From assembly GCA_021324235.1 (NCBI GenBank), contig JAJPJM010000182.1:1-33692 (forward strand): a DNA stretch of 33,692 bases, in the 5' to 3' direction. Every line of letters begins with the position of its first letter. Position 1 is the first letter of the stretch. This document shows positions 1-33,692 of the stretch, one piece after another. The notes beneath the pieces were generated by a model. That model made no database searches. It saw only the letters and a list, made by a program, of their open reading frames with translations, and was not told the DNA's origin. Both the position numbers and the translations under genes were made by a program. The stretch is from Verrucomicrobiota bacterium (GTDB lineage: Bacteria > Verrucomicrobiota > Verrucomicrobiia > Limisphaerales > UBA11358).

Positions 1-13
1 CGTTTCATTCAGA

Positions 14-41
14 GTTCGGTGTTCGATGTTCGATGTTCGAT
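14..41. repeat. Tandem 7-bp array (GTTCGAT units)
   Basis: Four consecutive 7-base units, the first GTTCGGT and the next three exactly GTTCGAT, lie just downstream of the ubiX stop codon. The array may extend beyond the window edge. It is one of several 7-bp-period arrays in the window, each with a different unit sequence. Bases 1-58 hold no gene that I can support. Confidence 0.85.
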
Positions 42-58
42 GTTTCGCGTTTTTCATC

Positions 59-616
59 TCATTCTTTTTCTTCCGACCAGCGCGGGACCAGCTTATGCGG
101 CAGGCACAGATGGTCCAGCACCCGCGCCACCACCGTGTCCACGACTTCCTGGACGGTCTTTGGGTTCGAGTAAAAGCCCGGGTTCGCCGGCAGAATGGTC
201 GCGCCCGCCAGCAACAGCAGTTCCATGTTCCGCACGTGGACGAGGCTCAACGGCGTTTCGCGCGGGACGAGAATCAGCTTGCGTTTTTCCTTCAGCACCA
301 CGTCGGCGGCGCGCAGCAGGACGTCCTCGCTGTAACCGTGTGCGATCCGGCCCATCGTGCCCATGGTGCAGGGGATGACGACCATGGCGTCGGGCGGGTT
401 CGAACCGCTGGCGAACGGCGCGTTCATGCTTTTCAAGTTGTGCAATTTCGTCCCGGAGTGAAGTTTCAGTCCGTCCGGTAATTCCTCCGCGATGACCTGT
501 TGCGCGTAATTGCTGAGCACGACATGGATTTCGTGCGCGTGCGGGTCGAGGTTGTCGAGCAGGCGTTGCGCGTAAAGCGCTCCGCTGGCCCCGGTGATGG
601 CGACGAGAATCTTCAA
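59..616 (-). CDS. ubiX: UbiX-family flavin prenyltransferase
   Basis: UbiX joins dimethylallyl phosphate to FMN, making the prenylated flavin used by UbiD-type decarboxylases in ubiquinone or aromatic-acid metabolism; it is cytoplasmic. The N-terminal ITGASGALYAQRLL matches the FMN-binding loop of the family. SMNAPFASGS, the CTMGTMGRIAHG segment and LVPRETPLS follow in family order, and a PANPGFY motif lies near the end. I chose a TTG start at 616, giving 185 residues, because the family begins directly before the ITGASG strand and AGGAAG sits just upstream of the TTG. A longer reading to 676 only adds an unrelated leader. No ubiD partner lies in the window. The gene is divergent from the amidase gene, across a repeat-filled spacer. 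Confidence 0.93.
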   Translation of the reverse strand: MKILVAITGASGALYAQRLLDNLDPHAHEIHVVLSNYAQQVIAEELPDGLKLHSGTKLHNLKSMNAPFASGSNPPDAMVVIPCTMGTMGRIAHGYSEDVLLRAADVVLKEKRKLILVPRETPLSLVHVRNMELLLLAGATILPANPGFYSNPKTVQEVVDTVVARVLDHLCLPHKLVPRWSEEKE

Positions 617-680
617 AATGCTTCCTATGTTTGGCCGATTATCGCCGAATGATTTCCAACCGGCAAGGCTGCACAACCTT

Positions 681-750
681 TCGTAATCTTGGTCGTAATC
701 TTAATCATAATCTCCGGATTACGAGCAGGATTACGATCACGATTAAGATT
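681..750. repeat. Head-to-head 12-bp-period arrays forming an inverted repeat
   Basis: The right half (717-750) contains units starting GATTACGA or GATTAAGA about every 12 bases. The left half (681-712) is the same kind of array reversed, with TAATC at the matching spacing. The halves meet at a 4-base centre and could fold into a long imperfect hairpin. The element fills most of the 181-bp spacer between the divergent ubiX and amidase genes, so it lies in the presumed leader or promoter zone of both. No clear -35/-10 pair was seen in the spacer. Confidence 0.8.
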
Positions 751-797
751 TATTTGAAACAGCTTGAGTCGGCTTTTTCATTGCGCACAATAGCCGT

Positions 798-2015
798 GTG
801 TTCAAATTCGCCGGGATCATTTCGGTCGTGATGTTTTTTTGTGTTGCCGGGACGGCCCGGCCGGCCGCCGCTGGCAAATTGCCATCGTTGACCTGGGTCA
901 ACACCAACGTCATTCGCAACCCGTTCGGGCCGCAGCCCGTCAGGCTGATGACGCCGGTCGCTCCGCCAAGTGCGCCGTCCGTCCCGGCGGAGGAATGGCA
1001 GCCGCCCGCAGCCCCGCGGCCGGCAGCCGTCAAGCCCGCGACGACTTGGGTTTCCCTGGATAATTGGGCGGAGCAACATGGTGTCGGCAAGCCGCACCTG
1101 TTATCAAACCAGCCGGTCACCACCTACGCGGTTGGTTCTTCCAACGGTGTCATGGTCCTGGCCATCGGCAGCCGGGAAGCGACCTGGAACGGAATTGAAG
1201 TTCACCTTGGCTTCGGACCACAGATCATTGACGGCCAGATTTTCGTGTATGGACCCGACGTACAGAAAAATCTGGAACCGCTGCTCTGTGACCCGCCGCT
1301 GGCCCTGCCGCCGACCAATGGGATCATCGTCATTGATCCGGGCCACGGCGGCATGAACAGCGGCACGCACAGCATCCTGGATGGGCGGTTTGAGAAGGAA
1401 TTCACGCTGGATTGGGCGCTGCGACTGGCGCCTTTGCTCGCGCAGGAAGGCTGGCAGGTCTTCCTCACGCATACGAGTGACGTGGACGATTCGCTGTCCA
1501 ATCGCGTCGCGTTCGCCGAGGCGCATCACGCCAATTTGTTCATGAGCCTGCATTTCAATTCGCTCGCCCCGGACAAAATTCCGTCGGGGATTGAAACCTA
1601 TTGTGTCACGCCGACGGGCATGCCTTCGACCTTGACGCGCGGTTACGGTGATTATTGGTCTGACAATTTTCCGAACAACGCCTTCGACGTTCAGAACCTG
1701 CAGTTGGCCGTCCGGTTGCAAGGCGCGCTGCTGCGTGCCACCGGGATGGAAGATCGCGGCGTCTGCCGGGCGCGTTTTATCGGTGTGCTGCACGGGCAAC
1801 ACCGTCCGGCGGTGCTCATCGAGGCGGGCTTTTTGTCCAATCCCGGGGATGCGCGGCAGATTGAAACTCCGGCGTTCCGGCAGAAACTGGCCCAAGCGGT
1901 CGCGGACGCATTGCGACCAGAGTCGGAGGCCGGAGGTCAGAAGCCGGAAAACGGAAGTCAGAAGACAGAAACCGGAATGCCGGGGCCGGGCACGAACAAG
2001 CTTTCGTGGCCGTAA
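798..2015 (+). CDS. N-acetylmuramoyl-L-alanine amidase (Amidase_3), exported
   Basis: This is a predicted zinc amidase that cleaves the amide bond between N-acetylmuramic acid and L-alanine in peptidoglycan, acting in the periplasm. The GTG start gives a typical signal peptide (hydrophobic residues 4-17, then a small-residue region ending near PAAA). Residues about 45-160 resemble a copper-amine-oxidase-like N-terminal stalk domain (WVSLDNWAEQHG). The catalytic domain follows: IVIDPGHGG near residue 178 with the first zinc histidine, EKEF about 20 residues later with the glutamate ligand, SLHFN near 252 with the second histidine, and LIEAGFLSNPGDA near 339 with the catalytic glutamate. The domain should end near QAVADALR. 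The last 30 or so residues (P, E, G, K and T rich) are encoded by a 7-bp repeat array and look like an acquired tail. Confidence 0.92.
   Translation: MFKFAGIISVVMFFCVAGTARPAAAGKLPSLTWVNTNVIRNPFGPQPVRLMTPVAPPSAPSVPAEEWQPPAAPRPAAVKPATTWVSLDNWAEQHGVGKPHLLSNQPVTTYAVGSSNGVMVLAIGSREATWNGIEVHLGFGPQIIDGQIFVYGPDVQKNLEPLLCDPPLALPPTNGIIVIDPGHGGMNSGTHSILDGRFEKEFTLDWALRLAPLLAQEGWQVFLTHTSDVDDSLSNRVAFAEAHHANLFMSLHFNSLAPDKIPSGIETYCVTPTGMPSTLTRGYGDYWSDNFPNNAFDVQNLQLAVRLQGALLRATGMEDRGVCRARFIGVLHGQHRPAVLIEAGFLSNPGDARQIETPAFRQKLAQAVADALRPESEAGGQKPENGSQKTETGMPGPGTNKLSWP
1921..1976 (+). repeat. 7-bp array inside the amidase 3' end
   Basis: Eight consecutive 7-base units fit the consensus AGNCRGA, with deviations confined to unit positions 1-3. 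They are translated as part of the amidase C-terminal tail. Because 7 is not a multiple of 3, the repeat does not give a simple peptide repeat. This is the array type seen in intergenic spaces of this window, here extending into a coding sequence past the end of the catalytic domain. Confidence 0.85.
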
Positions 2016-2047
2016 ATCTTCACTGAACCATCCGAATTGCCGCCAGG

Positions 2048-2127
2048 TTTTGGACTACGGCAGCCCCCCGCCGCTTTTCTTAGGTTCAGTGGGTGTAAAA
2101 GCGCCAGAGGGCTGGCGCAGTCCAAGA
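2048..2127. repeat. 80-bp imperfect palindromic element
   Basis: Two 31-bp arms (2048-2078 and 2097-2127) are inverted copies with six mismatches by eye, around an 18-base centre. The outer ends are TTTTGGACT and AGTCCAAGA; the inner ends are CGCTTTT and AAAAGCG. A separate perfect 9-bp inverted pair, CACTGAACC (2021-2029) and GGTTCAGTG (2083-2091), links the amidase stop region to the element's centre. It may act as a hairpin after the amidase gene, or be a small non-autonomous mobile element. No flanking target duplication was recognised. Nothing else is supported between 2016 and 2219. Confidence 0.75.
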
Positions 2128-2219
2128 CGCCGCTGCGTTGGCGCAGGTGCTTCGTGAAATTAGAACTGCAACCACCCCTTCGTAAAACCACATCCGTCTG
2201 ACGGTTAGATGAAATACTC

Positions 2220-2271
2220 ATCAAACCCGCGAGGAGACTGCGTAATATAGCAGCCTATCCTCTTGTTAGGC
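2220..2271 (-). other. attC-like site (integron cassette recombination site)
   Basis: On the minus strand, seven bases after the stop codon of the 80-residue gene, comes GCCTAAC (an RYYYAAC box). Then follows a self-complementary core (GAGGA/TCCTC and CTGC/GCAG with unpaired bases on one side), ending about 50 bases later at GTTTGAT, one base off the GTTRRRY box. R box, imperfect hairpin and R box is the layout of a short attC site. In the presumed circular cassette the GCCTAAC would pair perfectly with the TTAGGC that begins this cassette. Inferred by eye; no covariance model was run. Confidence 0.5.
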
Positions 2272-2275
2272 GTAA

Positions 2276-2518
2276 TCATTTGGAAACATCTCTTTTTGTG
2301 CCCGGCAGCTTGCCCAATAAACCTAAAACCAAAGAGATGCCGATTCCAACCCAAGGCAGCAGCCCAAAAGCAATATAGACAACGGTCATGGCAGCGGAAA
2401 TGTGCCCATCTGTGGTTCGAGGCTTCGGAACCAGAGAAGCAATCGAAAGTCCAATGATAGCCGCCACTACGAATCCGAAGGCCATCCAAATGGATATGAA
2501 AATCACTCTTTTGGCCAT
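2276..2518 (-). CDS. Small two-helix membrane protein, cassette-like gene
   Basis: This 80-residue protein of unknown function has two hydrophobic helices: one at residues about 4-30 (IFISIWMAFGFVVAAIIGLS) and one at about 43-67 (VVYIAFGLLPWVGIGISLVL). It ends in a basic tail with the motif KLPGTKR. It should sit in the cytoplasmic membrane. The ATG at 2518 lies 14 bases after a GTTAGGC box, and the stop lies just before another attC-like site, so the gene fills its unit almost exactly, as integron cassette genes do. Local DNA is visibly more AT-rich than the flanking genes, which suggests transfer. No promoter or clear Shine-Dalgarno sequence is seen. I do not recognise a named family. Confidence 0.65.
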   Translation of the reverse strand: MAKRVIFISIWMAFGFVVAAIIGLSIASLVPKPRTTDGHISAAMTVVYIAFGLLPWVGIGISLVLGLLGKLPGTKRDVSK

Positions 2519-2531
2519 ACGTCACTATTAC

Positions 2532-2549
2532 GCCTAACAGATATTAGGC
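2532..2549 (-). other. Reduced attC-like junction between two cassette-like genes
   Basis: An 18-bp hairpin sequence with GCCTAAC and ATTAGGC arms around AGAT (plus strand) separates the two small genes. It keeps the outer R-box sequences of an attC site but lacks the usual 40-100 bases between them. On the minus strand it reads ATCTG followed by TTAGGC, the same ten or so bases as at the upstream boundary of the neighbouring unit. It may be a deleted attC, or simply a short hairpin. Confidence 0.4.
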
Positions 2550-2552
2550 AGA

Positions 2553-2924
2553 TTATTTTGCGTCATAAATTTTGTACCACCATCCGGTATTCGAGGGCTG
2601 CAAAAGCACAATTTTGCGGCCGAGATTGCTCTCCATCAGAACGGCAGAATAGTAAACCGACTCCGCTCCCTTCTGCCGGCTATGAACTCTCCGCGCCTCC
2701 AAAATCTTGAAACTAGTGATCCGGTCGTCTTGGAATGTCCCGCGCCTCGACAGGGCAGCGACAACTTGCTCTGGTGATGCATTGGAAGTCAAATCAACTG
2801 GCTGACACAAATAGCTGGCAACGTCCTCAAACGGAACTTGGGTCATCAGACGGTCGATGGGGTCACTGTGCGAGCAACCTAAAAGAGCAACCATCGCCGC
2901 CATTGCCAAAAATGATGTTCTCAT
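2553..2924 (-). CDS. Small predicted lipoprotein, cassette-like gene
   Basis: This 123-residue protein begins with a lipoprotein signal: MRTSF, a hydrophobic stretch, and a lipobox ending in LLGC with Cys at residue 16, followed by SHSDP. The mature part has no motif I recognise and ends in the aromatic-rich GWWYKIYDAK. It would be lipid-anchored in the periplasm or outer membrane. It is flanked by attC-like sequences: GTTAGGC lies about 16 bases upstream of its ATG and a reduced site follows its stop. It points the same way as the next small gene, as expected in a cassette array. Its base composition is less GC-rich than that of the polysaccharide or housekeeping genes. Function unknown. Confidence 0.7.
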   Translation of the reverse strand: MRTSFLAMAAMVALLGCSHSDPIDRLMTQVPFEDVASYLCQPVDLTSNASPEQVVAALSRRGTFQDDRITSFKILEARRVHSRQKGAESVYYSAVLMESNLGRKIVLLQPSNTGWWYKIYDAK

Positions 2925-2939
2925 GCGAAAGGCGAATCT

Positions 2940-3057
2940 GCCTAACAGATAATGGGGGGCTGTGTTTGCGGCCTATCCTTGGCCGAGATCAGCCTATCCA
3001 GTTTCTCGGTTTTGACCTTATTTTGCATTTAACTTTCTGCCCCACAAACTGTTGAAA
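2940..3057 (-). other. Long attC-like site
   Basis: On the minus strand the region ends in GTTAGGC (2946-2940), a perfect GTTRRRY box. Its far end, TTTCAACAG (3057-3049), is an imperfect partner of that box. Inside the boxes lie GTGGGGCAG and the facing CAGCCCCCC arm. The centre can form further hairpins, for example CCGAGA (2983-2988) with TCTCGG (3004-3009), and GGCC...GGCC at 2970-2984. The total of about 118 bp is within the known attC size range. The rest of the 2925-3099 gap shows no gene. Confidence 0.5.
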
Positions 3058-3099
3058 CAAGTTTTACTGCTCGTTATCCGCGGGCAAAGACGGCAGGTT

Positions 3100-3654
3100 T
3101 CAAGTGCTGCATTTTATGCCTTCCTGCGCCAGCAGGGTACGCTTCCAATCCAGTCCGACGGAAAAGCCGCCGAGTTTTTTGTTGGCGGCGAGCACGCGAT
3201 GGCAGGGAACCAAAACCGGAATCGGGTTCGCCCCGCACGCGCCGCCAACCGCCCGGACGGCCCTGGGTTTGCCAATTTGCCGCGCGATTTCACCGTAGCT
3301 TTTCGTTTCGCCAAGGGAGATTTTCTGTAATGCATTCCAGACGTTTTTCTGAAATTCCGTCCCGGCGGACAGATCGAGCGGCGGCAGTTTTTTCGCTGCT
3401 TGCCCGGCCAGAATGCTTTTCAACGCGGCTTCCGTGGTGCGATGCCAGTCGTGGATTTTATTTGAAACCGGTAGGAGACGACGTGAGGAGTCTCTGACTG
3501 CCGCATCGGTACCTGAACAATTTTGAGACTCGTTACCTCGTCTCCTACTAACAAGGGATGGGAAATCCAGTGCGGCGAGGCCTTTTTCGGAATAATGCGC
3601 GACGAATCGGCCGACGCGCGTAGGAATGGGTAGCTCGATAGAATGATTTTTCAT
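3100..3654 (-). CDS. ogt: Methylated-DNA--protein-cysteine methyltransferase with in-frame insertion
   Basis: This suicide repair enzyme moves the alkyl group from O6-alkylguanine (or O4-alkylthymine) to its own cysteine. The C-terminal domain is intact: FQKNVWNAL, SYGEIARQIG with the helix-turn-helix region, RAVGGACGANPIPVLVPCHRV with acceptor Cys at 151, and the final GG(F/Y)-type loop. The N-terminal domain is interrupted at residues about 36-61 by 26 codons from a palindromic DNA element; without them the protein would be about 158 residues, normal for Ogt-type enzymes. The insertion lies in the linker before the conserved IHDWHRTT helix, so activity may survive. The gene starts 11 bases after the upstream coiled-coil gene and is probably co-transcribed with it. 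Confidence 0.92.
   Translation of the reverse strand: MKNHSIELPIPTRVGRFVAHYSEKGLAALDFPSLVSRRRGNESQNCSGTDAAVRDSSRRLLPVSNKIHDWHRTTEAALKSILAGQAAKKLPPLDLSAGTEFQKNVWNALQKISLGETKSYGEIARQIGKPRAVRAVGGACGANPIPVLVPCHRVLAANKKLGGFSVGLDWKRTLLAQEGIKCST
3471..3548. repeat. 78-bp palindromic element inside ogt
   Basis: Arms of 24 bp (3471-3494 and 3525-3548) are inverted copies with three mismatches; both outer ends read GTAGGAGACGA inward. They surround a 30-base centre. The length is a multiple of three, and on the coding strand it carries no stop, so it adds about 26 residues to the enzyme. No target-site duplication is obvious. No second copy was found in this window. Confidence 0.85.
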
Positions 3655-3665
3655 CGGGACACGGA

Positions 3666-4181
3666 TTAGTGGTTGCGGACAAACAGGGAAATGACGCCCA
3701 GCAGAATCACAAACAACACGACCACCAGCACGATGAACCGGTTTCGGGCCACGCGCTTTTCGTAGCGCAACGGGCGCAATCCCTGGACGCCGCCGGCGGC
3801 CAGGTACGTCACGAGCCGGGGGTTGGAAGTCGTCGGCCGGCGGAAATGCTGGCGGAGGCGATCAAAGAACCCGGGCAAATCGTATTTGCGCACGCCCAGG
3901 TTGTTAAATTGATCGGGCGAGGTGGTTTCGTGGGTGCTTCTCAGCGGTTTGACCTCTTCAAAGACCGGTTCCCGCGAGACGGGGACGGGCGGAACGGGGG
4001 CGCGGGCGACGGTCGCGCCGTGCGGCACAGCGGTGGAGCGCAGACGCGGCACCGGCGTGTGTTGCAACTGGTTGTCGAGCCGCTTGATTTCAGCTTCGAG
4101 CGAAGCGATCTGGTCGTTCAACGAGCGCGCGCGTTCGGAAATCGGATCATTCTTTTTAGGCTTTTTCTTCTCGGACGCCAT
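3666..4181 (-). CDS. Coiled-coil protein with C-terminal membrane anchor
   Basis: I chose the ATG at 4181 (171 residues) because GAAGG precedes it and it lies 17 bases after the stop of the upstream gene. A Lys-rich start (ASEKKKPKKND) leads into a predicted coiled coil at about residues 14-42 (heptad-like ERARSLNDQIASLEAEIKR). A Pro/Val-rich linker and a basic segment near RPLRYEKRVARNR follow. The single C-terminal transmembrane helix (FIVLVVVLFVILLGVISLFV) leaves only a few residues after it. A tail-anchored orientation with the bulk in the cytoplasm is likely. It forms a unit with the next coiled-coil gene and ogt. I do not recognise a named family. Confidence 0.75.
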   Translation of the reverse strand: MASEKKKPKKNDPISERARSLNDQIASLEAEIKRLDNQLQHTPVPRLRSTAVPHGATVARAPVPPVPVSREPVFEEVKPLRSTHETTSPDQFNNLGVRKYDLPGFFDRLRQHFRRPTTSNPRLVTYLAAGGVQGLRPLRYEKRVARNRFIVLVVVLFVILLGVISLFVRNH

Positions 4182-4198
4182 ACAACCTTCAACGGCCT

Positions 4199-4864
4199 TT
4201 AGTGCCGCAACACCAGAATCGCCACCAGCACGCCGAGCGCGCCCAGCGCCACCAGTACCAGCGGCCAGGTCATGGCCAGGCCGAATTTGCACAACTGCCC
4301 GAAACTGGCGTCGGCCAGCGGTGACGCGGCCGCCGTCGGGGCGGTTTCGGTTTGGGGTTTTTCCTTGGCCGGGCCGGACAGGACCGGGACTTTCAGCCGG
4401 GCCGCATTCCATTCCATGCGTGCGTTTTCGATGGTGGTGAGCCCGCGGGTGAGTTCGATGCTGAAATTCTCCTTGGTCCAGACCTCGTCGTGGATGGCCT
4501 GGATTTTTTTGAGCGCGTCGCGGAAATCACCGATGGTTTTGACCATTTGTTCGGCCTCGCGGCGGGTGTTGAACTCGGCTTCCTCAAGCAGACCCAGCCC
4601 GCGGGTTAAATGGTGAATCATCTCCTGCCGGCCGGTCTGGAATTCCGTCTGGCGCCGGCGCAATTCCTCCAGCGAGGCGCGTTCCCGCTCCAAATCCTCC
4701 TGCGCACGCTTCAATTCGACGAGTTTTTGTTGTGCCTCGACCACTTTGCGGTCCACCTCCTCGCGCGTCGGGGGGCGGAGCGGGTCGCTGGCGGCCAGCC
4801 CGGGCGTTTTATGCGCCTGAAAATCGGTGTCCACAAACTCGGTTGCGTCATAATCAGATGCCAT
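4199..4864 (-). CDS. Long coiled-coil protein with C-terminal membrane anchor
   Basis: This 221-residue protein has a long predicted coiled coil at about residues 30-90 (charged repeats such as LVELKRAQEDLERERASLEE), a second helical region (about 85-150) and an Ala/Pro/Thr-rich linker. It ends with a hydrophobic helix (AMTWPLVLVALGALGVLVAIL) and LRH. The architecture matches the downstream gene: helical cytoplasmic part, linker, C-terminal anchor. The two proteins may interact or form a membrane-attached scaffold, but this is inference from shape and co-orientation only. The 107-bp spacer to the divergent GST gene has a TACACT -10-like box but no matching -35. Confidence 0.78.
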   Translation of the reverse strand: MASDYDATEFVDTDFQAHKTPGLAASDPLRPPTREEVDRKVVEAQQKLVELKRAQEDLERERASLEELRRRQTEFQTGRQEMIHHLTRGLGLLEEAEFNTRREAEQMVKTIGDFRDALKKIQAIHDEVWTKENFSIELTRGLTTIENARMEWNAARLKVPVLSGPAKEKPQTETAPTAAASPLADASFGQLCKFGLAMTWPLVLVALGALGVLVAILVLRH

Positions 4865-4971
4865 GGGGCGACTGTAGTCCCGGTCGGCGGAAGTGTAAAG
4901 TGATGTTTGGGCTTGTTATTGCCCCGCCGGGGTTTTAGAGTGCCGTTGTCGGTAAACGTGATGATTTTCAT

Positions 4972-5625
4972 ATGATTGAATTGATTCAGTTTCCGTGGAG
5001 TCCGTTCTGCATCGTGCAACGCCGCATCCTGGAATTTTCCGGCGCACCTTTCAAAATCACCAACATCCCCAGCACCGACCGCTCCTTGGTCTGGAGACTT
5101 ACCAGGGAACGCTACTATGGTGTGCCGATCATCAAGCACGGCAAAAATGTGGTGTTTGAACTCAACGATGATTCGCAGGTCATCGCCAAATATATTGACG
5201 AGGAACTGGCTCTTGGCCTTTTCCCGCCCGAACTCGAAGGGGTTCAATCCATTCTCTGGCGCTACATCGAAAACGAGATTGAAGGCGCCACCTTCCGGTT
5301 AAACGATATTTACTGGAAGGAGCGCATACCGAAAGCCAGGCAGGTCCATTGGCTGCGCCACAAGGAACGTAAATTCGGCCGGGGCTGCATCGACCAGTGG
5401 CGCAAGCAGCAGAACGATTGGCTTAAGTTACTGGAACAGAGGTTATTGCCGTTTGAGGAAATGCTCGCGCATAATTCGTTTTTGCTCGGGGAACAGCCGC
5501 GCTTTGTGGACTTCGATCTGTTCGGGATGCTCGAAAATTTCCTTTATTCCGGCCACTTTGAACTGCCGGCGGCGCATTCACAAGTCAAGGACTGGCACCG
5601 CCGTCTGTCCCGGTTGAAAAGGTAA
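4972..5625 (+). CDS. Glutathione S-transferase family protein
   Basis: This 217-residue protein has a thioredoxin-fold N-terminal domain. It begins IELIQFPWSPFC, where SPFC occupies the place of the CPYC-like active-site motif, followed by YYGVPIIKHG with the cis-proline typical of GSTs and FELNDDSQVIAKYIDEE, the glutathione-binding SNAIL/TRAIL-like turn. The C-terminal half is all-helical, with FVDFDLFGMLENF resembling the conserved N-capping region. The substrate is unknown; it could conjugate glutathione or act as a stringent-starvation-like or chaperone-type GST homologue. It stands alone, with a hairpin-plus-T-run after its stop. Confidence 0.85.
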   Translation: MIELIQFPWSPFCIVQRRILEFSGAPFKITNIPSTDRSLVWRLTRERYYGVPIIKHGKNVVFELNDDSQVIAKYIDEELALGLFPPELEGVQSILWRYIENEIEGATFRLNDIYWKERIPKARQVHWLRHKERKFGRGCIDQWRKQQNDWLKLLEQRLLPFEEMLAHNSFLLGEQPRFVDFDLFGMLENFLYSGHFELPAAHSQVKDWHRRLSRLKR

Positions 5626-5650
5626 AATGGAAAATTCACACCGTTTTTTC

Positions 5651-5668
5651 ACAAGCCGGCTTGTTTTT
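5651..5668 (+). terminator. Probable intrinsic terminator after the GST gene
   Basis: ACAAGCCGGCTTGT is a perfect palindrome that can form a 5-bp stem with a CCGG loop, followed by a run of T. It lies 26 bases after the GST stop and before the phoH-like GTG start. The stem is short, so termination may be partial. Confidence 0.5.
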
Positions 5669-5697
5669 GCCCCGTTAACTTTTATTTTCTGCGCCGA

Positions 5698-7008
5698 GTG
5701 AAAAATTACATCATTGATACCAACGTTCTCCTGCACGATCCCAATTCGCTGCTCAGTTTCGAAGAAAACGCCGTTTTGATTCCCATCGAGGTCATCGAGG
5801 AGATTGACCGGTTCAAACGCGAGTCGTCCGAACTGGGTCAGAACGCGCGCATGGTGTCGCGGATGCTGGACGGCTTTCGGGGTGAAGGCCGTTTGAGTGA
5901 AGGCGTGAAATTGCCCACCGGCGGCAAATTGAAAATCGTTTTCCAGAAAAATGGCCATGTCAACGGCGAGGTCCATTTCAACGGTAACAGCGTGGACAAC
6001 CGGATTCTTTCGCTCGCTGCGTCCATCCAGAAGGCGCAGCCGAAAAACCCGACCATCCTGGTCAGCAAGGACATCAATCTGCGCATCAAGGCCGACGCGC
6101 TCGGGTTGCAGGCGGAGGATTACGAGACCGACCGTGTGTTCATCACCGACCTTTACACCGGCATGATGGAGATGGCCGTCAGCACGGACAAGATGGCCGC
6201 GTTCCGTGCCAAGGGCGAACTCGAACTTCAAAGTGGCAAGGCCTATTTTCCGAACGAGTTCTGCACGCTCACCGACGAGACCAATCCCAAACGCACCGCG
6301 CTGACCAAGGTGGATCCGACGGGCAAAAAACTTGTTCCCATCATTGACGCGCGCGAAGGTGTCTGGGGCATCAAACCGCGCAACCGCGAACAGCATTATG
6401 CGTTCGATGCGCTGCTCGATGACCGGGTCAAACTGGTCACCCTCATGGGCAAGGCCGGCACCGGCAAGACGCTGCTGGCCATGGCCGCCGGCTTGAAACG
6501 TACCGTGAACGACCGCGAATTCCGCCGGTTGGTGGTGGCGCGCCCGACGATTTCCATGGGCAAGGAACTCGGGTTTCTGCCGGGCTCGCTGGAGGAAAAG
6601 CTCGCGCCGTGGATGCAGCCGATCCACGACGCGCTCGAACTGTTGAGCGACCTGAACATGGGCCACGACCATCGCCGGAGCGCCGACCTGATGCGCTCCG
6701 GCAGCATTGTCGTCGAGGCGCTGAGTTACATCCGGGGACGCAGCATCGCCAACCAGTTCATGATCATTGACGAGGCGCAAAACCTCACGCCGCTCGAAGC
6801 CAAGACCATCATCACCCGCGTCGGCAGCGGCACCAAAATCGTGTTCACCGGCGACCCGTATCAGATTGACAATCCGTATGTTGATTCGTCGTCCAACGGG
6901 TTTAATTACGTTGTGAGCCGGTTCCGCGCCGAGGCCATTGCCGCGCACATCGAGTTGCAGAAAGGCGAACGTTCCGAACTGGCCGAGCGGGCGGCGAACA
7001 TTTTGTAG
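5698..7008 (+). CDS. PIN domain-PhoH ATPase fusion (PhoH2 type)
   Basis: This 436-residue fusion of a PIN ribonuclease domain and a PhoH P-loop ATPase belongs to a family known for RNA unwinding and cleavage. The PIN part starts at once with YIIDTNVLLHDP (first acidic residue) and continues with EVIEEIDRFK, VDNRILSLA and ILVSKDINLRIKADALG, the remaining metal-site acids. The PhoH part has Walker A GKAGTGKTLLA near residue 255, RPTISMGKELGFLPG, Walker B FMIIDEAQNLTPLE near 355 and the sensor-like TGDPYQIDNPY. The GTG start at 5698 fits, because the first PIN strand begins at residue 4. Some relatives are linked to a small antitoxin gene, but none is seen upstream here. RNA quality control or stress response is likely. 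Confidence 0.93.
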   Translation: MKNYIIDTNVLLHDPNSLLSFEENAVLIPIEVIEEIDRFKRESSELGQNARMVSRMLDGFRGEGRLSEGVKLPTGGKLKIVFQKNGHVNGEVHFNGNSVDNRILSLAASIQKAQPKNPTILVSKDINLRIKADALGLQAEDYETDRVFITDLYTGMMEMAVSTDKMAAFRAKGELELQSGKAYFPNEFCTLTDETNPKRTALTKVDPTGKKLVPIIDAREGVWGIKPRNREQHYAFDALLDDRVKLVTLMGKAGTGKTLLAMAAGLKRTVNDREFRRLVVARPTISMGKELGFLPGSLEEKLAPWMQPIHDALELLSDLNMGHDHRRSADLMRSGSIVVEALSYIRGRSIANQFMIIDEAQNLTPLEAKTIITRVGSGTKIVFTGDPYQIDNPYVDSSSNGFNYVVSRFRAEAIAAHIELQKGERSELAERAANIL

Positions 7009-7094
7009 ATTTCTGAGTTGACAAACCACTTGAACAGTCTGAATTTTTAAAAAGCTGGACGGAACGCCAGCGTGGGCGTCTTCAGCGGGATTTT

Positions 7095-7379
7095 ATGATT
7101 TCGAATGAACGGCCATCGCCGTACGGGCGGCGTCCTTTTGGACAACCCAAGCCGCCGGTCAACGAGGACACTCTGAAATCCGAGAAGGTTCAGATTGAGC
7201 GCAAGACCTTTGTCTTCACGCTCAAGGAAAATCCGCGGGGACGGTTCCTGCGCATCACCGAGGACGTCGGCGGACGACGCGATACCATCATCATTCCGTC
7301 CACCGGCCTGGAAGATTTCAAAAAGCTGCTTGATGAAATGGTGAAGGCCTCGGCCGAGTTGCCGCCAAAGGCCGAGTAA
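7095..7379 (+). CDS. PUR-alpha-like DNA/RNA-binding protein
   Basis: This 94-residue protein has a core (residues about 28-88: KSEKVQIERKTFVFTLKENP, RGRFLRITEDVGGRRDTIIIP, then a helix DFKKLLDEMVK). The core matches the strand-strand-helix pattern of bacterial PUR domains (DUF3276-like), which bind single-stranded nucleic acid as dimers. The basic, Pro-rich N-terminus is probably disordered. GCGGGA upstream could serve as a weak ribosome-binding site. It lies between phoH and yajQ, on the same strand, and could share a role in RNA binding. Assignment rests on pattern memory, not a search. Confidence 0.78.
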   Translation: MISNERPSPYGRRPFGQPKPPVNEDTLKSEKVQIERKTFVFTLKENPRGRFLRITEDVGGRRDTIIIPSTGLEDFKKLLDEMVKASAELPPKAE

Positions 7380-7439
7380 GGCGCGAGTTGCCGGTTGATT
7401 CGTTTTGCCTCCGGACCGGGACTTTTCTACGCTTCCGCC

Positions 7440-7925
7440 ATGCCTTCATTCGACATTGTTTCGCAGGTCAACTCGATGGAAATCGAGAACGCCGTCAACC
7501 AGGCCAAAAAGGAACTGGCCAACCGCTTCGATTTCAAGGGCAGCAAGGCCGAGATCGTGCTGGAGAAAAACGAAATCAAGCTTTCCGCCGAGGACAATTT
7601 CAAAGTCACCACCCTTAACGAAATGGTTATCGGCAAGCTGGCCAAGCGCGGCATCAGCCTGAAAAGCGTCGAGCAGGGCGAGCCGGACATCTCGCCGCTC
7701 GGCCACGCGCGGCAGGTCATCAAGATCAAGCAGGGCATTGAAACCACCGTGGCCAAGCAAATCACCGGCTTCATCCGTGACGGCATGTTCAAGGTGACGA
7801 CCCAGATTCAGGGCGACGCGGTGCGGGTGACCGGCAAGAGCCGGGACGAATTGCAGGGCGTCATCGGCGCCGTGCGCGCGAAGGAATTTCCCGTGGCCGT
7901 CCAGTTCGTGAATTTCCGGGATTGA
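7440..7925 (+). CDS. YajQ-family nucleotide-binding protein
   Basis: From the ATG at 7440 the 161-residue product is full length for YajQ (DUF520). It starts SFDIVSQVNSMEIENAVNQA and carries NRFDFKGSKAEI, the GI(S)LKSVE segment and the C-terminal KSRDELQGVI plus PVAVQFVNFRD. Family members have two ferredoxin-like domains, bind RNA or c-di-GMP, and act in the cytoplasm as regulators or chaperone-like factors. The start at 7440 is favoured over an upstream ATG because homology begins with PSFDIVSQ. No clear Shine-Dalgarno precedes it. The stop is 8 bases from the convergent rsfS stop. Confidence 0.95.
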   Translation: MPSFDIVSQVNSMEIENAVNQAKKELANRFDFKGSKAEIVLEKNEIKLSAEDNFKVTTLNEMVIGKLAKRGISLKSVEQGEPDISPLGHARQVIKIKQGIETTVAKQITGFIRDGMFKVTTQIQGDAVRVTGKSRDELQGVIGAVRAKEFPVAVQFVNFRD

Positions 7926-7933
7926 TAATCCCG

Positions 7934-8302
7934 TTACGCTCTTGCTCGCGCCGTTTTCTTCCTCGGCTTCATTGGTTTCGCGTCGCCCCAAAGACTTTCC
8001 AGATCGTAACGTTCCCGCACGTCCTGCCGCATGACGTGGACGATCACGTCGAAATAATCCAGCACCACCCATGCGCCATGCACCGTGCCATCCACGGCAC
8101 GCGGACGCTGCCCGACTTCATCGCGCACCTTGCCGATGATTTCCTCCACGATGGCGCGCAGGTGCGGTTCGCTCGTGCCGGATGCGATCACGAAAAAATC
8201 CGTCACCGACGATATTTTGCGCACGTCGAGGATGACGATGTTCTCCGCCTTTTTGTTGTCCGCGGACTCGCGGCAAAGCAAAGCCAGTTTTCGGGAATCC
8301 AT
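7934..8302 (-). CDS. rsfS: Ribosomal silencing factor RsfS
   Basis: This 122-residue protein belongs to the Iojap/RsfS family, which binds ribosomal protein L14 and blocks subunit joining under nutrient limitation. Family features are the N-terminal helix with AENIVILDVRKISSVTDFFV, then IASGTSEPHLRAI, the DGTVHGAWVVLDYFDVIVHV strand pair, and the ERYDLESLWGDA terminus. A basic tail (KPRKKTARARA) follows. It lies downstream of nadD on the same strand, the common nadD-rsfS order, but a 117-bp spacer with an inverted repeat separates them. No Shine-Dalgarno sequence is visible before the ATG. Confidence 0.95.
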   Translation of the reverse strand: MDSRKLALLCRESADNKKAENIVILDVRKISSVTDFFVIASGTSEPHLRAIVEEIIGKVRDEVGQRPRAVDGTVHGAWVVLDYFDVIVHVMRQDVRERYDLESLWGDAKPMKPRKKTARARA

Positions 8303-8331
8303 AGTCGCCGGGATTATTTAACCACAAAACG

Positions 8332-8413
8332 ACACGGATTGCACGGATTAACACGAATTGGATTTGATGTCGTTGCCCGTCGGAATTTATGAGAATCCGT
8401 GAAATCCGTGTCC
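8332..8413. repeat. Inverted repeat with ACGGATT units between nadD and rsfS
   Basis: The 19-bp left arm (8332-8350) carries two CACGGATT-like units, with a further degenerate unit beyond it. The right arm (8395-8413) carries the same two units reversed (AATCCGTG), one mismatch between arms, around a 44-base centre. This is the head-to-head short-period layout also seen at 681-750. It lies within the nadD-rsfS transcript if the two are co-transcribed, and could form a strong hairpin. AATCCGTG-type repeats occur in many environmental genomes as I recall. Confidence 0.8.
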
Positions 8414-8419
8414 AAGGTT

Positions 8420-8992
8420 TCAAGTGTACAGTTTTGCTGCACGGATGGACTCGGCGACCGGGGACGGTACCAGCGGTTCGAGGGGCAAGCCCGCCTTTAC
8501 CCGTCCGCGGATTTGCGATGACGAAACGGCCAGCGGAAAACCCTTCAAGGTCCGCCCGCGAAACGGCGCCGGAAAGTTCACCGGCGCTTCACCGGGGCGG
8601 GGTGTGACCACGAACTGCGCCAGCTTTGCCAATTCACCGGCCTCGCGCCATTCGTTGAGCTTGGCCGTATTGTCCGCGCCGATGAGATAAAACAATTCCG
8701 CTTGCGGAAAGCGTTTCGCATAATCGCGCACGGTTTCGATGGTGTAGGAAACGCCGCCGCGTTTGATTTCCTGATCGTCAATTTCACAATTTGTTTTGCC
8801 GGCAAGCGCGAGCCGGAGCCATTGCAGCCGGCGGGCGGCGGGCGCGGGCTGGTTTTCCGGCTTGAACGGCGATTGCGCCGCCGGGATGAAAAACAGCCGG
8901 TCCAGGCCCAGTTCCTCGATGGCCGCCTGCGCGACGAGCAGATGGCCGAGGTGGACCGGGTCAAACGAGCCGCCGAACAATCCTAGTTTCAT
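8420..8992 (-). CDS. nadD: Nicotinate-nucleotide adenylyltransferase
   Basis: NadD adenylates nicotinate mononucleotide to deamido-NAD in the main NAD route; it is cytoplasmic. The 190-residue protein has GLFGGSFDPVHLGHLLVA with the nucleotidyltransferase (H/T)xGH motif, FIPAAQSPFKP, LFYLIGADN, and SSSQIRGRVKAGLPL, the ISSTxIR-type ATP-binding motif. Length is normal. The ATG at 8992 directly abuts a 7-bp-period array, so no Shine-Dalgarno sequence is present. It is followed by rsfS and is divergent from the zinc-ribbon gene. Confidence 0.96.
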   Translation of the reverse strand: MKLGLFGGSFDPVHLGHLLVAQAAIEELGLDRLFFIPAAQSPFKPENQPAPAARRLQWLRLALAGKTNCEIDDQEIKRGGVSYTIETVRDYAKRFPQAELFYLIGADNTAKLNEWREAGELAKLAQFVVTPRPGEAPVNFPAPFRGRTLKGFPLAVSSSQIRGRVKAGLPLEPLVPSPVAESIRAAKLYT

Positions 8993-9118
8993 GTTGAAAG
9001 TTGCCGGTTACCGGTTGCGCTGGCGCAAACCGCCCGGTCAACTTGCAATTTTCCGCCGCCAACCTGCAACCGAAATAATGTTGAAATTGTAAATCGTAAA
9101 TCGTAAATCAAAAATCGA
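8993..9118. repeat. Divergent intergenic region made of three 7-bp-period arrays
   Basis: Almost the whole spacer between nadD and the zinc-ribbon gene is 7-base periodic. At 8993-9020 there are four units near GTTGCCG. At 9036-9077 there are six units, several near CNNCAAC or CTGCAAC, i.e. the reverse-complement sense of the first array. At 9084-9118 there are five units near AAATCGT. The first array touches the nadD start codon and the third ends one base before the ATG at 9120. Neither gene has a Shine-Dalgarno sequence. No ordinary promoter is visible. Confidence 0.85.
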
Positions 9119-9119
9119 A

Positions 9120-9416
9120 ATGACCCGACACTGCCATCAATGCGGTGAGCCTTGGACGTTGAACGGCCAGCCGGGCCGCGGCGAAACCTGCATGAAATGC
9201 CGGGCCGACCTGCGCGTCTGCCTGAATTGCGCGCATTACGACCGTCACGTGGCGCAGCAATGCCGCGAACGCCGCGCCGAACCGGTGCTCGAAAAGCACG
9301 TCGGCAATTTCTGCGAGTATTTTGAATTCGCCCTCCGGACCTGGACGCCGAAGGACGGGGGTAATTCGCGCGAAGCGGCGGCGCGCGACCGGTTAAAGAA
9401 ATTGTTCGGCGATTGA
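9120..9416 (+). CDS. Small zinc-ribbon protein of unknown function
   Basis: This 98-residue protein has four cysteine pairs or part-pairs: CHQC (5-8), CMKC (24-27), CLNC (34-37), and single Cys at 48 and 65. They fit one or two zinc-ribbon folds. The middle resembles proteins with an LRVCLNCAHYD...FCEYFEF pattern, which I recall as conserved hypotheticals. The C-terminus is charged and helical (SREAAARDRLKKLFGD). It is probably cytoplasmic, perhaps binding nucleic acid or protein. It ends 24 bases before the GT2 gene on the same strand. Confidence 0.8.
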   Translation: MTRHCHQCGEPWTLNGQPGRGETCMKCRADLRVCLNCAHYDRHVAQQCRERRAEPVLEKHVGNFCEYFEFALRTWTPKDGGNSREAAARDRLKKLFGD

Positions 9417-9440
9417 GCGCCCGCCCGCTAGCATCCGCCC

Positions 9441-10316
9441 ATGAAAGTCAGCGGGTTCACCTTTCTGCGCAACGGACAAAAGCTCGGATATCCGTTTGTT
9501 GCGTCCCTCCGCTCGATTCTGCCGGTGGTGGACGAGTTTATTGTCGCGCTGGGTCCGTGCGACGACGAGACGGAAAAAATGTTGCGCGAAATCGGCGATC
9601 CCAAAATCCGCATCATTCCGACGCAATGGAACGAGCGCATCCGGCCCGATTACAGCGTCAAGGGCTTTGTCTTCGGCCAGCAAAAGACGATTGCCCTGTT
9701 CAACTGCACCGGTGACTGGGCGTTTTATCTGGAAGCGGACGAGGTGGTGCATGAGGACGACCTGCCGAAAATCCGCGCGGCGATGGAAAAACATCTGGGC
9801 GATGAACGGGTCGAGGCGCTGGCGTTTGATTATCTGCACTTTTACGGCAACGCCAACACGTATGCCTGGTCGCCGGGCTGGTATCGCAGCGAGGTGCGGA
9901 TTATTCGCAATACCATTCCCGTCTGGTCGAGCGAGTCGCTTTTCTTCAACGTGGTTGACAGCCACAAGCGGTCGCGTTATCCCCGCGCCGCGCACACCGG
10001 AACGACGATTTATCATTACGGCTGGGTGCGTCACGAGGCACAAATGAACCTCAAAGCCGGTGCGACCCAAAAGTATTGGGAGGACCAACCGGCGGCGAAA
10101 GTGGACTATTCAAAAATTGACGCGGCCGTCTTGAGGCCGTTCGCCGGCACGCATCCCAAAGTGATTCAAGCATGGTTGCCGAAAGCGGAAGGGATTTTTC
10201 CGGCCGACCCGCATCATCAACTGACGGCGCGCGAAAAGAAGCACCGGCGGCTGTTGTGGCTGGAGCAGACCTTCGGTCTGCGGTTCAACAAGAAGCATTA
10301 CCGGTTGATTCGCTGA
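9441..10316 (+). CDS. Glycosyltransferase family 2
   Basis: This 291-residue GT-A fold protein begins with KVSGFTFLRNGQKLGYPFV, the usual first strand, then DEFIVALGPCDDETEKML. The metal-binding acidic motif is in DWAFYLEADEVVHEDDLPKI near residues 95-105. It should transfer a sugar from a nucleotide donor at the cytoplasmic face during polysaccharide or LPS assembly. The C-terminal part is rich in basic and aromatic residues. Its 3' end overlaps the convergent GT9 gene by 32 bp. It is one of only two polysaccharide-locus genes on the plus strand before 28603. Confidence 0.88.
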   Translation: MKVSGFTFLRNGQKLGYPFVASLRSILPVVDEFIVALGPCDDETEKMLREIGDPKIRIIPTQWNERIRPDYSVKGFVFGQQKTIALFNCTGDWAFYLEADEVVHEDDLPKIRAAMEKHLGDERVEALAFDYLHFYGNANTYAWSPGWYRSEVRIIRNTIPVWSSESLFFNVVDSHKRSRYPRAAHTGTTIYHYGWVRHEAQMNLKAGATQKYWEDQPAAKVDYSKIDAAVLRPFAGTHPKVIQAWLPKAEGIFPADPHHQLTAREKKHRRLLWLEQTFGLRFNKKHYRLIR

Positions 10317-11274
10317 AGGCCTGTTCCGTTGCCGCCACGACATCGGTCAACGAGATGGCGGCGATGCCGGTTCCCTCCGGCGCGGTGACGACCCAATTTG
10401 CATGTTGGAACGGATACGTTTGGCCCATTACCGTCATCAGCATCAATACGCGTCTTTTCATCGCTACGGCGAGGTGCAGCAACCCCGTATCGCCACCGAC
10501 GGTGAGCCGGGAAAGTTTCGTCAAGCCGCCGGAAACGAGCAGGGGCGTTCCGGCGGAAACGACGAAGCCCGCGGCGCCGGCCGGCCCCAGCGCGGCGCGA
10601 TCCGCGGGACCGCCCCCAAAGATGATTTGCGCGCCCTGCGCTTGAAAGTGCCGCGCCAGCGCCAGAAAATTCTCCAGCGGCCAGTTTTTATGCGGCGAAC
10701 TGGTGAAGGGCTGAAGGAACAGGGTCGGCCGGGCCGGGTCCAGATGGTTTTCCGTGAAGAATTTTTTTGCGTCCGCCAGGGCGTCTTCGGGCAGGGCAAA
10801 TTCATTGTGGACGTCGCCCACCCGCAAGCCGCATTGCCGCAACAGCGACCGGTTCCAGTCGGCCAGATGGATTTGTTCATTGCGTCGGACGCCGCGGGTG
10901 TAGAGCCACTCCCGTCCGCCGCTGTAAACGCTGCCCCAGCGCGCCGGCGCGCCACTCCACCAGGACAGCCAGGCGGTTTCGCCGTAGCCCTGAAAATCCA
11001 CCGTCAGCGAAAAAGCTTCCCGCCGCAACCGCCGCAACTGCCGGAACATTTCCGGCGCCGCACGCAACGGATTTTGCAAGACCGCGCGGTCCAGCGCGAT
11101 GACGTCGTCCACTTCCCGAAACCCGCGCATCAACGCCGCATTTTCCTTTGACGTGAGAAATGTGATTTTGGCGTCGGGGAAGTTGTCGCACAGGGCATGA
11201 ACCGCTGGCAACGTGAATAAAACGTCGCCGATGGATTTGAGGCGCAGGACGAGGATGTTTTCGCGCGGGTTCAT
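10285..11274 (-). CDS. Glycosyltransferase family 9 (heptosyltransferase-like)
   Basis: I placed the start at the ATG at 11274, giving 329 residues: NPRENILVLRLKSIGDVLFT matches the GT9 first strand, and the ATG shares four bases (ATGA) with the stop of the upstream GT4 gene. The fold is GT-B. The donor side has LFLQPFTSSPHKNWP and GGDTGLLHLAVAMK, the classic ADP-heptose:LPS heptosyltransferase signature. It probably adds a heptose, or another sugar, to the LPS core. It is the last gene of the minus-strand operon and overlaps the convergent GT2 gene by 32 bp. Confidence 0.9.
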   Translation of the reverse strand: MNPRENILVLRLKSIGDVLFTLPAVHALCDNFPDAKITFLTSKENAALMRGFREVDDVIALDRAVLQNPLRAAPEMFRQLRRLRREAFSLTVDFQGYGETAWLSWWSGAPARWGSVYSGGREWLYTRGVRRNEQIHLADWNRSLLRQCGLRVGDVHNEFALPEDALADAKKFFTENHLDPARPTLFLQPFTSSPHKNWPLENFLALARHFQAQGAQIIFGGGPADRAALGPAGAAGFVVSAGTPLLVSGGLTKLSRLTVGGDTGLLHLAVAMKRRVLMLMTVMGQTYPFQHANWVVTAPEGTGIAAISLTDVVAATEQAFSESTGNASC

Positions 11275-12449
11275 TTCCGGGCCGCCAGCGCGGAACGGAC
11301 GGCGGCGGTCAGCACGGAACGGAACGCATCGCGCGAACAATTTTTGGCATAGGCCTGGGCACCCGCCTGCCACCGGGCGAGCTCCGTGCCGGGAGCGGTC
11401 GCGGCCCGGACCATGGCCTGGCGCAGTTCCGGCACGTTGCCGGACTTAAACAGCAGGCCCATGCCGTAGTGGCGGACGATGTGGCCAATCAGATATTCGT
11501 CCGACGCGAGCGCCGGTTTGCCGGCTCCGGCCGCGCGGGAAAGGACGCCACTACCGTCGAGGTGACGAAGGTAGGGCAGCAAGACCATGTCGCACGCGGC
11601 AAACACCTGTCTCTCTTCCTGGGCGGAAATGTAGCGGTTCACAATTTCCGCGCGCCCTTGCGAGCGGAGGGTTTCCAGATCGCGCGCCAGTTTTTCGTTT
11701 TGGGGTTGAAGTCCGGCGCAAAGCAGAAACACCCGGTCGGGGTCGGCCATTTGGTGCATCGCTTCGACGACCAGATGCAATCCCTTCCGCTTGTAGCCGC
11801 CGCCGTAAAACAGGAAGACAAACCGGTCATCCGGCAGGTTGAACTGCCGCCGGGAGCCTGCGCGATCGGCCGCAAAATTGTCGGGATACGGGTCGGCGAG
11901 CAGGTGAATCGGCGCGCCGGGATATTTTTTTTGGGCCAGGTCGCATAGCCGTGGGTCAATCATCAACAGGGGATTCAGCCAGCCGCCGGCCAGCAGGCGG
12001 CGGAAGCCGATTTTTTTCAACGTCTGATTGAGCGACAGGACGCCGGCATCGAGAAACAACGGGCGAAAATAAATTCCACCCAACCTCCCGCGCAAAGCTG
12101 CCTCCGGCATCCGGCCCAACGCCGCGCGGCGAAGCGTATGAGAGGCCAGATCATTGAAATTTGCCAGAAAAGCGATGGCCGCACCCGATTCCTTCAGGCA
12201 GGCAGCCACGCGCGCCGTCGAGGTCACCCGGGTCCGGTCGCCGGCGGCGGGAATCGCCGAAATCACCTTCACGCGCGTCAACAGGTCGGCCATCTGCCCG
12301 GCGATGCGCTCCTTCGCCTCCGTCCGCGTGTCCACCGCGAGCGTCAGGGAGAAGCCCGCCGCGAGCAAATCCTCGGTGATGAACCGCAGCCAGCCGACAT
12401 GATGACCGTCCACGCCGGGTTCGAAAACCAAAACTGATTGGGGATCCAT
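11271..12449 (-). CDS. Glycosyltransferase family 4-like, GT-B fold
   Basis: This 392-residue protein is read as GT-B fold. The N-terminal half includes VLVFEPGVDGHHVGWLRF and AIAFLANFNDL. The C-terminal half has FVFLFYGGGYKRKGLHLVVE, the strand-turn expected before the donor site, then ADMVLLPYL and SGVLSRAAGAGKPALASD, which resembles the EPGxxxxEA-type region of GT4 enzymes although the first Glu is absent. Donor and acceptor are unknown. The start is 4 bases from the upstream GT2 stop, and its stop overlaps the downstream GT9 start, so it is inside an operon. Confidence 0.85.
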   Translation of the reverse strand: MDPQSVLVFEPGVDGHHVGWLRFITEDLLAAGFSLTLAVDTRTEAKERIAGQMADLLTRVKVISAIPAAGDRTRVTSTARVAACLKESGAAIAFLANFNDLASHTLRRAALGRMPEAALRGRLGGIYFRPLFLDAGVLSLNQTLKKIGFRRLLAGGWLNPLLMIDPRLCDLAQKKYPGAPIHLLADPYPDNFAADRAGSRRQFNLPDDRFVFLFYGGGYKRKGLHLVVEAMHQMADPDRVFLLCAGLQPQNEKLARDLETLRSQGRAEIVNRYISAQEERQVFAACDMVLLPYLRHLDGSGVLSRAAGAGKPALASDEYLIGHIVRHYGMGLLFKSGNVPELRQAMVRAATAPGTELARWQAGAQAYAKNCSRDAFRSVLTAAVRSALAARK

Positions 12450-12453
12450 GGAT

Positions 12454-13242
12454 TTACTCCGGCAGGGGCTTTTCGTTCTGCACCTGATAAACCTTCAGGT
12501 AGCGCAGGTAGGTGTAGAGGGCGATGCCGCGCGCGACGGCCAGCCCCTGCCAGCCGTCCAGAAAACCGGCCCGCAAAAAATAACTGCGGAGGAACGCCCA
12601 CCACGGGCGGAAGAGGACATCGGTGAAACGGACATGCCGTTTGCGTGCCGCACAGTCCTGCGCAAAATAGTTTACGATCAACAGGGTCTTTTTCATCTCC
12701 TGTTCGAGCGATTCCATGCTGTAGTGGAGCAGGTCGTTTTTTAAATCGCCGGTGTCGCCGTTGATCACGAGCGATTCATGCAGGCGCTTGTCGCCCCAGT
12801 TGGCCCGGTCGCGCTGCCAGAGCCGCGCTTTGCGGTCGGGGTACCAGTCGCCGTGGCGGATCCAGCGGCCATGGTAAAATGTGCAGCGTGGAAAACTATA
12901 GGCGGCACAGGGCGGATTCAATTTATTCTGTTCAAACAAATGGATGATTTCATCGCGCAAGGCCGGCGGGATGACTTCGTCGGCGTCAATGGCCAGCAAC
13001 CAGGGTTGCGTGGCGTGGGTCGAGGCGAAGTTGCGATGCACGGCGTGGCCGTGCCACGGCTGGCTGACGATTTTTGCGCCGTAAGCCTGGGCGATTTTGT
13101 CCGTGCCATCCGTGACCTGGTCGTCAATCGCGAGGATGATTTCGGCGGTCCAGCCCTGGACACTGTCGAGGGTGCGGCGGATGCGATGGGCTTCGTTGCC
13201 GGCGACGAGGCAGACGGAAATAGGCAGACGGGATTCAGCCAT
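12454..13242 (-). CDS. Glycosyltransferase family 2, WaaE/KdtX-like
   Basis: From the ATG at 13242 the protein has 262 residues. Key features are SVCLVAGNEAHRIRRTLDSV, EIILAIDDQVTDGT with the nucleotide-binding acids, and WLLAIDADEVIPPALRDEI with the DxD-like DADE motif. A CTFYHGRWIRHGDWYPDRK segment and a hydrophobic C-terminal region typical of WaaE/KdtX-type LPS-core enzymes follow. Those add glucose to the LPS core; the sugar here cannot be stated. The start is 4 bases past the methyltransferase stop. A longer reading to 13467 is rejected because it would overlap that gene. Confidence 0.88.
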   Translation of the reverse strand: MAESRLPISVCLVAGNEAHRIRRTLDSVQGWTAEIILAIDDQVTDGTDKIAQAYGAKIVSQPWHGHAVHRNFASTHATQPWLLAIDADEVIPPALRDEIIHLFEQNKLNPPCAAYSFPRCTFYHGRWIRHGDWYPDRKARLWQRDRANWGDKRLHESLVINGDTGDLKNDLLHYSMESLEQEMKKTLLIVNYFAQDCAARKRHVRFTDVLFRPWWAFLRSYFLRAGFLDGWQGLAVARGIALYTYLRYLKVYQVQNEKPLPE

Positions 13243-13246
13243 GGCG

Positions 13247-13981
13247 TTAAAATTTTTCAAAAACCAAAATGAGCGAGCGGCTGAACAGGAGCGGCGCGGA
13301 GAACAAGTCTTTGATTTTTCCGCGGCATTGGTCCGCCGGAACTTCCTTTTGGCGCGACAAACCCACCCGCATCCCAATCCACCCCAGACCGATAAAAGGC
13401 AGCAAAAACGGAATAAGCCATTTTTTCTTCCATCGGTCACCGGCCAGGTGAAGCAGTCTGGCGCCATGATGTTGGAAGAGGTAATTCAACTGCAAGTAAC
13501 TCAAGGAAGCGATGTGCCCCCGGTCCCTCTTTTCGCCGGGTTGCAAGACACGGTGATTCCATGGAACAAACTGATAGAAGCAACCGGTGCAAAGAAAGTA
13601 GAGGCGGGAGTAAACACACTGGATGTTTGGCAGCGTGAGGATGATCCGCCCGCCTTTCCGGGTGATGCGGCATAATTCCGCGATTAACGCGGTGGGATCC
13701 AGGACGTGCTCAATTCCCTCCATGCAGGTGACGGTGTCAAAGCTCGCGTCGGCAAACGGCAGCCGCTGGTTCATGTCGGCGTAGACGTAATCAGGGCCGG
13801 CCTGGTTGATGTCGGCGCAAACCGCATCATGTCCGTGCTCGCGAAGGTGGGCCGCCAGCCGGCCGTTGCCGGCGGGTATATCCAGGACTTTTTGCCCCGG
13901 CTGGGCGTTCTGAATCAGGCGGGTAACCACCTCCATGTAGCCCGTGAATTTATGGCCGTGGGAAAAATCTTTTTCAAACAT
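13247..13981 (-). CDS. Class I SAM-dependent methyltransferase (UbiE/type 11-like)
   Basis: This 244-residue protein has a standard SAM-binding domain: VLDIPAGNGRLAAHLRE (motif I, with Pro replacing the common Gly), AVCADIN with the ribose-binding acid, PFADASFDTVTCMEGIEHV (motif near residues 74-92) and GGRIILTLPN. A C-terminal hydrophobic stretch (WLIPFLLPFIGLGWIGMRVG) suggests membrane association. Likely substrates are glycans or lipid-linked sugars, by context only. The upstream 179-bp gap (13982-14160) shows no gene or clear signal. Confidence 0.86.
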   Translation of the reverse strand: MFEKDFSHGHKFTGYMEVVTRLIQNAQPGQKVLDIPAGNGRLAAHLREHGHDAVCADINQAGPDYVYADMNQRLPFADASFDTVTCMEGIEHVLDPTALIAELCRITRKGGRIILTLPNIQCVYSRLYFLCTGCFYQFVPWNHRVLQPGEKRDRGHIASLSYLQLNYLFQHHGARLLHLAGDRWKKKWLIPFLLPFIGLGWIGMRVGLSRQKEVPADQCRGKIKDLFSAPLLFSRSLILVFEKF

Positions 13982-14160
13982 TGGATTTCGGTGTCGAACC
14001 GCGGAAATGCAAGTTGAACGAGACCTCCGCCGATGACAAGTGTGTTTTACGGCGCGCGTCGTCGCCGGTCATTGCATTTGCAGAGCGGCTGAAAAGCCAG
14101 GTGGCCGGCGAAGTCGAAGCAGAACGATCATCCGAAGCGGACACGCATATCATCCCGTGC

Positions 14161-15192
14161 TCAAGCTTTGACGTCATCGTAATCCGCAAGATGGCGTCGG
14201 GCATCAACGAACTTTCCGACCTCCACGTTCGCCGTTTCCGGATTGGTCCGGACGCGTTCGGCCAGGGCCATGACGTCATCAAAAGCCCGCACGGCCAAGC
14301 GTGACGCTTCCTGCTGGACGAGGCGGCGCAGGCGGACGGCTTCCTCATCCCTGGCCCAGGTTTCCAACGCCAGTTGCAGGGCAAAATCATAATGCTCCAG
14401 CAGCAGGGCGCAGGCGAACAGCACGTTCCATGCGCGGCGGCTCATGGGCTTTTTCCATAAACCGCCGGGCAGGGGGTCTTTAAAGAAAATGGCGTCGGCA
14501 TAAAAGATTCGCTCGCGGCCGGCCGATTTCCGTTTCTCCAGCATTTTCGCCGAACGGGTGCGGAGGTCGAATCCATAAAAGGAGAACCCCCGCTGGCGCA
14601 ACTGCAATTCGACCTCGCTGAACAAAGGCTGGCCTTGGTAGATTTCATAAAACTCAACTTCAACGAGCAGGGCCACGGTCCTTTCGTCCAGCGTTCGTTC
14701 GGCGCCGCGCAGAATCTCGGATTCCGTGGATTGGGTGTCGAGTTTGATAAACTCGCCCTGCTGGCCCGCCGGACGGCCCGGGCCGAAGAAGAGCGCGTCC
14801 AGCGTGGTGGTGGGCACCGGCACGACTTTGGAGATTTCAAACCCGGTCAGGCCGTAACGCTTGATAAAGTCGGGATTGGGCGCGCGCAAAGAACTGTTGA
14901 CCGCCGATTTCAGCACGTAGAGCGGGGCGGTGCCGGTTTCGCCAGCCAGGGCGATGGGCTCGATGGAATAGTTTGCCCAGGGCGAGTTTGCCGCCATTTC
15001 CTTCGTCAGGCGCAGGCATTCCTCCTGGTCCGGCTCAAACGCCAGAACCGAGGTGACCCCCGCGAGCCGTTCCACCACGTGATGCACACCGCCGCGGGCA
15101 CCCACATCCACGAATCCAAGCGGCTGAGTCCGCAATGCCTCGCCCGGGGCGCTGCCAGTGAAATCGGGGTTTTGGAGCAATTGGTTGATCAT
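14161..15192 (-). CDS. FkbM-family methyltransferase with C-terminal helical extension
   Basis: This 343-residue protein has an FkbM domain in the first 240 residues: LGFVDVGARGGVHHVVERL (motif I), SVLAFEPDQEECLRL, and FIKLDTQSTESEILRGAERTL with the typical KxDxQGxE-like segment. About 100 further residues (RRAWNVLFACALLLEHYDFA onward) are helical and charged and have no counterpart in minimal FkbM proteins. FkbM enzymes O-methylate sugars or other hydroxyls, so glycan methylation is the likely role. The start is 24 bases after the epimerase stop. Confidence 0.85.
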   Translation of the reverse strand: MINQLLQNPDFTGSAPGEALRTQPLGFVDVGARGGVHHVVERLAGVTSVLAFEPDQEECLRLTKEMAANSPWANYSIEPIALAGETGTAPLYVLKSAVNSSLRAPNPDFIKRYGLTGFEISKVVPVPTTTLDALFFGPGRPAGQQGEFIKLDTQSTESEILRGAERTLDERTVALLVEVEFYEIYQGQPLFSEVELQLRQRGFSFYGFDLRTRSAKMLEKRKSAGRERIFYADAIFFKDPLPGGLWKKPMSRRAWNVLFACALLLEHYDFALQLALETWARDEEAVRLRRLVQQEASRLAVRAFDDVMALAERVRTNPETANVEVGKFVDARRHLADYDDVKA

Positions 15193-15216
15193 GGCGTTCG
15201 GTCCGGATCGCGGAAA

Positions 15217-16203
15217 TCAAACCAGTTTGTTGGTCGTGAAGACATTGTAGCGCCGGTCGGTGGCGGTTTTGTTTTCAAGATACCATTGCATCACGGCGGG
15301 AATCCCCTGGGCAAAGGTGATTTGCGGCTGAAAACCGTGCTGGCGGGCACGGCTAATGTCCATCAGCCGCTTGCGGTCGCCGGCAGGCTTGCTGGTGTCC
15401 CAGACCACTTTTGGCTTTTTGGGCAGGTGCGAAACAATGATGTCCACGAGTTCCTTGATGGTGATGCCGGTGCCGCTGCCAAGATTCATCGGGTCAGTCA
15501 CGCCCTTTTCCACGGCGAGCATCATGCCCCGCGCCACGTCTTCGGCATGGATGAAATCGCGGATGGGCGAACCGTCGCCCCACACCACAAACGGGTCTTC
15601 GCCTTCGAGCGCGCGGCGGATGAGGGAGGGAACCACCATGGCGTTTCGGGGATCAAAATTGTCGTGCGGCCCATAGACATTGGCCGGGCGGACAATGGAA
15701 ACCTTTTTCCACCCGTATTCGATGGCATATGCTTCGGCCTGGAGTTCACCCATGCGCTTGGCCCAGCCGGCAAATTTGTCATTCTCCCCCGGCGGTTTTT
15801 TCCACATTTCGTCCTCGATAAAAACCTCCGCCTGGGCATAGACGCCGACGGTGCTGGTGAACAGGTACCAGCTGACCTCCGCCTGCCGGGCGGCTTCCAT
15901 CATGTTGGTGTTGAACATCAGGTTGGGCACGAACACGCTGGCGACCTTCCTGGTCGTAACGCCGGGCGAACCCTTGATACCCACCAGATTGAAAACCAGA
16001 TCCATGCCCTGACAGACTTCGAGGCAGTTTTCAAACCGCATCAGATTCGTCCGCTTGAATTCCGCCCGGGGGTGGGCCAGGGCTGGATCGTCCAGCGACG
16101 CGATGCGAACCTGCGCGCCCTGGTCGAGGAGCATTCTCACCAGCGGCTGGCCGATGAGCCCGGTGCCGCCGGTAACCAAAACTTTTTTACCTTGGTAAAA
16201 CAT
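15217..16203 (-). CDS. NAD-dependent epimerase/dehydratase, active-site Tyr altered
   Basis: This 328-residue extended SDR has the Rossmann motif VLVTGGTGLIGQPLV at the start and FNLVGIKG and LFTSTVGVY in the middle. RPANVYGPHDNFDPRN and IRDFIHAEDVARGM are typical of GDP-fucose-synthase and UDP-sugar-epimerase relatives. The expected YxxxK catalytic pair reads AGWAK near residue 148, so the tyrosine is replaced by alanine while the lysine remains. It is a paralogue of the next gene upstream, sharing VYGxHDNFDP and RDFxH. If active it would act on a nucleotide sugar; the missing Tyr makes a normal reaction doubtful. Confidence 0.85.
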   Translation of the reverse strand: MFYQGKKVLVTGGTGLIGQPLVRMLLDQGAQVRIASLDDPALAHPRAEFKRTNLMRFENCLEVCQGMDLVFNLVGIKGSPGVTTRKVASVFVPNLMFNTNMMEAARQAEVSWYLFTSTVGVYAQAEVFIEDEMWKKPPGENDKFAGWAKRMGELQAEAYAIEYGWKKVSIVRPANVYGPHDNFDPRNAMVVPSLIRRALEGEDPFVVWGDGSPIRDFIHAEDVARGMMLAVEKGVTDPMNLGSGTGITIKELVDIIVSHLPKKPKVVWDTSKPAGDRKRLMDISRARQHGFQPQITFAQGIPAVMQWYLENKTATDRRYNVFTTNKLV

Positions 16204-16241
16204 AATTAATAATCAGGTGTTGGGCGCAGCGCGCCATCCAG

Positions 16242-17204
16242 CTAACCATTTTGCTTCTGTGTTTCCGTGAACCAGCGGACCGTGTCCGCCAGCCCGTCGG
16301 CCAGCGAAACCCTGCGTTCAAAGCCCAACAATCGTTTCGCTTTCGAGGTGTCCACCATCCGAAAGGGAATCGTGCTGGGCTTGGTGGTGTCGAATTTCAG
16401 CTCGGCGTTTTCGTGACCCGCGGCCTGCAGGATGATTCCGATGATTTCCTTCACCGTTACCGCCTGGCCGTAGCCGATGTTGACCGGATCGCAGGTCGGA
16501 TGTTTTTCCACCATCAACAGGCAGCCCCGCACCAGATCGGTGATATGCAGGAAATCCCGCACTTCATCACCCGTGCCCCAGACGACATAGGGATTTTCCT
16601 TCAGGACAGCCCGGCGGATGAGCGCCGGAATGACGTGGCTGGTGACGGGATCAAAATTATCATGGCGCCCGTACACGGCGGAGGGGCGGACAAGCGCGAT
16701 TTTCATCGAAGATTTGGACACCACGAATTCGCTGATGCGTTCGAGGTAGCGGCGCATCCAACCGTAACCGAAGTAAGCCGGATAGGTCGGGCCGGCCCAC
16801 ATTTCCTCCTCCTTGATGGGATGGTCCGCCGACGGATAACCGGTGCTGCTGCCGAAAACCTGAAAGCGTTCCACCCCTTCCGTCCAGGCCGCCTGCAACA
16901 TTTGCGCGGTTAAAATCAGATTCGCCGTGATGGCCGCCATCGGGTTGCCGGCCGTAACGCCCGCCGCGGAAACCGCGCCCGCCGCATGAAACACGTATTG
17001 CATCCCGCGGGAAACCTTGCGGCAATCCTCTTCACGCGTAAGGTCGGCCGGGACGGCCTCGATGCGTTCGTCGCGGAGGATCAATGGCCGCCGGTGCACC
17101 GGCACGCGCACCTGTGCCCCCTGCCGGAGAAGTTCTTCCACAAAATGAAGGCCGACAAACCCGGTGCCGCCGGTGACGAGAACTTTTTTGTCTTTGAAAA
17201 ACAT
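16242..17204 (-). CDS. NAD-dependent epimerase/dehydratase, active-site Lys altered
   Basis: The ATG at 17204 gives a 320-residue protein. The Rossmann motif VLVTGGTGFVGLHFVEEL is followed by YVFHAAGAVSAAGV, VFGSSTGYPS and IALVRPSAVYGRHDNFDP. In the catalytic motif the tyrosine is kept but lysine becomes arginine: GYGWMRRYLE gives YxxxR. It starts 2 bases after the transketolase C-subunit stop. With its downstream paralogue it could make or modify a nucleotide sugar; the substrate is unknown. The longer reading to 17309 would overlap the upstream gene and is rejected. Confidence 0.87.
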   Translation of the reverse strand: MFFKDKKVLVTGGTGFVGLHFVEELLRQGAQVRVPVHRRPLILRDERIEAVPADLTREEDCRKVSRGMQYVFHAAGAVSAAGVTAGNPMAAITANLILTAQMLQAAWTEGVERFQVFGSSTGYPSADHPIKEEEMWAGPTYPAYFGYGWMRRYLERISEFVVSKSSMKIALVRPSAVYGRHDNFDPVTSHVIPALIRRAVLKENPYVVWGTGDEVRDFLHITDLVRGCLLMVEKHPTCDPVNIGYGQAVTVKEIIGIILQAAGHENAELKFDTTKPSTIPFRMVDTSKAKRLLGFERRVSLADGLADTVRWFTETQKQNG

Positions 17205-17206
17205 AA

Positions 17207-18079
17207 TCAACGGATGGCCGCGAGCCGGGTTTGGACCGCTTGTCGGATGCCGGCCGGATCGAGGCCGATTTGCCTGCGGATATCGTGAACCGTGCCATAC
17301 CAGACGCAAAACCGGTCGGGCAGGCCATGATAGGAGACGGAAAGATCGGGGACTTCATGGATGGCTTCCTGCAAGCCATGGGCGTCATGCACCACCAGTA
17401 TTTTCGTATGTTTGAACCGCGCGATCATTTCCCGGTCAATCGGCTTGATGGTCGAAAAATAGACGAGATTGACCGGCAAATCCCGGACCGCTTCCATCAC
17501 GTTGCCGAGGATCGGTCCGGCGGTCATGACGGTCAGCTTTGAGCCGGTATCCTTGAGCAGGTTCGCCTGGCCGAACTGGACGGGCACATCCAGATTATGG
17601 CCATGGTCGGAGAGGCGGAAATAAGTGGGCCGGCCGTTGTTGTATTGGCTGCGGATGAGGGTATCGAGCTCCTTGCGGTTGCCCGGTTGCGTGACCTCCA
17701 TGCCCGGCAGCATCCGCAAAATGGCAAGTTCGCCGTAACAGTGATGCGTTGCGCCGTCCCACGCATAATCGAACGACGCACCGGTGGAGACAATATTCGC
17801 GCCGAAACAGTTGTAACAAAGATCATCCTTGATCTGCTCCACACAACGTTCGGTGAGGAACGGATTGATCGTGTGAACGAAGGGATGAAATCCCTGCGCG
17901 CCCAGGCCCGCCGCAACGCTGATGAGCGCGTTTTCGCAGATGCCCATGTTGTAAACGCGCGTCGGAAACTTTTCCTGGAGGGGCATGAACAGGAAATGGC
18001 TGATGTCGCCCAGGACAATGACCACTTTTTCATCCTTCATCGCCAGTTCAGACGTTGTGTCCTTGAATTGCTTTCTCAC
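17207..18079 (-). CDS. Transketolase, C-terminal subunit
   Basis: This 290-residue subunit carries the pyrimidine-binding and C-terminal domains of transketolase. Family features are VRKQFKDTTSELAMKDEKVV at the start, LGDISHF, VYNMGICENALISVAAGLGA with the catalytic glutamate that activates thiamine diphosphate, FHPFVHTINPFLTERCVEQI, and GPILGNVMEAV. I chose the GTG start at 18079, which shares GTGA with the N-subunit stop; this gives the length usual for split transketolases. The pair moves two-carbon units between sugar phosphates and could make sedoheptulose 7-phosphate. Confidence 0.92.
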   Translation of the reverse strand: MRKQFKDTTSELAMKDEKVVIVLGDISHFLFMPLQEKFPTRVYNMGICENALISVAAGLGAQGFHPFVHTINPFLTERCVEQIKDDLCYNCFGANIVSTGASFDYAWDGATHHCYGELAILRMLPGMEVTQPGNRKELDTLIRSQYNNGRPTYFRLSDHGHNLDVPVQFGQANLLKDTGSKLTVMTAGPILGNVMEAVRDLPVNLVYFSTIKPIDREMIARFKHTKILVVHDAHGLQEAIHEVPDLSVSYHGLPDRFCVWYGTVHDIRRQIGLDPAGIRQAVQTRLAAIR

Positions 18080-18864
18080 GCGGCCTCCAGTTCCTTCATC
18101 AAAAATTCCAATTCCTCCGGTTTGGGTGATTTTCGATGCCACTCAAAAACGTTGTTGGCGAGCGTGGGACAGCCGCAGCCCTTGATCGTGTGCGCCACGA
18201 TGGCCTTGACGGTTTCCGCCGGTTTGACCAGTGCCGCCTTCAACGCCTCCAAATCGTGGCCATCCACTTCCAGGGTGTCGCAGCAAAACGCTTTAAAACG
18301 GTCTGCCGGATTCGGGATTTGCAGCGAGCGCACCTGGGACCGGTTGAAGTCGAGCATCACGGTGAGGTTGTTCAATTTCAGGTTTGCGGCAACCATCATT
18401 GATTCCCAGACCGACCCTTCGTTGGCCTCGCCATCGCCGATGAGCGTCACCACCCGACGCGGTGACTTCGCGATCCTGAACGCCAGCGCCATGCCGACGG
18501 CCACACCGATGCCGTGGCCGAGTGAACCGGTGGAAACTTCCACGCCGGGAACTTTCAGCCGGTCCGGATGGCAGCCGAGGCGCGATTGAAACGTACCGAA
18601 GGTTTTGAGTTCTTCCGCGGGGAGGTAACCGTATTGTGCGAGGACCGCATAAAGACCGAGCGCCGCGTGGCCTTTGCTCAAAATGAAAATATCGCGTTCC
18701 GGCCATTGCGGTTCCTGGGGATTGTGTCGCAGGGTGTCGTAGGCGGCACAGAGCATCTCGACGACGGAGAACGACGTGGGAATGTGACCGTGTCCGCTGG
18801 TGCGGGAGGCCATCAATATATTGCGCCGGATTTCCCGGCAAAACGGGGTCATGGCCGCCATCAC
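18076..18864 (-). CDS. Transketolase, N-terminal subunit
   Basis: This 262-residue thiamine-diphosphate-binding domain includes RTSGHGHIPTSFSVVEMLCA, ILSKGHAALGLYA, GSLGHGIGVAVGMALA, and VVTLIGDGEANEGSVWES, in which GDG followed about 28 residues later by N is the TPP/metal motif. HTIKGCG appears later. The start is a GTG at 18864 that overlaps the upstream TylF-like stop (GTGA). It is coupled to the C-subunit. A split transketolase inside a polysaccharide operon suggests a dedicated supply of an unusual sugar phosphate rather than central metabolism. Confidence 0.92.
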   Translation of the reverse strand: MMAAMTPFCREIRRNILMASRTSGHGHIPTSFSVVEMLCAAYDTLRHNPQEPQWPERDIFILSKGHAALGLYAVLAQYGYLPAEELKTFGTFQSRLGCHPDRLKVPGVEVSTGSLGHGIGVAVGMALAFRIAKSPRRVVTLIGDGEANEGSVWESMMVAANLKLNNLTVMLDFNRSQVRSLQIPNPADRFKAFCCDTLEVDGHDLEALKAALVKPAETVKAIVAHTIKGCGCPTLANNVFEWHRKSPKPEELEFLMKELEAA

Positions 18865-19628
18865 TCGATCTCCAGATAGGAAATACGCGCCGCCATCGGC
18901 AGGCGCTTGACCCGCACGTTGTTCAGGCCGAAGACCTCATCCAGCGCGACGGTTTCACCCGGAAAGAACGGATCGGACAGTTCATCAAACACCAGGATGC
19001 TGCCTTTGCAAAGGTGCGGTTTGATGGCCTGCAGCGCCACCTTGGTAGGCTGGTAAATGTCAAAATCAAAAACTGCCAGCGACACAATGGTTTCAGGATG
19101 TTCCTGGAAATAGCGCGGCACGGTTTCCACCGCGTCACCCTTGATCAGGTCAAAGCGTTTGAGGTGCGACATCGGGTTTAACTGCTCCTGCAGGGAAAGA
19201 ATCCGGGTCAGATAATCCTCGTAACCGGCCGATACCGAGAAACTGCCGTCTTTGGACTGGCAAAGTTTTCCGTCCTTTTTCCCCAGTCCTTTGAAACCCG
19301 CAAAGGTGTCAAAGCCGACGATGTGGCGGTGGCGATTGTAGGGTTCGAGACTGCCGCGCAGCGCCGAAAGGATGGACAATGTCTGTCCCCAGCGTACGCC
19401 GCACTCGACGATGACGCCATGGCTGTGCAAAATTTTCTGATAGATTTCGTAGAAAAACAGGAGGCGGGCAAAGGCTTTTGAACTCAAAAACAATCCGAGA
19501 TTCGACAGCAATTCATCGTCCGGCAGCGGCGCGGATTTCAGCAACGCGGTAAACTGGCGGTGTGCTTCCTTCTCGGACAAACTTGAAAGCACAATCGCGT
19601 CGTGTTTTTCAGTTTTGGTCATGGGCAT
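18861..19628 (-). CDS. TylF/MycF-like O-methyltransferase
   Basis: The start is 19628 or 19622; both ATGs fit 13 or more bases after the SDR stop, giving 255 or 253 residues. Features are VIVECGVRWGQTLSILSALRG (SAM-binding strand), IVGFDTFAGFKG, AVFDFDIYQPTKVALQAI and SILVFDELSDP, matching the macrocin-O-methyltransferase family with acidic metal-binding residues. Such enzymes methylate sugar hydroxyls in antibiotics and glycans. In this context it probably methylates a glycosyl residue. Its stop overlaps the downstream gene start. Confidence 0.85.
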   Translation of the reverse strand: MPMTKTEKHDAIVLSSLSEKEAHRQFTALLKSAPLPDDELLSNLGLFLSSKAFARLLFFYEIYQKILHSHGVIVECGVRWGQTLSILSALRGSLEPYNRHRHIVGFDTFAGFKGLGKKDGKLCQSKDGSFSVSAGYEDYLTRILSLQEQLNPMSHLKRFDLIKGDAVETVPRYFQEHPETIVSLAVFDFDIYQPTKVALQAIKPHLCKGSILVFDELSDPFFPGETVALDEVFGLNNVRVKRLPMAARISYLEIE

Positions 19629-19641
19629 GTCTCGTTGGTTG

Positions 19642-20424
19642 TCAGAAACTGTAGCTTTCCCCGCCATCCACGGCAATACAAGCTCCGTTTAACAAACTGG
19701 CCCGCTCCGAACAGACGAAGGCCACCACGGCGGCGACTTCCTCCGGGGTGCCGTCCCGGCCCAACGGCAGGCGCTGGTTTAACGTCTGGGCAAAACGCTC
19801 CGGATCCTCCCGGCGAAATTGGTCCCATCCGTTGCCGTCAAACATCACGCGGCCCGGCGCGATGCTGTTGAACGTAATGCCCGAACGAACCAGTTCCGCG
19901 TTCAGGGCGAGTGTTTTCATGAGACTGATCTCGGCGCTTTTGGCCATGGTGTACCAGGGGCGGCCGCCACCTTCCTTGCCCTTGACGGACGCAATGGCCA
20001 CCACGCGTCCCCATTTTGCGCGTCGCAGGTGCGGAATTGCCTGCAGGGTAAATCGTTGCGCCGTCAGCGCATTGCGTTGATAAGTCTCCACCCACTTTTC
20101 CTCCGGCACGTCTTCCACCGCCCGGGCTTCACGGCCACCGCCACCGCCGACATTATTGATCAGGATCTGCAGACCGCCCCATTCCTGAACCACCGTGTCA
20201 ACGACCCGCCGCGCGGATTCCGCGAGCGTCGCATCCGCCGGAATGGCCAGGGTCGGAACGTTTCTGGCCCGGATTTCCGCGGCGGTGGTTTCCAGTTGCC
20301 CGGTGCCCCGGGCGCAAATCGCCACACGACAACCTTCGTCTGCCAACGCCAGCGCAATGGCCCGGCCGATTCCGTAGCTGCCGCCGGTCACCAGCGCGAT
20401 TTTATCTTTCAAGCCCAGTTGCAT
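19642..20424 (-). CDS. Short-chain dehydrogenase/reductase
   Basis: This classical SDR of 260 residues has the TGGSYGIGRAIALALA cofactor loop, NNVGGGGG in place of NNAG, ASVKGKEGG, and the YTMAK catalytic motif (Tyr and Lys present). A conserved SIAPGRV and C-terminal GACIAVDGGESYSF follow. Arg residues after the first strand (CARG) point to NADP. A sugar, fatty acyl or ketone could be the substrate. The start codon overlaps the stop of a short upstream ORF (TGATG). It is the first sizeable gene of its minus-strand operon. Confidence 0.92.
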   Translation of the reverse strand: MQLGLKDKIALVTGGSYGIGRAIALALADEGCRVAICARGTGQLETTAAEIRARNVPTLAIPADATLAESARRVVDTVVQEWGGLQILINNVGGGGGREARAVEDVPEEKWVETYQRNALTAQRFTLQAIPHLRRAKWGRVVAIASVKGKEGGGRPWYTMAKSAEISLMKTLALNAELVRSGITFNSIAPGRVMFDGNGWDQFRREDPERFAQTLNQRLPLGRDGTPEEVAAVVAFVCSERASLLNGACIAVDGGESYSF

Positions 20425-20609
20425 CAGGAATAGCCTGAACCGAACGTCGGCGTCATAAAGTTTTCAATCACCGCAAAAGCGGATGATTTTCTCCAGGCCC
20501 AACGCCGGATACCGGGGTTGCCGGTAATCAGCGCGCGCTGGATGTTCACGCCGGGTTTGCTCATCCAAAAAGGTTCGAATGGGCGCGCAAAAAACCAACC
20601 CGCGTCCAC
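20424..20609 (-). CDS. Possible leader gene or gene remnant before the SDR
   Basis: A 61-residue reading frame from a GTG at 20609 ends FMTPTFGSGYS, and its TGA overlaps the SDR ATG as TGATG, an arrangement typical of coupled genes. The sequence (for example KPGVNIQRALITGNP, RRWAWRKSSAFAVIENF) looks protein-like, but I recognise no family. Just upstream in the same frame is a stop codon, and a promoter-like pair begins about 20 bases before the GTG. It may be a small coupled gene, a leader peptide, or the 3' remnant of a lost gene. Confidence 0.4.
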   Translation of the reverse strand: MDAGWFFARPFEPFWMSKPGVNIQRALITGNPGIRRWAWRKSSAFAVIENFMTPTFGSGYS

Positions 20610-20629
20610 CGCAGCTCAATTCGCGCATC

Positions 20630-20658
20630 CTTATAGCCGTCAAGCCCGGCTGGTTCAA
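20630..20658 (-). promoter_or_regulatory. Candidate sigma-70-type promoter for the SDR operon
   Basis: On the minus strand TTGAAC (-35, 20658-20653) is followed after 17 bases by TATAAG (-10, 20635-20630). Transcription would begin near 20623, just before the 61-residue ORF and then the SDR-TylF-transketolase-epimerase run. Confidence 0.5.
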
Positions 20659-20778
20659 GCCTCAATCCGCCGGATGCGGCGTCGTTTCAACCTGCCGTGG
20701 ATCGCGGTCCCGCATGGGTTTTCAAGTTGACAGCGTGGTGGCCCCCGCCCACGCTGGTTTCGTGAGTTTGATGGGTTT

Positions 20779-22053
20779 ATGACCAGCCGCCGACTTCGCT
20801 TGCTTTATTTGGGCAACGCGTTTCCACCGGGAATGGCTGGACAACTTTTTGTTACCGCGCACCTGGGCGAAACCCGCATGGTGCAGGAGTTATCCCGGCT
20901 GGCGGATGTCTCCACCGTTGGTTTGTTGCCGGGCGAAATCTGGAAAAAGCGCCTGAATCCCAAGGATGACTCGGCTGGCCTGGAACATAAACTCGTCCTG
21001 TGGGACAGAAATCCCGCCCTGTGGCATCGCTGGATTTCCTGGCGTAAACTGCGCCGGCTTTACCTGGAAATGACGCAGCGGGACGGCATGCCGGATGTCA
21101 TCCTGGTGCGCAACCTGCAACACGTCTTCAATTATTTTGTCAAATGGCTGCGGCGACAACCCCGGCGTCCGCGCGTTGCCCTCTGGTTGGGTGACAGCGG
21201 CGGACTGGGTGAAGAAATCCCTTCGTCACGGCGCTGGCGTTACCGGTTCAAGCCGATGCAGATGCTGGAAGATGAATCGGTGTTGTTATATGACGCCTGC
21301 CTGGTGTCCGGGCTCAAGGCGAAGAGTTATTTTGAATCCCGCGGCGTCCCATGGGCATGGCAACCGGCCGCCTTTAACTACCACTATGATCCGCCGCCGC
21401 CGGATCCGCATGCCCAGGGACCGATTCGATTTGGCTACTTCGGAGATCTGTCGGAACACTCGGCCGTGCTTCCGTTGGTGCAGACATTTTTGAGCGCCGG
21501 CCTGCCCGGCACCTTGCACGTCTGTGGTCATGGGCCGTTGTCTCCAGAATTGAAACAACTGGCCGAACGCCACCCGAATTTCCATTTCGACGGCTTCCTG
21601 CCAAAACCGTCGGACTGCCTTCCCTGGGCGCAACGAGTGGATGTGCTCATCAATGTGCGGCCGCCCTGGTGGGGCAAGGATAACAGCGCGCCCTCGAAAG
21701 TTTTCGAGTACGGCGTGGCAGGCAAGGCGATCCTCTCCACGCGCACCGCTGGCATGGACGAAATCCTTGGCCGGGAAGGCATCTATATCGAAACCGACCA
21801 TTTTGAAGACTCGCTCCGCCAACGACTGCGGGAGGTCGCGACCATGGACCGGGCCGAGCTTCAGCGCCGGGCGGTGATAATCCGCGACCGGATTGTCAGC
21901 CATTACAGTTGGGAGAAACAGTCGCGGGTCATTGTTGAATTTCTGACCCGGCTGGTGGAGCAGTCATCTTCCCCGATGATTCCGGGAAATACTTCCGGCG
22001 TCACCGGTCCGTCACCGCGTGGTCTTTCGCGCGCCGCCGGAGGAACAATCTGA
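20779..22053 (+). CDS. Glycosyltransferase family 4-like, GT-B fold
   Basis: This 424-residue GT-B enzyme has the N-terminal LRLLYLGNAFPPGMAG and later IRFGYFGDLSEHSAVLPLVQ. The donor-site region is in VDVLINVRPPWWGKDNSAPSK and VFEYGVAGKAILS, near the EPxxxxEA equivalent. The donor sugar is unknown. It is the only plus-strand gene within 10.3-28.3 kb, so it may have its own promoter, but none was clear. The last residues are Ser/Pro-rich, and the 3' end overlaps the convergent FkbM gene by 53 bp. Confidence 0.86.
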   Translation: MTSRRLRLLYLGNAFPPGMAGQLFVTAHLGETRMVQELSRLADVSTVGLLPGEIWKKRLNPKDDSAGLEHKLVLWDRNPALWHRWISWRKLRRLYLEMTQRDGMPDVILVRNLQHVFNYFVKWLRRQPRRPRVALWLGDSGGLGEEIPSSRRWRYRFKPMQMLEDESVLLYDACLVSGLKAKSYFESRGVPWAWQPAAFNYHYDPPPPDPHAQGPIRFGYFGDLSEHSAVLPLVQTFLSAGLPGTLHVCGHGPLSPELKQLAERHPNFHFDGFLPKPSDCLPWAQRVDVLINVRPPWWGKDNSAPSKVFEYGVAGKAILSTRTAGMDEILGREGIYIETDHFEDSLRQRLREVATMDRAELQRRAVIIRDRIVSHYSWEKQSRVIVEFLTRLVEQSSSPMIPGNTSGVTGPSPRGLSRAAGGTI

Positions 22054-22738
22054 TTTTCCGAAACGGAAGCCCGAGAAACATCTTTCGAAACAGTTCCAGC
22101 CGTTCCAGCCAGAAAACCGCGGGAAAAGGCCGGCCTTTGGGAATATACCAGTTGTTCAAAGTGGTTCGTTTTACCAGCCGGTAACCCTGTCGCTTCAGCC
22201 AGCGGTGCTTGTCCAGGGTGCGAACACCGTCTTCAATCAAGATCAGCGCCGGGCGGTATTTGTCAAAATCAAAGCCCCGCATGACTTCGATTTCGTGCCC
22301 TTCCACGTCGAGTGACAGAAAGTCAATTTTACCCGCGCCCGCTTCGCGCAACACCTTGTCCAACGTGGTGATTTTGACGCGTTCGGTGCCGACAAATTGA
22401 GCGCCATGCGAATCAATTTGCTTTTCCAGCGTGGAAACCCCGTCTTGCGCGCCGATATGCAACAGCGCCTCCCCTTCCTTGTCCGGCCCGCTGCAGGCGA
22501 CCTGGAAAACCTTTGAGTTTTTCCGTTCGCGCCGCAATTTTTCGCACAGCGCGGCTTGCGGTTCCACCAGGACACCCCGCCAGCCGTTCTGTTCGAGCAA
22601 CCAGGTTTGCGAACCGGAATGGGGATCGTTGGCACCGACTTCGACAAAGAATCCGTCGCGCTTCCGGCCGAAAAATTCCCAGACCAGTTGTTTCTCGATG
22701 AGTTCCTCCAGAATCGGCGATTTGATGTTGAGGATCAT
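22001..22738 (-). CDS. FkbM-family methyltransferase
   Basis: This 245-residue protein has FFVEVGANDPHSGSQTWLLE (SAM-binding motif I), GVLVEPQAALCEKLR and STLEKQIDSH. IDFLSLDVEGHEIEVMRGFD is the FkbM motif with conserved Asp and Glu. The C-terminal 40 residues are basic and aromatic and may contact membrane. It is likely to O-methylate a glycan. Its start overlaps the upstream GT9 stop as ATGA, so the two should be translated together. Confidence 0.9.
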   Translation of the reverse strand: MILNIKSPILEELIEKQLVWEFFGRKRDGFFVEVGANDPHSGSQTWLLEQNGWRGVLVEPQAALCEKLRRERKNSKVFQVACSGPDKEGEALLHIGAQDGVSTLEKQIDSHGAQFVGTERVKITTLDKVLREAGAGKIDFLSLDVEGHEIEVMRGFDFDKYRPALILIEDGVRTLDKHRWLKRQGYRLVKRTTLNNWYIPKGRPFPAVFWLERLELFRKMFLGLPFRKIRLFLRRRAKDHAVTDR

Positions 22739-23868
22739 GCTGAAAACTCCCGGCCAACGGGGTTCGACATCCCGGTTTCATCCAGTACGGCATAAACGGC
22801 TTGGACCAGTTCTTCCGTTTGAATTCCGCATAAAAATTGTTGCTCCGGTTCCATTTTGCCCACGATCGTTCGATGCCGGTTTCCCGCCGGGATCCACGCC
22901 TGCCGGCCGGGATTGGGCCAGAACCACGAAACCGTGCGCGCTCCCGCCAGCAACGCCAGATGCAGCGTTCCGGTATCACCGCACAAATGCAATGAGCTGC
23001 GTTGAATCACCGCGGCGATCTGGGTCAGGTTTAGTTCGCCGGCAAACACCCGCCAGGGTTTTGCCGGCAATCGCGCCAGCAGCGATTCCATTTTCCGGCA
23101 TTCGCGTTCCGTGGGCGCACAGGAAATCGCCAGCCTTTTTTCCGGCCAGCGTGCCTGCAAGGCGGCAATCAGCCCGACCATTTGTTCCGGCGGCAGTTCC
23201 TTCCGGTCATCCGTCGTGAACGGGCTGAGATGAAAATAAGTTTCCGCATCCGCGGGGGAAATATTCGCCGCCTGGAGGTGCGCCGGCTGGATGTCCACGT
23301 GAAATTCCGGGGGGGCGGACGGGAAACCGGCCTTTTCGAGACAACGGCAATTCTGCACGTAGATGGGGCCGGCCGAAAAGGATTCCTGGACGGTCTCGGT
23401 GAACATCCGCCGCCAGAAGGGCGGACCGCCGCCACCCGGCACCCGCCCCAGGCGTTCGCGCGCACCGCTGAGGAACGTCAACCAGCTCGACCGGTCCGAG
23501 CCATTCAGATTGATGAGCGCGTCAAACCGTTCACGGCGCAAGCGCGCGACGAAGCTCAGGTTTTCCTTCAGGCCGGCGTGTTTCGGAAACCGTGAATAAC
23601 CCCAGACCCGGTCGATCCACGGCATACATTCCAGAAAGGACGCCACATGCGCGGCCACTCCGACATGCAATTCGGACCTGGGATAAGCCCGGCGGATCAT
23701 CCATAGCGCCGGCGACAGGTGGACCATGTCGCCTAGAAATCCCAGGCCAAATACCATGACTTTTTTTGCGCCCCGCGTGCGTTCCAGAAAAGCCGGTCGG
23801 GTTTGTGTCACGGGTAAATTCAAGCAAAAGTCATCGGTTGGGAATAGCACAATTTGCGGAGACCGCAT
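22735..23868 (-). CDS. Glycosyltransferase family 9 (heptosyltransferase-like)
   Basis: This 377-residue GT-B protein has VMVFGLGFLGDMVHLSPALW (GT9 first strand), RERFDALINLNGSD, an HLSPFTTDDRKELPP segment and the signature HLCGDTGTLHLALLAGA near residues 305-320. An N-terminal extension of about 35 residues precedes the first core strand. It is predicted to add heptose or a related sugar to a glycan core. It couples to the downstream FkbM gene. Next to heptose-activating genes, a heptose donor is a reasonable inference. Confidence 0.9.
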   Translation of the reverse strand: MRSPQIVLFPTDDFCLNLPVTQTRPAFLERTRGAKKVMVFGLGFLGDMVHLSPALWMIRRAYPRSELHVGVAAHVASFLECMPWIDRVWGYSRFPKHAGLKENLSFVARLRRERFDALINLNGSDRSSWLTFLSGARERLGRVPGGGGPPFWRRMFTETVQESFSAGPIYVQNCRCLEKAGFPSAPPEFHVDIQPAHLQAANISPADAETYFHLSPFTTDDRKELPPEQMVGLIAALQARWPEKRLAISCAPTERECRKMESLLARLPAKPWRVFAGELNLTQIAAVIQRSSLHLCGDTGTLHLALLAGARTVSWFWPNPGRQAWIPAGNRHRTIVGKMEPEQQFLCGIQTEELVQAVYAVLDETGMSNPVGREFSA

Positions 23869-23974
23869 TTAACCCATGGTTCAAATGGAGATCGTCAGTG
23901 AGACGGAATTCGCCTCGCTAAACGACTCCATCCGCCGCCGCCGGCTGGAGCGCGCTTTGTTGGGCCGGGTAGCC

Positions 23975-24985
23975 TCAGGGGGAAGCGGTAACGTCCGCGC
24001 GCCCCTTGTAAATGGTCGTGCTGCCCTCCCATTCAAAACCAAACGGGACGAAAACAAAGCGGTTCAGTGCCTTTCGCAACGCGGCCTGTTTTTCCGGCGG
24101 CACGAAAAACAACATGAATCCTTTCGCACCCGCACCGAGCAATTTGCCGCCGAGCGCGCCATTTTCCCGTGCGGTCTGATAAATCTCGTCCACTTCGGGG
24201 TTGCTGACCGCATCGGCCAGGCGGCGCTTGAGCAGCCACGTTTCGTGCAACAGTTCGCCAAAGGCGGTCAAAGGGTTGCTCCCGGCCAGGATTCCGTGCG
24301 CCTGATCCACCAACCGGCGCATCTGGCGCAGTTCATCGGTCTTGTTGCGGATTCCCGTGATGATGCTCGCCGCAATTTCGCCACCAATCCGGCTGCTGCC
24401 GGTGTAGAGCAGGCAGAGATGATTTTCCAAATCCGCAACGCGTTCGCGCTTCACGGCCACCGGTTCAACTTGAAATGAACCGTCGGTGGAGAATTTGATG
24501 ATGTTCAACCCGCCGTAAGCCGCGGCGATCTGATCCTGCGAGCCGACGTGCTCCTTCAAAATGTTTTGTTCCAGCTCCAGTGCCATGAGCGCGAGTTGAT
24601 GGGTGCTCAAATTGTTCCCGTGCAAATCCGTGAGCGCGCGGATCAGGCCGACGGCAAACGTGGAACTGGAGCCGATGCCGCTGCGCGCGGGCAAATCGCC
24701 CTGGTGGTGAATCTCCACGCCCGCGGTGTTGGTGAATCCCAGAAAGCGCAGTCCTTCGCGCACCGCTGGATGCAAGATTTCCGAAATGGATGCGACCGTT
24801 TCGATGTGGGACCAGACAATGCGGTGGCGCTCGGCGAAAAACGGCGGCAGCACCCGCGCACTGATATAGCAGTATTTGTCAATCGTCGCCGACAGGACAG
24901 CGCCGCCTTCCTTCAGATACCACGCGGGATAATCCGTCCCGCCGCCAAAAAAGGAAATGCGATAGGGCGTTCGGCTGATGATCAT
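23975..24985 (-). CDS. hddA: GHMP kinase, D-glycero-D-manno-heptose 7-phosphate kinase-like
   Basis: This 336-residue kinase has a GHMP fold: ISRTPYRISFFGGGTDYPAW, then the ATP loop LPARSGIGSSSTFAVGLI near residues 98-115, EHVGSQDQIAAAYGGLN, and the C-terminal GALGGKLLGAGAKGF. This set fits HddA, which phosphorylates D-manno-heptose 7-phosphate at C1. The related fucokinase/GHMP type is an alternative. Its ATG overlaps the hddC-like stop (ATGA), supporting a joint route to GDP-heptose. The 106-bp spacer downstream shows no gene. Confidence 0.88.
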   Translation of the reverse strand: MIISRTPYRISFFGGGTDYPAWYLKEGGAVLSATIDKYCYISARVLPPFFAERHRIVWSHIETVASISEILHPAVREGLRFLGFTNTAGVEIHHQGDLPARSGIGSSSTFAVGLIRALTDLHGNNLSTHQLALMALELEQNILKEHVGSQDQIAAAYGGLNIIKFSTDGSFQVEPVAVKRERVADLENHLCLLYTGSSRIGGEIAASIITGIRNKTDELRQMRRLVDQAHGILAGSNPLTAFGELLHETWLLKRRLADAVSNPEVDEIYQTARENGALGGKLLGAGAKGFMLFFVPPEKQAALRKALNRFVFVPFGFEWEGSTTIYKGRADVTASP

Positions 24986-25710
24986 CTGGCCACCTCGCGG
25001 AAAAACTCTCCGGCGCGCCGGTACGATTCCGGCGTGCCGATGTCAATGAACGGAAACCTGCCCTTCAGGGCGTAGAAACCGCGTCCGCAACACTTCGGGA
25101 AAACGTCCTGCTCGAGGCTTACGGGCCGGTTGCCGGGAATTTCCGCGATCACCTCGCGTTGCATCAAATACAGTCCGGCGTTGATGTAGCCGCCGGCCAT
25201 TTGATTTTGCGGCTTCTCGTTGAAGGAAGTGACCGCCCCGTTGGCGCCCGTCTCGACGAGGCCGCTGGCGCTCACCCGCGGCTGATGGGTGAGCACCATG
25301 GAAAGCCGCGCCGATCTGGCCCGGTGAAATTCAACGAACCGGCACAAATCCAGGTGCGTGACGGAATCACCATTGGTCACGAGCGCGGCCGGCGATTGCA
25401 CCAGCGGCAGACAGGCGCGCACCGCGCCACCGGTGCCGAGGGGCGTCGTTTCAACATTGGCAACAATCTCCAGGCTGTTCCAGTTTTCTGATTTCACAAA
25501 TTCCTGCACGATGCCGGCCAGGTGGCCGAGCGACAAAATGATTCTACGTGCGCCGAAACCCCGCAGCCATTCCAGATAACATTTCAGAAAGGGCACGCCG
25601 TTGATCGGCGCCAGCACTTTGGGCCGGTCGGAAAAAACCGGGCGCAGCCGCGTGCCCAATCCACCGGCCAGAATCACGACGTCAATGTTTTGCAGGCAAG
25701 TCGCGGACAA
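24982..25710 (-). CDS. hddC: Nucleotidyltransferase, GDP-heptose synthesis (HddC-like)
   Basis: This 242-residue sugar-1-phosphate nucleotidyltransferase begins with VVILAGGLGTRLRPVFSDRPK, the pyrophosphorylase signature with the catalytic Arg and Lys. TTPLGTGGAVRACLP, LVTNGDSVTHLDLC with the metal-binding Asp, and FIDIGTPESY follow. HddC joins GTP and heptose 1-phosphate. The pairing with an HddA-like kinase favours this over a mannose or glucose enzyme, but sequence alone cannot fix the sugar. The start overlaps the upstream dehydratase gene by 29 bp. Confidence 0.86.
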   Translation of the reverse strand: MSATCLQNIDVVILAGGLGTRLRPVFSDRPKVLAPINGVPFLKCYLEWLRGFGARRIILSLGHLAGIVQEFVKSENWNSLEIVANVETTPLGTGGAVRACLPLVQSPAALVTNGDSVTHLDLCRFVEFHRARSARLSMVLTHQPRVSASGLVETGANGAVTSFNEKPQNQMAGGYINAGLYLMQREVIAEIPGNRPVSLEQDVFPKCCGRGFYALKGRFPFIDIGTPESYRRAGEFFREVAR

Positions 25711-26674
25711 GTTCCTGCCTCCAGTAGTTGAGCATGTCGAGCAGCGTCTGTTTGTAGGGAATTTCCGGTTTCCATCCCGTTGCGGCCTTGAATTTGTCCG
25801 AACTGGGAATTTGCAGCGTCACATCCGCCGGCCGGATCAACGCCGGATCCACCCGCACCTCGATTTTGCCCGGATAATTCGTCATGGCCAGCAGCCGGTC
25901 GAGCATTTCGCGGATCGTCATCGTGATGTCGCCGCCGATGTTATAGACTTCGCCGGGCGGGCATTTTTGCGCGAGCAGCCAGTAAGCGCGCACGGTATCG
26001 CGCACGTCGGCAAACGTGCGGACGCTGTCAAGATTGCCGACGCGAACCACCGGTTCCTGCAAACCCAGTTCGATGCGCGCGACCTGCTGCGCGAAAAATG
26101 AATCCACGAAAACCTCGCCGCGGCGCGGACCGCTGTGCGTGAACATGCGCGTCCGGAGGGTGCGGATTTTATAAGCTTCCCAGTACATGAGCCCGAGCAT
26201 GTCCTCGCCAACCTTGCTGACGGCATAGGGGCTGACCGGGCGGAAGGCGCAGGTTTCGCGGATCGGAATGTCGGCCTGCGTCACCTGGCCATAGACTTCC
26301 GACGAACTGCAAATGTGAACGATCGGGTCCTGTTTCAAAATCCGGATCGCCTCCAGCAAATTCGCAGTGCCACTGATGTTGCATTCGAGCGTGTCCAGCG
26401 GCGCCATGTAACTCGTCGTCACGAAGGATTGCGCGGCCAGGTGGAAAATCACATCCGGTTTCACGTCGCCGAACACGCGGATGAGCGAGCCCAGATCGCG
26501 CAGGTCACAGTCGTGGATCCTGATTTTCGAATCGTTCAGCAGGTGACGGATGTTGTCCTTGGGGCTGCGCCAGCGTTTGATGCCGAAAATTTCCGTCTGC
26601 GGATGACTCGCGGAGACGTATTCGGCCAGATGACTGCCGACGAAGCCGGTGATGCCTGTGATTAAAATGCGCAT
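25682..26674 (-). CDS. GDP-mannose 4,6-dehydratase-like / NDP-sugar SDR
   Basis: The ATG at 26674 gives 330 residues. The extended-SDR marks are ILITGITGFVGSHLAEYV, VIFHLAAQSFVTTSY, IVHICSSSEVYG, and PVSPYAVSKVGEDML with an intact YxxxK. RADVTLQIPSSDKFKAATGW belongs to the GDP-mannose dehydratase/RMD group. With heptose activation next door it could be a GDP-heptose 4,6-dehydratase, as in 6-deoxyheptose pathways of Campylobacter capsule; a plain GDP-mannose dehydratase or reductase is the alternative. It starts 11 bases after the RmlC-like stop. Confidence 0.85.
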   Translation of the reverse strand: MRILITGITGFVGSHLAEYVSASHPQTEIFGIKRWRSPKDNIRHLLNDSKIRIHDCDLRDLGSLIRVFGDVKPDVIFHLAAQSFVTTSYMAPLDTLECNISGTANLLEAIRILKQDPIVHICSSSEVYGQVTQADIPIRETCAFRPVSPYAVSKVGEDMLGLMYWEAYKIRTLRTRMFTHSGPRRGEVFVDSFFAQQVARIELGLQEPVVRVGNLDSVRTFADVRDTVRAYWLLAQKCPPGEVYNIGGDITMTIREMLDRLLAMTNYPGKIEVRVDPALIRPADVTLQIPSSDKFKAATGWKPEIPYKQTLLDMLNYWRQELVRDLPAKH

Positions 26675-26685
26675 GCTGGTTCCGA

Positions 26686-27195
26686 TTAAACGCCCTGGTC
26701 CCGTTGCGACACGATGGGATGCCGGATGGGCCACCAGATTTTGAACCGGGGATCGTTCCACGCCACCGTGAACTGGCCGGCCCGGTTGTAATAGGTGTTT
26801 TGCTTGTAATGAAAAATGGCCGTTTCACTCAACACCACGTGGCCGTTGCCAAACTTCGGCGGGATCAGGACCTGCAACCGGTTGGTGTCCGATAGCGTAA
26901 ACGATTCCCACTGGCCGAACTGCCTGGAATCCTTGTCGTGATTGAGCACGACCAGGTAGAATTTCCCATGCAGGCAGGAAATCAGTTTCCAGGTCTCGCT
27001 GTCGCCATGGATGCCGCGCAAAACATTTCTGGTGGAAGTGGAGATGTCGTCCTGCACGAGTTTCACGGCAAGGCCCGCCTGGTGGTAAAGCTCCTCATTG
27101 TAGAGCTCAACATAACTGCCGCGGAAATCCTCAAAGTGGGTCGGAGGCTTGATGAGCAGCACACCGTCGAGCTTGGTTTTGGTCACTTCCAGCAT
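26686..27195 (-). CDS. RmlC-like sugar 3,5-epimerase (cupin)
   Basis: This 169-residue cupin of the dTDP-4-dehydrorhamnose 3,5-epimerase family has NVLRGIHGD, carrying the catalytic His, and LISCLHGKFYLVVLN, LIPPKFGNGHVVLSE and FHYKQNTYYNRAGQ with the active-site Tyr. The typical WNDPRFKIWWP terminus follows. The usual HYQxP after RGIH is changed to GDSE, as in relatives acting on GDP-sugars. It probably epimerises a 4-keto sugar made by the next gene. The 175-bp gap downstream of the methyltransferase-like gene shows no further gene. Confidence 0.88.
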   Translation of the reverse strand: MLEVTKTKLDGVLLIKPPTHFEDFRGSYVELYNEELYHQAGLAVKLVQDDISTSTRNVLRGIHGDSETWKLISCLHGKFYLVVLNHDKDSRQFGQWESFTLSDTNRLQVLIPPKFGNGHVVLSETAIFHYKQNTYYNRAGQFTVAWNDPRFKIWWPIRHPIVSQRDQGV

Positions 27196-27370
27196 GGCTT
27201 ACACGGCGGTTGCGCCCGGCAATTCGGGCAAATCAATTGGCGCGCACACGGATGAGGAGTTTAGGGTTGAATTACCCGATGTCAACCGGCGGCTGAAAAC
27301 CTTGCCCTGGCTTGCCGGTACGGGACACGGACAATGCGGCGTGGCGTGCATGAGGCGGCGCCTGACCATG

Positions 27371-28279
27371 TCAATCCGGGAGTGCGGGCCGGGCCGGGAA
27401 TTTGTTCCACAGGCCGTGTTTGGCTTCCTCATAACTGGCGCGATCGCCAAACCGGCAACCGTAGTCAACGGTGCCGGGGAAAATAAAAATCATCCCGCGA
27501 TTGCGATTGCTCCAGGGGTTGACGAAAAACTTGTAGTCGGCGGGGATGCTTGAGGCCACGTAGTCGAGGTCCAGTTTTCGCCCCTGGTATTCATCGTAAG
27601 ACAGCCCGTTGCCGGCGGCAAAATCGTCTATGATGATGACCGGGTTTTGACATTGGGAAAAGATGATCGCCAGTTCGTCCTTTAATGGCCAATATTCCCC
27701 CCAGTGGGCATCCAGGTAGAACAGGGATTGTTCGCGGATGGCCGGCAGGTGCCGGCGAAGAAAATCGGGCGAACTCATGGTTTCGTAGGTCAGGTTGGCG
27801 CTGCAATAAAAATCCAGGACCCGCGGCCAGTCCTTCGTGTCACAGGTGTATACCCGGTCGAACAGCAACGTCATCACGAAAGCGGTTTCGCCTTCGAACG
27901 TTCCGGTCTCGACAAAGTTGCGAAGCTTGAAGTCGGTCTGAAATTTCTTGATGATGTGGATCAAGGGCGGATCGATAAACATGCCCATCTTGTAATGCTG
28001 AAGAAAAAAACGGCCGCGGCCCAATAAATCCCGCTCCCATTTCTGCTGGAGCGCCCGGAACTCAGCCTGGGTTGCCCGGAGGCGCAAGCCCGACGACCCC
28101 AACTTGAGTTGCTGGACCGCGCGGCGCTCAGCCTTTGTCAATCGGCGCTTTTTCCAGCGGTTCTCGTCTTTTCCGCGGTTCCGTTTGTATTGTTGATACC
28201 AATCGAATTGGTTGTACCAGTGGCGCACCCGCTGGCCGTAAGGGGTCTTCTTCCAGGATCGTATCCAGGATCGTAGCAT
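27371..28279 (-). CDS. Methyltransferase-like protein (class I SAM fold)
   Basis: This 302-residue protein has a basic, aromatic N-terminus (SWKKTPYGQRVRHWYNQFDW) of about 100 residues followed by a SAM-fold-like domain: FVETGTFEGETAFVMTLLF (motif I), VYTCDTKDWP, SLFYLDAHWGEYWPLKDEL and VIIIDDFAAG. Similar domains are found in methyltransferases and in related glycan enzymes. Function is uncertain. The start codon lies directly after two 11-bp repeats, and the first codons themselves repeat a 12-bp unit, so the exact start is less certain. It heads the minus-strand polysaccharide genes. Confidence 0.78.
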   Translation of the reverse strand: MLRSWIRSWKKTPYGQRVRHWYNQFDWYQQYKRNRGKDENRWKKRRLTKAERRAVQQLKLGSSGLRLRATQAEFRALQQKWERDLLGRGRFFLQHYKMGMFIDPPLIHIIKKFQTDFKLRNFVETGTFEGETAFVMTLLFDRVYTCDTKDWPRVLDFYCSANLTYETMSSPDFLRRHLPAIREQSLFYLDAHWGEYWPLKDELAIIFSQCQNPVIIIDDFAAGNGLSYDEYQGRKLDLDYVASSIPADYKFFVNPWSNRNRGMIFIFPGTVDYGCRFGDRASYEEAKHGLWNKFPARPALPD

Positions 28280-28301
28280 AAAAATTGTTCAAAAATTGTT
28301 C
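28280..28301 (-). repeat. Tandem 11-bp repeat at a start codon
   Basis: Two exact copies of an 11-base unit (AAAAATTGTTC on the plus strand) abut the start codon of the methyltransferase-like gene, in place of a Shine-Dalgarno sequence. The 28302-28602 remainder holds no confident gene. A 47-codon frame (28513-28370, minus, starting MRILIPVDAG) is possible but unsupported. Confidence 0.7.
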
Positions 28302-28602
28302 AACCCGCCGGAATAATCTCAAGATGCGCAGGATGAAACCTGCCTGATGCATACAACGCGCCGCAACTTTTAAGAAAGCGCACCCGCCAATGCAACATAA
28401 ATGTCCGGTTCAACCTGCTGGGTCGGTACCCAAACGTCTTCCTTTCCCTGGTCCAGTGCGGACATCGAAATCGAACCCGGACAACCGGCGTCGACGGGGA
28501 TGAGGATTCTCATGCGGTTCCGCCGGTTCAAGCGGTGCGCCGGATTTTGATAACAAAACGCTCGCTTTCTTCCGTTGACCGCGAACAATATGCTAACCGC
28601 CA

Positions 28603-30423
28603 ATGACAAAGTTTCTGCTCAGAGTCTGGGGTCTGGCCGAACCCTATCGGCTGCGATTGTATCTCGGGGTACTGACGGGCATCGTGACCGGGCTAATGTC
28701 TCCGCTGGTGATCGGGACGATTATGTTCGTCTATAGCGCCGTATTTCCGTCGCCGGATCCATCGGGGGCAGCGCAGCTGCCGATGCAGAAACTGCCCGTC
28801 TTCGTGCAGCAATGGTTCTACGCTGCGTGCGAGGCGATCAAAGGCGGCGTGCAGACGCATCCGTGGATAAAAGTGGCGTTGATCGTAGCCATCCCGTTGG
28901 TGATGTTTTTGCGCGGCTTCTTCGGTTATCTCAACGTTTATCTCCTGCAATGGGTGGCCAGCCGCACCATTGCCGACCTGCGCGTCAAACTTTTCCGGCA
29001 TCTGCTGGATTTGTCCGCCGGATTTTACAGCCAGAATTCCTCCGGCCAGCTCATCTCGCGCGTGATCAACGACACCGGCGCGGTGCAAAACATCCTGAAC
29101 AACGCGGTTTCCGTGGTGGTTCGCGACCCGGTTTCACTGATAAGCATCCTGACGCTTTTGCTTTGGCAACAGCCCAAGTTGACGCTCATCGCAATGGTCG
29201 CCCTGCCGGTGGTCATCATTCCCATCGCCATTTTCAATCGCAAAATCCGCCGTTCCAGCCGTGAAATCCAGATGCAATCCGCGGAGTTGACGCAAACCAT
29301 GGCCGAGGCCTTTACCGGCCATCGCATCGTCAAGGCCTACAACCTGGAGCCGATCGTGGCCGGGCAGTTTCAAAATGCCGCGCGCCGCTTCGTCGGCCAT
29401 TATATGCGTATCATTCGCGCCAGCAGCATCCCCGGCCCGCTGATTGAATTTTTCGGTTCCTGCGGCGTGGCGTTGCTGCTGGCGTATTTGATTTATTTGT
29501 CGCCGGACCACCCCAATCCGGCGGTTTTTCTGCAGTTGATCGGGAGCATATTTTTTATATATCAGCCCCTGAAAAACCTGACCCAGTTGCAGAATCAAGT
29601 CGTCCAGGCGCGCGCCGCCAGCGAGCGCGCCTTCGCCCTGCTCGATACGCAGACGACCGTGGTCGAACCCGCCCAACCGCGAAAATTACAGGCCGCCGGC
29701 GCGGACATTCTCTTCGAGCACGTTCATTTTTCCTACGGTGAGAAAGTCGCGCTGGACGACATCAACCTGGAGATCAAATCCGGCCGGCTGGTCGCCCTCG
29801 TCGGCGCCAGCGGCTCCGGCAAAACCACGTTGACCAACCTGTTGCTCCGCTTTTATGACCCGACCCGTGGCGCCATCCGCATCGGCGGCGTGGATATCCG
29901 GGAAGTCTCCACCCGCGACCTCCGCAGTCAAATCGCCGTCGTCACCCAGGAAACCATTTTGTTCGATGACACCATCCGCCGGAACGTCGAACTGGGCCGG
30001 CCGGGCGCGACCAACGACGAAATCATTGCCGCCGCCAAACACGCTTACGCCAGCGATTTCATCATGCAAAGACCGGAGGGCTTCGACGCCGTCATTGGCG
30101 AGAAGGGCGTGATGCTTTCCGGCGGCCAGCGTCAGCGGATTGCCATTGCCCGGGCGGTCCTCCGCAACGCGCCCATCCTGGTGCTGGACGAGGCCACCAG
30201 TGCGCTGGATACCGAGTCCGAGCGGGCGGTGCAGGTTGCGCTGGACGAGCTGATGAAAGGGCGCACAACCATTTGCATCGCGCACCGGCTCTCGACCATT
30301 CTGCACGCGGATTTGATCGTGGTGCTCGACCAGGGCCGCATCGTGGAAACCGGCCGGCACGACGAACTGGTCCGGCGGGGCGGCGTCTATCAAAAACTTT
30401 ACGAATTGCAATTCTCGTCGTGA
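28603..30423 (+). CDS. ABC transporter, MsbA-like exporter
   Basis: This 606-residue half-transporter has a membrane domain of about six helices (residues about 15-330), followed by an ATPase domain. Motifs are Walker A VGASGSGKTT near 400, VTQETILFDDTIRRN (Q loop and following), the signature LSGGQRQRIAIARAVL near 507, Walker B ILVLDEATSALD, and a histidine in ICIAHRLSTI. As a homodimer it could flip lipid A-core or other lipid-linked glycans across the inner membrane. It is coupled by a GTGA overlap to the downstream GT9 gene, which supports a role in LPS export. Confidence 0.93.
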   Translation: MTKFLLRVWGLAEPYRLRLYLGVLTGIVTGLMSPLVIGTIMFVYSAVFPSPDPSGAAQLPMQKLPVFVQQWFYAACEAIKGGVQTHPWIKVALIVAIPLVMFLRGFFGYLNVYLLQWVASRTIADLRVKLFRHLLDLSAGFYSQNSSGQLISRVINDTGAVQNILNNAVSVVVRDPVSLISILTLLLWQQPKLTLIAMVALPVVIIPIAIFNRKIRRSSREIQMQSAELTQTMAEAFTGHRIVKAYNLEPIVAGQFQNAARRFVGHYMRIIRASSIPGPLIEFFGSCGVALLLAYLIYLSPDHPNPAVFLQLIGSIFFIYQPLKNLTQLQNQVVQARAASERAFALLDTQTTVVEPAQPRKLQAAGADILFEHVHFSYGEKVALDDINLEIKSGRLVALVGASGSGKTTLTNLLLRFYDPTRGAIRIGGVDIREVSTRDLRSQIAVVTQETILFDDTIRRNVELGRPGATNDEIIAAAKHAYASDFIMQRPEGFDAVIGEKGVMLSGGQRQRIAIARAVLRNAPILVLDEATSALDTESERAVQVALDELMKGRTTICIAHRLSTILHADLIVVLDQGRIVETGRHDELVRRGGVYQKLYELQFSS

Positions 30424-31445
30424 GCGCGCGGCCTGAAAAACTCCTCGCCCTGCAATTCAAATACTTCGGCGACGCCGTGCTGCTCACGCCGGCGCTCCGC
30501 GCCCTGCGCGGCCATTTTCCCGCCGGCGAACTGCACCTGCTCATGCCCGAGGAAATCGCACCGCTGTTCCAGCAGCTGTCGCATCTCCATCGGGTCTGGC
30601 CCATGCCGCGCCGGCGCGGCCGGGCGCAATTCGGCCAAAGCTGGCCCATGATTCGTGCGTTGCGCCGCGAGCGGTTTGATCGTTCGGTGGATTTTGCGGG
30701 CAACGATCGCGGCGCCATTTTAAGCCGGTTCATCGGCGCCCACCGGCGGTTGGGCTGGGGTGGCGGCGGCGGGTTTTTCGGCCGCAGATTTTGCTACACC
30801 GACCGGGTGATGCCGGAGGCAAAACCGCAGCCTGAATCCGCGCGTCTGGTCCAGCTATTGTCCGGCTGGCAGATTCCGTCACCGCCTTCGCTCGAAGCTG
30901 AAATCCGTGCCGACCCGGCCCTGGCTGTTGCCGCAAAAAGAATTCTCTCTGATGAACGCGCGGTCGTCTGCCATGTGGCCTCCAGTCAGCAAAAAAAAGA
31001 GTGGCCGCTGCCCCATTGGGCAAAATTGCATCACCTGGCCGCCGTTGCCGGTTTCCATGTTGTCTTTACCACGGCGCTCGGCGAACGCGAGCAGGCGCTG
31101 ATGGCAGAATTGAAAAAGCTCGTGCCGGACGCAAAGATTCTGCCGCCCGTGCCCGAACTGCCTTTGTTTCTGGCCGTGCTGGCGCGTGCCGGCGCCTTTG
31201 TTTCCGGTGATACCGGTCCCTTGCATTTCGCCGCCGGCCTGGGTGTGCCGACCATTTCATTGTTTGGCCCGAGTTCTCCCGTGCAGTGGGCGCCCATCGG
31301 CAAGCGTCATCAGGTTCTGACGGGGAGCGCCTGCGGTTGTGACGGCTACCTGAGCATTTGTCAAAGTGCCAGCCATTGCCTCGCGGCGATTCCGCCCGAA
31401 CAAGTCTTTGCCGGTTTGCAGACATTGCAGGCGACTCAGCACTGA
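30420..31445 (+). CDS. Glycosyltransferase family 9 (heptosyltransferase-like)
   Basis: The GTG at 30420 shares GTGA with the ABC transporter stop, giving 341 residues. It has LLALQFKYFGDAVLLTPALR (GT9 strand 1), RRERFDRSVDFAGNDRG, CHVASSQQKKEWP and the donor-site SGDTGPLHFAAGLGVPTISL. The C-terminal CGCDGYLSICQSASHCL is typical of the waaF/waaQ-type tail. It is predicted to add heptose during LPS core assembly. A longer frame to 30273 overlaps the transporter and is rejected. Confidence 0.92.
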   Translation: MSARPEKLLALQFKYFGDAVLLTPALRALRGHFPAGELHLLMPEEIAPLFQQLSHLHRVWPMPRRRGRAQFGQSWPMIRALRRERFDRSVDFAGNDRGAILSRFIGAHRRLGWGGGGGFFGRRFCYTDRVMPEAKPQPESARLVQLLSGWQIPSPPSLEAEIRADPALAVAAKRILSDERAVVCHVASSQQKKEWPLPHWAKLHHLAAVAGFHVVFTTALGEREQALMAELKKLVPDAKILPPVPELPLFLAVLARAGAFVSGDTGPLHFAAGLGVPTISLFGPSSPVQWAPIGKRHQVLTGSACGCDGYLSICQSASHCLAAIPPEQVFAGLQTLQATQH

Positions 31446-31553
31446 TTCCAGGGCCCGGACGTGGAGAAATTCGAAGCCCCCTTCAACAGCCCGCCGCGCG
31501 ACTTTTCCACGGGCCCGTCGTGAGCATTAGTGTTCCTGCTTTATCAAATTTGG

Positions 31554-31568
31554 CCTGCAAATTGCAGG
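31554..31568. promoter_or_regulatory. Perfect 15-bp palindrome, candidate operator
   Basis: CCTGCAA-A-TTGCAGG lies 70 bp upstream of the secreted-protein ATG, where a dimeric regulator could bind. No clear -35/-10 pair was found near it. Just downstream, AACGTTTCCG and TCGTATGAA (31570-31597) recur in the same order inside the gene (31730-31755). Confidence 0.45.
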
Positions 31569-31638
31569 TAACGTTTCCGTCTGCCCGTTCGTATGAAGAG
31601 GCAACGGCTGAAAAGCCTGAAAAACAAAAAAACGAAGT

Positions 31639-32382
31639 ATGAAAACAAGACATAATGCCACGAGTTTTGTCGCGGTGACCGTGACCATGGTTTCACTGGG
31701 CGCCGGTCTATTATCGGCGAACGCGGGAGAACGTTTCCGGTCCGGCTCGTATGAAACCAGCCGCGGACGCAGCGGCACGTTTGAACAAAGCATTTACCGG
31801 CAGCCCGGTTCCAGCCAGCGCGATACCACCGTCCAGACCGGCAACGGTGACTGGACGCGTCAATCCGATGCGACCTGGAATCGCCAGGCCGGCACGGCCA
31901 ATCGCATCACCGCGACCACCGCACCGGATGGAAAAACGGCCACCATTGACCAGAATGCCGTTCGCAACGGCAACACGGTGACCGTGAACGGCAGCCGCAC
32001 GGGTTACGACGGCAAAACTTCCGATTGGAACAAAACCGTTACTGGCAACGGCAATGGCACAGCGACGGTGAACGGCCAATATACCCGGCAGAACGGCAAC
32101 ACGATTGACACGAGTTCAACCGTGACCAAAACCGCGGATGGTCATGCCACCGCCGGCACCTACACCACCAGTACTGGCAAGAGCGGCACGTTTGATAAAA
32201 CGGTCGTCAACAGCGATGGCACCCACACGGCAACCGACACGGTGACCGGCGCCAATGGCAAAACCGCCGATCGCGTGGTGACGACCACCAAGGATGACAA
32301 CACGATTGACCGCACGGTCACCACGACCGGGCCGAACGGGAAGACCGAGACGCATTCCGGCAGCGTGACGTTTAATCAATAA
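31639..32382 (+). CDS. Secreted Thr/Asn/Gly-rich repetitive protein
   Basis: This 247-residue protein has a signal peptide (hydrophobic residues about 9-25, cleavage probably after SANA at 29). The mature part has no Cys and is rich in Thr, Asn, Gly, Ser and Asp. A GxYxTSxGxSGTFxxx motif occurs at residues 37-50 and again at 174-187, and many shorter TVTG.NGKT-like units lie between and after. Such low-complexity beta-rich repeats suggest an extracellular fibre, adhesin or matrix component, but the role is unknown. GAAG just before the ATG may help ribosome binding. A terminator follows. Confidence 0.82.
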   Translation: MKTRHNATSFVAVTVTMVSLGAGLLSANAGERFRSGSYETSRGRSGTFEQSIYRQPGSSQRDTTVQTGNGDWTRQSDATWNRQAGTANRITATTAPDGKTATIDQNAVRNGNTVTVNGSRTGYDGKTSDWNKTVTGNGNGTATVNGQYTRQNGNTIDTSSTVTKTADGHATAGTYTTSTGKSGTFDKTVVNSDGTHTATDTVTGANGKTADRVVTTTKDDNTIDRTVTTTGPNGKTETHSGSVTFNQ

Positions 32383-32398
32383 TTGATTTTCCAACCAA

Positions 32399-32437
32399 AA
32401 TGCTCCGCTGAAATCTTCGGCGGAGCATTCAGCTTTT
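32399..32437. terminator. Bidirectional intrinsic terminator
   Basis: A perfect 10-bp stem, AATGCTCCGC (32399-32408) with GCGGAGCATT (32420-32429), encloses an 11-base loop and is followed on the plus strand by CAGCTTTT. On the minus strand a TTTT run follows too. It can end both the secreted-protein gene and the convergent mpl gene. Confidence 0.8.
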
Positions 32438-32441
32438 GGAA

Positions 32442-33692
32442 CTAGCGCCGGCCCAGCTGCTGCAGCAATTTTCCGTGAATCCCGCCGAAACCGCCGTTGC
32501 TGAACACGACGACGATGTCGCCGCCCTGGGCGTGCTTCGCGGTATGCGCGACGATGGCTTCCACATCGGGCAGGTAGGCCGCGTTTTTGCCAGAATTCTT
32601 CAAATCCTGCATGAGTTTTTCGGGATTGAGCCGCGCTTCCGGGGCGATTTGTTCCAGCCGCGCGACTTCCGAAACCACGACCGCGTCGGCGTCGGCGAAT
32701 GCACCGGCCAGCTCGTTTTGGAAGACATTCCGCCGGGTGGTGTTGCTGCGCGGCTCGAAAATGGCCCAGATTTTCTCGCGCGGATATTTGATGCGCAGGG
32801 CCCGCAAGGTTTCCCGGATGGCGGTCGGGTGATGACCGAAATCGTCCACGACGGTCACGCCCCCGGCGATGCCACGCACCTCCATGCGGCGTTTGATGCC
32901 TTTGAAGGCATCGAAGGCGGATTGGATCTGGTGATTCTTCAACCCGCAATGTTTCGCACAGGCAACCACCGCCAACGCGTTCCGCGCGTTCAGTTCTCCC
33001 ATCATGTTCAGGTGAAATTTGAAGCTCGGAATTTCAAATTCGGTGGCGGTCGGGCCATAGCGGAGGTTGAAGGCCTGAATCGCGTTGTTTTCACCCAGAC
33101 CAAACCGTTTCACCGGGCAATGGGTCACATTCACCAGCGGCGACAGATTCGGGTCATCGCCGTTGGCCAGCAGCAGGCCGTTGCGCGGAATCAGCCGGAT
33201 GAAATGTGAGAAGGATTTTTTAATCGCGTTCAGGTCTTCAAAAATATCGGCATGGTCAAATTCGAGGTTGTTGATGACCGCCACCTCGGGCTGGTAATGG
33301 ATGAACTTGCTGCGCTTGTCGAAAAAGGCCGTGTCGTATTCATCGCCCTCGATGATGAACCATTCGCTATCGGTGAACCGCGCGCCCTGGCTGAGATTGT
33401 TCGGGATGCCGCCGATGAGATAGCTCGGATTCAATCCGTTGTGCTCGAAAACCCAGGTGAGCAGCGACGTCGTGGTGGTTTTGCCGTGCGTGCCGGCCAC
33501 GACGACGGAGCGTTTGCCGCGGATGAAAAATTCCTTGAGCAACTCCGGCAACGAGCAGTACCGCAGCTTGTGGTCGAGCACAAATTCCGCTTCCGGGTTG
33601 CCGCGCGAAATCGCGTTGCCGATGACCACCAGGTCGGGTTTGTGCGCGAGGTTCCGTTCCGCATAACCGTTCATCACCTCGATTTTTCGCTC
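32442..33692 (-). CDS. mpl: Mpl murein tripeptide ligase, 5' end cut by the window
   Basis: This partial protein continues beyond 33692; its reading frame is open to the edge. It contains PDLVVIGNAISRGNPEAEF, the ATP loop VVAGTHGKTTTTSLLTWV, IEGDEYDTAFFDKRSKF, INNLEFDHADIF and MEVRG. VVDDFGHHPTAIRETLRALR and FEPRSNTTRRNVFQ follow. These are diagnostic of UDP-N-acetylmuramate:L-alanyl-gamma-D-glutamyl-meso-diaminopimelate ligase, which recycles murein tripeptide in the cytoplasm. About 40-50 N-terminal residues are missing. The C-terminus is complete. Confidence 0.95.
   Translation of the reverse strand, partial: ERKIEVMNGYAERNLAHKPDLVVIGNAISRGNPEAEFVLDHKLRYCSLPELLKEFFIRGKRSVVVAGTHGKTTTTSLLTWVFEHNGLNPSYLIGGIPNNLSQGARFTDSEWFIIEGDEYDTAFFDKRSKFIHYQPEVAVINNLEFDHADIFEDLNAIKKSFSHFIRLIPRNGLLLANGDDPNLSPLVNVTHCPVKRFGLGENNAIQAFNLRYGPTATEFEIPSFKFHLNMMGELNARNALAVVACAKHCGLKNHQIQSAFDAFKGIKRRMEVRGIAGGVTVVDDFGHHPTAIRETLRALRIKYPREKIWAIFEPRSNTTRRNVFQNELAGAFADADAVVVSEVARLEQIAPEARLNPEKLMQDLKNSGKNAAYLPDVEAIVAHTAKHAQGGDIVVVFSNGGFGGIHGKLLQQLGRR

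Follow-up and report, generated by a model that had tools for sequence, protein, structure and literature searches.

Why should the spacer between two divergent genes consist almost wholly of 7-base repeats, with a unit that changes from one array to the next? The question is raised by the 127 bp that separate the start codons of nadD and a zinc-ribbon protein gene in a Verrucomicrobiota bacterium. Here, the window means the whole stretch of DNA analysed, 33,692 nucleotides of contig JAJPJM010000182.1. The original prediction, made from the letters alone, proposed a repeat-generating process that works on period, and not on one sequence, in leader DNA. We have therefore followed these arrays in the spacer itself, through the genome, and at orthologous sites in relatives.

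Results

Three heptad arrays in the nadD spacer

Across the spacer as a whole, lag-7 identity amounts to 0.51, a value that none of 2000 first-order Markov simulations reaches, and about 98 of the 127 bases fall within 7-bp units. The impression that the spacer is nearly all 7-base units was thus correct, and the three arrays described in it do keep their register. They are listed here with the flanking genes and with two further arrays of the window.

8420-8992, reverse strand: nadD, flanking gene.
8993-9020, forward strand: array A, four GTTNNNN heptads, putative left arm of a GTTGC-class element (own signal and intact homologues).
9021-9039, unstranded: core between arms A and B, 19 bp, unconserved when cores of relatives are compared.
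9040-9074, forward strand: array B, worn, putative right arm of the same GTTGC-class element as A (own signal and homologous arms).
9084-9119, forward strand: array C, five AAATCGT-like heptads (9084-9118) plus an A, putative right arm of a GTAAATC-class element (heptads and relatives).
9120-9416, forward strand: zinc-ribbon protein gene, 98 aa, flanking gene.
8-44, unstranded: further array of the GTTCGAT (GAACATC) class.
1924-1977, unstranded: further period-7 array with CGGAAGN-like units.

Array C (AAATTGT AAATCGT AAATCGT AAATCAA AAATCGA) has 25 of 29 lag-7 matches, which is far beyond chance (p<5e-5). It is followed by a single A and then by the zinc-ribbon ATG at 9120. Array A (GTTGAAA GTTGCCG GTTACCG GTTGCGC) gives a moderate signal, with 14 of 21 matches (p=0.002 under a Markov-1 model of the spacer), and its first base adjoins the nadD start codon, so that the outer arrays do lie at both start codons as described. 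Array B (AACTTGC AATTTTC CGCCGCC AACCTGC AACCGAA), separated from array C by 9 bp, reaches 13 of 28 matches (p=0.03), a signal that is weak taken alone. We accept it nevertheless because intact versions of it stand in orthologues of the same genus, such as TTCAACTTTCAACCTTCAACCTGCAACCTGCAAC in L103. As for unit numbers, the four GTTGCCG-like units of A and the five AAATCGT-like units of C agree with the earlier count, while the array in the opposite sense holds five worn AACNNNN-like units and not six.

Heptad arrays in the genome and in relatives

The repeats of the spacer belong to a much larger population. The 3.09-Mb genome contains 38 copies of GTAAATCGTAAATC and none of the reversed control. 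The array statistics are based on 826 kb of this genome and on samples of relatives. In the 826 kb there are 58 lag-7 arrays, compared with 0 in Markov-3 sequence; about one third of this sample was picked from contigs with known GTAAATC doublets, so the density is somewhat inflated and the contrast between lags is not. Lags of 5, 8, 9, 10 and 11 give 0-3 arrays each, and lag 6, the next non-harmonic one, gives 9-10. The excess of period 7 over random DNA is found in the relatives as well. Collected arrays fall into 127 cyclic unit classes, in keeping with the proposal of a fixed period and changing units.

Period-7 arrays are dispersed through the genome and enriched outside genes, according to approximate gene calls from a home-made caller that places some arrays inside predicted genes. 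Several arrays lie within long predicted genes at L065 11700-12872 and L083 5102-10825; the peptides encoded by these arrays would repeat every 7 residues. No preference for a type of spacer is seen (tandem 21/495, divergent 6/108, convergent 4/117), and the arrays border stop codons as well as start codons. Since they are found next to stop codons and in convergent spacers too, the repeats are not specific to leader DNA, and this part of the original prediction is not supported as worded.

GTAAATC doublets are present in 39 of 59 relatives, and strict two-armed GTAAATC elements in 31 of the 196 genomes of the order, our own genome included. These repeats are far more abundant, with 188 and 218 doublets, in two genomes from another order of the same taxonomic class (G340 and G240; L275-L286), where the arrays are often single arms, about 140 bp apart and within larger repeats. 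Arrays with a GTTGGGA unit were observed both in L196, a Deltaproteobacteria MAG, and in L083 (15889-15942), which belong to different phyla.

Inverted arms, a core of set length and an AAY anchor

Many arrays pair in inverted orientation, as (ATTTACG)n - core - (CGTAAAT)n. Among neighbouring array pairs, 12 of 16 match inverted at at least 5 of 7 positions, compared with 13% of random pairings. The orientation of the pair depends on the class. GTAAATC pairs of this genome stand in the outward order GATTTACG-core-CGTAAATC in 17 cases and in the inward order in 0; all 49 genomes of the genus together contain six inward matches, several of which are variants of one sequence. The GAACATC arms of about seven local pairs all face inward, and it is on these pairs that the orientation of the class rests; the genome-wide count for GAACATC comprises few strict matches, and many of the outward ones resemble one conserved sequence.

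In 42 of 52 GTAAATC elements the span equals a multiple of 7 or misses it by a single base (p=2.5e-8). The spans peak at 42 and 49, and some of the 52 listed elements are orthologues of each other. Judged by eye, the longer elements mostly carry one extra worn unit, so the core measures about 26 bp and sometimes 19 bp. Core sequences of different elements look unrelated although their length is nearly fixed. A residual period of 7 was looked for inside the cores and was not found (p=0.20); the cores are therefore not visibly worn heptads.

Within the units of arrays that contain AAC or AAT, mismatches to the array consensus amount to about 5-9% at the three anchor positions, compared with 9-22% elsewhere. 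The difference persists when the same base is compared inside and outside the anchor: in AAC arrays the departure is 0.047 vs 0.133 for A and 0.076 vs 0.213 for C, and in AAT arrays it is 0.052 vs 0.154 for T. Common descent links many of these arrays, and the formal p-values of this test therefore overstate their independence. The AAY constraint hints at a candidate factor that would bind these repeats. A process acting on period and not on sequence is thus supported in its first half, the fixed period. It cannot be a process on period alone, because the arrays also have an AAY anchor, inverted pairing, a class-specific orientation and a nearly fixed core length.

Orthologous sites in relatives

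Upstream of nadD, species of the same genus either lack an element, have one of the GTTGC, GTTCA or TTTTA class, or have a single arm, these states having been called by eye. When they are placed on the NadD tree, 16 changes are needed, no fewer than after shuffling of the labels (mean 14.5). Supported sister pairs differ in class (L102 with GTTGC vs L119 with GTTCA) and in presence (L091, this genome, with an element vs L092 without one; L107 with vs L096 without). The spacers of L103 and L111 provide one clear case of a 7-bp step: the left arm is common, the core is nearly the same, and the right arms are one heptad apart. Orthologous spacers of related species thus differ in copy number, by a 7-bp step, and in unit class, and turnover between species is fast. 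In L115 and L119, which carry a GTTCA element upstream of nadD, the usual nadD ATG is missing. Judged by eye, the array contains a GTG in frame with nadD, which looks as though the start codon now came from the repeat.

At the zinc-ribbon border, full GTAAATC elements are found in L202, the closest relative, and in L203, L205, L206 and L209. L207 and L212 have the GTAAATC right arm only, L220 has a GTTCA-type element, and other relatives have none. The left arm that corresponds to array C is missing in this genome and present in L202. Given these elements in relatives, we take array C for a GTAAATC right arm, and A plus B for a separate element. Between species, AACATCG, AACATCC and AACCTTG units also swap at the same place of another locus.

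Discussion

A probable dispersed inverted heptamer repeat

We consider it probable (about 0.68) that the spacer consists of one and a half copies of a dispersed inverted heptamer repeat with a core of roughly 19-26 bp, lying flush with the gene borders. Judging from the sequence comparisons, A and B appear to be the left and right arms of one GTTGC-class element, now worn, and C the right arm that remains of a GTAAATC-class element. That the spacer is almost wholly 7-base repeats would then be due to one worn copy and half of another, both from a widespread intergenic family. Elements of this family have a period of 7, paired inverted arms in a class-fixed orientation, an unconserved core of nearly fixed length and an AAY anchor. 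As to their origin, slipped-strand replication may lengthen, shorten and homogenise the arms in steps of 7 bp, while the element as a whole would spread or be replaced. It could be mostly a tolerated passenger that happens to provide leader DNA and a context for the start codon. A change of class at one and the same border, together with a new core, would require dispersal or an exchange of spacers.

Ordinary simple-sequence slippage without any element structure, with independent arrays grown in place, would explain the 7-bp copy-number change and the homogenisation of units between species, and among long SSRs of many bacteria the heptamers are the commonest class (Mrazek 2007, cited by PMC4679880). 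However, slippage alone accounts for none of the inverted pairing, the fixed orientation, the set core length and the common AAY anchor, and we regard it as improbable. The arrays could instead control translation from the 5' leader, with the regularly spaced AAY motifs immediately upstream of the start codon being bound by the ribosome or by a protein (S1, cold-shock or CsrA-like). Array C stops one base before the ATG, many GTAAATC arrays run into start codons, the anchor is conserved, and the position is that of the TAACTGA repeats in Maribeggiatoa (PMC4679880). Nevertheless, arrays adjoin stop codons equally and also sit between convergent genes, the orthologous zinc-ribbon and nadD genes often have no array, and, because the arms are inverted, arrays occur in both orientations relative to genes. 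A role in leader control is thus unlikely.

Selection for pairing as an RNA or DNA hairpin (a terminator, a processing site or a cruciform) would agree with arms that share a class and are complementary by class, and with long stems such as that of -40.1 kcal/mol for the L103 spacer stretch. Yet the arms of an element pair no better with each other than with arms swapped within the class (p=0.66 and 0.19), the spacer-context preference expected of terminators is absent, and many arms are single. Base-level covariation between arms was looked for within class and not found, and a search of Rfam 15 returned no structured RNA family at gathering score. We give the hairpin little credence. Movement of REPIN-like elements by a Y1 (RAYT-type) transposase would fit conserved inverted ends, an unconserved core, intergenic dispersal and the four Y1_Tnp hits of the genome. 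However, none of these four genes is flanked by arrays of the classes described here, across 36 genomes the number of doublets does not follow that of Y1_Tnp genes (Spearman coefficient 0.25, p=0.14), and G007 has 8 doublets and 0 Y1_Tnp, G012 nine Y1_Tnp and 0 doublets. This makes transposition by such an enzyme very improbable.

Beside the dispersed inverted repeat that we prefer, a 7-bp-stepped process or factor that reads the spaced AAY motif, and not the full sequence, might lay down or maintain inverted heptad arms, a set distance apart, at the borders of genes. We hold this bolder proposal to be rather doubtful. If it were true, one architecture would be re-created with different units at the same site in sister species.

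Comparison with known repeats

An earlier description of such repeats in Verrucomicrobia was looked for in the open-licence literature, and none was found. Cyanobacterial short tandemly repeated repetitive (STRR) heptamers are intergenic and comprise several units per genome, and this genome likewise has several intergenic heptamer units. What marks intergenic heptanucleotide SSR or STRR arrays is found here: tandem 7-bp units above chance, dispersal, and 7-bp steps between relatives. Integron attC sites consist of single RYYYAAC and GTTRRRY core sites that bound a hairpin. We rejected this identity, as units such as GTTGCAG, GTTCGAT and GATTTAC depart from GTTRRRY and are arranged in tandem arrays.

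Pairs of inverted heptamer arrays have been described before, in Xanthomonas. According to excerpts of Rehm et al. (2015, PMC4692102), GGGAATC and GGGGA(C/T)T repeats occur in Xanthomonas and Nostoc, and two Xanthomonas genomes contain 70 and 75 inverted convergent pairs. As described in these excerpts, those repeats and ours are dispersed intergenic arrays of few units near gene borders, with close inverted pairs, partly variable unit positions (there GGGANTN) and a position little conserved between species (PMC4692102). The unit there is a single G-rich one that forms quadruplexes, whereas here many classes stand side by side, mostly not G-rich and with an AAY anchor; the nearly fixed core length and the switching of class at orthologous sites do not appear in the excerpted text (PMC4692102). 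A repeat of the Xanthomonas type was rejected, the window units GTTGCCG, AACCTGC and AAATCGT being without G-tracts.

The TAACTGA repeats of marine Beggiatoaceae are intergenic arrays of 2-6 units, many of which end a few bases from a start codon (MacGregor 2015, PMC4679880); the same paper describes 7-nt indels between related cyanobacterial strains. Our arrays are similarly intergenic and often end near start codons. Unlike them, TAACTGA repeats have one favoured unit, a strong orientation to the start codon and a single inverted case (PMC4679880), whereas the present arrays have inverted pairs, many units and stop borders too. Since the units differ and stop and convergent borders are also used, an identity with these translational repeats was discarded. 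The geometry, in short, resembles that of the Xanthomonas pairs, without the G-rich unit, and the start-codon bias of the TAACTGA repeats is absent (PMC4692102, PMC4679880). REPINs, or REP pairs, are likewise short inverted ends spread between genes, as an excerpt of Bertels and Rainey (2011, PMC3116915) describes them. Compared with that excerpt, the arms here are heptad arrays and not REP palindromes, and have no link to a RAYT gene.

At orthologous sites the period, the geometry and the core length are kept while the unit changes, which makes slippage, dispersal and selection separable. This bears on why heptamers are a favoured repeat length in many bacterial genomes. It is also a warning that leaders, choices of start codon and some predicted ORFs in genomes of this sort may stem from repeats and not from conserved regulation.

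Two other dispersed repeats were observed in the window. The first (2016-2145) contains stretches, such as 2098-2128, with 97-100% identity in many genomes of the genus. The second (3465-3554) has many copies in relatives and matches on both strands, and is thus apparently palindromic.
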